DNA from: Schizochytrium sp. TIO01
Taxonomy: Eukaryota; Sar; Bigyra; Thraustochytrida; Thraustochytriidae
Length of the DNA: 64,000 nt
NCBI GenBank assembly: GCA_004764695.1
Contig: SMSO01000036.1
Span: 2,330,001-2,394,000, forward strand
Reading direction: 5' to 3'
Position numbers and translations under genes: made by a program. The notes below the pieces were generated by a model. It made no database searches, had not been told where the DNA came from, and saw only the letters and a list, made by a program, of their open reading frames with translations. This document shows, one piece after another, positions 1 through 64,000 of the stretch (position 1 is the first letter of the stretch; each line of letters starts with the position of its first letter).

Positions 1-18
1 GAACACTACGAAGGTACC

Positions 19-1764
19 ATGCATGCCAGACCTGCTATCACAAGGCAAGCGGCGGAGCTTGTTCGAGAGGGAAATGTTGCAGACAGGCTATACCAGCAAG
101 CGAGGGTAAAGCAGGCACATCAAGCTGCATCAAATCAGACACATCCTGCAAATTCAGCATCAGCACCTTCACTGCATGCTAGCTCTGGCTCAGGTGCCTC
201 CGGTGCTTCAACCACTGCTTCAGTTTCTGCTCAAAAGCAAAATATATCATCTCAACGACGACTTAGCACACCAGCTGGATTGCCTGTTTCGCAAAGCAAA
301 TCTTCCCAAGATAATGCCGTAGATCTTGCTGGAGTTAACGAAAGATCTCGCGCGCGACGCGCCAGCGAAATGTCGCATGGGACGCAGGCTCTTAAGCATG
401 CAGAAGGCCTGTACATGCGTGCACTCGAGGCTAAGCAAGCGCGCGAACGTGCAGTGCAGATGGAGAATGAAAAGTTTAGGAAACGAGCTAATCCAAAGCT
501 TGGGTCTAAGACGAAGAAGATTGCGGCAGAACTCGGGCAATCATCTAAAGAACGTCTTCTTAATCCTAGTAAGGAAGTGCAAGTCAGGCGCCAGACACGA
601 CGGGGCTCTGTACAAGAAGAAGACCTCACTTTTAAGCCACGGATTAATCCAACCTCGAAAAAGATTTTACGCAAGCAGCCAGGAGATACTAGTCTAGACG
701 AAGATCCCAATGCCGTGAAGGCGTCTCCTTATGACCGTTTATACGCAGAATCTAATTCACGAAAAGCACGGCAAGCTTCACTTGAAGTAAAGGCTCAAAT
801 CGAGCGTGAACAAAGTGAAGTACAAGAATGCACCTTCAAACCCCACATTACTCCATTCGAGCCTTTGGGTGACGAGCACAAATCAAAGCAGCAAGACGTT
901 GTGGACCGTCTCAAAGATTGGGATACACGTCGGGCATGTCGACTCGAACAGGAGCGCCGAGCAAAGGAGGCTGCTAATGAGCTTGGTGAAGAATACACAT
1001 TTGCACCTAAAATCAATCGGGCACGTCGGCAATCTAATGTAAGCGTGGTCTCTCCCAAAGACACCGAGAAGAAGAAAGCACCAGGCGTCGATGCTTACAT
1101 TGAGCGCCAACGTCGTGCTCGGGAAGAGCGTGAGCGTAAGGAAAAAGCTCATGAAAATACCACAGTCAAATGGACAAATCGTGTAACTATACCCGTGGCC
1201 CCTAAACTCGGTGTCGCAAGTCATCGCGCTGCAAATCTTGATCCGAGCCTTATACATAGTAGCAATCTACCATCAGAATCGTCGAACTCACAGGACCAGC
1301 AGGACCTCTCCGTACCATTAAATCAAACCTCTGTTGAGCGGCAACGCAGGGTGAGCAGCATCGCATCACGTAAATCTATTAGCGGGGCCTCACGTCGTAA
1401 CTCCGAGGTTGACGCAGAAGGTATGCCCCGACGTGCTCCCCCCCCTCGTCCACCGTCCTTGTCACCTGGCCTATCTGATGTTGGAGATATGTCCACATCC
1501 TCGTTTTCAATGCCTTCGCCAGAATCTCTCAGCGGGATTCGTAACCCAGAGGAGGTCCTAGAGCAGGCTAAGCAACAGGTCGCTATAGCAACGAAAATGC
1601 TCAAGACAAGGAAGGCCGCCCAGCGGAAGCAGGATTCGTTACCGCCTTCAGCGAAAATGTCTGTAGAACAGACTAACGAAGGGTCAGTTCGACGTGGAAA
1701 GTTTGATGCATCTGCATCACTTGATCAGTTCCATGTATTAAAGTCTCTTCTTCAGCAGCAATAG
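19..1764 (+). CDS. Charged protein with FxPxIN repeats (possibly 5'-truncated by the window edge)
   Basis: I do not recognise the family. The frame stays open from base 1 with no stop before the ATG at 19, so the true start may lie outside the window, although ACC before this ATG is an acceptable Kozak context. The protein (581 residues from this Met) is rich in Arg, Lys, Glu, Gln and Ser. It carries a recurring motif of the form T-F-x-P-x-I-N/T, with the Phe at residues 205, 273 and 328, and a weaker cousin near residue 155 (KFRKRANPKLGS). Between the motifs are stretches of Arg/Glu/Ala-rich sequence likely to form helix or coiled coil. The C-terminal half is Ser/Pro-rich and probably disordered, with a short helix near 515-545. 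The composition suggests a cytoskeletal or ciliary scaffold, but that is inference only. Confidence 0.8.
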   Translation: MHARPAITRQAAELVREGNVADRLYQQARVKQAHQAASNQTHPANSASAPSLHASSGSGASGASTTASVSAQKQNISSQRRLSTPAGLPVSQSKSSQDNAVDLAGVNERSRARRASEMSHGTQALKHAEGLYMRALEAKQARERAVQMENEKFRKRANPKLGSKTKKIAAELGQSSKERLLNPSKEVQVRRQTRRGSVQEEDLTFKPRINPTSKKILRKQPGDTSLDEDPNAVKASPYDRLYAESNSRKARQASLEVKAQIEREQSEVQECTFKPHITPFEPLGDEHKSKQQDVVDRLKDWDTRRACRLEQERRAKEAANELGEEYTFAPKINRARRQSNVSVVSPKDTEKKKAPGVDAYIERQRRAREERERKEKAHENTTVKWTNRVTIPVAPKLGVASHRAANLDPSLIHSSNLPSESSNSQDQQDLSVPLNQTSVERQRRVSSIASRKSISGASRRNSEVDAEGMPRRAPPPRPPSLSPGLSDVGDMSTSSFSMPSPESLSGIRNPEEVLEQAKQQVAIATKMLKTRKAAQRKQDSLPPSAKMSVEQTNEGSVRRGKFDASASLDQFHVLKSLLQQQ

Positions 1765-2611
1765 TCGCTAGCCTGCGAGGCCTATTATTTTGAATTTTGC
1801 AAGGCACCCAATATCACAGGCATCCCCGTTACTGCCACCCTTGCACATATTGTTCCTGTCACCTTAATCATTTTGTTCCCTCTTCCAAAACTAATACTAT
1901 TACTACTTCACTTTCATTCTCTCTTTTATATCAGAACCCTTTGTGCTGAAAGATTTCTCCCGTTTCTTTTATTCTTCAGGCCACTTCATACAATTATGCT
2001 CATTTTCAGCATTGCAGAAAATCATGACCTTCGCAGCATGAAGAGAGTGGAGCAGCAGACGTCTTCACAATTTTGTTCTTTCTGCCGTCTCTTCCTTTCT
2101 AATTTGATAAATCACAACACTGCCGGACAAAAGGACGTCTATATATATGAGAGCTTTTTGTTTGACTTGCGCGGCTGCGACGTCACTCCTCTGATTGCGG
2201 TTCATTGAGGCTTTTCTGGCACTCTTTCAAAGCTTGCCAGCCTCTTCTGCTCCGCGCTAGGTACAGTAGGTTACATGTGACCAAAGCGCACGTGGCTACA
2301 TTACAAAGAGGAAAGTCTAACTCTTTTTATGTGAAGGCCTGCTTTGGTTCCATTGCCACTCCTCTTTGCGGCCAGCCGCGATAGTGCTGAGACACCCAAG
2401 AGCCTGTGCCTTGGCCAGCTGTACCTACCACGCTCGGCTTAACTCTTGAAGATTACTCTGGTCCTGTGGCGTAATAGGTGCACGCATTAGGATTGTCTAT
2501 TAGGTCCTATGAGCGGCAGTACCTAGTTAATAAAATCTTGGATTCGAGATCATCATCGACGAGCAAACTCACAACGCAGGCATTGACTAATCGCAACCTA
2601 TCGAATACACC
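1765..2611. other. Intergenic gap between two plus-strand genes
   Basis: The gap holds the 3' flank of the upstream gene and the 5' flank of the phosphatase gene. Reading frames here are short and begin at non-ATG codons. A TATATATATGA tract near 2140 is AT-rich, but it is too far from the next ATG to be called a TATA box. Nothing else is recognisable. Confidence 0.6.
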
Positions 2612-3646
2612 ATGGATACGTCTGAATGTGAGAGTCCGCGCGTGCTCGTGAGTGACGTCCTTGCTGTGAGCGCTCAGCTCGCGCTAGATGCAGGTGCTGT
2701 AATTAGAGACATTCACGCTCGCGGACCAGCGGCACTTGGCACCGTGAACAAACTCGCTTCAGAAGAAGAAACGTCTGGCGTTGAAGAAGGAGCTGCCAAA
2801 ACAACCTTTGGTGAGGACTTTGACCCCCAAACTGCCGCAGATCGTGAGGCAGAACTGCTGCTGTTGAGAGGTCTGCGGAAATCATTCCCTGGGCTTCAGA
2901 TTGTGGGAGAAGAACACCATTCAGGGCTCTTGGAGAGTACACCCGCGAAGGAGGACGCAAATGCTACCACAAGCACTGTGGACTTTGCGCAATTTCTAAA
3001 CGGGTATGCTAAGGATCACGAGGGCGATGAAAAAATTGAACTTGAACGTGTTCTGGTGTTTGTTGATCCTCTCGATGGGACACGCTCTTTCATCAATGGT
3101 GCATTAGAGTATGTTACCACCCTGGTTGGCATTTGTGTAGATGGTGTTCCAGTCGCAGGTATAATTAGTATGGTTTTTGGAGGTACTATGCTTCTCGGGG
3201 GGCATTGTGTCGGTGGAGTTTTCCATTTCGATGTTGAAAAACCTGATGGCTTGGAACCGGTTCGAGGTGAAAGTAAGCGAAAGGCCGTTATATCGTCAAG
3301 TCGTTCAGAGGGAGTTGTTGCCAAGCTTGTAAAAGAACTTGTTGCTCTTGATATCATTGAGCCTGAGTGTGTCCAAGCCTCTGGAGCAGGCTACAAGTTT
3401 GCTCTTGTCGTAACAGGAGAGGCCGGGATTTATCCTTTCCCACGGCCTGGCACATGTCGATGGGACTCTTGTGCGGGTACTGCTCTTGTTTTAGCGCGTG
3501 GTGGTGCCGTGCTTGATGCTGATGGAAAACCAATTATCTACGACCAGACAAAAAGTGAAAATGACCGTGGTTTCGTAGCTTGCCAAGACCAAGAAGTTTG
3601 TAAACTAATCTGTCAACACATTGCCAATGAAACTAAAGAAGCTTAA
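2612..3646 (+). CDS. 3'(2'),5'-bisphosphate nucleotidase / inositol monophosphatase family
   Basis: This is a 344-residue member of the lithium-sensitive, metal-dependent phosphatase fold, most like BPNT1/PAP phosphatases, which hydrolyse 3'-phosphoadenosine 5'-phosphate to AMP and so relieve a by-product of sulfation. The metal-site motifs are all visible: VGEE with Glu100-101, DPLDGT at 152-157 and WDSCAG starting at Trp284-Asp285. An N-terminal DPQTAADREAE segment matches the family's D-x-x-T-x-A-D element. The start ATG lies in CACCATGG, a strong Kozak context, and the length is normal for the family. No targeting peptide is obvious, so it is probably cytosolic. Within the family, BPNT1 fits better than a plain inositol monophosphatase, but substrate choice cannot be settled from motifs. 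Confidence 0.88.
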   Translation: MDTSECESPRVLVSDVLAVSAQLALDAGAVIRDIHARGPAALGTVNKLASEEETSGVEEGAAKTTFGEDFDPQTAADREAELLLLRGLRKSFPGLQIVGEEHHSGLLESTPAKEDANATTSTVDFAQFLNGYAKDHEGDEKIELERVLVFVDPLDGTRSFINGALEYVTTLVGICVDGVPVAGIISMVFGGTMLLGGHCVGGVFHFDVEKPDGLEPVRGESKRKAVISSSRSEGVVAKLVKELVALDIIEPECVQASGAGYKFALVVTGEAGIYPFPRPGTCRWDSCAGTALVLARGGAVLDADGKPIIYDQTKSENDRGFVACQDQEVCKLICQHIANETKEA

Positions 3647-4461
3647 ATAATCATTTCCCTGCCATCTTTGTATTCATACTTTTAAGTTCGACTTCTATAC
3701 CGCGTTCCAAAGACGATTGGGAGTATCATTTACTCTATCCGGAGCGTTATCTGCTGTTCCGAAATACCTTTCTGAAAATATTGAAATATGGCAAAACTTT
3801 CATAACATGCAATGTTTGATGAAGTTTCGTGCCTCGTAAGATGTATCTTCGTTTATATTGCTGTCTACGGATAAAGGAGGACTTTGCGTCCAGGGTAGGA
3901 AAAGGTTCGTATTGTTTTTTTATATTATGAAAAAAGAAGAAGAAGAAGAAAAAAAGGTAAAGGAATGAAAGGTCTGGGATTGCTTGAGTGACACCATCAA
4001 GATCAAGATAAAACCAAAAATTAATAATGATTTTGAAAAAAGTAATCGATGATTAAATTGCAGAAGGAAGAAGTGCACATGCAGTTCTAATGGTGGATTT
4101 GCCTAAAAGGCTTTTTAGAAAAAAACAAACAGACATGGCTACACGTTTGGATAATGGTGAAGAACTGGCACTCCCTAAAAATGCAAAGGGTGAAAAACAA
4201 AAGAGTGAACTGGGTGGAAAGAAAACAAAAAACTTGGAAAGCCAAAAGAGGCAATCATGAACCGCGCATGCGAATACAGGTTGATGCGCGTATTGCAACA
4301 CCCCGATGACAGGAAGTTTTGTTTCTTATTTCTGGTCGCAGTCTAGTTATTTTTTGTTGTTTTTTTAATACGCAGATTGCACAAGTGCTTGTTGCGACCA
4401 GAATAAAGCTTGACATTAAATGTTCAAGGAAAAGAGGAGCAAGCAACGCTATGTAATTTGG
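3647..4461. other. Convergent intergenic gap
   Basis: This gap lies between the 3' ends of the phosphatase gene and the kinase gene, which converge. It is AT-rich, with a purine run of A and GAA at about 3935-3958. Reading frames here are short and unlike known proteins. It is likely to hold both 3' untranslated regions and polyadenylation signals. Confidence 0.55.
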
Positions 4462-5787
4462 TCATGGATCAGCCTTCTTGTTACCTTTTTTCTTGGCATT
4501 GAGAATATTCGTTGCCCAAACGGAGAATTCAGCCCTAGTGCCTGCCGTTTTAATGAACTCATCTTCGAGCAGAAGCTGCTCGCTAGACCATCTTTCCGCG
4601 GGGTCTTTGGCTAGACATCTGGCAAGAAACTGGTTATATTCATCGCTCCACCGACCGGGCTTTTTTAACTTAGGCCCCTCTTTCTGCGAGGCGATAAGCA
4701 TGAGTGCACGGTGAGGAACCTCGTCCATGAAGGGCGGGTCACCCTCGGCAAGCTCCATGGCAGTAATACCGAGACTCCAGACATCGACCTTTGCGTCATA
4801 ATCTTGCTGCTTAATGACCTCGGGTGCCATCCAGTATGGCGTGCCTACAAGACTCTTGCGCTTCGACTCTTCGCGTGTAACAGCAATTGCGAAACCAAAA
4901 TCGGCAAGCTTGACAATTCCATTGTAACCTACGAGGACATTATCACTCTTAATGTCGCGATGAAGCAGATGCTTGCGGTGCATATGGGCAAGCGCAATAA
5001 GAATTTGTTGGCAAACATAAGCCATAAGAGGCTCAGGCCACTTGGGTACGCCGTCACCAACCAAGTCATAGAGGTTTCCACCATCAATGTACTCCATCGA
5101 GATCCAGATTGAATCTTGGTAGGCAATCGCCTCACCGTACTGGACAACATTCGCATGTTCGGCCATAGCATGGATGGCAATTTCCTGCTTAATGTACGTA
5201 AGTTCTTCCATTGGTGCGATTTTAACAGCTTTGATCTCTCCAGTACGCAGGTCGGTGACCTTGTACACAACACCACCTGCACCTTCACCGAGTTTCTTTT
5301 CCTTGCGGAAAATCTTGTTTGGGTCCATCGTTTTGATTTCCCACTTCTCCATCATGAGCGCTTTAAGAACCTGCTTGCTTGGCAACTGAGGTTTCGGGCC
5401 CTGGAAGTGAAAGCGGAGAACGTCTAAGACAACATCAGGGTGTTCTTGGACATCATCCTTGGTAATTCCACTGTTCTTGAGCACAGTCTCCCATTCCGTA
5501 GGGAGTCCTTTGAATCCAGTTTCACTTGAAGGGTCCACCTCCACGTGGTCATGCTTCTTGAAATTGAAGGGCTTGCCAATTTCCATTGCGGCGTGGGAAG
5601 AGTGTCCGCTAATGCTACTGTGCCTTAAAAGGCCCTCGATTTTGCTCAAGCCGCTCTCCAAGCTCTTGGGCACCTTGAACTTCAGTTTCGTCGAGCGCTT
5701 CTTGAATGCCTTCGAGCGCGAGCTTGAGCCAGTGTCTTCTTCATAGCTCTCTTCCTCCTCGTACTCGCTGGGTCTGTATTTACTCAT
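4462..5787 (-). CDS. PAK/Ste20-family serine/threonine kinase with CRIB-like domain
   Basis: The protein has 441 residues. After an acidic/basic N-terminus comes a CRIB/p21-binding region (about 69-115: IGKPFNFKKHDHVEVD and following), then a Ste20-type kinase domain (about 160-430). Kinase landmarks are the glycine loop GEGAGGVVYK, the β3 Lys189 in AVKIAP, HRDIKSDN with catalytic Asp278, DFGFA, and the activation-segment signature GTPYWMAPEVI, which is typical of Ste20/PAK kinases. PAKs are normally effectors of Cdc42/Rac GTPases acting on cytoskeleton and polarity. The CRIB core departs from I-S-x-P-x-x-F-x-H-x-x-H-V-G: the first His is Lys78 and the Gly is Glu83, while Phe76, His81 and Val82 are kept. 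GTPase binding may therefore be altered. The kinase call is secure; the PAK subfamily is likely. Confidence 0.93.
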   Translation of the reverse strand: MSKYRPSEYEEEESYEEDTGSSSRSKAFKKRSTKLKFKVPKSLESGLSKIEGLLRHSSISGHSSHAAMEIGKPFNFKKHDHVEVDPSSETGFKGLPTEWETVLKNSGITKDDVQEHPDVVLDVLRFHFQGPKPQLPSKQVLKALMMEKWEIKTMDPNKIFRKEKKLGEGAGGVVYKVTDLRTGEIKAVKIAPMEELTYIKQEIAIHAMAEHANVVQYGEAIAYQDSIWISMEYIDGGNLYDLVGDGVPKWPEPLMAYVCQQILIALAHMHRKHLLHRDIKSDNVLVGYNGIVKLADFGFAIAVTREESKRKSLVGTPYWMAPEVIKQQDYDAKVDVWSLGITAMELAEGDPPFMDEVPHRALMLIASQKEGPKLKKPGRWSDEYNQFLARCLAKDPAERWSSEQLLLEDEFIKTAGTRAEFSVWATNILNAKKKGNKKADP

Positions 5788-6048
5788 TGTGGATGGTTTT
5801 GCAAGAGTTCTAGTCTGCAGTTTCTCCGCTAGTCGTTACTTTCAAGCAGCGTATACTCGCTGCTGATGCGTCTGCAAGTTATCTTGTATCCCTACAAGAG
5901 GCAACTAAGCACGTGCAAAAGTGCTTGAATGAATATTAAGTTTCTTCGCACAACACACCAAGCAATCTGTATACCTTGCTCAAATCCTAACTGTTCACGA
6001 ACACCACTCAGGTAGCAGTGGCAAGCGAATCTCCTACCGTTAAAATCA

Positions 6049-6393
6049 ATGAAGTCTGTCTATGTCAAATTATCAGAGATGTTGCCAATGACAGAGAACA
6101 AGAGAGATTACCCTTCTGACTTCAATCAAGTCGCCAAAGCTATATATCAGAAATTGCAGCGCGCAGTGCTCTCAATCAATGGACCGATCGATCGCTCGCT
6201 CGCACACACCCCTGCTTCGCTGTATGTAAGTGCTGTCTCAAAATTGATGAGAGATGAGGTCCAAGAGCGATGTCGAGCTTTGCGGCGAGGACAAAGGTCT
6301 GCAGCGCCCTTTAGTGAAGAGCCAAACGAAGCTCTCGCAGCAAATATACTTCCAGACCAAGGTCTGACAAGAAGGGTGCGAAGGCGAGTTTGA
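6049..6393 (+). CDS. Hypothetical short ORF, doubtful
   Basis: This 114-residue frame opens with ATG in a weak context (T at -3). It lies divergently upstream of the kinase gene and has a mixed, Arg-rich composition. No domain, signal or repeat is recognised. It could be a small lineage-specific protein but may be chance, because the surrounding DNA has low-complexity CGCT and GATC runs. It is listed only because it is ATG-initiated and longer than most neighbouring frames. Confidence 0.15.
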   Translation: MKSVYVKLSEMLPMTENKRDYPSDFNQVAKAIYQKLQRAVLSINGPIDRSLAHTPASLYVSAVSKLMRDEVQERCRALRRGQRSAAPFSEEPNEALAANILPDQGLTRRVRRRV

Positions 6394-6670
6394 GCGTGAA
6401 GAGAGAGAGGGAAGTCTCAACTCAACCTGAGGTGATTTACTTAATTCTACAGCGATCCCTCGCTCGCTCGATACGGCGCGCGATGTTGTTGACCGTGCAG
6501 GACCACCAGCGTAGAGGATTACCCGGGCAGTTGCGAAGCGGTATGAGTGGATACCAAAGCAAGTCCAGTGTCACGCAACTCGCGCGAGCACGACGAGCGT
6601 CGATAGACTGGCGGAGCACGCGCCGACTTTGTTTCTTTGTTTGCTTGTTTCTTTGTTTCTTACTTCTCGT

Positions 6671-6674
6671 TTCT

Positions 6675-6705
<31 letters not shown>

Positions 6706-6706
6706 A
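6671..6706. repeat. (TTTC)n microsatellite
   Basis: Seven perfect TTTC units, preceded by TTTG/TTTC-like sequence from about 6630. This is one of several TTTC arrays in the window. Confidence 0.95.
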
Positions 6707-6894
6707 TTGAGAAAACAAAACAAACAAAAACTTTCTAATTCTTTTCTCTCTCTGTCTCTTTCCTTAAAAAGGTTCAAACTTATTGATTGTTTGTTTGTCT
6801 TTTGTTATCTCCGCCTTCTTTCTTTCTTGTCGCCTGAGGTCTCTTTCTTAGATTCCGTCTGTCTGTGAACCTCGTCTTCCCGCAAGAGAGCACC

Positions 6895-6982
6895 GCTGCT
6901 GCTGCTGCTGCTGCCGACAGGTTCCCGAAGACCGCGCTGAGCCGCTGCGAGAGGCCTGCCTGCCTGCCTGCCTGCCTGCCTG
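6895..6982. repeat. (CTG)n and (GCCT)n microsatellites
   Basis: A CTG/GCT run spans about 6895-6914. Roughly seven GCCT units span 6954-6982. Both lie in gene-free sequence. Confidence 0.9.
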
Positions 6983-7660
6983 GGCTCGACAGCGGCGCGA
7001 GAGGATCAGAACGGCACTCAATGGACGAAAGGATTCGTGAGTGCGAAGAGATTCAAATCAATTCAATTCAATGCGCAAGTGAAAGAATCGAGCGATTGAA
7101 AACGAGGCCAACCAAAGAAAGAAAGAAAGAAAGACTCACGCACCTAGCTGCCTCCGAGCTGGCGAGCTGGGTGGCTGCGTGGGTGGCTCGCTGCCTCTCC
7201 GTCTCCAGCTAGGCGGCTGGCTAGCTAGATCGCAGCTCGCTCGCTCGCTCGCTCAATCGCCTTCCGAGTCTGCCTGGGCGCGGGACCCGGGCACGAGGCA
7301 TCCGTGGCCCTCTAAAACTTGTAGCATATATGTCCCCTGTGAGCAGCAAAATATTTGAGGAAACAGCCAGAATCTTGGAACGACCGCGGATTAACATGGC
7401 GCGTTCTTTTCGTTCTTTTGGAGCAAGCCTCGCCCCGCGCGTGCCGCAAGCGCAAACCCGGTGGCAACGGCGAACGGGCAGCACGAAGGCGGATTTGGGA
7501 GCAGGGAGGGGCCCCAGAGGTCTAAGGGACTGCACAGACCAAGTTTGGGCCCCCACAAGACAGCCCGTGCTGCGTATTCCGCTGGGGATGTGCTTGGCAC
7601 GCGTGGGTTGATACGAGTCGCGAAAGACCTCTATAAGCAAGGATATCCTAGGCTCTTTAC

Positions 7661-7687
7661 ATCCATGTGCACGCGTAGCACATGGAT
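7661..7687. repeat. Perfect 10-bp inverted repeat (hairpin)
   Basis: The arms ATCCATGTGC and GCACATGGAT are perfectly complementary across a 7-base spacer (ACGCGTA). No gene is adjacent, so a role is unknown. Confidence 0.85.
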
Positions 7688-10600
7688 AGCTTAAAAGCTA
7701 GTAAACATTGCAGCGTGTGATCTGACCCCGTGTGCGAGCTGGGTAGAGTATCATTTACTGGGGGCACACGGGGGTAGAGAAGACGTTTTAGAGTATTGTG
7801 AGTGTGTGCTGCGAAACGAGGTGTCCGAAAGAGGATTCTGTGATGAGAGATCACTCACGGTGTCAGTCCACACAATCTGACACCATTTCAAGGACACGAA
7901 TGCAGAAGCTCAACATCAGCAGATCCAACCAACATCGGTTCACACAATTCAGCAATCACTACCACTGCCTGGCTAACCTATTTTGTATTTCGATTTTCAG
8001 TGAACTGATCGAGATGAGAAAACTATGGATGGATTGATTTTATTATTGTTTAAGGACAGTCCAACTGCAACCAAGGTATTGTATTGATTTCGACTGATGT
8101 GGCCAAAAAGGACACAGCCCAGAGATACTTATGAAGCAGGAAAAGCAGGTGCAGGTCTGCAGAAAGGCGCCCTGAAACGGAAAAGCTCACACGAGAAGAA
8201 TCGACATGTTTTTACTTGAATGCCGGTACCAGCAAAACAAGTACTGCTCGAGCAAAGGCTCTTCGGTCACCAAGAGTTCCAAACCGCGCAATAGTGACAA
8301 TGATGATGATGGGTGCGCAATGAAGAGAGAGGTTCAAGAGATACTGATGAGGTGGATGAAGCGGGACAAGAGCAGTCACGGTAGCTGCAGCTTCATTGCC
8401 AGACTGGTACAGGCAACTAACTAGGTACACAGATGGCTACAAATGCTGAAGAAACGATATCATCAGTCGCTTCTAGTAGACAGACACATGGTTAACATCG
8501 AGAGAAGCCACCGCAGGTGCCAAGATGGGTTCACCTGCTCTGTAATCAGGCAGATTCATCGCACGAGGTACCTTGAAAGCGCTCTGTTCGGTCAGAGGCA
8601 ATTCCTATGAAAACCTTCTACTTGGATTTTAACTCAAGTCAGCACACGTATAATATAACTTCCTATCTGAGTCTGGCCTCAAGACTCATCACCGAATACT
8701 GGCGGAGTCCACAGCTGATCGAGACAGCTTTTACCAAACTTTCTTAAGACCGAGTAGGCATGAAACCTAGTATGCGCAAGCAGCATCAGAAGAGTGTGCA
8801 CCATGAATTACTTCCTACTGCACTTTGACAGATGTCATCTGACACGAGGTCTACTCAACTACTCAACAGCAGGTTCTGCCTGCCAGTTGGTCTGTCGGAG
8901 TGCAAGAAGTGCAGGAAACTCCTCGCGTTCGTACGATTGGTTGCTAGGTAGGTAGACATTTATTTACTCATAAAGGTATCGAGATACAGAGTTCGTCGTT
9001 TTCTTTTCTTTTCGCTTCTTCCTCAATGTTTCTAGGTCACACTGTTGTACGTCTGTCGTGAACTCCGTTGACTGGTCAGAAGAACTTTAGGCGCTCACTT
9101 GCTACCAAGATTGCGCAGAAATTAGCACAGATGGGTGTACCATTCTAGTTCGAGGAGCCCGTGACTGGTCTCCAAGGCCCGTCAGTGCGTATCAAATGAT
9201 ACAGGCCGTGATCCTCCTAATTTGGAGTAGTACGGAAGCACCAGAGTAGTTTTAGATTTTCGCTATTTAATAAAACAAATCATTCATACAAATAGAAACG
9301 AAAAAACCCTGGTTTGTTGAACCACAAAGTCGAGCTGTGAGGTGCGAGCTTGCTGTTCAGTAACCCTTCAAAAGAATAAATAAGTAATAAAATAACTAGA
9401 ACGTGTGTCTGTATTCGCAGCTTGGTTGATTTAATTAGGGCTATCCACATAGGTAAAAAAAATGCTGGTGAGAGAAACTAAATAAAGTAAAAGCTCTGAT
9501 CAATCAGAGTACAACAATGGGAGAATTTAGTTATACGATCGCTAAAAACGAAATATTGATTGGTGAAAGATCTTTCGAAAGAATGGCAAATATCCCAATT
9601 GCAAAACCCATGCGGTATTACGTTCACAAAAGTCCATTTTCAATCATCTCTGTTGATCGAAAAAGTAAGTCCCTGGTGTTTTGTGGGTCGCTAGATTGTT
9701 CTTTTCAAAGAAATCTAGTTCTGCTCTAAAACTACGGAAGGCAGACGGCTCCCAATGCTTGGCGAGAAAGTTTCAAGAATTTACAATCTTGTCTGCAGTG
9801 CAGATTGCACGCTAGCTTGTTCACAACTACAAAGACAATGCCTGTGATGCGCATTGCACTGCCCTCAGGCTCCCTACTAATAATTCCATTAGTGTTTCCG
9901 CGCGACTTACTCAGTGTATGTTAAGGAACACCATTTTTTCCTTCACTGCAACACAATCATACGTTTTGTTTTTTTTACTGCCCACTGCCATGATACTTCC
10001 CTTGTGCATTTTATTCGCTCAAACGTTTAACGATTTATATCACTTCTCGAAAAGGATGTGGCATTCACTTCAACTGTAGGTTTCGGTGTAGGAGCAAGGT
10101 TACTTTATATATGCTAATTATATCAGGACTCTGTTTTTGCCTGCAATGCTCTATATCATTCGTTGTGCCTTCCAAAGTTCATGGCGCAAGACAAGGTTAT
10201 ATATACTGTTCAAAATGCAAAACCCACAGACAAATCAGCCATCTTTGCACATGTGGTGAGGTTGGAGCGTGTGCAAACCACACGCTCCAAAACTGCTCTG
10301 GCCTTCACACGCTCGCACATTTTCTTACCTCCCCTGACTACAAATCTTGCGCAAGTCCTAAAGTTATATACTACTAAACCTAGGCGAAAACTCCCAAACT
10401 TGTGTGTGTCGCGAGCACTGTGCTAGTGCCATGAGCGATCCAAAACACTGGGAAACACAAGTCTGCCGTGCTCATTTTCCGTTCAGTCTATGCACATTTA
10501 GTTTCTGTGTATGTATGGACATGTGTACAACTTTTCAGGGAGCTTTTAATTTTGAAAGTTATAGTTATAGTTTGTTAGTTTGGTTTTTTAGAGTTCTCTC

Positions 10601-11083
10601 CTACGTCATCACTACTCATAACTACTAGATGGTTACTCTTTCTTTTTCTTCTTTTGACAAGAAACGTTGAGACTTGCCAGGTCATGGCTCATTGTTCTCC
10701 ACCACGTCCCAGAATCTATATGGTCTCTTTACAACACATTGTCCTGGAAACTTACACCCTATCCTTATCCTAAGGTTGAATGAGAAAGGGTCACCTCTAT
10801 ATTTGCCTTTGCCTGATTCCAAGAAGTTATGTAGAGGCCAACTCATAAAATCTTTACGAAAATGAAAAGGAACTTTTAGTTCATTGAATACTTTTTTCCT
10901 CTCCGCATCTATGCTCATTTACCTATTACTTCAACGATCGATCCCTCCGTTACGTAGGTTGCAGAACATTATCGATCTACCATTGCTTTGACCGCTGTCG
11001 CGGGATCTCGCGAGGCGGGATAGGTGATAGACCTGGGCTCTGGAAACACCTTAGCTTATCTCAAAGAGGGTTTCTGGAGGACA

Positions 11084-14000
11084 ATGAAGACGGCCAAGAC
11101 TTGGGGCATAGCTCCATGGGCCACAACCGGGCTGCTAGCAGCACTTGCAGCTGGGCCTGTGCTGGAACTCTACGAAAGAAGCTCTGTATACCACGGATCA
11201 ATCGGAGTCCCTAGTTTAGACTCTGGCTGGATGTCATTTCCTGGCTCACCGAAGTCGCGAGATTCTGCAGATGTGCAGTACGTTTGGTGGCGTCAAAATG
11301 CGCACTTGACCATTTTGACGATTATGATCATGATTCTCTTCGCAAGAGGCATCGATTTTCTCATGGTCAGATCTGGAATCGTGAATGTTTTGTGGGCTCA
11401 GCGTATACATTTAGGAGTTGATTTGATCCTATCCTCATTATTTCTTTGGAAAATATATGGATTCTACTGGTGGGTCGTTGCGGCGCATGCTCTTAGCTGC
11501 TATGTTATTGTTGTGGTGGGACGCCGCTTCACGTCACGCCCAGCTAGGCTACTTTTCTTGGCGCTTCTCTGGGCAGTGAATGTCGGCTTTATTCTCAACT
11601 CAAGAAACGCTCAAAATCTGATTTCAGATTTCCTTGAACCATATGAGAAAATCGTGCGTGGCCATATTATTACTCGCCTGCTCTATCGCGTGATGTTGAA
11701 TCCGGGGCAGATGCAGTGGCATTCCAATATTCGCTTCGGCCTATTTAGAACTATCGACTTTGGCACGAGTGAACTTTTGCGAGACCCGGAACCACCTGCC
11801 TCTAACGGAAGATCAGAATCAGCCAGGAAGCGGGCAATTCCTGAATGGCTGTCTTTCTTACGCTATGCTACATATGCTCCTCTTGTATGGCAAGGACCGC
11901 TAATAGGATTTCGCACATTTAATATTCAATCACAACGACGCTATCGTGAAGTTGACGGTCGCCTGAGCGTGCTCCCCATACCATGGAGAAAAGTAGGCAA
12001 ACTCACAATCAAATTGGTCATTTCAATTTTTCTTCGGGAGCTATTGGATCATCACTTCTTTGCTAGCATGTTCTTAAAACGAGAGATCCACTTCCAGTTT
12101 CGGTCTGGAGAAATGATTGTCACTGCGTTTATCTATCTTACAAGTTCGTATACCCGAATGCTCATCACCTGGCGCGTCTTTCAGCTCTGGGCTCTCCTGG
12201 ACAACGTGGAGGTAATAGATAATTTCCCGCATTGCCTTTTTCGTAATACATCTGTGGGGGATATGTGGCGCAACACGAATGCTTCAGTCCATGTATGGAT
12301 TCTTGGTAATGTGTATGGGCCAATATGTGAAGTATTTAAGTTTCATCATCGATGGGGCGTTGTGGCCACTTTTGTGTTCATGGCTGTTTGGCATGGCCTT
12401 GATACCTCCTGGATTTATTTTGCAACATTGAATTGTGTAATCATTCTTCTTGAGCAAGCTTGCTCCGAGAGTGATCTTATTCAATCAATTATGCGCCGCT
12501 TCAATAGAGCTACACAACTTCTCATTACAAGCTTCTCCTGGACCCTCCGTGTCTTGCTATTGTGGTTCACATGGATGAATTTCAAGTCTATCCGTGATGA
12601 TCAAATATCATTTCTGCGCCCGCGCCAAATATTTGGTCGTGCATTTTTGGATGATACAGTGGAAAGTGAGATTGCCGAAAAGTTTAACATTGACAACCAT
12701 ATACGACTCTTGGACAGGGCTTTATTTGGAGGTCTTGTGCCTTACCCCACACAGGTACTAGTTGGCACAATCCTATGTTTCATGAGTATTCGTATTCTTG
12801 TTTATTTTTATGATGAATATCCCACTGCAAATCATTCCTCCGCAAACCTTAGAGAGAAAATCCATCAAAACTCTGACGATGAAATCGCTCACCATGCAGC
12901 AACAAGTTTTGACAACAGAATGCACAAAAGATTTCGCGAAATTGCTTCTCAAAATTCACAATCTCTCCGTATGCATGCTCAAACAATTTGTCAAGTTCTT
13001 ACGTGGCGGGCGGAGGATCACCCAGATGAGCCAGCAGCAGTTTGGCTGAAGGACGAAAAGGGTAAAAACACTCTTTCTTTTACTTTTGGAGATCTCTATC
13101 ATCATAGCGTTAATTTGGCTTGGGATCTCATCCATAAGTATGATGTTTTGCCTGGCGATCGTGTTGTACTTGTTTTTTCACCAGGTCTTGAATTTATGGT
13201 CGGTCTATTTGCCTGCATGTATGCTGGGGCAATTGCAGTCCCTGTATACCCTCCGAACCCGCAAGACACTTCTCGAGATTTGGTCTTTCAAGGAATTTTG
13301 AAAGACTGCGAACCAAAGATTATTCTGTCTGATAATAGTTATATGTTTGTCCGTCGCTTAGGCCAAGCTGTGAATGTTGCCAAGAAGATGTTGGCAGCAT
13401 TGCGGGTTCTTTTTGGCGTAGCAGTGCCCATGACAGTTGCTATGCTTTTACAGAGCATTAAGCTATCTATGAAACAAGTCTACCCACGCCGATATATATA
13501 TATCCCAGATGCTGAGTGGCGCGAGCCGGAGGAACCCAGTTTGCCTTCTCACCCGCTGGAATATGCTCTCGTTGTGGGTGCACTCGTGACTAGTATTTGG
13601 TGTGTCGATTTTCGAGATGTTATGGGCGACAAACGTGAACCAAAGGTCCCCATGTCATACGCAAGGATTCCATGGGTACAAGTACAGCCATTTTCCTTCT
13701 GGCACAAAATTAAAAATCATTTCAGCCATAGTAGAGGCAGTCAAGCAATGAAACGGGAACCCCCCGAGTGTACACCTGCTGATGACCCAAGTGCTGTAGC
13801 ATATCTACAGTATACCTCTGGCTCTACAGGTACACCAAAAGGTGTTTGTATTACTCACGAAAACATTATGGACCAAGGGCACTCCAACCAAGTTGCTTTT
13901 GGCTGCCTTGGCCGGGGAGAAACTGCAGTAAATTGGTGTCCTCAGTATCACGATCTCGGTCTTGTGGTTTGCACACTTAGTGGGTTGTATGCAGGAATTC

Positions 14001-15547
14001 GACTTGTAAGCTTCTCTCCATTGGTATTTCTCCGCAACCCACTTCTTTGGGTGCAGACTGTAAGCAAGTACTCTGCGAACTTTTCAGCAGCCCCAAATTT
14101 TGCATATGCCTATACAGCTCGCAAAGCTCGAGCTGCATTAGCTGCAGGCGAATCTCTCGAGGGCCTAAATTTATCATCTTGGCGGGTTGCCGGAAATGGG
14201 GGTGAGCCCGTTCGCGCTAAAGCTCTTGAAGAATTCGCTTCAGTATTTTCTCGCTTTGGTTTTGCCTCTGAGGCTGCATTTCCTTGCTTTGGGCTTGCTG
14301 AGCATACCATTATGGTGTCTGGGCGAAGAGATTTCCGCAAACCAACATATCTGAGCGTGAGCAATCATGCCCTTAGTATGCATCGTGTTGAAATCATTAG
14401 TGAAAGACAAGATGCCAACATGGATAGTGATGATTCATTGACTCTTGTCGGGTGTGGCGAGCCATACGAAAATGTTCAAGTGCTTATTGTTGACCCGAAG
14501 ACACAACTTATGTTGTCAGATCCAACGCGAGAGGTTGGTGAGATATGGCTTGCAAGTCCAAGCGTAGCAGCTGGGTATTGGGGTATGGCCGAGCACGAAA
14601 ATGCGAAAGTATTCGAGGCTCGCCCACATAACTACACATTTAATGCTTCGTTTCTTCGCACGGGTGATCTTGGATTTTTATGGAACGGCGAGCTCTATAT
14701 TTGCGGCCGTTGTAAAGATCTCATCATTATAGATGGTCGCAATATCTATCCTCAAGATATTGAGGCAACAGCTGAACAAGCTGTCTCTCTGCTTCGTCCA
14801 GGCTCTTCAGCTGCTTTCACACAAGACCAACGAGGCCTTTGCTTAGTCGTTGAGCTGCGGCGTGAGTCAAGTGAGGTTGGCATTCCAAAAATTAAGAAAA
14901 TATGCTCTATTGTTCATCAACATGTCCTCAAAGAGCAGCGTGTAAGTGTTTCTGAACTGATTGTCGTCAAATCAGGTACACTTCCGAAGACTTCAAGTGG
15001 GAAGATCCGGCGTCGTGCAGTGGCTGACATGGTGAACCAGCAAGACCCAAAGCTTTTTGGCTCTGTGAAATATCGCGGTTGCGCCAAGGACTTCATCGAC
15101 TCCGAGGGAGACAGCTCTGAAGCAGGTATGTATATAGTTGATGATTTGCTAGATGATCCCACTTACACGGCTATCGTTGAATGTATCTTATCATCAGCGC
15201 CAGAAGACGCACATTTTGTCGCCTCAAGGAGGCTGCAAAAAGAAGATGACGAGGATGAATGGTATGCAGCAGAGAAGGAACGCAGAATGAAAAAAATGAT
15301 TACTATCAAAGAAATTGAAGCAGCCTATAAGGAGTCAATTCTCCATAAAACGCTTGATGAGATTCTTAGTCCTTCCAGTGGTAAGAATTCATCTTCATTC
15401 TCATCGCTTGAAGCGGTTCAATTCGCAGCTACTTTGCAGAAAAAGTTAGAGCTCCGTGGCATTGATGTCAAGCTACCACCGGACGTCGCATTCTGTCATC
15501 CCAGTGTTGGGGCGCTAGCATTATATATTTACGACGCAGATGCTTAA
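11084..15547 (+). CDS. MBOAT acyltransferase - fatty-acyl-AMP ligase - acyl carrier protein fusion
   Basis: This 1487-residue protein has three modules. Residues 1-590 are a multi-pass MBOAT of the HHAT/GUP1 type: YAPLVWQGPLIGF, a WR-N motif near 410, and AVWHG with candidate catalytic His437. Residues 630-1330 are an adenylating enzyme closest to fatty-acyl-AMP ligases: YTSGSTGTPKG from Tyr910, WCPQYHDLGL, SAAPNFAYAY, FGLAEH, TGDLG from Thr1193, and the A10 lysine 1307 in TSSGK. Residues 1405-1487 form a carrier domain with candidate phosphopantetheine Ser1441 in FSSLEAV. By analogy with DltA, DltC and DltB, the ligase would load an acyl group onto the carrier and the MBOAT would transfer it across or at a membrane. 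I placed the start at the ATG at 11084, because TAG at 11021 closes the frame and the codon at 11024 is GTG. A hidden upstream exon is possible. The substrate is unknown. Confidence 0.92.
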   Translation: MKTAKTWGIAPWATTGLLAALAAGPVLELYERSSVYHGSIGVPSLDSGWMSFPGSPKSRDSADVQYVWWRQNAHLTILTIMIMILFARGIDFLMVRSGIVNVLWAQRIHLGVDLILSSLFLWKIYGFYWWVVAAHALSCYVIVVVGRRFTSRPARLLFLALLWAVNVGFILNSRNAQNLISDFLEPYEKIVRGHIITRLLYRVMLNPGQMQWHSNIRFGLFRTIDFGTSELLRDPEPPASNGRSESARKRAIPEWLSFLRYATYAPLVWQGPLIGFRTFNIQSQRRYREVDGRLSVLPIPWRKVGKLTIKLVISIFLRELLDHHFFASMFLKREIHFQFRSGEMIVTAFIYLTSSYTRMLITWRVFQLWALLDNVEVIDNFPHCLFRNTSVGDMWRNTNASVHVWILGNVYGPICEVFKFHHRWGVVATFVFMAVWHGLDTSWIYFATLNCVIILLEQACSESDLIQSIMRRFNRATQLLITSFSWTLRVLLLWFTWMNFKSIRDDQISFLRPRQIFGRAFLDDTVESEIAEKFNIDNHIRLLDRALFGGLVPYPTQVLVGTILCFMSIRILVYFYDEYPTANHSSANLREKIHQNSDDEIAHHAATSFDNRMHKRFREIASQNSQSLRMHAQTICQVLTWRAEDHPDEPAAVWLKDEKGKNTLSFTFGDLYHHSVNLAWDLIHKYDVLPGDRVVLVFSPGLEFMVGLFACMYAGAIAVPVYPPNPQDTSRDLVFQGILKDCEPKIILSDNSYMFVRRLGQAVNVAKKMLAALRVLFGVAVPMTVAMLLQSIKLSMKQVYPRRYIYIPDAEWREPEEPSLPSHPLEYALVVGALVTSIWCVDFRDVMGDKREPKVPMSYARIPWVQVQPFSFWHKIKNHFSHSRGSQAMKREPPECTPADDPSAVAYLQYTSGSTGTPKGVCITHENIMDQGHSNQVAFGCLGRGETAVNWCPQYHDLGLVVCTLSGLYAGIRLVSFSPLVFLRNPLLWVQTVSKYSANFSAAPNFAYAYTARKARAALAAGESLEGLNLSSWRVAGNGGEPVRAKALEEFASVFSRFGFASEAAFPCFGLAEHTIMVSGRRDFRKPTYLSVSNHALSMHRVEIISERQDANMDSDDSLTLVGCGEPYENVQVLIVDPKTQLMLSDPTREVGEIWLASPSVAAGYWGMAEHENAKVFEARPHNYTFNASFLRTGDLGFLWNGELYICGRCKDLIIIDGRNIYPQDIEATAEQAVSLLRPGSSAAFTQDQRGLCLVVELRRESSEVGIPKIKKICSIVHQHVLKEQRVSVSELIVVKSGTLPKTSSGKIRRRAVADMVNQQDPKLFGSVKYRGCAKDFIDSEGDSSEAGMYIVDDLLDDPTYTAIVECILSSAPEDAHFVASRRLQKEDDEDEWYAAEKERRMKKMITIKEIEAAYKESILHKTLDEILSPSSGKNSSSFSSLEAVQFAATLQKKLELRGIDVKLPPDVAFCHPSVGALALYIYDADA

Positions 15548-16138
15548 AAGATCCTATTTAATAGTTGGAGCTACTTTTCTCGGTACAACTAAAGCAGAAT
15601 TAGACTTTGTGCAAACATGTAATGATTTTTTTTTTTTGTTTTTGTAAAAATATAATTGTTTCTAATTAGATCATGCGTGTTTTGTTGTCCGTGTATTTTT
15701 AATATAGTTGTTGCTAGACAGAGTGAGGATGGAAGAGCTGGAGTTAAAGTCACATGATATCTGATAATGATGATATAGAAAGGAGTGAAGAAAGTAGAAG
15801 TAGACGTGGTGGTTAAAAGAGGGGAGCGGTTGATCGCTTGCTAATCATAACAATCCTGGAAAGAATCTTTCTCAGGGAACGTGATTTTTCACTTTGCCAG
15901 ACTTCGAGAAGTGTTAAGCAGAGTTGATTGTAGAAATGTCGAAACCTGACAATTTCTAAGGACTCACCAGTAACCCAAACGAAACTCTCAAGGGCAGCGA
16001 TGTCAATCACGTTGCATATTCTTTCCTCAAATCGTGGCATGCTCGTAGCAAGCAAGCTGTTCCTTGCGTTGCGAGAGAGTTTCAGGCAGCCGGGCTCGCC
16101 TTGAAGGCGAATGAGCTTGCCTCGAGGATCAGTCTTCA
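15548..16138. other. Convergent gap after the fusion gene
   Basis: This gap holds the 3' flanks of the acyltransferase fusion and of SmD1, which converge. An A/T-rich segment with a ten-T run near 15627 is present. The only sizeable frame is the doubtful 108-residue one listed separately. Confidence 0.55.
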
Positions 16139-16139
16139 T
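15813..16139 (-). CDS. Doubtful ORF overlapping the SmD1 stop codon
   Basis: A 108-residue frame starts with an ATG whose first two bases are the last two of the SmD1 stop codon (TAATGA arrangement). The protein is mixed, with an LSRNARNSLL segment and hydrophobic patches. No domain is recognised. In a eukaryote it would have to be translated by reinitiation or from a separate mRNA, so it is more likely SmD1 3' untranslated sequence. Confidence 0.12.
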   Translation of the reverse strand: MKTDPRGKLIRLQGEPGCLKLSRNARNSLLATSMPRFEERICNVIDIAALESFVWVTGESLEIVRFRHFYNQLCLTLLEVWQSEKSRSLRKILSRIVMISKRSTAPLF

Positions 16140-16510
16140 TAGAACCTCCTTGGGCCGCCGCGGCCACCCCGGCCACCGCGACCTCCTCGGCCCCGGCCTC
16201 TACCACGAGCTCCACCGCGAGCTCCACCAGTAGCTCCACGCGGGGTCTTCTGTTTTGGAGTATCATCCACGAGCAAGTTATCGAGCTGCAAGCTGTCAGG
16301 CAAGATGTAGTATCGAATAGTGTTGCCACGAATGCTGAGCGAGTCGAGAAGCACAGGCGTGCGGCCCTTGATAGTCATCTTGACGGACTTGAGGTGCGTA
16401 TTCATGCTCATGTCAACGCCAGTAATGGTCCCGGTTACCACGGTGCCGTTTTTGAGCTCAATAATCACCGTCTCATTCACGAGACGCATCAAAAACCGTA
16501 CGAGCTTCAT
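16139..16510 (-). CDS. SNRPD1: Small nuclear ribonucleoprotein SmD1
   Basis: This 123-residue protein is a core Sm protein that forms part of the heptameric ring around the Sm site of U1, U2, U4 and U5 snRNAs. The start [10 protein letters not shown], the Sm1 motif ([20 protein letters not shown]), the Sm2 motif ([14 protein letters not shown]) and the C-terminal GRG/RGG-rich tail are all diagnostic of SmD1. The RGG tail is the usual site of symmetric arginine dimethylation. The open frame extends upstream to a GTG at 16543, but the conserved family start is the ATG at 16510. The upstream AAAG-TATTTG...TTTGCAG sequence resembles an intron acceptor, so a 5'-UTR intron is possible. The gene shows that the organism has spliceosomal introns even though the genes here are nearly intron-free. 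Confidence 0.96.
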
Positions 16511-17794
16511 CTTAGCTGCAAATATCAAATACTTTCTACGCACGCGAGATCCACAGGTCTTCGAGGCGCCAAAGAAACTTCAAGAGAAAATGGCAGTCCA
16601 GGGTTTGTCACACTGGAAGCGACGCTGCTGACGCTGGACGAAGTTGGCAGGTAGCTTATAGATCGCGCGAGAGAACGTGACGAATCCACGAGGACGAACG
16701 AGCAGTGAAAGAGAAACGACCGCTGTGCTCGCACAGGAACCTCAACTAGACGGGCTGCAAGAACGACGCCACCGCACCGCAGACAGAGGCTAGAAACCGC
16801 TCCAGGGTCGGGGATCGATTGATTGAGATTTGGTTGCCTGATCGCCACGCTTTGGTCTTCAGATAGTCGTAGGTACTAAACAATTAAGAAGTCCTAGAAG
16901 ACACCATAAAGTTTTGGTTAGGCGATATTAGGAGTGTCCTATGCGATGGAAGGCTGAGGATTATTGCAAATGTAAATGCTGATGAAGGAGATTTTGGGAA
17001 TGAGATTGGGAACTCTGACAGAAAGCGTATAGCATGCATACACTCGTTGCAAAATATTAGAAACGATTAATGTACAGGGCTGCAAGTGGGAAATGTTATG
17101 ATTCGGTTAAGTCCTGAATGTGTTGTAGAATGTATAAGCGATGAGAAATTTGGGAACTTTGATAGCTGAAAAAATCTGCGGATGAGGATTTGATTGAAAT
17201 CTTAAGTCGATGCAGAATAGTCTAAATCCAAATTACAGGGCTTGATGGATATCGGAGATAGGTGAAGTCGTCATATGAAACTGTAAATAAATATGAAAAG
17301 AGATCCTGGAAACCACAAAATGAAAAAATACATTTTGATCAGAGATGTAACAATAGATTCTTCTACAACTTTCTATTGATTCGAGGTTATTTACTCAGAG
17401 ATAAATATATTGCTTCCTTTTCCAAAAGCACTATATATCTAAGCCTTAATAAATCCATATTTCCCTGAGCGCACATTGTACTTACTTTGATGAGAAAGTA
17501 ATATTGGCGAGGAAGTTTGATGATACCTTTAGAGTATAGGCCAACCCGTCAACTCTGTATAGATCCAAATTCAATCTACACGCTTGCCAAAAATAGAAAG
17601 CTAATAAAAAGATAAAGGTAATTGTAATTTAAATGACTAAATTCATTCACTTTGAACTCAGAGTGCAGGGCTGTAATATCGCTGGCCGCGTCGAGGCAGT
17701 CTTTCATGACACGCTGCTGAAAGGTGATACTGACGCTTCTCTCTCTACCATGCCCAATTCTGTTTTCCCACATTTACCTAAGTAGATAACGGAA
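16511..17794. other. Gap upstream of SmD1
   Basis: The first 350 bases are GC-richer and hold the SmD1 promoter and 5' untranslated region. From 16.9 to 17.8 kb the sequence is AT-rich with only short frames. Nothing else is recognised. Confidence 0.5.
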
Positions 17795-18421
17795 TCAGCT
17801 AATCCCTTGGTTTAAGTTGGAAAGCTTTTTTATTTGGGTTTCAACAATACTCCCGTCACTCATGACAACACGGACTTTCACAGCCGCTTCAACGAAAGCG
17901 CTCTGAGCACCTGAAAAAACAATACTCAGCCGGTTCCGTCTTTCTCGACGCCGAATAACATTTACTCGACGAAAAATGATCTGCTGCGCATTTGGCAGTT
18001 GGAGGATTGAAAGGTTGTCTTCATCAATTTTAATCAGGAACTCCATCAATGTTCCTTTTAATTTTGACGTGCAGTCAATCAGTGCCAAGTGCATTGATGA
18101 AAGTGGTTTCTTGGTCTTGGTTTCAATTGCCATTGCATACACCGCTTCCATAGTGTCCAAATTCGGTTGACTTTGTTTGTCTAGCAAAGATTCTCTTGTA
18201 TGCAGGCTCTGCTTCGAAGTTTTGACCCGCTTGACAGCCTCATGGGCTTTGCTTTCGCAACACGAGTCAGAAATTCGAAGTCTTTTGCACCTAACGATCG
18301 ATGTCAGACACACATCTCGACAGTTTTGGAGGGAGTGAATGGCATGCTTCCAACTCTCCTCAATTTCACCAAGGTTCGGACACTCTTTGAAGGGAATGCT
18401 CAAGGTCGAAGTATTGGGCAT
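17795..18421 (-). CDS. Orphan protein, homologous to the gene at 29651-30178
   Basis: This 208-residue protein is of unknown function. Its C-terminal part (95-197) aligns by eye with residues 35-135 of the protein encoded at 29651-30178. Shared positions are K102/P106 (K42/P46), D116 and K120 (D56, K60) at identical spacing, F128-L129 (F66-L67), N136, L-P at 142-143, F150, V155-I156, L165, F169 and a final D-G-S at 189-191. The alternation of hydrophobic residues suggests a β-rich domain. The N-terminal 90 residues are Cys- and Lys/Arg-rich and not shared. An Arg-rich patch (157-164) could contact nucleic acid, which is speculation. It begins at a clear ATG. Confidence 0.65.
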   Translation of the reverse strand: MPNTSTLSIPFKECPNLGEIEESWKHAIHSLQNCRDVCLTSIVRCKRLRISDSCCESKAHEAVKRVKTSKQSLHTRESLLDKQSQPNLDTMEAVYAMAIETKTKKPLSSMHLALIDCTSKLKGTLMEFLIKIDEDNLSILQLPNAQQIIFRRVNVIRRRERRNRLSIVFSGAQSAFVEAAVKVRVVMSDGSIVETQIKKLSNLNQGIS

Positions 18422-19605
18422 TTAATTGCTAGAAATATTCAAGCGCACAAATATCTCACCTGTTAGCAACAAAAAAAAATCCAGGACTGATGATTAAAAT
18501 TGGGGTTCAACAAACAAACCAGATATAGAGCAGACACCTATATGAAAATTCACTTCACGGTATACGGGTTTGCTTCAATTGTCACCTACCTGGAAAATCA
18601 TTGAAGTAGATGGTGCGTGTTATTGCATTAAAGGGTGTAAGAGGGATAAAGAAAACCTCCCAATGGAGAAAACTATTCCTAACATACCTCCTAACAACCC
18701 CTACGCTATTTTTTTTTTTTCTTTCGATTAGTTCTCCGCTACACGTACCTAGGCAGACTCTATTCAGATGGGGGTCAGATGGAGGTCAGGTGAGAACAAA
18801 TCAAAACAAAGTCACACATGGCTTTTACTCAATATGTTCTCCATCAGTCGAATCCAATTACTAATCTCATCTACTTTTGGGTAAAGAAAAATATATGTTA
18901 CTTTTGTTAATTTGTTGGAGTTGGTTATCCCTGCTTCATGCTAATTCTCATCTCTCAATTTTGCTTGTCTATATGTCTCCGGTTTCATAAAGATATTCGT
19001 GGATACTTATGTAGCAGGATTGTACGAATTTTCGAGTACAGTGTTTTCAAGTCAAGGTGGAATTTTGACAAGTTTGATGTAGAAAATGAAAAGCTATAGC
19101 GAGAGTAGCGAGAGAATGGTCATTAAATAACCAAATGTAGTGAAATAGTATGAAGAGTTGAGTTTCAGGAGGAATCGGAAGAAGCGCTGTGCACAGTTTG
19201 TATAGCTACTCTCCTTACAAAAACAATCTCAGGTGTTAGTGCTATCATGTTGATAAGGAGAGTCATGAGCTATACCACTGATCAACTATAAAGCTGCTGA
19301 TTTCTCGATTGCCTGCGGGGATTGATACTTCGATGTGATACTTCATTATTCTTAAACCCAACAATCCAAGAAAACATATCGATCAGCCTAACAAAAGTTT
19401 TAATATTATTAACAAGACATGGCACTAGACCAAGGTCTTGGCTCAGTCTGGATCAAATTAGCATGTCCGTTAAAGGAACTCGAAGCAAGTAAGTACTCTA
19501 GAGTGCTTGCTGTTTCTTGACGCGATAGCTGAAATGTGTGAAGCACTAGAAATACAACCAGAGGTTTACGAATGTAAATTATTTCCGTCCAAATTTAGTT
19601 ATACG
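18422..19605. other. Intergenic gap between two minus-strand genes
   Basis: AT-rich sequence with a ten-T run near 18711-18720 and no convincing coding frame. It should contain the 5' flank of the 208-residue gene and the 3' flank of the 608-residue gene. Confidence 0.5.
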
Positions 19606-21432
19606 TCACGGCCGTGGAGCAAATGTACTGGAAGCTGATGTAGGTCGAGAAGTCGTTAATTTAACCATAAGTGGAGATGCTTCGCTGAGGTTTGATTGAC
19701 GTCCTGATAATGGTGGGTTCCAATCAAAAGATCCAATATCTTGCTGAGTTTGAGAGCTCGCAGAGCTGGGGCGACGACCTGACAATGGGCCGTGAGAGTC
19801 ACCATTATTCATGGTAGAAATCCCAAGGGGCACAACAGGCTGCATAGACATCATTCCAGGCAAAGGCCCACCAAGTGGGGAAAAGGTACCCATGAGGCTA
19901 CTTAGCCTGGCAAGGTCTGGACAAATTTGAAAAAAGACGGATAGCTTGCCCTGGTCATTAAGAGAATTCCATGCTGCGAGTGCCTGGTCTTCCAGCTCGT
20001 TCTGACGACGACGATCAGCCTGTTTCATTGATCCTCGCCGACTATGGCGATCTCCACTCCTATCTACACCCATTACAGCGCGGCTTAAGTGGTCATTTGG
20101 ACTGAGCGAAACATCGTCTGACATACTTGAGGAAGATCTACTCAAAGCTTTACTGCCAAGCATTGGGATTCCACGTGATGAAACATCATGCAAACCGTCC
20201 CCCATGCTTGTGTGTGGCCGTTTTACACCTCGGTTAAACTGTGGTGAAGAGTCCATAGAATGTGACGGCTCACGAGCAAGTGAGCGTAGAGGGTCTCCCT
20301 GGTCATCTGCCAATCCTCCAGAGAATGGATTTTCCTGCTTTTCTTGGGCCAGAACAAAAGCTTTCAGATCAACAGGCGTGAAGGGAGGGTAGTAGTTACC
20401 CGTAATGCCAAAGTTCTCAACTGCAAGTTTACGTTGGTCGCTATACCTCTTGTCATGGTCCTTGATAACATCCTTCCGACGATCGCCGCCACCCTTCACA
20501 AACTGATGATTAAATTTACTCAGAATTTTGAACGCACGTGTTCGTGCACAATTTTCTACGCGAGCAGGAGCCTCCAGAGCAGCTCTGCCTTGGGCATCTG
20601 CGCGTTCAAGAAGTTCTGCTGCCTGCTGTGCTGACTCAAGAGAGTCTGTAGCGGTTAAGTGAGCCTGGTTGTGGCGAATTGGGTCACGGAGACGGACGAC
20701 GGCGTGAAAGATGTTCATTTTGCGTGGAATGCTCGAATCGCGATCGCACTGCATTGTAACAAGAATTCGCAAAGGGCTACCAACTTTATAAGGACCTACC
20801 ATGGCGTTCACTTGCGCCACTGGGGAAGCCTTGGGCCCTTGGCGACCCAGGTCGACAAATTTAATGCGTTGATCTTGTGGCAATGGCCATCCCTGTGTGA
20901 CAAAGGTTTGAACCACTTGGTCTTGCCGCACGAGATCAATCGCAAGTCGTGCAAGCGTGAAGTGAAGCTCCTGATCCTTTGGCAAAATCAGCAAAAACGA
21001 AAACACAAGCCAGGACCGACCTGCCAGACTCTTAAAGACTTCATGAGGTGGCTCGTGCTCGATAAGCACATCAAGCGAGCGATCCTCAGGAGGCATCGAC
21101 TGTGCAATGACGCGAAGAAGCTGTTGGTCTCCGGGAAGATCAGTACTTACATCAAAACCTGCAGGCTCGTCGTCTTCATTGTGATTATTTTCGTCGCTGC
21201 TGGAGCATTCACCATCATTGTTGCGAGTCTCACCAACCTGTACAGCAACTGCTTCTTCAAGCTGATCACTCCCTTCAACATTGAACAGTCGCTGCATTGC
21301 AAGAGTCTGATCGAAGTCTTCCGCCTCGATGCCCATATGTTTGGCAGAGATATTGGGCTGCACGTCCAAGTTGGGCTGGATGGGGATATTCTCCTGTTGT
21401 GGTTGCATCATGGGATCCACATAAGACGCCAT
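19606..21432 (-). CDS. Hypothetical protein with a conserved-looking central domain and Ser-rich tail
   Basis: This 608-residue protein is from no family I recognise. Residues 1-120 are acidic and Gln-rich. Residues 130-260 look folded, with alternating hydrophobic strands (WLVFSFLLIL, RLAIDLV, VVQTFVTQGW, LRILVTMQCDRD, HAVVRLRDP). Part of this region (a D-x6-VVQ-x-F pattern) loosely resembles the orphan domain of the genes at 17.8 and 29.7 kb, but the match is too weak to claim homology. Residues 265-365 are helical and Ala/Glu/Lys-rich. The tail (370-608) is Ser/Pro/Asn/Gln-rich and probably disordered. This architecture is common in transcriptional regulators, but no DNA-binding motif is seen. 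The ATG at 21432 has a G at +4. Confidence 0.75.
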   Translation of the reverse strand: MASYVDPMMQPQQENIPIQPNLDVQPNISAKHMGIEAEDFDQTLAMQRLFNVEGSDQLEEAVAVQVGETRNNDGECSSSDENNHNEDDEPAGFDVSTDLPGDQQLLRVIAQSMPPEDRSLDVLIEHEPPHEVFKSLAGRSWLVFSFLLILPKDQELHFTLARLAIDLVRQDQVVQTFVTQGWPLPQDQRIKFVDLGRQGPKASPVAQVNAMVGPYKVGSPLRILVTMQCDRDSSIPRKMNIFHAVVRLRDPIRHNQAHLTATDSLESAQQAAELLERADAQGRAALEAPARVENCARTRAFKILSKFNHQFVKGGGDRRKDVIKDHDKRYSDQRKLAVENFGITGNYYPPFTPVDLKAFVLAQEKQENPFSGGLADDQGDPLRSLAREPSHSMDSSPQFNRGVKRPHTSMGDGLHDVSSRGIPMLGSKALSRSSSSMSDDVSLSPNDHLSRAVMGVDRSGDRHSRRGSMKQADRRRQNELEDQALAAWNSLNDQGKLSVFFQICPDLARLSSLMGTFSPLGGPLPGMMSMQPVVPLGISTMNNGDSHGPLSGRRPSSASSQTQQDIGSFDWNPPLSGRQSNLSEASPLMVKLTTSRPTSASSTFAPRP

Positions 21433-22888
21433 CGCGGCCAGAGCTGAGTTGACTAATCTACGCTAGCGTGTTTTGAGAATTCTTGCCTGTCCTGGGTAAA
21501 GGTCAGCAACAAATTCTTGTCTTTGCAACTAGCTTGGTCTTGAGCTGCTGTAGTGCCGTTATCAACCGTCGTCTTGGATTCCCGGTTTGCCCCAAAAGAA
21601 CTTTCAACAGACCCGATTCTCTCGTGGGCTTTGACTGATCAAGTCGAAACGAATGTGCTCGGTGTCGTACCAATTATACGTCCACTTTATGGGTAGTGTA
21701 TGCCTTCTTCTAAATTCGCCCAGTCTTTGGGGTCCGCAAAAATGTTTGTTATGCAAGTGAAAGCCAATTCGCAATCAACCGCCCAAATTTGCGTGTGCGC
21801 CTGCGTGGTGATATTGTCTCCGTCAGTGCAATCAATCAAAGGTCTTCGGGGCCCTCTCTCCAGATCCCCGAGACCACAACCAAATGCTCACTGCAGCTGG
21901 TTCGTACTTGGAGATAAGTTTTGGCGCTAACTCGAATCACGAAAGCGTTATCTCTATGATAATATAGTATATATAGATAAGAAGGGAAAGCAATGAAACA
22001 GAGAGAAAACAAAAACAACAAAAGAAACAACAACCTCAGCTTTGCCTGGCTTCGCGAGCGTCTGGACAGCGTTCGCAAGACACGGGGGGAGGCAGTCCGT
22101 GCAAAGAACCTGGCAGCCCGCAAGCGATCGATGGGGCCTGGTTGTGGCTAGCTCGCGATGGGCGTGCGTGGGACGCGGCTGCGGTCTCGATTCTCGATTC
22201 AAGTTCTCAAACACAACGTTCGCATGGGCGTACAAATGGCCCTCGCAGAGTTTACCCCAGTGGTCCTCAGAGGAGGCCTCCACAGTTCTCTCAATGACCT
22301 CTTCCTCTCAACAGGTAAACCTTGTATTCATCCAGAGGGAGGTTTTTGAGAGATGATGCCTTTTTAGGCCAGTGTGTCTCCGACACAGCCTCCACTGAGC
22401 TCAATTAAATACTTGTGAGACAGTTCTTTAAGTTTGGACGGTTTTGAAGTGAGAAGAGTGTGAGGGGGTAGATTTATAAAAAGTTTCAGAGGAGAGGCCT
22501 GCACACTGGGAGGGCTGTTCTGGGATTGCGAGGGTAAAAGAACGCCGCTCCTATAGTCCCTTAATCGAGGCGTTCCAAGTTATCTCGCCTCTTAGGCGTC
22601 GCTAAAGGAGTCCTACCGCCTGTTGCTGAGACGGAGGCGCCGCCAGTCTTGGAATTCGACGCTTTCTCGCACTCGTTGCGTTCTCGCCACGGAGGTTACT
22701 CTCAGGCCAAGGAAGGCCGGGCTGACACAAACCTCCCTGAAGCACACCGCCACTGACTTGCGGGAGTGGGATGCGTGCCACCTCCATTGGCGGGGGTGGG
22801 TAGGTTTGGCAGGGTCCCTCGAACTCCTTCACTCTGCAAGAACTGCACTGCCATTGGTTGGTTTACATTATTATGTAGTGTAAAACAC

Positions 22889-22911
22889 ATATGACCGTTG
22901 AACGGTCATAT
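22889..22911. repeat. Perfect 23-bp palindrome
   Basis: The arms ATATGACCGTT and AACGGTCATAT are perfect 11-base complements around a single G. The site lies at the edge of a GC-rich patch (22.4-22.9 kb). It could be a protein-binding operator-like site or the trace of an element end; neither is shown. Confidence 0.9.
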
Positions 22912-23190
22912 TTCCTGGAGTGCTTGACCTCAAGACCTACCGCGATTCGCAGGCTACGCTACGAAGAGCTCGCCCGCTTGCTTGCTTTCTTGCTTGCCTG
23001 CTTGCTTTCTTGAAACATCCTCCACGAAGATGGGCGCGAAGGCGGTGAGCGCGTCGAGCATCCATGTCTTCGGCTTCGGTCGAGCGAGATTGGACATCTG
23101 ATAACGAGGGACCAATAGGCAAGTACGCAGTAGAACTCCACTAGGCCACGGAGCAACCCCTCGCTTGCTACTTCTGCTTCTTGCTGCAGG

Positions 23191-23222
23191 TAGATAGATG
23201 GATAGATGGATAGATGGATAGA
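23191..23222. repeat. (GATG/GATA)n microsatellite
   Basis: About four units of an eight-base GATAGATG pattern in gene-free sequence. Confidence 0.85.
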
Positions 23223-23680
23223 GAGATTCACGTCACTCCTCTCAGGCTCTCCGCCGTGTCACTCGCATGTGAGCAGAGCAGTTTAGTTCGGCTTGGAGAG
23301 GGCTCTTGGTGGCCCTACGCTTCTGCATGCAAGCCCTGACTTGCTTCACTCACGAGTGCGCTGCAGTGGGTGGAACAATTAGAACGCGGCGATTGCATGC
23401 TCAATGATTGGTGGCAGCTTCCCGCTTGGAGGACCTGATGCGTAACGGCAGCGAAGCGTATCTTAAGTGCTGTGATGGGATGAAGTCGCAGGCCGTCTTA
23501 GCGCTGGCTGGGCTGAAGAGCAGCGGGGTGACCGGGGCAGGCAGAGGCCACGATCAGTAATTCGGACATACATACCATGGTCCAACAATACCACCCAGCT
23601 TTTTATGGCAAGGGATTGTTTGATATATGACGAAGAAAGCGCAACGGAAGCGCCAGAGCAGCGGCTCTCGAGTGATCAGT

Positions 23681-23769
23681 GTTGAAGAGTATTGAAGAGT
23701 ATTGAAGAGTATTGAAGAGTATTGAAGAGTATTGCAGAGTATTGAAGAGTATTGAAGAGTATTGAAGAA
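23681..23769. repeat. Decamer tandem repeat (ATTGAAGAGT)n
   Basis: Nine nearly identical ten-base units (first GTTGAAGAGT, sixth ATTGCAGAGT, last partial). On the minus strand the repeat is open in all frames, which creates artefactual polypeptides rich in Ser, Leu, Asn and Thr. Confidence 0.95.
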
Positions 23770-23954
23770 GTGAGCTCCAACATGAAAACACGCGAGACAG
23801 CTAGGTTCTTCGAGCAAAGGCATCTGACACTAGATTGCCTGCTTTTGGTGCGAAGAACGGTGCTGCACCACTTATTACTAGTATGTATGCGATTATTATT
23901 ATTATTAATTTTGAAAATTTGTCTTCCATATTTAATAACCAATTCTTGAACGCT

Positions 23955-24555
23955 GAGAACATTATTGCGCCTACTAGGAATATGTAAAAAGTTTGTCTAG
24001 AACTTTTAAAGAATCGGCCATCCTATTTACAATAGCTAGTATTTCTTTGGCACGGAGAACATTAGGCAGTGCCATGAAATAAAACTTAAATAATATACAT
24101 ATATTGGGCGAATTCAGGTAGCTCAGGAACTATAGTATGCAATCTCCTCCTTTGGACTTTATCAATTTACCAGCACGTATTGCGCCAACATGATCAACGC
24201 GTCTCATGAAAAGACACAACTTATTTAAAAGCTCAAAATCACTCTCCTTTTTTACATGCTTGAGAAATTGACAAGATTTTGATTATAAACGAATTCGTTT
24301 GCGTCATCGTGATTCTTTCAAATTGTGCATCTTATTCGTTCAAGGCAAATGCGTGCGTCATGTGCTCGTGTCAACAGCACTAATTCATGTGATGAAAATG
24401 CGGGCCAGAATTATCTGTTCAGAATTATTTATTTTCACAAAACTAACTTGAATTCAATTGTTGCTCGGTTTAAAAAGATTCCAATTTGCTAATTTATCTC
24501 TCTATTGAAGAGAGGCTTTTGACACATATGTGAGGCCTCTACGATTATGTCCTAG
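23955..24555. mobile_element. Repeat copy 1 with Helitron-like 3' end
   Basis: This 601-bp AT-rich copy is repeated immediately downstream (24566-25250). Homology starts around GAGAACATT and ends exactly at CTAG (24552-24555). A stem with arms AGAGGC and GCCTCT (24511-24540), holding an inner CACATATGTG palindrome, ends 11 bases before CTAG. A hairpin about 10-12 bases before a terminal CTRR is the hallmark of a Helitron 3' end. There is no coding capacity, so it would be non-autonomous. The base after CTAG is C and not the expected T, which weakens the call. Confidence 0.45.
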
Positions 24556-24565
24556 CACAAACGCG

Positions 24566-25250
24566 GAGAACATTATTGCGCATACTAGGAATATGTAAAA
24601 AGTTTATTGACAACTTAGAGAATCCGCGATCCTATTTACAATAGCTAGTGTTTCTTTGGCACGGGCGGAGAACATTGTTGCTCTTACTAGGAATATGTAA
24701 AAAGTTTATTAGAGAATCTGCCATCCCATTTGCAATAGATGGTTCTTTGGCACGGAGAACATTAAGCATGCCATGAAATGAAACTTAAATAATATACATA
24801 TATTGGTAGAATTCAGGTATCTCAGGTAATATAGTTTGAAATCTCCTCCTTTGGACTTTATCAATTTACCAGCGCGTCAACATGATCAACACGTCTCATG
24901 AAAAGACACAACTTATTTAAAAGCTCAAAATCACTCTCCTTTTTTACATGCTTGAGAAATTGACAAGATTTTGATTATTATAAACAAATACGTTTGCGCC
25001 ATCGTGATGCTTTCAAATTGTGCATCTTATTCGTTCAAGGCAAATGCGTGCGTCATGTTCTCGTGTTAACAGCACTAATTCATGTGATGAAAATGCGGGA
25101 CAGAATTATCTGTTCAGAATTATTTATTTTCACAAAACTAACTTGAATTTAATTGTTGCTCTGTTCAAAAAGATTCCAATTTGCTAATTTATCTCTCTAT
25201 TGAAGGGAGGCTTTTGACACATATGTGAGGCCTCTGCGATAATGTCCTAG
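24566..25250. mobile_element. Repeat copy 2 with Helitron-like 3' end and an internal 102-bp duplication
   Basis: This is a second direct copy of the 23955-24555 unit, differing by scattered substitutions and small indels. The first 102 bases are duplicated (GAGAACATT at 24566, again at 24668, and once more at 24755; copy 1 has it at 23955 and 24055). The 3' hairpin (GGAGGC/GCCTCT, one wobble) again ends 11 bases before CTAG at 25247-25250, after which the two copies share nothing. Head-to-tail tandem copies are known for Helitrons. It has no open frame of note. Confidence 0.45.
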
Positions 25251-25613
25251 AAATTTCCTCGCTTTTATCTTCTTCGCAGTCAGGGGTACCGTTTTGTCTT
25301 GGACGCTGAAAATTTACACTTTACACTTTTCAATGAACTGAATGGTAATTTTATAATTTAATCTTTACTTCAAAGATTTCCATAAAAACAATATCTAGAT
25401 CTCTTTTGCAACGCGCTTCTTCTCAAAGTAAGGCGCTTTGGCGGGTTGATATCAATAATCACAGTTGGCCGCGCCGCCGAGCCACTAGATGATTCGAGTA
25501 GCCACTTTGATTAACAACTCAGCCAAGGACATATCTTCCTCTGTGCAGGTGCGGGTTGTTCGTTGTGAACGCGCTGCCTCAAAGAGACAATACTGACACC
25601 GAACTCAAGTCTC

Positions 25614-25866
25614 TTGTTTGTTTGTTTGTTTGTTTGTTTGTTTGTTTGTTTGTTTGTTTGTTTGTTTGTTTGTTTGTTTGTTTGTTTGTTTGTTTGTTTG
25701 TTTGTTTGTTTGTTTGTTTGTTTGTTTGTTTGTTTGTTTGTTTGTTTGTTTGTTTGTTTGTTTGTTTGTTTGTTTGTTTGTTTGTTTGTTTGTTTGTTTG
25801 TTTGTTTGTTTGTTTGTTTGTTTGTTTGTTTGTTTGTTTGTTTGTTTGTTTGTTTGTTTGTTTGTT

Positions 25867-25926
<60 letters not shown>

Positions 25927-26001
25927 TTTCTTTTTCTTTTTCTTTTTCTTTTTCTTTTTCTTTTTTCTTTTTCTTTTTCTTTTTCTTTTTCTTTTTCTTT
26001 T
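25614..26001. repeat. Compound microsatellite: 62 TTTG, 15 TTTC, then TTTTTC units
   Basis: TTTG repeats run without interruption from 25617 to 25864 (62 units), then 15 TTTC units to 25924, then about a dozen T5C units to 26001 with one six-T unit. All frames are open, giving spurious peptides of Phe-Val-Cys-Leu. The lack of any substitution points to recent or ongoing expansion. The reported length may be limited by read assembly. Confidence 0.98.
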
Positions 26002-26112
26002 CTCACCTGTTTGCGTACCCCACGCCGCGCTTCCTAACTACACCTACCAAATTTTCAAGTTAGTTAAGCATTTTGCAGCTTAAACTGCTGAAGGGAGAAA
26101 GGTCGGTAAGCT

Positions 26113-26130
26113 GGGCCCAAAATTGGGCCC
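26113..26130. repeat. Short perfect inverted repeat
   Basis: The arms GGGCCCAA and TTGGGCCC are separated by two bases, 110 bp after the microsatellite. Its function is unknown. Confidence 0.85.
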
Positions 26131-26865
26131 GCCAATCTTTACGCCTAACCAACATGAGACATAGGCTTCCATGATCGATTCCTACGCACGTTCAAACAGG
26201 CTCCTTTTCTGCAGGTGCTATTATCCACTGCTTACGAGCGCTCCGAACTTTAAAAATGTTGCTTCTTTTTTTTTTAAGTCTCCTCAGACCCTTCAGCTTG
26301 ACGACCTTCAAATCCTCGGCTATCTAATAAAAGAAAAATTTGTTAAAATGGAACCAATTACTATTTAAATTTAATAAATAAAAAAAATCGAACTTTAGAA
26401 AAATCTTTATATCGAAGTGAAAAGGTGATTAGCAAGAGCGGTTGAAAGCAGTAGAAGATCCATGGGACCGCAATGAAGCAGCTCGTTCTCTAATGCAAGA
26501 TGCATCTTCATCAGGCACAGTGTAGCAAAAGACCATCAAGAACACCTTTCAGGAAATCTGAGAAGCAGGATTAGTTTGGTAGTTAAACTTTTTTTTTTTT
26601 TCCGAAAAGTTTCAGTTCATTTTGCAAACAATCTTGGCATTTCAAAAAAAAAAAAAAGCTTTAATAATAAAATCGAATTTGAAGAATATGAAAGCAATTC
26701 CCAAACGCTTGAACTGTCCTTTCCTAGATATTAAGCAAGAAGAGTACTGCTAGGCTTTACCTAGTATAATTCGGTGCGACCCCTTCGCATGCGAAACAGC
26801 GCGTACAGAGAATACATACATCTGAATAGTCACTGTTAAATCTCGTGAGTGTCTCTGGTACAATC

Positions 26866-27237
26866 ATGACAGATCAACGGCATAACCAACTAAATGCCCG
26901 CAGATCCGCTGATCCTCCTCAGCACCTGGGCTCACAGGGCTTGGGAGATTGTCCAACTTCAAGCCTTGGGAGAACCAATCTGTCCTTCGACCAAGGAAAC
27001 TATCAGCAGAAACCTTGGCCAAAAAGACAAGGGTACCTGTCTACGAACCAACAAGAACACCAGCAACAAAACCCCAGACTCCAGCCACTATCCTTCACGT
27101 GTTTTCGTTCGGAACCAGGTAGCTCCTGGAAAACTGCCGAAAGCACGTCTGACATGAATGAGTTCAACGGCGTGAAAGCTCCCCTGGTAGCTTCCCATAT
27201 TGACTGCTCTTCCCCCAACACTTCAACAATTTTCCCC

Positions 27238-27269
<32 letters not shown>

Positions 27270-29313
27270 TAATTTCACGGAACCGATTAACAACGTCTAT
27301 TTGGAAGGCATACTTCAGAGTACGGATGGTCAGCATGGATTCCCTGACCCGATTGAGTTAATTAATTTTGACGAAGATTTGCTCTTTCCAATTTCTGCTC
27401 CGACTTTTGAGGTTTCAAGTTCTGATTCACACCAATTCGAATTGGATTTCCTAAATATTTTGAATAGCACTCCAGATCAAATTTCAGAAGGAACACCAAT
27501 GCACTCTGATGTCCCTATCTGTAACCCACGCAACCCGAGACCACAAAATACTATCAAAACCAAGGCATCAGTACCTGAGGTTTCTGCAACCTACGATGTA
27601 AGATATACATTGGTAGAGGCAGGACAAAATCATAATCTCTCCCATACCACAATCCAAGTTCCCGGTGTTGTGGTACAACCTACATCAACAATGTGGTATG
27701 CGTTCCCTCGTAAAACAGGAGAAGGATTACGCACACAACTTGTAGTCATTATGCTTCATCCTGGTACCAAACTCAGTGACTATGTTCTTGACGTCGTTTC
27801 TGATCTATCAGCTACACCGCGTACCCGAGCAGCACCAGCAGTGCTCGTACAAGGAGAAGAAGAACAGCAAACCAGTACAACAGATGAAGCTGTACTGCAA
27901 CGTTTTACTTTTACGCAAAAGGAACATATTTTATCTGGAAGCGGGTCCAGTAGCACTTACGACAGCGACGCAACAGAAAATTCAGAACAAATGATAAACG
28001 CCAGAGCTGCCGGTCTGCCATTTGCAGGTGTCACCGATATTATTCAACGTGGATGTGCAGCTTTGATCCAGTTGATTGCTTCCACTAAGCCAGGCAAAAC
28101 CAGTGGCAACAAGTTCTTCTTTGTTTTACGTCCGATCGCAGGCAGGTCAGAAAGTAGGATGCACCCAATTGTTACCGACTCATTCACGAAATATTCCAAG
28201 ATTCGTGATCCGTATTCTCGATCAGAAAAAAAGCAACCTACTAGCACAGGAAAACAGCCTCGTTTTAATCGTTTTCGCAGCCAAAATGATCAGCATTTAT
28301 CGCGAATCAGCGAGATAAAGTCATGGTTTAACAGCGCAAGCTTTCCTGAAGGCAAGCCTCCTTTTTTACATAATTGGCGAGACATTCATAATAAAAATGA
28401 TCTGTCGTTGTTGAAGAAAAGAAAAGCATCGGACGGTGCTATTGACGCCTCGCGTTCGCCAGCAAATCAGGCTCCGGAAAGGCAACCGGATGAATTCGGC
28501 ATTTCTATGCCGTCCTCGAAGAGACAAAGAACATCCACGAGTGGGCCAGATTATACAGATCATGCCACTCGTTTTCAACCGAGCCCTTCCACTGGGGCGA
28601 CTGGGGCAACTAGTACTTCGCGCTCTCTAGAATATCGGGCTGATCAAGATTATCTCGGGTCGCTCTCGCCTCTTGATCTCAACTCTCTGTTACCCGACGA
28701 AGACGATGATACTTCTTACCAACCATTTAGCAGTCAGAGGCGCCAATCCAAGATCTCGAATAAAAGTAGTCCTGACCAAAACATCAAACATTCTAAAGGT
28801 CTTGTCACTCCTAATTACAATGACAATAGAACTATGCTCGGATGGGAAGATAGACCAGTCTCCCCAACAAAACATACAAGTGCTGTCACACGTCACTGGC
28901 AACAAGAGAGAAGCTTCAGACGTGAACTTTCAGTGTCCCTAGCATGCCCACGTGCTTCAACCCACCATTCAACTTCTTCAGGTAGCTTGCATAATATATT
29001 GATGGGAGCCTTCCGTGCGCTCGTTGCTCAACTTATGCGAACACCAGGCTTTGTTACCGATGACCTTGCCATGTGGGACACTATCCAGGCTATCCTAGGA
29101 GCATGCTTGCAACAGCGTCATTATTTGGATCATCCTAATCAGATGAGAGCTTTGGCTCAAAAGTTGAAGTTCAGTATTCAGAGTACCCAAGAGCTGATGG
29201 ATGCCTGTGACAAGTTCTTGGAAGCTCTGAAGAGCCTTCTCGAAAGCGAGAATGATACGACGGACTTGTGCACAGCTGCCCGAAAATATGTATATAAAAA
29301 TCTACGACAATAA
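26866..29313 (+). CDS. Hypothetical protein with polyQ tract
   Basis: This 815-residue protein is from no family I recognise. The frame opens at a GTG (26845); the first ATG, at 26866, is taken as the start. An N-terminal low-complexity region contains a Gln tract (about residues 124-134, encoded by CAG/CAA at 27238-27268). A possible folded core spans about 235-470: TTIQVPGVVV, LRTQLVVIMLHPGTKLSDYVLDVV, and GCAALIQLIASTKPG followed by NKFFFVLRPIAG. A basic region near 500-560 (KKRKAS, SSKRQRTS) looks like nuclear localisation signals. The C-terminus (about 700-815) is a helical domain with SIQSTQELMDACDKFLEALKSLL. PolyQ plus nuclear signals suggest a nuclear regulator, as an inference. It is divergent in sequence from, but architecturally similar to, the 608-residue protein at 19.6 kb. 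Confidence 0.8.
27238..27268 (+). repeat. CAG/CAA repeat encoding a Gln tract
   Basis: About ten CAG/CAA codons in frame within the hypothetical protein gene, giving a run of Gln ending in His-Asn. Confidence 0.95.
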
Positions 29314-29650
29314 AGGAGGCACCAAGACAGTCTCGAAAGTTGCCAATACTTTTCTTGGTACCTTAGAATGTAGAAAACCAAGCTATCTCTTAAAGTAAAA
29401 ACAGTGCCATTATTATTTTCCTACGTTACTTCAGGAATTCATAAGGAAAATTATCCTTCCTTGTGATTTCAATTATCTATCGCCAAAGTCTGGAGATATT
29501 TGTAAACGCAACTTTGTCTTGCTCTACTGCTGCTTTCGTGGCTCTTTGTATATGAAATGGTCATAAGGCTTTGAGAAAGGCTTGGTGCCCAGAACAGCTC
29601 ATCCCAGAGTGAGAGAGGCTACAGTAGCAAAATCGCTACGTTATTGCAAT
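29314..29650. other. Convergent intergenic gap
   Basis: 3' flanks of the polyQ protein gene and of the orphan-domain gene, which converge. No frame or repeat of note. Confidence 0.55.
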
Positions 29651-30178
29651 TCAAGCCTCGGTAGGCTCTGCGCTTGGAATTGAAGCCCCGCCCACAGCCT
29701 GCACAGGCTGGTGATTCTCCTGATTTGATTTTCTGCCCAGCATAGCATTGACAGCATTCAAAGACGTTGGCACGAGCTCCGAGTCCACATAAGATCCATC
29801 AGCGGTGATGCGAAATAGATATCTTCCTTGAAGGTCCCCACGCTTGCTGGTGAAGAGAAAGATCAACTTACTCTTATTCTGGTGATGCTGGATGACCGAG
29901 GCCGTTGTGAAGACGACCCCGCGTACGAGTCCTGGGAGCTCTCTGAGTAGCAGCTGGTTGTTTTTGTTTCTTGACACCAAGAATTGTTGCACGACGGCTT
30001 TGTTTTCCATATCCAAAACATTCACCAGTGCGTTATGCATAGGTCTGTTCTCTTTAGCATTGACTACCACGACGAATTTATTTCCTTCATCTGCATCGTC
30101 CATGATCTGGTCCTTATCCACACGCTCCGTTTCTAAGGTTTGGACTTCCTCTTGGCTTGACCCATCTTCGCCTGCCAT
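29651..30178 (-). CDS. Orphan protein, homologous to the gene at 17795-18421
   Basis: This 175-residue protein runs from the ATG at 30178; the frame extends to a TTG at 30217, but MAGEDGSSQ in an AGGATGG context is the likely start. Residues 1-34 are acidic. Residues 35-135 form a compact, β-rich domain (FVVVVNAKENRP, LVNVLD, VVQQFLV, LLLRELPGL, VVFTTASVI, KLIFLFTSKRG, YLFRITADGS) that aligns with residues 95-197 of the product of 17795-18421, with many identities at fixed spacing. The tail is Asn/Gln/Pro-rich. The function is unknown. The pair lies about 11 kb apart in the same orientation and brackets two other unknown proteins. Confidence 0.72.
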   Translation of the reverse strand: MAGEDGSSQEEVQTLETERVDKDQIMDDADEGNKFVVVVNAKENRPMHNALVNVLDMENKAVVQQFLVSRNKNNQLLLRELPGLVRGVVFTTASVIQHHQNKSKLIFLFTSKRGDLQGRYLFRITADGSYVDSELVPTSLNAVNAMLGRKSNQENHQPVQAVGGASIPSAEPTEA

Positions 30179-31685
30179 CCTGATGTTCCCAGAAAACCCC
30201 ACCGTTTCACGACGCAAGCTGTCCTGCTACAATTTAATGGTTCCCTGAGGCTAGCCTCACTTATAATAGAGTCAGAGCTATCGAGGCAGCCTAGCTTCTC
30301 GTTTCGTGGCTCCAATTTAACTGTCTTGACGAAGTTTGCGAATTGCAGGGCTTGCTGCCCGTTTTTTAGGTATTGTTTTTTTAACGTATATTTATATGAT
30401 CGACCCTAATGCGTTGTTATCAGGTACTACTTCTTAGTCAAATACTATTATCTACTAGAAAAATCCAAAAATTAAACAATTGTATGCCATCATTATCTAA
30501 TCAAAAGTTTGTTTCTAACTTGAACTAGTTAAAGTCCATAAATGACAATCTTTTTACTTCGATGAAGACGAGGAAGAAAGCATAAAACCCATGACATGAG
30601 GTCTTAGTCGAAGTGGTATTGCTAGTGAGAGAGACTGATTGGTTGTTTGCAGTGTTGCTTTTATGGGCCACCTTTAACTAACGATTATGCCATCCCAGTT
30701 CTGCTTGTACGGATACCTGAGCTTTGCATCCATCTAGTGAAAATATTAATGCTTACCTATCGTTTTCTGGATTAGTCATAGACACCAGGGGCTACTCCTT
30801 TCAATTCTTCTCCTTGGACAAAAACTCAAGTCAGGACATGTTTCACTGGAGAACATACTGCTGATCATGTGTGCCATCGCAAGAGACTGCATTCAAGTAC
30901 ACAATCCTTGGTTCTTTCCTGAAGTGACTAAATATGCCTATTCTTCTACTATGAGGAAGGTTGCACTCTCTGAGCAGTAAGTGGCTATATAAACTTTGGC
31001 GACCAAGGATGGAATTTCGCCTTACATCAATTAAGCAAGAGCCGCTCTTTCAAACTCACCATTGCAGCACATTCTAAGATGGCAGAGAGGGGTTTGTCCC
31101 ACAATAATGCAAATTCTTAAAAGTACCTATAACGATATCAGCTAGCCGTGTACGTACCTAGTAAGTACAAATTTATGGATCAGTACTAACGCAAGCGGAT
31201 TAGATAGATATCAAAAGCCTTGATAATGGTACTACCCAGTCATAATTGTTAATAAATTTGGCGTTCGCGAATGATAGAAAAGCTTGTTATGAAGCAAAAG
31301 GCCGAGACGTAATCTGAAAATACTGTGTATTATAATAAGATCATTCACTTAACAATTGAGATTCCAGTGTATCTATCTATTCACATGAAGGTATCAGTAT
31401 CAGAGGCTGCAGAGTGAACTAGATCTGCGTCACCAATTACGTGAGGAACTCAAAGCAGATATGAAGACTGTCGGCCAGTTGGGCTGACAAGGAAGGAGAG
31501 ACTGGAGAACTGAAATAATATACGGGGTTTACTACCTTATTAATTTATCTCGGGTTGCTTTTGACTGGGACTTCAAACCAGATGAGAGCATCTTGACTTA
31601 TTGAATAAAATTGAGCGAAACATGAGCTCAGGATATGGGCGCCAGAGAATCGAGCATAAAGTTATATCTGCTCGTTCTCGGTGAC
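30179..31685. other. Gap upstream of the orphan-domain gene
   Basis: 1.5 kb of AT-rich sequence between minus-strand genes. Only short frames are seen, with no repeat array and no RNA gene recognised. It should include the orphan gene's promoter (first 200 bases) and the transporter's 3' flank. Confidence 0.5.
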
Positions 31686-33140
31686 TTAGTTTTCTTGAAC
31701 GAGTTTGAGTGTGGTAATAATTACACCTAGCACTCCACTAACGATTGCCCAGACGAAGAAAATATAACTTGTCCTTGTCCAGAAGGCGAGCCGCGACTCC
31801 GAAAATCCGTCCGCGCTGGAAAGACCTGTCAAAAGAGGCTCATGCATTCCACCAGAAGACGATGAAAACTGAACTGGTTTCACACAGCACGACTGCACCT
31901 TGGTCGGGTTGCATCGTGCAAGAAACATCCAGGCAGGGAAAGCGAAACTAATGCAGCCACCGAGAATAGCACCTTTGTAGTCAAGTACAACTCCAATATC
32001 GCTCAGTGTGGATCCCAGAATGAATGTTAGGCCTACAAGCGTAAGAGTGAGGGGGAAGTAAATTCTAGATACCCGGAAATTGAGCGTTGGGAAATGCAGG
32101 GCTAAAAGTGCCATGGCAGAGGCACGCAGCGAGTTGAATGCCAACGGGTAGGTAAACAGGACAACAGCTGACATGGCAACACGGCCGATGGTGGCCTTGA
32201 GAGAATTCTTGCCAAAGTTCGACAAAACATCACTCATGGTTGCTTCACCGAAATGAAGGTAGCCGAAGAGTGCAACAGCGATGTACACTGCACCGCATAA
32301 TGATAAAGAAATTGCCACAGATGTTGCAAACTTTGTCACAGAGCGCTGGTGCATTTCTTGGTAAAAACGTGGCACATTATAGTGAGCAATGAAAGCAACA
32401 TTGACGACAGGAGCAGCAGAGAAGATGCCCCAGGAAAGTGTAGCAACCTTGATCTCGCTCGAAGGGGCAACCTCACCTCTTTTAGAGGCAGCAAAGTACT
32501 CAGTGACTAGCAAAAAGAGTAGATAGAACATCCCGACCATGGACAAGAGACTTGTAAAGCGCAACGCATTAAGGTTTCGCAGGCAGCTGAGTGGGGCCAG
32601 CACGAGAAGGGTGAGGATGGCCACAGACGAAAAACGTGAGTAGAAGATCTGAACAATCCAGCTATCGCACTCCTTTCCGGAGCAAAACCCTTGGGGGATA
32701 CCGTTACTTCCGCTGAAGAAGTCGCCTGCCAGAATCATAAAGCTAACACAGCTGAAGAATGTGTAGATGAACATGATGGACTGGATAGTGATGCCAAAGC
32801 CTCGGCCAAGAGTTCGTTCACCCATGCCACGAAAGGAGAAGCATTGCGTCACATCACAGCACACGGCAATGAGCACAAGCGAAAGGCCACTCAAAATACC
32901 AACAAAAATCATGAGCAAGGCACCTTCGACAATGCTCGCTTCCTTAAAGCAATACGGAAGGGTTAAGATTCCGGCACCGACAATATTATTGGATAAATTG
33001 AAGACTGTTGACATAATTGTAGCCTGACAATCTTCTTCATTCTCTGCCATCAAGTCCTCCGCATCTTCGTTGTCCTCTACATGTTCATCTTCACGCCGCG
33101 CAGACGAAGCACTGTCAACGCCTGTTTCTGTATCAACCAT
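31686..33140 (-). CDS. Amino acid/auxin permease family transporter (SLC38/SLC32-like)
   Basis: This 484-residue multi-pass membrane protein has about eleven hydrophobic segments after an acidic cytosolic N-terminus (residues 1-40, many Glu and Asp). The first segment, STVFNLSNNIVGAGILTLPYCF, is the signature of the amino acid/auxin permease superfamily, in which TM1 holds the unwound substrate and sodium site. Later segments include PVVNVAFIAHYNVPRFYQEM, also typical of SLC38-type carriers, and VVLFTYPLAFNSLRASAMAL. It probably moves neutral amino acids with Na+ or H+ across the plasma or vacuolar membrane; the substrate is not predictable. The open frame runs three codons further to a TTG, so I used the ATG at 33140. 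Length and topology are normal for the family. Confidence 0.9.
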   Translation of the reverse strand: MVDTETGVDSASSARREDEHVEDNEDAEDLMAENEEDCQATIMSTVFNLSNNIVGAGILTLPYCFKEASIVEGALLMIFVGILSGLSLVLIAVCCDVTQCFSFRGMGERTLGRGFGITIQSIMFIYTFFSCVSFMILAGDFFSGSNGIPQGFCSGKECDSWIVQIFYSRFSSVAILTLLVLAPLSCLRNLNALRFTSLLSMVGMFYLLFLLVTEYFAASKRGEVAPSSEIKVATLSWGIFSAAPVVNVAFIAHYNVPRFYQEMHQRSVTKFATSVAISLSLCGAVYIAVALFGYLHFGEATMSDVLSNFGKNSLKATIGRVAMSAVVLFTYPLAFNSLRASAMALLALHFPTLNFRVSRIYFPLTLTLVGLTFILGSTLSDIGVVLDYKGAILGGCISFAFPAWMFLARCNPTKVQSCCVKPVQFSSSSGGMHEPLLTGLSSADGFSESRLAFWTRTSYIFFVWAIVSGVLGVIITTLKLVQEN

Positions 33141-34312
33141 GTTAATCAACTGACCGAACTAGATTGAACACTCAAACGAACAAAGCTTTCCTCAAGGCTT
33201 GCTGCTGCAATACCTTGCGCACTGAGTGCTCAAAAGCTGCTCGAAGGAGCTTAAGACAAGCTTTGGATAGCGCGAAGCGAGGATTTAGGTCTGCCAGCGT
33301 CGCGTGATGGTGAAGCTGGACGGCTTCAGATCTTATCCGTCTTATTCAATACCTATCTTCTTATATGACTCTTAACTATTCTGTATTGCTAAAGACTTGC
33401 TTTTAATCAGGTAGCCCCTCGGTAATCCGCATTCATGCATGCCATACTTTGGTCAATTCTAAATGATCGCTACTGCTGTCGCCGTCGTATATGCAGCACG
33501 AGTACAGCTAGCTTTCGTGCTAGTGAAAAGTACATTGTGGGAAAGGCATCCCGAATGTTATTACCTTGAGCAGGTAAGGTATACTACCTAGGTGGTGAAA
33601 TTGTTGATCTGATCTGGTGAAGCAATTCATGCAATTCATACAATTCATGCATTTGTTATACAGAGAAAATATTTGTTGAAGTCAATAGGATATGATCTAA
33701 TTTGAGTTTTGTCGGAGGTAAGAATTCAAGAAGAGTAGTGAGATTGCTTGAAGGCCTTCTCAAAATATTAACGTGCCATGCTATTACATTTCTACGTGTC
33801 AATCCAATATCAGTGCTGAAGTGGCGTAGAACATCTAAGATAGATTAGGGCCACATGACTCACGTGTGTTTATATGCTTTGTTTTATTTTCAAGTATGTA
33901 TCTTTTTAAAGAGAGAGAACGAACAATAATAAACATAATAAACAAGCAAGTTCTGGCATACCCTAATACATACAAAGAGCTAAAAGTAATTTGAGAGCCA
34001 TGAAATTCAGGTTTAAAGACAAAAGAAAGGTGAACAAGCAAGTTTGTGCGTACTTACCAAGAGTGAGTTTGTGATCTATAGAGTTGAGATTTAAAGACAA
34101 ATGGAGACAAGAGTTTCTGATAAGAGTTCAACATAGCAAAAAAAATCTTTCCAAGATGAAATTTGTCACAAGAGGCTAGGCTATCGTTTCTTCGTTCGGT
34201 GTTTAGTAAGTAAGTAACGGGGTTGATGAAGAGTTGATGGAGATGTAGTATAAGTTGGCTCACAGGGAGCGAGAAAGGCAAGGCGATTTAGATTAGGTAT
34301 GGATGCAAAAGT
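33141..34312. other. Intergenic gap between transporter and Hsp110
   Basis: AT-rich, with the transporter's 5' flank at the low end and the 3' flank of Hsp110 at the high end. A CAATTCATG-type short repeat is seen near 33625-33655. No coding frame is convincing. Confidence 0.5.
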
Positions 34313-36775
34313 TTAGTCAACATCCATGCCGTTCTCCTCCTCGGTCTTCTTGGCCTCATCGCCCTCCTCCTTATCAGCAGAGGCATCCTCATCAGCGGTC
34401 TTCTCGTCAGCGGCTTCCTTCTCTTCGGCAGCCTTCTTCTCATCAGCCTTGGGCTTGGCCGGGCGGCGCTTGTTCACAACCGGGATGCATGAGGACATGA
34501 GCTCCTGGATCTTAGCATCAATATCAGCAGTGCGGAGGGCAGCATCCTGGTACGGGTTGAGCTGTGCCTGCTTGTCAGAGAGGTCCTTGAGCCACTTCTC
34601 GGCTTCCTTGCAAGTCTTGCGGACCTTCTCGCGCTCCTCCTCCTCAATGTGGTCGTACTTTTCGTCCTCAGAGTTCACGACCTGGAGCAGCTGGCCAATC
34701 TTCTCGTTGAAGCGGCCAATGGCAGCCGGGCGGTCCTCTGCCTCGCGGCTACGCTCTACGAACTTGTTACCCAAAGACTGGAGATCCTTGAGCTTGGAAG
34801 CGTATGCCTCCTTGGTCTCATCGTATCCCTCGTCGTAGATCCATGCCTCGGCAGCATCGAGAGCACCGGAGAATTCACTGCGCTCGTCGTCGGTACCAAA
34901 GTCACGGAGAGGTCCAGAAACCTTATCACGGAAGGAGTACACGTACTCTTCGAGCTTGTTACGCATCTCAGCGGTGTCGCGGAGGATCTTGTCCTGGGCA
35001 GCGTAGTTCTTCTCACGAGTGGAGGCGTTTTCAATATCTCCCTCAGTGAGGGCCTTGGTGAAGCTGGACTTGACCTTGAGTGCAACAGCCTTGAACTTCT
35101 TCTTCTTGGGCTCCTCCTTGGCCTCCTTGTCCTTGCCCTCAGCTCCTTCCTCAGTCTCCATCTTGGCTTCCCCGGCCTCTTCAACAATCGGCTCCATGTA
35201 CTTGGCTGCGGCGACCTTAAAGAGTCCAAACTCATCCTGGCGGAAGTCTACCCGAATGCGCGGCACAGTTCCATCACTCACAGTCGCGGGCATTCCTGAG
35301 ATCTCGAACACTCCAATCTCCTTCTTGGCCTCATCTTCTTCCTCTGCGTACTGTGCCTTGATTTCAAATGCTTGTCCCCGACGGAAGGTCACGCGACGCG
35401 TCTTGGGCGTCTCGTCTCCAGTGGCCAGGATGACAATATCATTCTTTCCAGCAGCGACCTCGCCGTTTTCTTCTTCGTCTGCGTTGTCCTCTTCGGCAGG
35501 GGCAGCCGCAGAAGCAGCCTCCCACTCGAGTCTGATGGGCTGAGTGACAGTATCTGCAACGACAAACTCCTTAACCCTGAACGCAGGGCTGAGAATGGCG
35601 CACCTGAGAGCACATCCCCTGCTGGTGGCCTCGTCTGCGTTAAGGGTGGTGGAGAGTCCGAAGTTGTGGGCAGACGCGTCAAGACCAAGGGCCTCGCCAA
35701 TGCGACGCTTGATGGCGCGGACACGAGTGGCTCCTCCGACGATCTCCACAGACTTGATCTTGTCCATGGTAAGACCACTCATCTCCATAGCACGCTCGAT
35801 GGGCTCTGTGACACGGCTGACCAAAGGCTCTACGAGCTCGTCAAAGGTCTCGATCATGAGCTTTGTGTTAAAGTCCTTCTCGTCGAGCAGGAATTCAACG
35901 TTGACGTTGGCAAAGGCGACACCATCGGGTGTGACAGTGTGCTTGGCCTTCTGAGAAGCGTCAAGAAGCTTGAGCACAGCCTTGGGGTTGGCCATGACGT
36001 CTCCGCCGTGCTTGGCCTTGAACTCCTCTGCAAAGTGCTCGCACAGTGTCCAATCAATATCACGGCCACCAAGGTTGGGGTCCGAGGCGGAGGCGACAAT
36101 CTCGAGGCGGCCCTGGTAGAAGGCGGCGATAGTGACCTGGGTGGAGGCATGGCCCATGTCCACGAACATGACGTGCTCTGCCTCGTCCACAGAGAACTGG
36201 TTGCTGGCACTCTTCCAGATACCGTAGCTAAGCGCTGTAGCGGTTCCGTCGTTGATGAGGCCGAGAACGTTCACATCGGCAATCTTGGCAGCGTCGAGGA
36301 AGGCTCTGCGCTGGCGGTCCTGCCAGTAGGCCGGCACGGAGAAAACGATGTCAGCAACGTTGCGTCCCTCGTTAGCGAACTCTGCAGTTCCCTTGAGCGA
36401 GGAGATGACCATTGCGCAGTAGTCCTCAGGAGTCAGGGTAACCTTCTCATCGTTGTAGGCCACGGTGATACCGATGGAGTCGTTCTCGAGCTCCACAAAG
36501 GCTTTGGAGTTAGGGCAGCGCTTGATGTCAAGCTGCACCTGGGGGTCACTCCAGTTCTTGCCAATAAAGCGCTTCACGTCCACCACGGTGTTCTTGTAGT
36601 TGCTTTTGGTCAAGCTTGTGGCAGCCACACCCATGAAGCGTTCCTTACCCTGGAAACTCACGAGGGCGGGAGTCTGACGCTTGGAGGCCTCATTGAGCAC
36701 GGTCTCGATGCTTCCGCGCTTGGCCTGGCTGATGGTGCAGTTAAGCGTGCCGAAGTCCACGCCCACGACGGCCAT
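34313..36775 (-). CDS. Hsp110-family chaperone / Hsp70 nucleotide exchange factor
   Basis: This 820-residue protein has an N-terminal actin-like ATPase domain (about 1-385): GVDFGTLNCTIS at the phosphate-1 site, MFVDMGHASTQVTI at phosphate-2 and VEIVGGATRVRAIKRRIGE at the adenosine site. Divergence from canonical Hsp70 (no VPAYF-type linker DLLLLDV) and the opening KRGSIETVLNEASKRQTPALV match Hsp110/Sse/HSPA4. A substrate-binding β domain carries an acidic loop (about 430-450), followed by a long α-helical region and a Lys/Glu/Ala-rich tail ending MDVD. Hsp110s exchange nucleotide on Hsp70 and hold unfolded proteins in the cytosol. Third codon positions are strongly C/G-biased, as in the formate dehydrogenase gene, suggesting high expression. 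That bias also opens a long antisense frame, which I did not annotate. Confidence 0.95.
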   Translation of the reverse strand: MAVVGVDFGTLNCTISQAKRGSIETVLNEASKRQTPALVSFQGKERFMGVAATSLTKSNYKNTVVDVKRFIGKNWSDPQVQLDIKRCPNSKAFVELENDSIGITVAYNDEKVTLTPEDYCAMVISSLKGTAEFANEGRNVADIVFSVPAYWQDRQRRAFLDAAKIADVNVLGLINDGTATALSYGIWKSASNQFSVDEAEHVMFVDMGHASTQVTIAAFYQGRLEIVASASDPNLGGRDIDWTLCEHFAEEFKAKHGGDVMANPKAVLKLLDASQKAKHTVTPDGVAFANVNVEFLLDEKDFNTKLMIETFDELVEPLVSRVTEPIERAMEMSGLTMDKIKSVEIVGGATRVRAIKRRIGEALGLDASAHNFGLSTTLNADEATSRGCALRCAILSPAFRVKEFVVADTVTQPIRLEWEAASAAAPAEEDNADEEENGEVAAGKNDIVILATGDETPKTRRVTFRRGQAFEIKAQYAEEEDEAKKEIGVFEISGMPATVSDGTVPRIRVDFRQDEFGLFKVAAAKYMEPIVEEAGEAKMETEEGAEGKDKEAKEEPKKKKFKAVALKVKSSFTKALTEGDIENASTREKNYAAQDKILRDTAEMRNKLEEYVYSFRDKVSGPLRDFGTDDERSEFSGALDAAEAWIYDEGYDETKEAYASKLKDLQSLGNKFVERSREAEDRPAAIGRFNEKIGQLLQVVNSEDEKYDHIEEEEREKVRKTCKEAEKWLKDLSDKQAQLNPYQDAALRTADIDAKIQELMSSCIPVVNKRRPAKPKADEKKAAEEKEAADEKTADEDASADKEEGDEAKKTEEENGMDVD

Positions 36776-37074
36776 GATGCTCTAGATTACTTGATGAATC
36801 TACTTACTTGCCTACCGGCGACGAGCTAGCGAGTGAGAAGAAGCGAAGCGACCGCGGTCAGGTCACAACGGGGGCGAGTGGCAAAAGAATCTCAACAAAG
36901 AGGGTCTTTCAACAACCCAGTGCAGACGCAAGCGGAGACAGCAGACTCGCTCGACGTCTAGAACACGTTGGAGCTTTGCTTCTCTTTCTATTTATCCTAC
37001 ATACATATACATACATATACATACATACATATCTCTTCTTCCTTTCTTTCCTTCTTTCTTTGTTGTTTCTTTCT

Positions 37075-37117
37075 TTCACTTTCATTCATTCACTCATTCA
37101 TTCATTCATTCATTCAT
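37075..37117. repeat. (TTCA)n microsatellite
   Basis: About ten TTCA units with one interruption. Confidence 0.9.
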
Positions 37118-37429
37118 TGATCGAGAACACTTCTTCAAACAAACATATCACTCACTATTCACAGCACCTGCTTTCACAGTACCGCCGCCACTCCTACTGT
37201 TACCCCTATGCGCTCTCTAGTGCATCGACCTCTCTTTTCATCGAAGCTGTTTCCTCCTTCTAACTAAACACTAGCTAACTATAGCTAACTGTAGATGCGC
37301 ATCCTCTTCTTCTTCTTTCTTTTCTCTTCGGTATGTATCATCACATCGATCGATCATTCATTCCATCACTATTCACTCTTCGTCACTCATTGACTCATCG
37401 ATTGCGCTGTGATCACTCAATCACCAATC

Positions 37430-37499
37430 AACAAATCAATCAATCACTCAATCAACACATCAATCAATCAATCAATCAATCAATCAACAAATCATCAAT
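37430..37499. repeat. (ATCA)n microsatellite
   Basis: An imperfect run of ATCA/CAAT units with a few substitutions. Confidence 0.85.
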
Positions 37500-37938
37500 T
37501 ATTCCCCCTTAACTTATAAGGGCCAACGAGGGCCGCACATATCGATGACTCCCCCCCACCCTACAGGGCCTCCTACCCTTATCCCTAGCAGTGCCTCTTT
37601 TAAATCCAAACGAACGAACTTTTTCGCAGAAAGCGATCCGAGTTAAAAGAATTCTTCATTTCGCGCTCTCCCTTAGCAACGCCTAGGCGCCTTCTACCGT
37701 CTAGCAGCTGCATAGCACTCAGTAGGACCCATGACTCGTAATGATCGATTAGGAGAGCCAAAGCAGATTGATTCTCAGGAGCAGAATTCGAAGCGGAGCG
37801 CATCGTTTCCACGGCGACAGCTGCGTGGAGGCGGCGGAGGGGCTGAGGAGGATGACGGCGTGAGGCAGGAGGGAGTCGCCGCCGGATTGAGGGCCGCCTC
37901 ACTCAACGGGTCCCAGCGATTCCTCAATCGAGGATGGA

Positions 37939-37992
37939 TATTCATTCATTCATTCATTCATTCATTCATTCATTCATTCATTCATTCATTCG
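37939..37992. repeat. (ATTC)n microsatellite
   Basis: About twelve ATTC units followed by ATTTTC hexamers up to 38020. Confidence 0.95.
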
Positions 37993-38075
37993 TACATTTT
38001 CATTTTCATTTTCATTTTTAAAAACGTTTATTTAAACTTAAAAATGAAAATAAAAACAGTAATTAATTAATATGT

Positions 38076-38076
<1 letters not shown>

Positions 38077-38106
<30 letters not shown>
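38077..38106. repeat. (TTTA)n microsatellite
   Basis: About seven TTTA units in an AT-rich context. Confidence 0.9.
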
Positions 38107-38107
<1 letters not shown>

Positions 38108-38754
38108 TAAATAGTTAATTAAATGAAAGCTGAGGAAACGATATGTTACTCTCATAGTATTTCCAGAAGTTCTCTCATTATTATCATCATTCTGAAGGGC
38201 GATCGCGATCGATCGGTTCGTCGGTGGGCGGAAAGGAGGGAGAGGACGGAGCTCTCTCCAACACCGCCGGCCCCTGCGGAGAGCAGCCCGCGCCGCCTCC
38301 TCCCTGGCGCCGCCGCGTTTCTTCGAGAGCCGCCGCAGTTCTTCTCTATTTTCTTTGTTTTCCAGAGAGCGATTTATAGAAGAAATGAAGAAACGAAGAA
38401 ACGAATAATCCAGATCCTTCGAGCGCCACCGCCGTCGGAGCCGCCACCCGCAAGCGAAGTCGGCGCGGCTGGCAGCGGGGCCCGGCGGAGAGGCCAGGCG
38501 CGGCGGAGGGGTCGCAGCTGCGCCGAGGCACGGAGGCCTCGCGAGCCCAAGGCGCGACAGCTGAGGCTCGGAACTCAGGCGCCCTTTCTCGCAGCGCGTG
38601 CATCGCATAAGGGACTCGTGTAGATCTTCGAGAACATTGCAGGTTAGCGATATGGGATAACGGGGAGGAACGCGGCTGCGCTCGCTCGCGGTCGAGCGGT
38701 CCTTAGGGGTGTGCGGGGAAAGCGGGTCAGCAGTGACTTTTGGGCGACCTGCGA

Positions 38755-38870
38755 GCTTGGCGAACTTGGACTTGGACCTGGACCTGGACTTGAAGTAGAC
38801 GTTGAGGGAGGTTGAGGTTGAGGTTGAGGTTGAGGTTGAACTTGAGGCTGGACTTGGAGGAAGAGCGCTC
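38755..38870. repeat. Hexamer repeats (GACCTG-like and GAGGTT)
   Basis: GGACTT/GGACCT units run at 38765-38795, then five to six GAGGTT units at 38805-38845, then degenerate GGACTTG again. The phase is preserved in multiples of six. Confidence 0.85.
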
Positions 38871-39901
38871 GTCGATGGCGCGGCTCGTACCTGAAGCTGG
38901 AGGGAAAGCTTAGCTTAGGATGGTGCGGGATATCTGGGGTGGGTGGAGGAGATAAGTTTCACTTGTGGGAGTTGTCCTACCTAGATTTTTTAAGTTGTAG
39001 GGAGAGATGAAAGGGGGGAAAACGAACTCGCTTGATTGATTTAGGTACGCGACTGTGCTCCTTGCTACGTGTTGCCTGAAAAGCAGCCGATAGTAGGTGG
39101 GCAGACGGAGGTGTCGTCCTTAATCAATAGAGAAACGTCATGCAAAGTTATTTTCCTCATTTCATTGTCCTCTTCTGTTTTGTTTTTTTTAAAGAGAAAC
39201 GAAAAGAAAAGAAGAAGATTGAGTGTGATGCACAGAAACTTGAAAGGTGAATCGTCGGATCCAACTCTCAGAGCTGATGACGCGGAAATGAGAGCTTCGA
39301 CGGAAACAAATTTCCTGCATGCGAATTTTGTTTTGTTGTTGCCTTTTGCTGTTGCTCTTCCAGATTTTTCTATTGAAAAATATTTGATCCACAGGACGAA
39401 TACAAGATTGTACTTCATCTGAAATCTTGAAAACCAGTGAGTAAACGCCCTCCCGAACACAATCCACGTGCTTCCGTCTCTAATTTACCATATAGTAAAG
39501 ATGTTTGCTCGTTCTGTGGTCTTATTGGGGCTCCTGAAATTTCCCAGTTTCTCAGTTTCTCAATGGCGATTCCACCTGGCAAACGCATGAAGTACTCACT
39601 TCCTTATGATCTTAACTTACAACTAATCGGTGGCAAGGATTCTTGACAAGCACGAGTAAAAGTGAGCTGATCTGCTTTAAACAACAGAAAACTCAAAGGA
39701 AAAGGAAAGGAGCTTGTAATCGCCACGGCAAGGTAGATAGACGATAGAAGACTCTAATAAAAATCGAAAATGAACATGGTTTAGTGATTTGGTGCAGCCA
39801 GTCAGGGCAACGCTAGCTAATGCAGATTGAACAAGAACCCCTAAAAACAAACGGCGACAAATTTCGGCCGCCGCACCTTTTTAAAACGAATGACAACATG
39901 C

Positions 39902-41311
39902 CTACATGTACGCGGGTTCGGGCGAGCGAGGAGAGAGGTCGTCGATTTGCCGAGGAGAGTGGGGCATGTTCGATGAAGAACCAGATGCCGACTTGGAAGA
40001 ACCAGACGCAAGCGCACGCTTTTGCGATCGCAAATCATGAGCAGCGCGCAAGCTACCTTGAAGCAAGGAGTGTCCAACAACTCCAATGCGAAGCTCCATT
40101 TGCTTGATCTCGGCCTTAATCTTTGTGAGAGCCTTGCGAATCTTCTGCAACGGTGAAGTATCCACCATCGAGTTACCACGTGAATCCATGTTATCCTTCA
40201 ACTCCTCAAGTGCCTCGGTGACAGTGCTGAGTTCGTTTGATAGCTTTTCTACAGTTTCATTCGTAGTCTCATACTTGGTAGTGATCATTTTGAGAGTTTC
40301 CTGGACACCCTTATAATCACGAGCAATGGTCTCAAACATTCCGCCAAGAGCAGCTTCCTTGGTTTGGATACGTTCTAAAGAAGCAGTGAGGTCTTCATTG
40401 ATGCGGTTGAGCTGCTTAGTGCAGCTGGGTAGAATTTCTTGTATCATCGTGTTGTGCTTAATAGTCTGTTCAAGATGGGCTCTCCACTCATTGCCGGTGC
40501 CTTGTAAACCAGCCCGCTTCAGACGAGGGGTCACTCGTTCCAATTCAGCCTGCCATGCAGCCTGAAACTCAGGGCTCACCTCATTTTGCAGAATTGCAAG
40601 CTGAGAATCGACCTCCTTCTCCTCCCCTCCTTGCGCACTCATAGATGAATCTCCAGTTGATCCATTGCCATACGACCTGAAGCCACTGCCCTTGTTCGTT
40701 GCCATTGTACTTGCGCTTCGTACATGCTCACTAAAAAGAACCTCCTCTTCCTCGCTTTCGATTGCTTCATCGATGATATCGGTTTGCCCGAGGTCGGCAT
40801 CTTCATCAACTTCAGCTTCCTCGAAGCCATCTGTCTCTGGATAGGCAGGCTCGCGGAATTTGAAGCCTTGCTTCTTTAACGCCTTATCAGCTAAGAAGTC
40901 AAGTACGTTGCAAACAGACTCGCCATACGCTTGCTTGAGCCTTGTAACTGGGAAATCGGGTTCAAAGCCAATTTTCTTCAACGCCAGCATCATCTTGTTG
41001 GCACTTGTGTTTGGATCGTCGTATTTGTCCACAGAGAAATCATTACCTACGGCACCCATGAGCCAACTCACAAGCATGACAAAGGATACCCACTGTCCAT
41101 TGGCATTGGCTGCAGGTTCTGCAAAGAATGTCCTTGTGAATAGCGTTTGGTCTTTGCGGTAAACCACATCCAGATCGTAGTTGAGAATCTTCAGCTTTTC
41201 CACAATGTTCTCTGCTTGCAAAATAACTCCTCCATTCGACGTGTTCTTGGGCAAGCTCACATCGCCAAGCTCTGCTCCGCCCACCGCATCCTCTCCTTCG
41301 CGCGGAGGCAT
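39902..41311 (-). CDS. IFT57: Intraflagellar transport protein 57 (IFT-B subunit)
   Basis: This 469-residue protein matches the IFT57/Hippi family. The N-terminal calponin-homology-like domain (about 30-180) has VEKLKILNYD, then PAANANGQWVSFVMLVSWLM, YDDPNTSANKMMLALKKIGF, and the hallmark YGESVCNVLDFLADKALKKQGFKF. An acidic linker (about 185-225) follows, then coiled coil (about 255-420) and a Ser-rich tail. IFT57 is a peripheral IFT-B2 subunit that binds kinesin-II cargo trains through IFT20 and IFT88 partners. The gene indicates that the organism builds a motile or sensory flagellum at some stage. The open frame extends upstream to TTG; the ATG at 41311 (MPPREGEDA) is the likely start. Length is near that of animal orthologues, slightly longer. 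Confidence 0.94.
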   Translation of the reverse strand: MPPREGEDAVGGAELGDVSLPKNTSNGGVILQAENIVEKLKILNYDLDVVYRKDQTLFTRTFFAEPAANANGQWVSFVMLVSWLMGAVGNDFSVDKYDDPNTSANKMMLALKKIGFEPDFPVTRLKQAYGESVCNVLDFLADKALKKQGFKFREPAYPETDGFEEAEVDEDADLGQTDIIDEAIESEEEEVLFSEHVRSASTMATNKGSGFRSYGNGSTGDSSMSAQGGEEKEVDSQLAILQNEVSPEFQAAWQAELERVTPRLKRAGLQGTGNEWRAHLEQTIKHNTMIQEILPSCTKQLNRINEDLTASLERIQTKEAALGGMFETIARDYKGVQETLKMITTKYETTNETVEKLSNELSTVTEALEELKDNMDSRGNSMVDTSPLQKIRKALTKIKAEIKQMELRIGVVGHSLLQGSLRAAHDLRSQKRALASGSSKSASGSSSNMPHSPRQIDDLSPRSPEPAYM

Positions 41312-42890
41312 CTTTGTCGAAAGAACTTGGTTTTGTTCACTCCACAAGCGTCAAGAACCTGCGGTGTTGATCAGAGTATGTGTGTCTGTCTTTCTTTCTC
41401 TCTATCGACCAACCGCGCTTTGAGCCAGCTGCGCTCTCGTCAATTCCACTCCGTGAAAGCGTACAAGAGGACCCCGAGGCCTTCTGCAGCTCTAGTACGC
41501 TACAGCAAAGAAAGTCAACCAGAAAGCAAGCAAGAAAGCTAACAAGCTAGCATGCATGCATTCCCCGAACCGAGAGCGATGTTGCAGAGCTCTTCCAAGT
41601 TACCGTTAGCCCATTTTACACAATAATAGACCATATTACGTCAGCTTTGTGTAATTTGGTGACCAGCACTATGAGCAGGCTACTATGTATGTCATGGAAG
41701 TTAGAATAGGAGACCATATCAGTGTCGTGGCTTTTCGAGGGAAGACTTGGGCCTCAAAGGGTCCAGGACCAGGTTAGCTTGGAGTGACTAACTGTTGTCC
41801 TTCTGCACAGAACTTAACGAAACGATCCGGCGCGTCATACAGATTGACTCCATCTAGTTTAATTGTTACTTTTATTCATTTTAAATTAACTTTTAACTTT
41901 AAAATAAAATAAAATAATATTATTTCTTTACATAGAAAAGTATGGCTAACGAATGACTCACTGAGTACCTGCGATGCATGTATCTATTATATGCCTAACG
42001 CAAGGTCCTTTTAGAATATCGATGTGAAGGTTTGACCTATTGTTCTGACTCTTAATGTGGGGGGTGAGCGAGGGTGATTTAATTGCGGACTTGTTGCGGA
42101 CCAGTTTCGATCGAGTTTGCGGAACTCAAACAAACAAAAATACTACGAAGGGACTTAAAGGAGACTATGCAAAGTGAGACGAGCAGAGGTAACTTAACAA
42201 TATTCTTTTGAACGGTGGGCAGTATTGTCTCTCGCAGGTCGTTCACATAACACTCAGTTTGCGGAAGGAAAAGGAAACATTGCTTATTCAGCTTAGCTCT
42301 GTAGTGGATCGCTCACTTGAACTTCTTTATAGAGAGAGAAAGAGTGTATTAAGAGGCCAACGGACGCCCATCTGAAGTTAATTGATTTTTAATCTATCTA
42401 TATATTTAATTGCATGCCATTATGGTACCCACCAGTACCTTTTTTCTCATTCCTTATTTTGAATATTAAAACTCAGCAGCCGCGGCTCATTTAAAGATAA
42501 TTTGTAAGACGTCCCTGAGTTTAGCGAACCTCTAGAGGAAAATAAATTCTATATATTCTGTGAAACTTGATTAGACATTAAATAGTCATTTAGCTCAAGT
42601 GACTTGTAATCAAGTTTTACGTAATATACATGAGAAATAGACTCGCGCCAAGATAATTTAATAGCAATTTTGAGTTCTGAAGGAATAATAGTAATCAAAT
42701 CTTCACAAACTCATAAGCCTTCACAAATTAAAAGCTATATATGGATAGAATGAAAAATCAGTCAAAAGTTTATAATTGCTCAGTTTGACCGTCAGTATGT
42801 TCAGGATTGTTGTCAAGAAAAAGGAAAATATATAGCGAAGAGGAACGTGTGGTGATGAGTCAGGGAAGTCGTAAATATAAGGCAAAATCA
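41312..42890. other. Intergenic gap between IFT57 and a kinase gene
   Basis: The IFT57 5' flank lies at 41.3-41.6 kb, then AT-rich sequence with no frame above 130 residues that starts with ATG in good context. The kinase 3' flank ends it. Nothing else is recognised. Confidence 0.5.
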
Positions 42891-45251
42891 TCACAACAAA
42901 AAAGCTTCCCGGCCTCGATCACGGAGCCACACGTGCTGCAATGCTTCGGCGGCAGTAAAGCGCTCGGTAGCATCGCGATTTAGAAGTTTGACGACGAGTC
43001 CAAGAGCCTCCTTGGAAATATGGCCAAACACTGGAGTGGGGAAAGCAAGGCTTTCTGTAAGACAATCCTTGTAGGGCACAAAAGGACGGATTCCACTGAG
43101 CATTTCATACAAAATGATGCCAACAGCCCAAATATCTACAGCAATCGTATAGGACTCTTGGCGCAAAATTTCTGGTGCCACATACCCCATGGTACCAACA
43201 AGGTCCGTATAAGGCACCTTATGCACATCGCCTGTATACTTGTAATACTTTACGTCGGGGACCTTGCGTGAAAGTCCGAAGTCGCACAGCTTGACCACCA
43301 AGCTGGACACTGGAATTTCGTCCGATGCACTAGTGTGCCGAGGACGAGCAAGCAAAAGGTTGGCGGGCTTGAGGTCACCCTGAAGGACACCATATCCATG
43401 CAAGTAGGTCACGGCCTCGAGGACCTGACCGATAATGTGGCGACAGTCTGACTCAGGAAGCTTACCGCCACGTCGAAGAAGAAGATGTTCAAGGTCACCG
43501 CCGTCTAGCTTTTCCATGACCAGGAAGAGACGCTTCGAATCTTCAAAGATTTCATAAAGACGCACAACGTTACGATGACGAAGGACTTGATGCAGCTCAA
43601 CCTCACGCTTGACCATTTGTTTCTCTTCCTCGGAAACAAGCAAGCGCTTGCGAACAATCTTGACTGCGAATTGATGTCCGGTAGAACGGTTTGAGCAGAT
43701 CTTACACACAGAGTATGCACCTTTGCCCAGAGACCCACTCTTGGACATATCTACCTTGTATTTGGTGGTGATTTCTTGCGTTCGGTTGATAATCCACGGG
43801 TTGGCTTCGATGGCATCGTCGGAAAGAGCCTCTTCATCAGACCCACCCTGGCTCGGGCCATTACTCGCACTCGTGGAAGAGCTAAAGTTCGAGGTTGTCG
43901 ACGAGCGTCCACGGCCAGAATCTTGCATGGATCGGGTCGACAAGGGTCTCGGCAAAGAGCTCTGGTGCTGCGCCTGTGTCGTGCGGGCCATGTAGGTCTG
44001 CATCGCAGTGTGCCGCGGCGAGGGTGGCGACTGGCCAGTGGTGGCACTGCACTCACCAGTAGAACGACACCTACGGCGAAGAGTAATTGGCATAGGTGCA
44101 CTGGGGAACTCAGCTTGTGAAGAAGAGTGTGTCATACCGTTACCACTTGGGCTCAAACTTGTGGAGCTGGAGCTTGTGGAGGATCCAAAGGCAGCAGGGG
44201 GGAGAGATAGCTCATCTAGTAGCAAGCTGGTGCGAGCAACAGAAAAGGATGTTGTTGGAAGCAACGGAGGTGATTCCACAAGAGGAGGTGGGGTCGACCT
44301 CGAGTTAGCCAGAATATTGTGGTTTCCACCATTTCCTGAGCTCAAAAGCGAGCTGAGGCCTGAAGACTGGGATACCGAATGGATGCCCGAAAATCCAAGA
44401 CCAAAGGAAGATACCTCCCGAGACGAGTAAGCCGGGTCGTCCTCTTCATCTTCTTCGTCAACACTTGCGTTGTTTGTGGGAACCTGCTCTTCGTCGTCCT
44501 CATTATTGTCCTCAGTTGAGAGTCGGCGAGTTTCATCAGGAACCATAGGAATTCGCGCAGCTCGGCTCTCAAAATACTCGGCATGAAATTGGTCTGTAGG
44601 GAACATGAACGAGGATCCATTGAAATAGGTTTCAGAGTCACTCAGATGGCCATCATAATCATAATGATCGGGGACGGATACGGTTCCTTCACTGAGGTTG
44701 TCTGGAAGGTCGATACGGAAAAATCGTAAGAACGGGTTCTGAGCACAAACAACACGCTCAGCCTCATCATCAGAATCCTCAGCAGCAGCAGCGGCGGCAG
44801 CAGCTTCTGCTTCTAAGGCTGCAGCTACATCATCAAGGTCAGACTCTGATACTGATGTCTGGGTACGCTGATGGCCATGCTCGGGATGCAGAATATGTTC
44901 TCCAAGGCCTTCGACATTACCAGCATCTTCTGCAGCCAGTCGATCAGCAGCGCTTGAGCTCATTGACTTGCGCAAGCGAGAGTAATTATGGAGTCCGTGG
45001 AGTTTAGAATACACTTTAGGTCCCATGTGGAACTGTCCCGTAAACGGATTGTGACGCCAAGATTTCCTTCGCTCGTGCTCTGCTCTGCTTAGCACATCCT
45101 CTCTGAAAAAGCGACTGCGTCCATTAGCTGCACTCGGAGCATGCTGAAAGGTGCCCAGGATCGGGTTGTGCCTTGGCATGTAGCCATAGGTCTGATGTCT
45201 GCTCCGCCTCTCAAAAGCCGGCGTCGCTGGCGACACCGGAGTCGTAAGCAT
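42891..45251 (-). CDS. Serine/threonine kinase with unusual QGD catalytic-loop motif
   Basis: This 786-residue protein has a long, low-complexity N-terminus (1-495) rich in Ser, Asp, Glu, Ala and Asn and a kinase domain at about 505-780. The N-terminus carries three NPx-type elements (HNPILGTFQHAP, HNPFTGQFHMGP, QNPFLRFFRID). The kinase has GKGAYSVCK, AVKIVRK (β3 Lys), DFGLS and a GYVAPEIL activation segment followed by DIWAVGIILYEML, most like CAMK-group kinases. The catalytic loop reads LQGDLKPANLLL: the HRD motif is changed to Gln624-Gly625-Asp626, keeping the catalytic Asp but losing the His and the Arg that usually binds an activation-loop phosphate. It probably still phosphorylates Ser/Thr but without phosphorylation-dependent activation. 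The ATG at 45251 is clear. Confidence 0.9.
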   Translation of the reverse strand: MLTTPVSPATPAFERRSRHQTYGYMPRHNPILGTFQHAPSAANGRSRFFREDVLSRAEHERRKSWRHNPFTGQFHMGPKVYSKLHGLHNYSRLRKSMSSSAADRLAAEDAGNVEGLGEHILHPEHGHQRTQTSVSESDLDDVAAALEAEAAAAAAAAEDSDDEAERVVCAQNPFLRFFRIDLPDNLSEGTVSVPDHYDYDGHLSDSETYFNGSSFMFPTDQFHAEYFESRAARIPMVPDETRRLSTEDNNEDDEEQVPTNNASVDEEDEEDDPAYSSREVSSFGLGFSGIHSVSQSSGLSSLLSSGNGGNHNILANSRSTPPPLVESPPLLPTTSFSVARTSLLLDELSLPPAAFGSSTSSSSTSLSPSGNGMTHSSSQAEFPSAPMPITLRRRCRSTGECSATTGQSPPSPRHTAMQTYMARTTQAQHQSSLPRPLSTRSMQDSGRGRSSTTSNFSSSTSASNGPSQGGSDEEALSDDAIEANPWIINRTQEITTKYKVDMSKSGSLGKGAYSVCKICSNRSTGHQFAVKIVRKRLLVSEEEKQMVKREVELHQVLRHRNVVRLYEIFEDSKRLFLVMEKLDGGDLEHLLLRRGGKLPESDCRHIIGQVLEAVTYLHGYGVLQGDLKPANLLLARPRHTSASDEIPVSSLVVKLCDFGLSRKVPDVKYYKYTGDVHKVPYTDLVGTMGYVAPEILRQESYTIAVDIWAVGIILYEMLSGIRPFVPYKDCLTESLAFPTPVFGHISKEALGLVVKLLNRDATERFTAAEALQHVWLRDRGREAFLL

Positions 45252-46503
45252 GGCTGGTTTGCCCTGGCGTGGTTTGTTTGAGGTGGGTATGGCAAAATTG
45301 GCAGCGGCTCTTTCTTTCTTTGAGTTTATGCTTTCTTGATTGCCTAGCTTTCCTCTAATCTACGTCTCCACTGTAACCCTCTCAATGTAAACAGCGCAAG
45401 TGAAGAAAGAAGATACCCCTACCCTCGCTGAGATGAGGAATAGTTCCCGTTGTCGCCCACAGGAGAACAAGGAACTGAAATTGCTCGCGAACAGACTTAG
45501 ATATCACAGACCCAGCTCAAACGTCGTAATAATCAGCAACTTGGCTATATGGTGTGGGTGTGTGCGTGCGTGCGTGCGTGTGACGTCTCGGACCCTGGAA
45601 CTCGGTTCCCGATGTCTATCGTCACTTAGGAAATAGTAGGTACTTAAAAACCGCCAATTGAGTCTTCACGATACACGCAATGAAAGATCTACGCACCTCC
45701 CAGGGTGTCAATGTTTCTTTGGGGCGATCGTTTCTTGCTCTGCCTGGTTTCTTGACTTTGTCCACGCTCCTCAAGTCCTCTGCGTCAGTTCTTCCTCTTT
45801 TTCTTTTTTCTATTATTTAGGCTTTCGTGATATTAAAAAATCCTCTCGATTCTCTTCTTCGAACAGCCTTTACTCCCAAGCAAATATGTCGAAGCTGGTT
45901 GGTCTTCTCTTCTGCACCGCCCGAAGTCCTCTTTGGTCTTCAAGAGTTGTCCTGGCACCCTGCGATAAGGAGACAGCAGAACCTGCCCGTTTCTTCTCTA
46001 TAAACAATAGGCTTCACGAATGCGAATGATGACGATGAGCGGCTCACTCCCTCCCGCAGGCAAGGCAGAGAGGCAGGCACACAGGTTGTGATGTAATCGC
46101 TCGGTAGATCGACTTCCTCCCGTGCTGCTGGCCGTCTCTCCTCAACGTTTCTGAGCTTATCTCCTCCGTGTCAGAACCCCTGAGGCTTTCTTCTCTTTCT
46201 TGATGGGTCTCGGACGCCCTCGGGAGCGCGAGGCACGCGAGAGAGACAAGGTCACGGAGTGCAAGATTCGCTAGCTAGCTAGCTCGCTAGCTCCTGCTGC
46301 AATCTGCGAGTCGGCACAGCAGGACGGCCGTCGAAGCAGGCAACCTCACGCCTGCCCCTTGCACGTTGCCTTTCTACTTCTTCCGCGCCGCCACCTGCTC
46401 TGAGTCTGCTCCAGCGCTTTGGCTTTGCTGCTCTTCTCTTTCCGTCTAATCGCTCTGTGGCTCTTTGTCACTCTTTCTCTCTTTGTCAGTCTTTTCGCCT
46501 TCT

Positions 46504-46505
<2 letters not shown>

Positions 46506-46562
<57 letters not shown>
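46506..46562. repeat. (TTTC)n microsatellite
   Basis: About fourteen perfect TTTC units. Confidence 0.95.
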
Positions 46563-46565
<3 letters not shown>

Positions 46566-46576
46566 TCTCTCTCTCT

Positions 46577-46676
46577 CAAATTCAAATTCAAATTCAAATT
46601 CAAATTCAAATTCAATTCAAATTCAAATTCAAATTCAAGTTCAAGTTCAAGTTCAAATTCAAATTCAAATCAAACT
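46577..46676. repeat. (AAATTC)n hexamer array
   Basis: About sixteen hexamer units, AAATTC with a central block of three AAGTTC variants and one contracted unit. It reads as a mini-satellite, not a coding repeat. Confidence 0.93.
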
Positions 46677-46975
46677 CAATTCTCAGAGCTTTTAAAAATA
46701 AATTTGAATTTGGACATCTCATTGCTACTAATCTACCTACGTGCCCACCTAGGAAGGTCTTTGAAATTTGAATTTAAGCTCTTTCACCTTTTTATTTCAA
46801 TTTACGTAGCAATCAACTTACTTTTGCTAAGCAAGCTGAGGAAAGAATTAATTAAGAAATATAAACTTTCTTTCTTTTGAGCAGACACTCAACTTTTGAA
46901 CAAAAACTGGCCAGGCTAAGGCCTACCTATGGGTTGGTTAGGACACGTTCTACTGTTCCACTGTTCTTCTTGGCC

Positions 46976-47031
46976 GTCTGTCTGTCTGTCTGTCTGTCTG
47001 TCTGTGTGAATGTCTGTCTGTCTGTCTATCA
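46976..47031. repeat. (GTCT)n microsatellite
   Basis: Two runs of GTCT separated by a short TGTGAA interruption. Confidence 0.93.
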
Positions 47032-47325
47032 CCAGTGAATGAAAGAATGAATGAATGAAAGAAAGAATGAATAAATTCTCGTTCTCATGGATCAATCAAC
47101 GCCTCGATTAGCTTAGAGACGCCCGTTTCTTCGCCCAACGCCTTCTTCGGCTTGGCTCCTGCGGCTGGAGGCCTTTCGAGTCTCGAGGCGCGCTGCTTCA
47201 ACCGGAATGACAGACAGAGCGCTTGAATTGGCTCAACCATTTCTTAAAAACTAACCCTCAATGATAATTACGATAACAAAATAGTAAACCATAAATAACA
47301 ATAAAAAGAGTAAAAAGGGAGTGTT

Positions 47326-47369
47326 TTCTTTCTTTCTTTCTTTTCTTTCTTTCTTTCTTTCTTTCTCCT
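47326..47369. repeat. (TTTC)n microsatellite
   Basis: About ten TTTC units with one TTTTC interruption, followed by CCATTT hexamers to about 47400. Confidence 0.9.
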
Positions 47370-47661
47370 TAACAAATAACCATTTCCATTTCCATTTCCA
47401 ATTCCAATCAATTCCAATCAATTCCATTTTCATTTTCGTTTCCAATTCCTTGCCAGAGTCTCGTTCCCAGGCCTCTGCAGGCGCTCGGGAGGGCAGCGCA
47501 GCAGCGGCCGCCGGCGTCCGCGGCCAGGACCTCAGGCCGCTGGGCCAGCTTCCAGAGGCCAGCAGGCTCAATCAATGGCTCAATGGGAGCGACGAAGGCC
47601 TTAAGCAGAGACAGAATACGATCACTCATTCATTCACTCATTCATTCTCATTCATTCATCA

Positions 47662-47712
47662 ATACATACATACATACATACATACATACATACATACATA
47701 CATACATACACA
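47662..47712. repeat. (ATAC)n microsatellite
   Basis: About twelve perfect ATAC units. Confidence 0.95.
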
Positions 47713-48860
47713 CGTATATAGATAGAGTTAGTGAGTGAGTGAGTAAGTACGACGCTTCTTGATTCAATTATTGATTTAGCTTTATAGTATTCTTATCAGA
47801 AATGGCTTTGAATGAACGACTACCGTAGTTTACTTTACTTTCAGGAGAAGAAAGAGCAAATCGACTTTGGTCGAACTTGCTTGATTTTAAAAAAGGCCCA
47901 CAGTACGCACTTCTTTCTTTCCCTCCATTGCTCAGTTTTCTTCGTTTTCTTTCAAAGTTCTTTCTTTCTCTCTTTCTTTCTTTCTCGCTCCTGTGTCTCC
48001 GACGAACTTTCAAGAACGGGAACGAAGACTTCTTGTTCTTCGAGGCACATGCTAAGAAGAAGGAGGAGAAGGAGAAGGAGAAACCGCTTCGAAGAACAGC
48101 AGAAACACGACAGAACGGACACACGCAGCGAAGAAGAACTTGAAAGAGAAGAAGCCAAACGAGAAGAAGTCGAAGGAATTCAAGGAATGCAAAGAACTGA
48201 GGCCACAGAGATGGAACCAGAGAGAAAGTGAGGGAACGAAAGAGAGAACTTGAGAAGTGGCAGATCAAAGGAAAAGCCACATCACTGTGGTTAATGTGGG
48301 AGTGGAAGCCATCCATATGTCCCCAAACAACACCCACTGCGGAGCCTCCAGCTACGACTGGACACACTGGCCCACAGCAAGCCCGGCAGGGTGTGCTACA
48401 AGAAATGGATACGCTAAACAGTAAATACACCGCGGCAAAGCATGTTGGAAAGCCCCTTACCGCTCCCACAGTCCATAGAAATCAGATATGTGAGCCTAGG
48501 GTGACGGCGCCGGAAGTGTTTGCAGGGTGAGAGTCTCCCTGCTCCGCTAAACTTGTATCAATACATGCGCAGCAACTGGCCAACTTCCCACAGTGCCATT
48601 CTGAGAAGCTGGCGCTTCCTTCTTATGCGGGCGGCCCACCGGACTGAGCGAACGTATACACTAATGTCAACACTTCTCCCTTATCTACCCCCCACCGGTT
48701 CTCTGGTTACCCTGCTTCTAACCGCGCACACGGGGGTCACCTTGCAAGTAATCGTGCGGGGGCCAGATTTCATCCCTAAATAGGCCTTTTTATTCAAAAT
48801 AGACCGCCTCCATCCCAGACCAGGTTGCCATAACACCTCTCCCGGAGTGCACCCCGGCTC

Positions 48861-48983
48861 CCCCTCCCTGTGATTGCGGGAGGGGACAGCGAGGGGCAGT
48901 ATGGGAGTACTCTCCTCGCGGCGTTCCGGGCGTGAGGCCTTGGTCTCGACCTCATAATCCGCTCATTCGAGGAACTGAGACCA
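48861..48983. repeat. GC-rich double hairpin segment
   Basis: One stem pairs CCCCTCCC (48861-48868) with GGGAGGGG (48878-48885). A second pairs TGGTCTC (48941-48947) with GAGACCA (48977-48983). They lie in a GC-rich patch that differs from the flanking AT-rich repeats. It might encode a structured RNA or be a short dispersed element end; there is no direct proof. Confidence 0.6.
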
Positions 48984-49247
48984 TACTATCTATTATTATT
49001 ACGCTATTATGCTATGGCTTCTTTCTTTGACTTTTTTGCTCGATGATTGATGATGAAGAAGAAGGATGAAATTGACCCATTTTGTTGCGCTCGCCATCCA
49101 TCGCCATCGTTGGTCTGCAGAAACTAGCACTTAAAACATCGATGAACTGGGAGTCCTTCGAGAGCCGCGAAACCGTCCGTCGCTCAGGCTCTCCAAGTCC
49201 GCTCGTATGGATGGCCACCCCAAAACCTGTCTGCTCCATCTGTTGTT

Positions 49248-49251
49248 TGTT

Positions 49252-49295
<44 letters not shown>

Positions 49296-49297
49296 TG
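49248..49297. repeat. (TTTC)n microsatellite
   Basis: About eleven TTTC units in a TTTG-flanked stretch. Confidence 0.95.
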
Positions 49298-49543
49298 TTT
49301 GATGTTGTTTATATTGAAACTGTTTATTTGAGATTGTTTATTTGAGATTGTTTGTGCCGTTCTATCGACATAATAAGAAGCGCTTCCCAGGAAGTCCACC
49401 CTCAAGGTTTTCAGACTGTGTCGATCAAAGGAGATATCACAGCGCAGCACAGACAACTGACTGAAGATAGGGCAGAAGAAGGAGATTTAGGCGGTGTCCA
49501 CCAGTTCGTTATGATATCTTGCACACTCCTCCATTCCAGTCAT

Positions 49544-49703
49544 TGAGTGAGTGAGTGAGTGAGTGAGTGAGTGAGTGAGTGAGTGAGTGGCTTTTGCTTC
49601 GGTCGTCCGTCTTTGGTCTCTTTGGGCTGTTTACAGAGGGAAAGTTCTCTCTGTGAATCAAGTGAAGTGGAGTGAAGTGGAGTGAAGTGAAGTGAAGTGA
49701 AGT
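49544..49703. repeat. (GAGT)n and (GTGAA)n microsatellites
   Basis: About eleven TGAG/GAGT units at 49544-49589 and a pentamer GTGAA/GTGGA run at 49661-49703. Confidence 0.93.
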
Positions 49704-51800
49704 GCGTGTTTCAACTTCAGTTCTGGAGTTCTGCTATGTGCCATGATGTTTCTTCTTCTGTAAAGTTGTTGAGTTGTGTCAAGTGAAAATCGCCAAGCTT
49801 TCTATTTTTAGAGACGAGTGCATAGTGGGCAGACAAATAAATGCACGACCAGAGAGATAACTTGAATAATACTGATCAAAATAAGGGTCGCCGCTTTGAG
49901 AAATGAGGTGTTCTCATTCAATCAGGTCTTTACATATCGCACTTCCTCGTATTATATGGTATAGGATCGATCATTTTATTATGATTTCTATTTTGTTGAA
50001 AGTAGTAATTGAAAAAAGAATAAAAAATACGCATATATATTATATATATACTCTTTTTAATTGAGAGGAAAAAAACTAAAACTGAAAAGTAGTGGGTCCA
50101 TGAAAATCGCTCAATTCCATTCGCCAGGTTTTACCAATTTCGATGTTGAATCGTGGACCAATCTGCGTTTTTCGTTGCACAGAGATGCGGAGGGTCGCCA
50201 GGTCGGCTCCTCACGCAAGGACGGTGCTTCGGCCTCTCCGAACTCTTTCCTCAGCTTGAGGTTCTCGAGCTGTCCGTAGAACTCGAGTCGATTGGAACTC
50301 TCAATTCCTCCTTCATCGCAAGGGAGTCTAATGTAACCAACCCTCAATTCTACTTTGGACTCCTGCTCCGGAAGCGAGCCGCACGGCGGCCAAACCGATA
50401 CCCTCGCGGCTGAGTACTGGGCCTTGAGCCGGAGCTCGAGATACCCTGCGACCCGGAAAGCGCAACGGAACGGAAACCGCGCGAAGAATAGATCGACGCC
50501 GAAGTCTCCAGGTACCGAGGTGCATGCATGCAAGCATCTATGGGTTTAGGGCGGGCCCGAAAGGTGGAGTGCGACGCGAGGGCCCGTGCGAGCGACACTC
50601 ACTCGGCACTGGCCGCCAAGGAAGACGCACGGCGGGCCCATAACCCTCCTGGGCTGCCACGAGGCGGCTTTCGCGCTGGCCAGAACGAAGAGCGCTGTTG
50701 CAGCCAGAGACGCTTTCTTCGAAGCCGAGTTGGGTCCTGCTCTCGAGAACTGACTCACGTGACTCCGGTTCCGCTGATGTAACCACTAATGAAATAACAC
50801 TTGTGGGGAATAAAAGACTACGTGGTATTATATAGATGCGACCACGATCGTCTTTGGGGACATCCTCGCACACACCCGAATTCTACAAAGAATGGTGGTC
50901 GAAAGAGATTGACTACTCTCGCGTTGGCCTCGTTTCATGTGCCCTGGAAGGCTGGAGGAAATCAGGAAAGGTGCTTGAGGTCGAGGAGAACTCGACTGGG
51001 AGGAGGTTGCAGACTTCCCTCTTGCGCTTGCCGAACCACCCGAAAGATTGCCGCCCGGAAGCCAGGGGCCACTGGGACGAATATTTTCTAGCACGATCGT
51101 GTGGCAAAATCGTAACGGATTTCCGGATTTCCTCATACTTTTGTGCTGTGAAGTAAGTACGGTTGGCACACTGGCTGGCCAATGATAGCATGGTTGATAC
51201 ACATCTTGAGCTGAGGGTGGGGCGCTCGGCTGTTGGGATAATGCAGCAGGCCTCGGGAGCCAACGGGTGTCGCAGGCACTTGGCAGCGGCTGAATTGCTG
51301 ATGATTCCCCTAGGTTAAGTAAAGCTCCTCTTGGAGCAAAACACAGTGGCATACGAAGGTGATAAAACGATACTCAAACAAGCATAATTGGCGGGTAACC
51401 TTGGCAATGATTGCATAGGAGAGGCCGTTCTAGCGATGCGGACGCTTCGCTGGTGGCAGTTTAGGGCGTGTTTAGAGACTATAGATCGACTGACCCTCAC
51501 GCATGAGCAACCGGTGGACAGAGGCCGCGCTCCAAGGCAAGTTGATCTCGACAGTGGTGGGGGGCAGGGGGGGGGGAAAGGAATATTTCCCTCAAGTGTT
51601 TCCTAAACGAGAGGGAGAGACCTGCAAGAGGTACTGATTCGTTGACAAATACGGACCTCAAGACTTTTTCAAGAAAACGAAAACGAATTGCGCCTTTCAA
51701 TTTATGTAGATTGAGAGCTTGAGAGTAAAACGCACGCGCGACCGATGTATTCTTTATTCGACTTTGCGTTCCATCAAGAGACTCACAACCCGAAGCAGAA

Positions 51801-51810
51801 TATATAAAAG
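51801..51810 (+). promoter_or_regulatory. TATA-box-like sequence
   Basis: TATATAAAAG lies 60 bases before the ATG at 51861. A start of transcription near 51830 would give a short leader. The match is good, but AT-rich sequence produces such matches by chance. Confidence 0.35.
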
Positions 51811-51860
51811 TGCTGGCGCCCAACCCAAGCTAACAATTGGTATCTTGATACCCGATAACT

Positions 51861-52121
51861 ATGGATGAATATGTCTTACCGTCCGCGAGGCGTTATTTGT
51901 ATGCCCTCACTCTCACCAAAAATGCATCGCTCGTCGACTCATTACATCATCTTGGCATATTGATATTTTTGGTGCTTTTAATACAGTCAATTTGGTTCGT
52001 TCGTTTTACCAGAGGCTTTATTCTCCTTGAAGTTCTCGGCCATTTTTTATTTTTTATTTTAACGATTTTTGCATTTTTTCAGTTTATTTACATGTTTACT
52101 GTCAGTACAAAAGTTCCATGA
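51861..52121 (+). CDS. Possible small two-helix membrane protein
   Basis: This 86-residue ATG frame has a good Kozak context (A at -3, G at +4). After a polar 30-residue N-terminus it has two hydrophobic segments (about 31-48 LGILIFLVLLIQSIWFV and 54-80 FILLEVLGHFLFFILTIFAFF). No family is recognised. The TATA-like element 60 bp upstream supports it, while the T-rich composition that makes Phe and Leu codons weakens it. It may be chance. Confidence 0.3.
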   Translation: MDEYVLPSARRYLYALTLTKNASLVDSLHHLGILIFLVLLIQSIWFVRFTRGFILLEVLGHFLFFILTIFAFFQFIYMFTVSTKVP

Positions 52122-52590
52122 TATAGTCATAATCAAGTCTTGATTATGAAAGGTAGCCACACTCAGCATGACTGAGAGTTGAGGGGACCTTGCTCAAAAC
52201 TAAAAGAAGAAATTTTAAATGAGGCATGTTCTTGCAGACAAATATTGGTCCTTATTGTTGAAATGTGTATGAAGCACACTGCAGGTCATTGTAGCCAGTA
52301 ATGCAAAATTTAGTGGAATTTAGTGGAGGGGCAATTTAATTTAAGAATTGGTTTAAGATTGAATCATAAGGAAAAATATCCTAAACGCAGTGGTTGCTAA
52401 AAAAATAAAAAAAGAAAAAAAGAGAAAACAGAGTGGCAAAGTAAGCATAGTGTTCAGCTTTTAGAAGTGGATAGAAAGAGAAAGAAGCTCGATGGAATAA
52501 TAATAGAGAGACCTGTTGTATGTTTTCCTCTGCTATTGCCTCGACCAAAGCTATTTCAAAAGTAAACGTAAAAGTAAAAGTAAAACAGCC

Positions 52591-53466
52591 TCAAGGTTTG
52601 CGCGCAACGACACGGATACCAAACTTATGGCCATTGTCAAGGTACTCACAAGTCTTGACGAGCCAGTTTTGTACTGTACCACCTTCTTTCGCAACACGTG
52701 CTTGCATATTTTTCAGCTGTCCATGCAGATGTGATGATGCCAAAGAAGTGATATCTTCTGCTATTTCGATTTGAAACCCTGCTGCCTTGAGATCACGAAT
52801 GTAGTCATCAGCACAGACAGGGTCAGAACCAGACTCAGCACAGTACTTTTCAAGAGTCTCTTTAGGCCATCCTTGGCCAGGGATCCAGTGGTGGTGGAAA
52901 ACAAAGATCCCCCCACTCTTGAGCGTTTCGAAGCAGCCCTGCAGGCATGCAGGCCGTTGTGCTAAAGAAAGAGCGTCCGGGTCTTGCCCATAGATAACTT
53001 GGAACTCTTTGGGGGGAAACGGCAACGAGAACGCGGATCCTGCAACAAAGTCTACATGATCCTGCACGCCAGCCTTCGAGGCCTCCTGCTTAGCTTTTGC
53101 AATTGCCGTGTCCGAAATGTCAATGCCCACCACATTCCATCCGCGCTGCTTTGCAAAGTAAATTGCTGTCGATCCTTCTCCGCAGCAGAGATCGAGCAAT
53201 TTGGCCTGCTCCGGCACGAGATTTTTCATTTTCAGTTCAGTTTCAATCTCTTCGAGGAGCTTTCTGGTCATGTCCCAGCCTCCAGAGTGCAGTTGGTCTC
53301 CATCCTCGGGCCAATCTTTGCGAAGTCGATCATGGAACGCGGGATCTTTGTACGCCGCAACGCTTTCATCCTCAGCATTTGTTCCGCCTGTTGCCGCGAG
53401 TCCAGTTTCCCCGCTGCTTTCCTCCTGTCTCATGAACGCCATGAGTTTCGATTGCAGCGCACCCAT
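52591..53466 (-). CDS. SAM-dependent methyltransferase (class I, sarcosine/dimethylglycine-type like)
   Basis: This 291-residue protein has a Rossmann methyltransferase fold. Motif I is LLDLCCGEGSTA (about 97-108), followed by VVGIDISDTAIAKAK with the adenosine-binding Asp, then VDFVAGSAFSLPF and a GQDPDALSL segment at the motif IV position. The C-terminal half has LKSGGIFVFHHHW and DDYIRDLKAAGF, as in methyltransf_11 enzymes. The motif IV region (QD-x-L-H/S-like) resembles glycine/sarcosine N-methyltransferases, so a small-molecule N-methyl donor role such as betaine synthesis is possible but not shown. No signal peptide is seen. The gene is divergent from its neighbour at 54058, with 590 bp between them. 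Confidence 0.87.
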   Translation of the reverse strand: MGALQSKLMAFMRQEESSGETGLAATGGTNAEDESVAAYKDPAFHDRLRKDWPEDGDQLHSGGWDMTRKLLEEIETELKMKNLVPEQAKLLDLCCGEGSTAIYFAKQRGWNVVGIDISDTAIAKAKQEASKAGVQDHVDFVAGSAFSLPFPPKEFQVIYGQDPDALSLAQRPACLQGCFETLKSGGIFVFHHHWIPGQGWPKETLEKYCAESGSDPVCADDYIRDLKAAGFQIEIAEDITSLASSHLHGQLKNMQARVAKEGGTVQNWLVKTCEYLDNGHKFGIRVVARKP

Positions 53467-54057
53467 CGTGACAGCACAAACAAAGCAAGGTGTGTTGCCT
53501 CAAATACCTTCAATGCCGTCAGCACCCTCCTGCAGTCGTGCACCAGCCGCTGACCTCCACAAACCCTGCAAAGGGTTTTGATCCGATTCGATCATTCAAC
53601 TATTTTATGCACGCTCAAAACTGGAAAATGTACCGATTTCGAGGAAGCTTTGTGTGTGCACCCTCGCTTTGCTATGCCGCTCTGCTACAAGCTATTATTG
53701 TACAAATGAACTACCTGTATTCAATCTATAATATCATTAATGGTTCTGTTCTCCTTCCGTGAATCTAGAGATCTCGTTTCTCTTTCTCTTTCTTTTCAAT
53801 CTGTTTTTATTTTTGTTTTTATTTTTGTTTTTGTAGTTGCTTTCTTATGAAGCAGCGAATCAACGAGCCAGTGACTCAATCAATCAATATCTTCTTCGAG
53901 TTGACTTTGGGCTTTAGAAAGCCTCGAGCTTGAAGGCGATCGTGGCGCCCAATTGGTGGTGCCAACAAGTTGGTGTGGACACGGCTAAGAACTACGGAAA
54001 CGTGGAGGCCTCCAGGCTCCAGGGCACGAGACGTTAAAGTATTCTACGAAGGCCGCC
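53467..54057. promoter_or_regulatory. Divergent promoter region
   Basis: A 590-bp region lies between divergent ATGs of the methyltransferase and the acidic protein genes and must supply both 5' flanks. It contains TTTTTG/TTTC runs near 53780-53835. No specific element could be identified. Confidence 0.45.
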
Positions 54058-55203
54058 ATGGTCTGGGTCGTTGCCAAAACCGATGACTTTGGCTCTACAA
54101 CCGCAGGTGCTTCTATGGAGCAGGACGATGGTGAAGAATCTGGGATGATGACAGAGAACGTCAAGGTTGAAGCTGCGGAATTGCAAGATGTAAGATGTTT
54201 TGTGACGTCCACAACGCTCACCGAATCACCGCTCAGAAAATGTCAGCATGTGATATGGGGTGGCAAAGTTCGGGCCAATCGTCAAGGAGCACCTTTAGCC
54301 CTTGTGGTGCCTCTACCTATTGCATTTGGCAGCGCAGAGACTAATGTGAAGCTGTACCCTTCAAACGGCATCGCTAGTGTGGGCTTGCAGTATCATCAGA
54401 TCTTGGAGAAGCTTAAATTGTGCTTCCCGCAAGTTGTAAGGGAATCTCTACTGGTCCAGATGCTCATGGACGAAGAAGACGACGAGGAGGACGAAGAAGA
54501 GAATGATGGCAACAAGCCAGTTAAAATGGACGATGATAGTGACGAAGACAGTAACAGCGACCAAGACAGCGATGAAGATGATAGTCAATCAAAGCTGAAG
54601 TCCCTGGCAGGACGCTATGTTGAACAAAAGGCTGAAGAGAAGGTGAACATGCTTCAAGAAGTAAGCGAGCAAGTCATGTCTCTGCAGCAAATTCAAGAAC
54701 AACTGGGAGAAAGCATTGCACAAGCAGTGCGTCAAAATGAATATTTGCAAAATGAAACTGCATTTTTGGTTATTCAAGGCAAAACGCCTACTACCGGTGA
54801 TATTTATTTTGCCACAAGATATTCCTTTGTGACTCCGGCTACCGAGGAAATGATTGTGCCATTATCGACTCGGCCCTTCTCATCGGACCTGGCTGACCAG
54901 CCAGTGCTAGAGCCAGTAACTCGACGGATGGACCATTGCATATTTTCCTTGGGTGCCGATCGCCGGGCCGGGGAAGTCAACGGTGCTGGTAAGACAGCTC
55001 AAGAGACGCTGCATGACATGGAGCTTCGCCATGCATCTGGGTCTCAAACCGTTATTGTCAAGCCCAAGTATTCTGCTCAAGAAGCTTTGAGCAATTTGCA
55101 GGATGACATTGGTTCCGCCGATGACAATGCTTTACGTCTAAGACGTATTGTCGGACCGTGGAATACGGTCAAAGATCTTCGACTTCAGGTTGAGAGTCTG
55201 TGA
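54058..55203 (+). CDS. Hypothetical acidic protein
   Basis: This 381-residue protein is from no family I recognise. The start ATG is in GCCGCCATGG, a perfect Kozak sequence. Residues 40-130 look folded (CFVTSTTL, LALVVPLPIAFG, IASVGLQYHQILEKLKLCF). An acidic Asp/Glu/Ser run spans about 140-180, and a helical segment at 180-235 (VEQKAEEKVNMLQEVSEQVMSLQQIQ) is probably coiled coil. The C-terminal part is Thr/Pro- and charge-rich, with YSAQEALSNLQDD near 340. Acidic low-complexity plus coiled coil suggests a nuclear or chaperone-like factor, as inference only. Confidence 0.8.
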   Translation: MVWVVAKTDDFGSTTAGASMEQDDGEESGMMTENVKVEAAELQDVRCFVTSTTLTESPLRKCQHVIWGGKVRANRQGAPLALVVPLPIAFGSAETNVKLYPSNGIASVGLQYHQILEKLKLCFPQVVRESLLVQMLMDEEDDEEDEEENDGNKPVKMDDDSDEDSNSDQDSDEDDSQSKLKSLAGRYVEQKAEEKVNMLQEVSEQVMSLQQIQEQLGESIAQAVRQNEYLQNETAFLVIQGKTPTTGDIYFATRYSFVTPATEEMIVPLSTRPFSSDLADQPVLEPVTRRMDHCIFSLGADRRAGEVNGAGKTAQETLHDMELRHASGSQTVIVKPKYSAQEALSNLQDDIGSADDNALRLRRIVGPWNTVKDLRLQVESL

Positions 55204-57150
55204 GATGAAAGATGATGTACAATAACATCTGATGTTAGTGCCTCTGATTAAAAATGATCAAACTCGAATTTTCTATTTCTGCCCCGTTTCCTCTTAAGAT
55301 CTTCTTAATCCCCTCCTTACTAGCCTTGAATGTATGGGGAGCGAACATGTACCGAGGCGACGGGCAATGCCCCACCAGAATACGAAAAAAACTCCACAAC
55401 GTTCTGTTGGCCGCAATCGGTATTGACATGGAAGTGGAAAGTGTCCGCAGTCAACTAACGTGCATATATTGCGGCCTTGGGAGGCTTCTTATGTTTCTAC
55501 AGTTTCTCAACTAATACTTCTCTAAACCCCCTTTAACCGGTGTCAAAGCACGCAGCGTCATACTGTCAAAAGTTTATCTAGCTCATCTTGTATTCCCTCA
55601 GACTAACGAGATTCCAATTCGATATATCAATCATATTTTTGTACCTTCAGTAAGGGTTTGCGTAAACGAAATCATCAATGGGGTACACGGAAGTTCTAAA
55701 CTCTCAACAAACACGACACCTAGCCGCACCTCAGACATACAATATCACCCCCTCCCCTTCTTTGTCTCTACCCACGCAGGTGTACTCACAGCATTAAATA
55801 AAACAATACAGAGGCTTCTTATATTTTTTCAGAGAAGGCGTCAGACAGCCAAGGGAAAATCTCGTCACGAAGATAGAATTGAAGAAATCAGAAACTCTAG
55901 TCTGTTGGAAATCATCTCTCGCTCTTCTCGTTTGCCTCTACATGTATGTTTTTACTGTCGCCATACCTAGACCACTCCCCCCCTCTACTTTGCTTTGGTT
56001 TGGGCACGCCATTCTGGCTAAGGCTCATGTGCAAGGATCGCACAGACCACAATAAAACAAACGTACAGCTCATGAAGGTGCCATCGTGAGTGACTGTGAT
56101 GGTGAAACCAGAGGATGGTTACCAACACAGAAGGTCTCTGGTGCTGTTTAGAGCTCCAGAGATACAGGTTTGCTGGAAACCCTGCGTGTCCATGGCGCGC
56201 TTTCTACTGATGCTGCCAGCTCACCAACCACACATTCTTAAAGACATACTATTTTCCATACGATCAACTCCCAGGAAGTTCTCTCGCGCGCGACCGAGCC
56301 TTATGGCAGCAACCCTTGTTGGGCTTGTGTGGCGGATGATGACCTTCCACATCGACCCAGTAATGGTTGGGTGCAAAGACTAAGTTTGGGCTAAGATCAC
56401 AAGGTGCAAGAAAGAAGACTAACGACGATTTGTTTGACCATCATCGAAACCATCCTAATTGGCCAGGACAGGAGGGAAAATTCTGATCTGGCGTTGCGAG
56501 AATGGTGGTTTTACATTTGGTCTTTATAAATTGCGGATTTCTTCGCAGTAGAAGAGCCAATCTGAAAGGATTAAATAACTACTGCTTCTGAAGAAGCGAG
56601 ATGAATATTTCATCTATCTATTAAATGAAAACATGAACTCATATTGTAGATGGCGATTTGCAATTGAGGTCTTCAAGAGGTGGTTGGTACTGAGCTGCCT
56701 GACTACCCTTGCTAAGCCAAAAAAAGGTTGAGAGCTTGAACAGGTTCCAGAGAATCTATGATCTATGTATGTGTACAGGTGCGGCTCCGGAGTGCATTTC
56801 TAATGTATAATTTTACTTACATTACGAAAACCACTCTAGGTTGTCCTACCTCAAAGGTGTGACACTAATGCCTTCTACTTTAAGCTATATTCATCATGTG
56901 CTTAGTTTGCATTCATAACGACATACGTTTCTTCAGCCTCACGCGAGGCAAGGTTTTCATATTGTATTTGGTTCATGGACTCCAATTTGGGGCTACACAG
57001 TCCTAGATCTTATTCTTACAAACCCTAGTAGTACTCACTTCTTCTCTTCTTCCTTTTTTAATAAGAGAAGGCTTTGAAAGAAAGGCCTCAGGTCAAGATA
57101 GAAACCTGGCTAGATACAAAAGAACTCAGCCGTGGACCAGAAAGGACACC
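55204..57150. other. Gap upstream of the small membrane protein gene
   Basis: 1.9 kb with short frames only, of which one ATG frame (56090-56383, 97 residues) is unrecognisable. No simple-repeat array of note. Probably 3' flank plus promoter sequence. Confidence 0.5.
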
Positions 57151-57522
57151 ATGGTGGACGTTGTTGAGTTGTGCATTACTTGTGGCATTCTCATTGCCTT
57201 TACTTACCTTGCTGAGTTCTCCAACACACTAGCAGCCGCCCTCGCAACGGCGCCAGTCACCACTACTGTGGCGCTCATTTTGTATGAGCGTCAGAGGCAG
57301 AAGGATGTTGCGAACAGCAACGGGTCTGACGCGATAAGTGCAGCCCAAGCTGGAAATGAGGAGCTCAGCCACTTCACATTTCAAATCATTAAAGGGATTT
57401 CTGCAAGTCTCCTCTTCGCTGTAGTTCTCTACACAAGCGTAGCGCACTTCAAATGGCAACTTATTCCTGCTCTTGGTGTGAGCTATGCGTTCTGGACTCT
57501 CGTTTGGTTCATGATTATCTGA
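57151..57522 (+). CDS. Small multi-pass membrane protein
   Basis: This 123-residue protein has a start in CACCATGG. Four hydrophobic stretches are seen: 5-20 (VELCITCGILIAFTYL), 26-45 (TLAAALATAPVTTTVALIL), 79-97 (ISASLLFAVVLYTSVA) and 102-123 (LIPALGVSYAFWTLVWFMII). A polar loop at 47-74 separates the pairs. The P-V-T-T-T motif in the second helix loosely recalls bacterial DUF3147/GlpM-type small membrane proteins, but similarity is not established. The helical hairpin symmetry (two pairs) is compatible with a small transporter subunit. The strong Kozak context and clean composition make a real gene likely. Confidence 0.65.
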   Translation: MVDVVELCITCGILIAFTYLAEFSNTLAAALATAPVTTTVALILYERQRQKDVANSNGSDAISAAQAGNEELSHFTFQIIKGISASLLFAVVLYTSVAHFKWQLIPALGVSYAFWTLVWFMII

Positions 57523-60500
57523 GATCAATCCCTTTCACCTTCTGGCTTGAATTCGGTCGTTTGGAATGGGCCACGATTGTATATATGTAGTCTATAGGGA
57601 CACCATAGAAGAAGTATTTCCAGCTGAGCTGATTGAGCATTCTTTGTTAACTGTTCTGCAAGCCCGTGTGTCAATCCTGAGTTGTGCGAACCTCTCATTT
57701 GAATGTCCGTCAGTAGAATACAGCTCACGAACATATGAATCATATCTTCAGTCCTCTATTCCCACTTTACTAAGGGTACTCTGTTTCTATGTGTCGACTG
57801 TCAAACAATGCCTATTTGGAGGTATACAGCACAGATGGTGCAAGACTTCCAGTGTAACGAGAGTTTATGCGCGTACTGGCATTAAACCATTGCATGAGTG
57901 ATACGTACTCTACCACAAAATTTAAAAAACACTATGACAAGATGTATCTATTCTTAGATCCCTCAGCAGCTATAAGATATATTTTCAAGTTCCATGGAGA
58001 ATAAGCTTTAGTCTACACTGATTTGAAAAGAAGTGTGTACGATCCCTACAACCTAACGTCCAAGAAATATAAATCATAGATCGACAAGATTTACAACGTA
58101 TGACAACTCTGGTCTAGAGGTGTATATTTTTAACGGGGAAATCATGTAGTGCGTACTATAATGATTCCTCAAAAACTTAGCAAGGATGTCCAACAAAGAG
58201 AGAAACATCACAATCAGGTCTTTAGTTCTAATGTTACAAAATATAATATAGACGAAAAAAATGTCTTGTGATACAGATGGTGTCACGCTAAACATCCATC
58301 TTCATAAAGATAAGGAAGCCCTGAACAACCGGAAGGATGTAGAAAAGAAAATCGTCTAGGAAGGATTGCTTGATCAGACAACGTTGAACAGCTCCTTGCA
58401 TTATTCAAAAAGAGGTTGGCCAGAAAACTTATCTCTTACTACAAAAGACTGGGAGTGGCTCTCATAATTTACAATTTCTCGACAGCAATTATCCTAAGCT
58501 TCACGATAAGTTTTTTTTTTTCTGAGAGAGACCATTGATCTTCTGTGAAGCACAAGTTCACGGCCGTCAGGCACTACCTAAGTAGTAGGTTCGCTCCGAG
58601 ATTTAGCGACTATAGGACAGAATGTATTGCAACGGTTATCACGTTGAATTTTTTTCATGCTTTTCACTGTTCTTGAGAAAAACTAAATAGTACAGTGAAG
58701 CTTGCGCTGACTGTACAGGGCTTTGGTAAGTTTGGGATAATCCCATTTTCAATATTTTTTTCTAACTTGCAAAATAGAAGCAGGGTAGGAGAGCTTCACA
58801 GCATCATCGCTAAGCTGAACTTTTTCCTCTCGCAAAAATCCTGAATATATTCTCATGACGAATATGCGAGGAAAATACAGTAAAGTAGAAAGATCCTATT
58901 GAATTATATTCTGACGTGGTACTCCATTTATTCTACTAATTTCTAAATTTTTACTTTCTTTTCTCGTAAAGGACAATGCAATGCAATGAGATAAAAGAAA
59001 AAGGAGAGTATATTTCAAATGATAGCTGATGAATCACTAGCATACTTGCGGTTATTGAGTTTATTATTGATGACAATATAATTTGGGTTATTAGATCATG
59101 AATGGTCATGTCGATTCTTGCTTTCATCACTTGAAAGCAGTATCCGGGGGTGGCTATGGTATTATCTCACAATATTCAAAATCCAGCAGTATAAGGGTTT
59201 GCTTCAACTGTGTCAAAGGGATTAAATTATTTGAAGAACATTTGACTCCGAGAAACAAATTCTTGAGTATTCATGTATTCATAAACAACCATTCATACTT
59301 TATACTGGAGTAAATCAGTGTTAGCGCTGATCGTGAATTCCTTTTTCTTGGATTAGCTTTGATGGTCCTCTAGTTAAAAAGTTATCCGCTATTATATAGA
59401 AGCTGTTGTTTATGGCATGACCTCATATCCTCGATAAGTTAAGGTGCTTCAATCTTGGTATATCTTTGTAACTAGATGTATGAACAGAAAAAGAGGGTAC
59501 ATCTTACTTCCATGCTCGTCAGGGAAGTTTGCATGTTCGTCGGTGCTTAAAATTTAATTAACAAAGGTGATACATAGAAAGGTGAGAAAGGTTGAAGAGA
59601 GTACCCGCTCCACGTAAAAGGACGAGCAGTATTGTTATGCATCACCGCAACATAGCCCGGTCAATGTTTTTGCATTCGCGAAAATACGCTCCATGTCAAA
59701 TGTTATGGTCTCAACACGTCCACGTATGCAACGACGTATTTGATGAGGCAATCAGGAGACCAAGCCAAGCTTGAACCGCAATAGACACAATTTAACAGGA
59801 CAGGTTAGCTTGTTTTAATAGCCTTCAAGTCACACTTTACCAAACCTAAACTATTTGAGTGCGCTTTCAATTGCTTGATCTCTTCGGGTTTGCTGAGAGT
59901 TGATTCTGGTTGGCTTGAGGTTTTACTGTAAACATGAAGGCAAGGGTCTTGATGAAGGCTTTAAGAAGGTTGATTTTAAGAGTTAGCGAACTGCTATCCT
60001 GGAAAGAAATTCCGGGGAGGATGGATTTATGTAGTAATTGAGGATGCTCAGGCATTCTTGAACGGTGTTAGAGTTGCTTGGTGCGTTAGTTTCATACCAT
60101 CTCTTCAGCCATCGATTCGTGATATCGCTATTTTGTTTCTTGGCTTTGGCAGCCACATAAATCTGGCTGTCTTCTTCTGCTCCATTGTAAGCCCCCTATG
60201 TCAATGAGGACTTTTTACAAAGGGGCGCCAAGAACTCTAGCAAGGTGTTGATTACTAGTTCGTTCGATTGGAGATTTCAGCAAGATTCGCAATCATGCGC
60301 CTCGCCGCCATCTTCTAGTCCTGTGTAAGCCCTATACTCTGGAGAACTATACAGTGATACAACCAGAACCTTCCTAGCAATATCCCACCCAGAGGTAGCT
60401 TCGATTGGTGATCTTAGCAATCGGGTCATTAAGGAAATACAACAGAAAGACTAGGACAGCTTCCCTGGTCTGTCTTGGGGGCGCAATATCAGCCTCAGCT

Positions 60501-61153
60501 TTTGGTTATTAATTCGCCCTAATACCCGGAAAGCATTATTTCCAAGTCGGCTTCTTTGTAATCCTGACCACCATGAACCCTACTTTAGGTTACGGAAGAT
60601 GTATTGATCCAAGAAAATCTCAAATCACATCATGTTTTTCTTGTATACGTCCTGGACAAGTCATTCAAAATCTGGTATTGAAGTAATTTGCGTTTAGGAA
60701 AAAAGAGCAAAGATCGGCACTCAAAAGTGACTACTTTTTTTTAAATGTCAAAAGATATATCTGACGTGGAGCCAATCAGCAAGGTCAAATCATCAATCCC
60801 AAATTTGGTGCGTCAGTGTAAGTCCTTGGATAGTGTAGCTGGATGCAACTAAAAGAGAAGACATCACAGTGAAGGATTAGATTAGGATTCTGCAGACGAT
60901 CTTGCTTGCGACTTAAAAATACCTCCACAGCAGCAAGATCAATGTACACAATGGTGAAAGGAAAAGAGGGATCTTTCACTAGGCATGGGTGAATTCTGGG
61001 AAGATCATCAAGAAAGAATCAAGGAAAAATTGGAATCGAGAGAAGTTGTGCAAATGACAAATCTGATTTTGCAAAGGCAGGCACTATTATGGTGTAAATA
61101 AAAACGGCTGATGACCCTTCCAAGCATCAAGTGACAAGTTCATAAAGTCAAAT
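57523..61153. other. 3.6-kb AT-rich gap
   Basis: There are short frames only. An ATG frame at 59098-59313 (71 residues) is compact but unrecognised, and I do not call it a gene. No tRNA or repeat array is seen. It is bounded at the high end by the 3' flank of the formate dehydrogenase gene. Confidence 0.5.
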
Positions 61154-62446
61154 TTACTTCTTGCCCTGCTGCTTGAACTTGACGGACTCGTCGGAGCCGC
61201 CGGTGGCGTTACCCTCGGAGTAAGAGTGGGCACCAACACCAGCGAGCTTACCGTTCTGGGCAATGAGGTACTCGTCGCGGATGGGCTTGTTGTCGAAGAT
61301 GCACTCGAGGGTCTCAATGACACCAGCGGCGTAACGGTGCTGGGCAGAGAGGGAGGTACCAGAGATGTGCGGGGTCATGGCGTGGTTGGGCATGTTGCGC
61401 CACGGGTGGTCGCGGGGAGGGGGCTGGGGGAACCAGACATCACCAGCGTAGCCAGCGAGCTGGCCAGACTCGAGAGCGCGCACGATGGCGGGCTGGTCGG
61501 TGATCTTGGCACGAGCGGTGTTGATGAGGTAGGCACCGCGCTTGAACTTGGAGAGGAGGTTGTCGTTCATCATGTGCTCAGTCTCGGGGTGGAGAGGGCA
61601 GTTGATGGTGACGATGTCACAGACCTTAACCATGTCCTCAACGTTGGCGTGGTAGGTGAGGTTGAGCTCCTTCTCAACAGACTCGGGGAGACGGTGACGG
61701 TCGGTGTAGTGGAGCTTGCAGTCGAAGGGAGCCATGCGGCGGAGGACGGCAAGACCAATGCGGCCAGAGGCGATGGTACCGAGGTGCATGCCCTCAACAT
61801 CGTAGGAGCGGGAGACAGCGTCGGCAATGTTCCAGCCGCCCTCCTTGATGATGTTGTAGGAGGGGACGAAGTTGCGGACGAGGTTGAGGATGTGCATGCA
61901 CACGTGCTCAGCCACGGAGATGGAGTTACAGAAGGTCACCTCGGTGACGGTGATGTTGCGCTTGCAGGCAGCCTCGAGGTCAACGTGGTCAGAACCAATA
62001 CCGGCGGTGAGGCAGGCCTTGAGGTTCTTGGCCTTGGCGATGCGCTCAGCGGTCATGTAGGCGGGCCAGAACGGCTGGGAGATGACGATGTCAGCGTCCT
62101 CGAGGTGCTTCTCGAACTCGGAGTCGGGGCCGTCCTTGTCGGAGGTCACGACGAGCTCGTGGCCGCGGTCCTCAAGGAACTTGCGGAGGCCGAGCTCACC
62201 GGAGACACAGCCGAGGAGCTGACCGGGCTTGAAGGGGAGCTCGGTCTGGGGGGTGGGGGTGGTCTGGCCGTCAGGGTACACCTTGATCTCAGGGATATCA
62301 TCACGGGCGTACTTGGGAGGGTAGCCGGTCACGGGGTCGTCGTAGAGGGCAACGAGAACCTTCATGTCCTGGCGGGCAGAGGCGTGGAGGCCGCGGGCAG
62401 AGCCCATGCGGCGGGCGACAGAGCGCATGTTGCGAGCAGCCAACAT
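61154..62446 (-). CDS. FDH: NAD+-dependent formate dehydrogenase, predicted mitochondrial
   Basis: This 430-residue enzyme oxidises formate to CO2 with NAD+. The N-terminus (1-28, RNMRSVARRMGSARGLHAS) is Arg/Ala/Ser-rich with no acid, typical of a mitochondrial presequence. The core has the NAD-binding ASGRIG motif and YTDRHRLPE, where the Asp gives NAD specificity. Catalytic residues by alignment with the Pseudomonas enzyme are Arg312 (NTARAK), Gln341 (FPQPPP) and His360 (TPHISG). The C-terminal extension AGVGAHSYSEGNATGGS is characteristic of bacterial FDHs and is absent from plant ones, so the gene is probably of bacterial origin with a later targeting peptide. GC-rich third codon positions suggest strong expression. 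The frame extends to a TTG at 62503; the ATG at 62446 is the start. Confidence 0.95.
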   Translation of the reverse strand: MLAARNMRSVARRMGSARGLHASARQDMKVLVALYDDPVTGYPPKYARDDIPEIKVYPDGQTTPTPQTELPFKPGQLLGCVSGELGLRKFLEDRGHELVVTSDKDGPDSEFEKHLEDADIVISQPFWPAYMTAERIAKAKNLKACLTAGIGSDHVDLEAACKRNITVTEVTFCNSISVAEHVCMHILNLVRNFVPSYNIIKEGGWNIADAVSRSYDVEGMHLGTIASGRIGLAVLRRMAPFDCKLHYTDRHRLPESVEKELNLTYHANVEDMVKVCDIVTINCPLHPETEHMMNDNLLSKFKRGAYLINTARAKITDQPAIVRALESGQLAGYAGDVWFPQPPPRDHPWRNMPNHAMTPHISGTSLSAQHRYAAGVIETLECIFDNKPIRDEYLIAQNGKLAGVGAHSYSEGNATGGSDESVKFKQQGKK

Positions 62447-62937
62447 CTTGATGAAAAGGTGGTTTCGAGTACTAAAGCTGGAGGGGCGCCACAACGAAAG
62501 CAATTACCGGAATTACACAAGTGCTAAGTTAGTTTCATGTTGTGCACAATTCTGCCTTACAGTGATGCACGGAAGCCCAACTTCCAAACCGCATTCACTT
62601 CTCACAACCAACTACAACTGCTACTTCAAAATCCAGCAGAGCAAGGCGAGATCTGGTGCTAGCGAAGGTCTCAAGGCAAGCAAAGCCCACCGAAAGGCCT
62701 TGGTCTTGCATGAAAGTCTGGAATGGCGGTCAGACCCACTAACGCTTGGACCAAAGATCCGCTGCCTAAGCCTTACTACGCCAGTCGATAGACATCCAAC
62801 TACATGCTGCAGCGCAACGCAATCTCAGCGAGGACAACAATTCATCTTTGTTGATATCCCTCACTGCAATCAGCGTCAACGCCGTGGCTCATGCTGCACC
62901 AGCTGCTGCTGGCATTATCAGCATCGCTGTCGTTGTC

Positions 62938-62968
<31 letters not shown>

Positions 62969-64000
62969 GAGTTGGTGACTTACCTTCGAGGTTGCGGGTT
63001 TGCTGACCAGAGCTCGGCGGCGGCGGCGGCGAGGCCTCGATGCCGGTGCCTGCCAGTGTACACAGAGGCAGTGGGCAGAGAGGGAGGCCTCGATACCAAA
63101 GGGTTCTGGCGCAGAGAGGGATCTGAGTCGAAGGGGTTTTGCGGCGCCAGGAAAGAACCAATCCGAAAAGAAATTGAAAGCTTCTTTGCGTCTGATTCCT
63201 ATTGTTAGAGAGAGGAGAACTGCTGAATAAGAATCAGCGGAATGGCACAGAGAGAGAGCTATCTATCTAACTATCTATCTGTGGCTGGTTATCTTGCTGG
63301 GGCTGTGCACCTGCTCGCTCTGAGGCATGCCAAAGGGGCTCCTCAGCGAGGATGAATGAATGAACCAATGTATAAATAGATGCGCAGTGGCGAAGATTGA
63401 GATCGATCGCTATCTTTGAGAAGTTCATATTCATTTTTTCATTTACCATAAATTTATTAAAAAGCCTTCCGAGTTCTTCTTTCTTTTCTTTAGATTTCTT
63501 TAGATTTCTTTTCTCTTCTCTTCTCTTCTTTCTCAATCAAATAACGTTTGATGTTAATTTTTTTTTAAAAGAATAATTGAAAAGTAGGAAATGAGAAAAG
63601 GCATCAAAAGGGAATGAATTCAATCTGCAACCTTCTCTTCTTCTTTCCTTCTTTCCTTCTTCTCTTGAGCAGGCAGATTATGTCTGTAAATTTTAGTCAA
63701 CCTTGTTTCGCGATTTCTTCTATCTCGAATGAAAGAAAGCCAAAAGGACGAAGACGAGTAACAAAAGTGCCTTTTCGCTGTGGTCGTTTCAAAGTTCGCT
63801 CGAAGAGGCTTAGGGAATCGGCTAGGGGGCCCTAAGAACGGCGCAGAATAGCAGGTTTTCCACAGGGCGGAATTCGGTTCGCTCAAACTTCAACTATAAC
63901 AAGGCGTACGAGGTCTCCTTTTCTTTTCTTTCAATCTTTGAATTTATTCCTTTCTTTCTGGCTTTTCGCGATAGAATTCGACTTCTTCGCTTTCGTTGTA
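62447..64000. other. 5' flank of FDH and simple-repeat sequence
   Basis: It should hold the FDH promoter. A GTT-type trinucleotide array lies at 62930-62968, a GGC run at 63015-63030, and TCTT-rich sequence at 63475-63535 and 63640-63665. Frames in this region follow these repeats. No gene is recognised. Confidence 0.5.
62930..62968. repeat. (GTT)n microsatellite
   Basis: About eleven GTT units with two GTC-containing interruptions at the 5' end. Confidence 0.93.

Follow-up and report, generated by a model that had tools for sequence, protein, structure and literature searches.

A predicted MBOAT, FAAL and carrier protein of Schizochytrium sp. TIO01 as a possible single-chain, carrier-dependent membrane acyltransferase

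Could an MBOAT of a eukaryote receive its acyl group from a carrier in the same chain instead of from CoA? The question is raised by a gene in a stretch of 64,000 nucleotides (contig SMSO01000036.1 of the thraustochytrid Schizochytrium sp. TIO01, positions 2,330,001 to 2,394,000; hereafter the window), in which an earlier note had seen an MBOAT, a fatty-acyl-AMP ligase (FAAL) and a carrier in one protein. Both the architecture and the domain identities held when a Pfam check was run. The features are as follows, with positions counted in the window.

11084..15547, + strand: whole gene, MBOAT - FAAL - carrier, 1487 aa, without internal stop
11084..12814, + strand: MBOAT module, residues 1-577 (hydrophobicity; Pfam PF03062)
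12278..12280, + strand: Asn399 in WRNTN (alignment with the own-genome GUP1-like protein; HHAT alignment by eye)
12392..12394, + strand: His437 in AVWHG (434-438), candidate catalytic His (alignment with the GUP1-like protein and HHAT)
13001..14581, + strand: AMP-binding domain of the FAAL, residues 640-1166 (Pfam; NCBIfam FAAL models; structure 3kxw)
13367..13687, + strand: extra insertion, residues about 762-868, ~106 residues (alignment; hydrophobicity)
13811..13843, + strand: motif A3 YTSGSTGTPKG, residues 910-920 (sequence)
14303..14455, + strand: region of the FAAL-specific insertion, residues 1074-1124 (alignment)
14717..15031, + strand: C-terminal ligase subdomain, residues 1212-1316, with Lys1307 at 15002-15004 (Pfam PF23024)
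15032..15301, + strand: acidic-rich linker, residues 1317-1406 (sequence; frame +1 best of six there)
15302..15532, + strand: carrier domain, residues about 1407-1483, with Ser1441 at 15404-15406 (Pfam; profile; PDB search)

The single uninterrupted frame reported earlier was confirmed: it runs from the first ATG at 11084 to a stop ending at 15547, and the chance of a stop-free run of 1487 codons, calculated from the window's own stop frequency, is about 4e-28. When codons were scored in 80-codon blocks covering residues 1-1440 (the final 47 codons being left out), frame +1 outscored the other five frames in every one of the 18 blocks, including those over the two joints between modules. Its scores were low, from -0.09 to 0.18 per codon with two of the 18 blocks below zero, compared with 0.06 to 0.38 in 12 training ORFs. 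In the species' own 64-Mb, 37-contig assembly no second full-length copy was found, the only full-length match being the gene itself. His437, Lys1307 and Ser1441 all lie in the translated protein where they had been placed. Three modules, each with candidate key residues, in one frame and one full-length copy can thus be read from the sequence.

Pfam MBOAT (PF03062) matched the whole protein at residues 244-492 (11813-12559) with 63.3 bits against a cut-off of 27. Hydrophobic segments of this module were located at residues 9-174 and 426-577, and none in between exceeded the threshold of the simple scan used (mean of 1.3 or more over 19 residues). The MBOAT fold has about ten membrane helices, expected also across residues 174-426. 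The conserved His and its Asn, Asp or His partner are represented by His437 and Asn399, which align with the GUP1-like protein of the same genome; the position of Asn399 is occupied there by the His of WRAWH and in HHAT, as judged by eye, by the Asp of WRYFD. This GUP1-like protein, which has neither ligase nor carrier, matched the window MBOAT with 57.8 bits (28% over 85 residues), and a family search of the genome gave at least these two MBOAT genes. The assignment to the HHAT/GUP1 type proposed earlier was sustained in part. A profile made from the two proteins retrieved HHAT as the top solved structure (E 3e-16), but the GUP1-like protein by itself also retrieved HHAT (2.4e-12), whereas the window MBOAT alone matched no solved structure; the kinship is therefore only indirect. 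Moreover, a profile of 18 bacterial MBOATs picked up the GUP1-like protein and missed the window MBOAT.

For the ligase, Pfam AMP-binding matched residues 640-1166 of the whole protein at 188.8 bits (cut-off 29.9), the top NCBIfam matches were FAAL or FAAL-containing models and the best solved structure was 3kxw. Pfam AMP-dom_DIP2-like (PF23024) matched residues 1212-1316 at 33.5 bits (cut-off 27), and Lys1307 sits there in LPKTSSGKI (1300-1308). The FAAL-specific insertion comprises 51 residues, compared with 36-48 in 53 bacterial FAALs and 43-46 in the four other FAALs of the genome, while the same region of non-FAAL ligases has 23 residues in all four controls. W951 and F1006 correspond to W and F in 57 of 57 other aligned FAALs and to H and S in the four non-FAAL ligases; at the position of L958, M is found in 50 and L in three of the 57. 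The spacing of W951, L958 and F1006 (7 and 48) equals that of W224, M231 and F279 of EcFAAL, which are described as its CoA-blocking residues (PMC8460268). Identification of the ligase as a FAAL with a predicted blocked CoA pocket and CoA-rejecting residues is supported, and the earlier suggestion that CoA is bypassed gains, at the level of sequence, from the FAAL-specific residues. A quick tree of 62 rows joined the window FAAL, the other FAALs of the genome and seven bacterial rows in one unresolved fork (support 92).

The extra insertion of ~106 residues was absent from the earlier description. The first ligase part and motif A3 are separated by 151 residues, compared with 45-51 in all four other FAALs of the genome and 37-92 in the 53 bacterial ones. 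Two hydrophobic segments occur in the insertion (770-788 and 825-843; 2.03 and 1.61), and stretches of the ligase core are equally hydrophobic (2.0, 1.84 and 1.64); its docking to a membrane is therefore weakly supported, a contact being possible, and a membrane hairpin, considered as a candidate, was downgraded.

The putative carrier domain is divergent and the weakest of the three modules. Ser1441 in FSSLEAV (1439-1445) aligns with the phosphopantetheine site. PP-binding (PF00550) scored 19.2 bits in the whole protein (1439-1482), just below the cut-off of 20.8, and 21.5 bits, just above it, when the last 148 residues were searched alone; the match to the PDB was weak (E 0.15). A profile of 18 FAAL-linked carriers gave 23.8 bits for the segment, the best of 500 shuffles reaching 6.9.

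Taken together, these modules point, with about an even chance in our estimate, to a single-chain carrier-dependent membrane acyltransferase, in which acyl-AMP made by the FAAL would pass to the protein's own carrier, from there to the MBOAT and finally to a membrane acceptor. All three reactions and the sequence in which they occur are what we infer, as are the membrane and the acceptor. The FAAL module would turn free fatty acid and ATP into acyl-AMP while refusing CoA, and would load the acyl group onto a 4'-phosphopantetheine attached to Ser1441 of the C-terminal carrier; the carrier would then swing to the MBOAT, where Asn399 and His437 would pass the acyl group on. The accepting group, a hydroxyl or an amine, could belong to a lipid, a protein or a glycan, and the transfer would take place at an internal membrane or across it. 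Holo-ACP is described as receiving acyl-AMP from FAALs (PMC8460268), and three PPTase matches above cut-off in the genome could supply a holo-carrier. A free substrate is plausible because the genome has a match to PUFA synthase and PUFA synthases are described as releasing free fatty acids (PMC9702510). The reading is further favoured by the Dlt and Aas precedents, the additional FAAL-carrier proteins of the genome and, by analogy, the planctomycete locus L085 (all below). Against it count the divergence of the carrier, the failure of the window MBOAT by itself to match a solved structure, the gap in its hydrophobic segments and the near absence of MBOATs around bacterial FAAL loci. The broader proposal, put forward tentatively and judged somewhat less likely than not, is that this would be the first eukaryotic MBOAT fed by a carrier and not by CoA, with Dlt-like logic and a FAAL fused in a DHA-making protist to bring free, perhaps polyunsaturated, fatty acids to a membrane acceptor.

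Other explanations have to be weighed against this. The modules could be tethered and yet work separately, the MBOAT using acyl-CoA, as lipid-making eukaryotic MBOATs are described to do (PMC10213974), and the FAAL and carrier serving another partner such as a PKS, so that the fusion would merely place them at the membrane. FAAL-ACP didomains are described as supplying PKS/NRPS lines (PMC11837247), and large PKS-like genes exist in the genome, since a 5651-codon frame matches the PUFA-synthase model several times. However, none of the other 10 window proteins scanned (the larger ORFs, two of them without any family) belongs to a PKS/NRPS family, and direct hand-over is the simplest account of why all three activities share a protein; we regard separate action as rather unlikely. 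The borderline PP-binding score could alternatively reflect a degenerate carrier lacking phosphopantetheine, with a ligase that works like DIP2 or passes acyl-AMP straight to the acceptor. The core of the domain reads SSFSSL, so that both Gly and Asp of the typical GxDS are missing, other carriers having GxDS or GxSS, and eukaryotic FAAL-like domains occur in DIP2 beside a DMAP1-binding domain, no carrier being mentioned in the portion of the source consulted (PMC8460268). On the other hand, Ser1441 is retained, the segment scores well above all 500 shuffles, the PPTase matches exist, and a Ser likewise replaces the Asp ahead of the active Ser in the carriers of L010, L014, L015, L043 and L061, although Gly is kept there; loss of carrier function is accordingly judged unlikely.

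It is very improbable that the frame is an artefact of gene modelling or assembly, or that an undetected in-frame intron excises part of the ligase. Composition alone would be compatible with such an intron in the extra insertion: among 179 stop-free stretches assumed to be non-coding, which overlap one another and may include unmasked exons, 29 attain the coding score of the insertion. Frame +1 was nevertheless the best of six over the insertion as well as over both joints, and the 37 contigs hold one full-length locus.

Relatives that might bear on the carrier-dependent reading were sought in bacteria and viruses. DNA-pattern scans gave one stretch for the whole protein in viral contigs, 68 for the MBOAT alignment in genome contigs and 50 for the FAAL alignment in viral contigs, none confirmed; these are weak negatives because each scan relied on two to six short patterns. 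The FAAL alignment gave at least 591 stretches in genome contigs, at least 518 of them confirmed. The best 80 and L021 made up 81 bacterial FAAL loci, with flanks of up to 8 kb and many contigs shorter than that, and single-sequence search detected no MBOAT near them. With the 18-sequence MBOAT profile one match appeared (31.1 bits, bias term 16.1), in the planctomycete locus L085, where a FAAL gene directly precedes a distant MBOAT-like gene. The product of the latter scored 1.0 bit against the window MBOAT, without detectable similarity, so that L085 is an analogy and not a relative. Relatives of this MBOAT-like protein were found at 1e-8 in 16 of 294 Planctomycetota genomes. There were 10 strong places of this type (187 bits or more), and ligases beside them were sought by the FAAL profile only: in four an AMP ligase directly adjoins on the same strand, and in a fifth, L140, a ligase piece lies at the stretch edge on the opposite strand. 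Three such neighbouring ligases matched amino-acid adenylation best in NCBIfam, with DltA models among the next, and Pfam made no call on the MBOAT of L085 or on the four MBOAT-like relatives scanned. MBOAT matches were present in 171 of the 386 genomes from the phylum to which the Nostoc record L022 belongs; no fusion with a FAAL was found there, since among the matches listed the frames, of 264-569 codons, are too short. Among these bacterial loci and listed matches, no MBOAT-FAAL fusion was found.

Within the genome itself, one of the four other FAAL proteins is a FAAL-carrier didomain. The remaining three (L010, L014 and L015) resemble the window protein in having a FAAL and a carrier, here followed by a long, hydrophobic-looking, Pls/PosA-like C-terminal part whose hexapeptide matches do not reach the cut-off; they differ in that this part is not an MBOAT. 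L010, the only one compared with TIGR02353, scored 128.1 bits, under the cut-off of 423.1.

The HHAT/GUP1 branch acylates signalling proteins and GPI anchors, and the carrier-dependent reading, if true, would place carrier-fed transfer in an MBOAT near this branch; for a thraustochytrid, it would further be relevant to the entry of free fatty acids into lipids. FAAL-like domains are known in eukaryotes, the purpose of their CoA avoidance being described as still open (PMC8460268), and the chain of FAAL, carrier and MBOAT would offer a concrete, testable outlet for this chemistry.

HHAT and GUP1 are the nearest MBOATs found; HHAT uses palmitoyl-CoA. The earlier note knew of no described eukaryotic enzyme built in this way, and none came up in the titles and abstract openings of the open literature searched. 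Carrier-dependent logic is already known; combined with an MBOAT in one eukaryotic chain, it did not appear in that literature. FAAL-ACP didomains and FAAL-NRPS/PKS proteins share the order of FAAL and carrier in one chain, with the diagnostic W and F in the 53 bacterial FAALs, but are described as feeding PKS/NRPS lines (PMC11837247), without a membrane transferase. DIP2 of animals and fungi resembles the window protein in its eukaryotic FAAL-like domains, as the match to AMP-dom_DIP2-like indicates; it is described as having two of them (PMC8460268), whereas the window protein has one ligase and no Pfam match to a DMAP1-binding domain.

In the Dlt system of Gram-positive bacteria the same three activities act in the same logical order, i.e., adenylation, carrier loading and MBOAT transfer, and DltB, itself an MBOAT, is described as accepting the acyl group from the DltC carrier thioester (PMC12148441). 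However, DltA, DltC and DltB are separate proteins, D-alanine is transferred and not a fatty acid, and DltX and DltD take part; the window ligase is a predicted FAAL, with no DltA model among the best 25 of its 99 NCBIfam matches, and the MBOAT beside it seems nearest to HHAT/GUP1. Aas of E. coli, the bifunctional acyl-ACP synthetase and lysophospholipid acyltransferase, is, as far as its description in PMC11416262 extends, a single chain in which an acyltransferase precedes an AMP ligase; it forms acyl-ACP and hands the acyl group from the ACP thioester to lysolipids in the membrane. Its transferase, unlike an MBOAT, is peripheral and lacks membrane helices, and its ACP is a separate protein. 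This bacterial precedent was overlooked in the earlier note. The Aas transferase domain is of the PlsC type, for which the window protein has no Pfam match up to E 1, an MBOAT standing in its place. With Aas, carrier-dependent logic already has a fused precedent, built on another kind of transferase.

The gene was read as a single uninterrupted frame, from the first ATG at 11084 to the end of the stop codon at 15547, encoding 1487 residues; the earlier note had proposed such a frame and it proved to be real. A Pfam search, which the same note had suggested as a check, recovered the MBOAT, AMP-binding and PP-binding domains, the last at threshold. In the whole protein the domains were placed as follows:

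Residues 244-492, + strand, MBOAT
Residues 640-1166, + strand, AMP-binding
Residues 1212-1316, + strand, DIP2-like AMP subdomain
Residues 1439-1482, + strand, PP-binding, slightly below the Pfam cut-off

When the last 148 residues were scanned alone, PP-binding rose slightly above the cut-off. Frame +1 had the highest codon score of the six frames in all 18 blocks (residues 1-1440), with low values (-0.09 to 0.18 per codon versus 0.06 to 0.38 in 12 training ORFs). The full-length gene was present once in the organism's own assembly (64.06 Mb, 37 contigs). A nearby gene encodes an Sm-fold (LSM) protein, which we take to be SmD1 and which marks the source as eukaryotic. Elsewhere in the window, 24001-26000 showed a marked G+C dip (0.344) and a strong AT skew (-0.255).

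The ligase carries an excess of about 106 residues ahead of motif A3, bearing two hydrophobic segments. Since stretches of the ligase core are equally hydrophobic, contact of this insertion with a membrane is only a possibility. Composition by itself does not decide between coding sequence and an in-frame intron, as the coding score of the insertion was matched by 29 of 179 presumed non-coding stop-free stretches; at the stop frequency of the window, the chance of a stop-free run of this length is about 1%.

The top NCBIfam matches of the ligase were fatty-acyl-AMP ligase (FAAL) or FAAL-containing models, all far under full-length cut-offs, and the closest solved structure was 3kxw, a Legionella FAAL. 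The ligase was compared with 53 bacterial FAALs (55 chosen from the best 80 of at least 518 loci, minus two with one internal stop each), four FAALs of its own genome and four non-FAAL ligases. All 57 of these FAALs carry W and F at the two diagnostic positions of the CoA-blocking pocket (W951 and F1006 in the window ligase), where all four controls have H and S. At the third pocket position the window ligase has Leu, and 50 of the 57 have Met. The FAAL-specific insertion region spans 51 residues, versus 36-48 in bacterial FAALs and 23 in controls. Asp occupied the position of Asp1195 in 57/57 FAALs and Lys that of Lys1307 in 56/57, with a gap in one.

Four further FAAL genes of the genome encode FAAL-carrier proteins. 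One (L012, 3278-5710), 810 aa in length, is a didomain whose carrier site has the classical form GMDSV; each of the other three continues into a long C-terminal part whose hexapeptide matches fell short of the cut-off:

L010:185-5515 and L015:2056-7395, tandem on contig C33, FAAL-carrier with Pls/PosA-like end
L014:2417-6631, contig C3, FAAL-carrier with Pls/PosA-like end

The end of L010 matched the Pls/PosA terminal domain (TIGR02353) below cut-off, and in our reading of the sequences these three C-terminal parts may be membrane-spanning.

An 18-carrier profile scored the C-terminal segment of the window protein at 23.8 bits (highest of 500 shuffles, 6.9), and Ser1441 aligned with the phosphopantetheine Ser of carriers. 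The preceding residue is Ser in place of Asp, as in the carriers of L010, L014, L015 and two further FAAL-linked loci (L043, L061); unlike these five, the window carrier lacks the Gly of the active-site core. Among solved structures, just two PKS carriers matched, both weakly (E 0.15 and 0.18), over residues 1407-1483, a whole carrier domain.

Judged by its sequence, the MBOAT module is divergent. It shared 25% identity with the GUP1-like protein, another MBOAT of the genome (57.8 bits over 85 residues in a separate search). As sole query it matched no solved structure up to E 1; a profile of both proteins matched HHAT best (3e-16), followed by DGAT1 (1e-4), and the GUP1-like protein by itself also reached HHAT (2.4e-12). 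Asn399 and His437 aligned with two His of the GUP1-like protein; conserved His and Asn are typical of MBOATs, according to an excerpt of the review PMC10213974. A simple hydrophobicity scan found no segment above threshold in residues 175-425.

Three PPTase matches above cut-off were found in the genome. One (contig C13:5144034-5144342) lies within a 4151-codon frame, which would be in keeping with a giant one-chain fatty acid synthase. A PfaA-type PUFA-synthase match was also above cut-off; among 14 control genomes, 11 had matches to this model and none above cut-off. The PfaA-type match at contig C4:608161-617209 is split over two frames (1031 and 2172 codons), which may reflect an assembly frameshift, an intron or a genuine division. 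The genome is probably that of a thraustochytrid.

The most economical reading, to which we give about even chances, is that the FAAL module would activate a fatty acid, the acyl group would be loaded onto the protein's own carrier, and the MBOAT module would perform the transfer. We infer every one of these reaction steps, as well as the acceptor and the direction across the membrane. Free fatty acids are a release product of PUFA synthases (excerpt of PMC9702510), and that they might be the substrate here is a guess.

In a planctomycete locus (L085, 3246-7671), a FAAL gene lies directly 5' of an MBOAT-like gene, whose product has a GDSL/SGNH-like end under the Pfam cut-off and was not called by the Pfam MBOAT model. 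An AMP ligase adjoined an MBOAT-like gene in 4 of 10 related loci, and amino-acid adenylation was the top NCBIfam match of the three adjacent ligases scanned. Because the L085 MBOAT-like protein and the window MBOAT have no detectable similarity, such loci point to a ligase/MBOAT-like pairing and not to kinship.

No description of an MBOAT-FAAL-carrier fusion was found among the papers listed by searches of the open-licence full-text literature, judged by titles and the starts of abstracts; to that extent the earlier statement that no such eukaryotic enzyme has been described holds. As far as the available excerpts go, DltB is an MBOAT able to accept an acyl group from a carrier (PMC12148441) and is a precedent for the proposed MBOAT step, and Aas, a transferase fused with a ligase and operating through acyl-ACP (PMC11416262), is one for joining these two activities in one chain.
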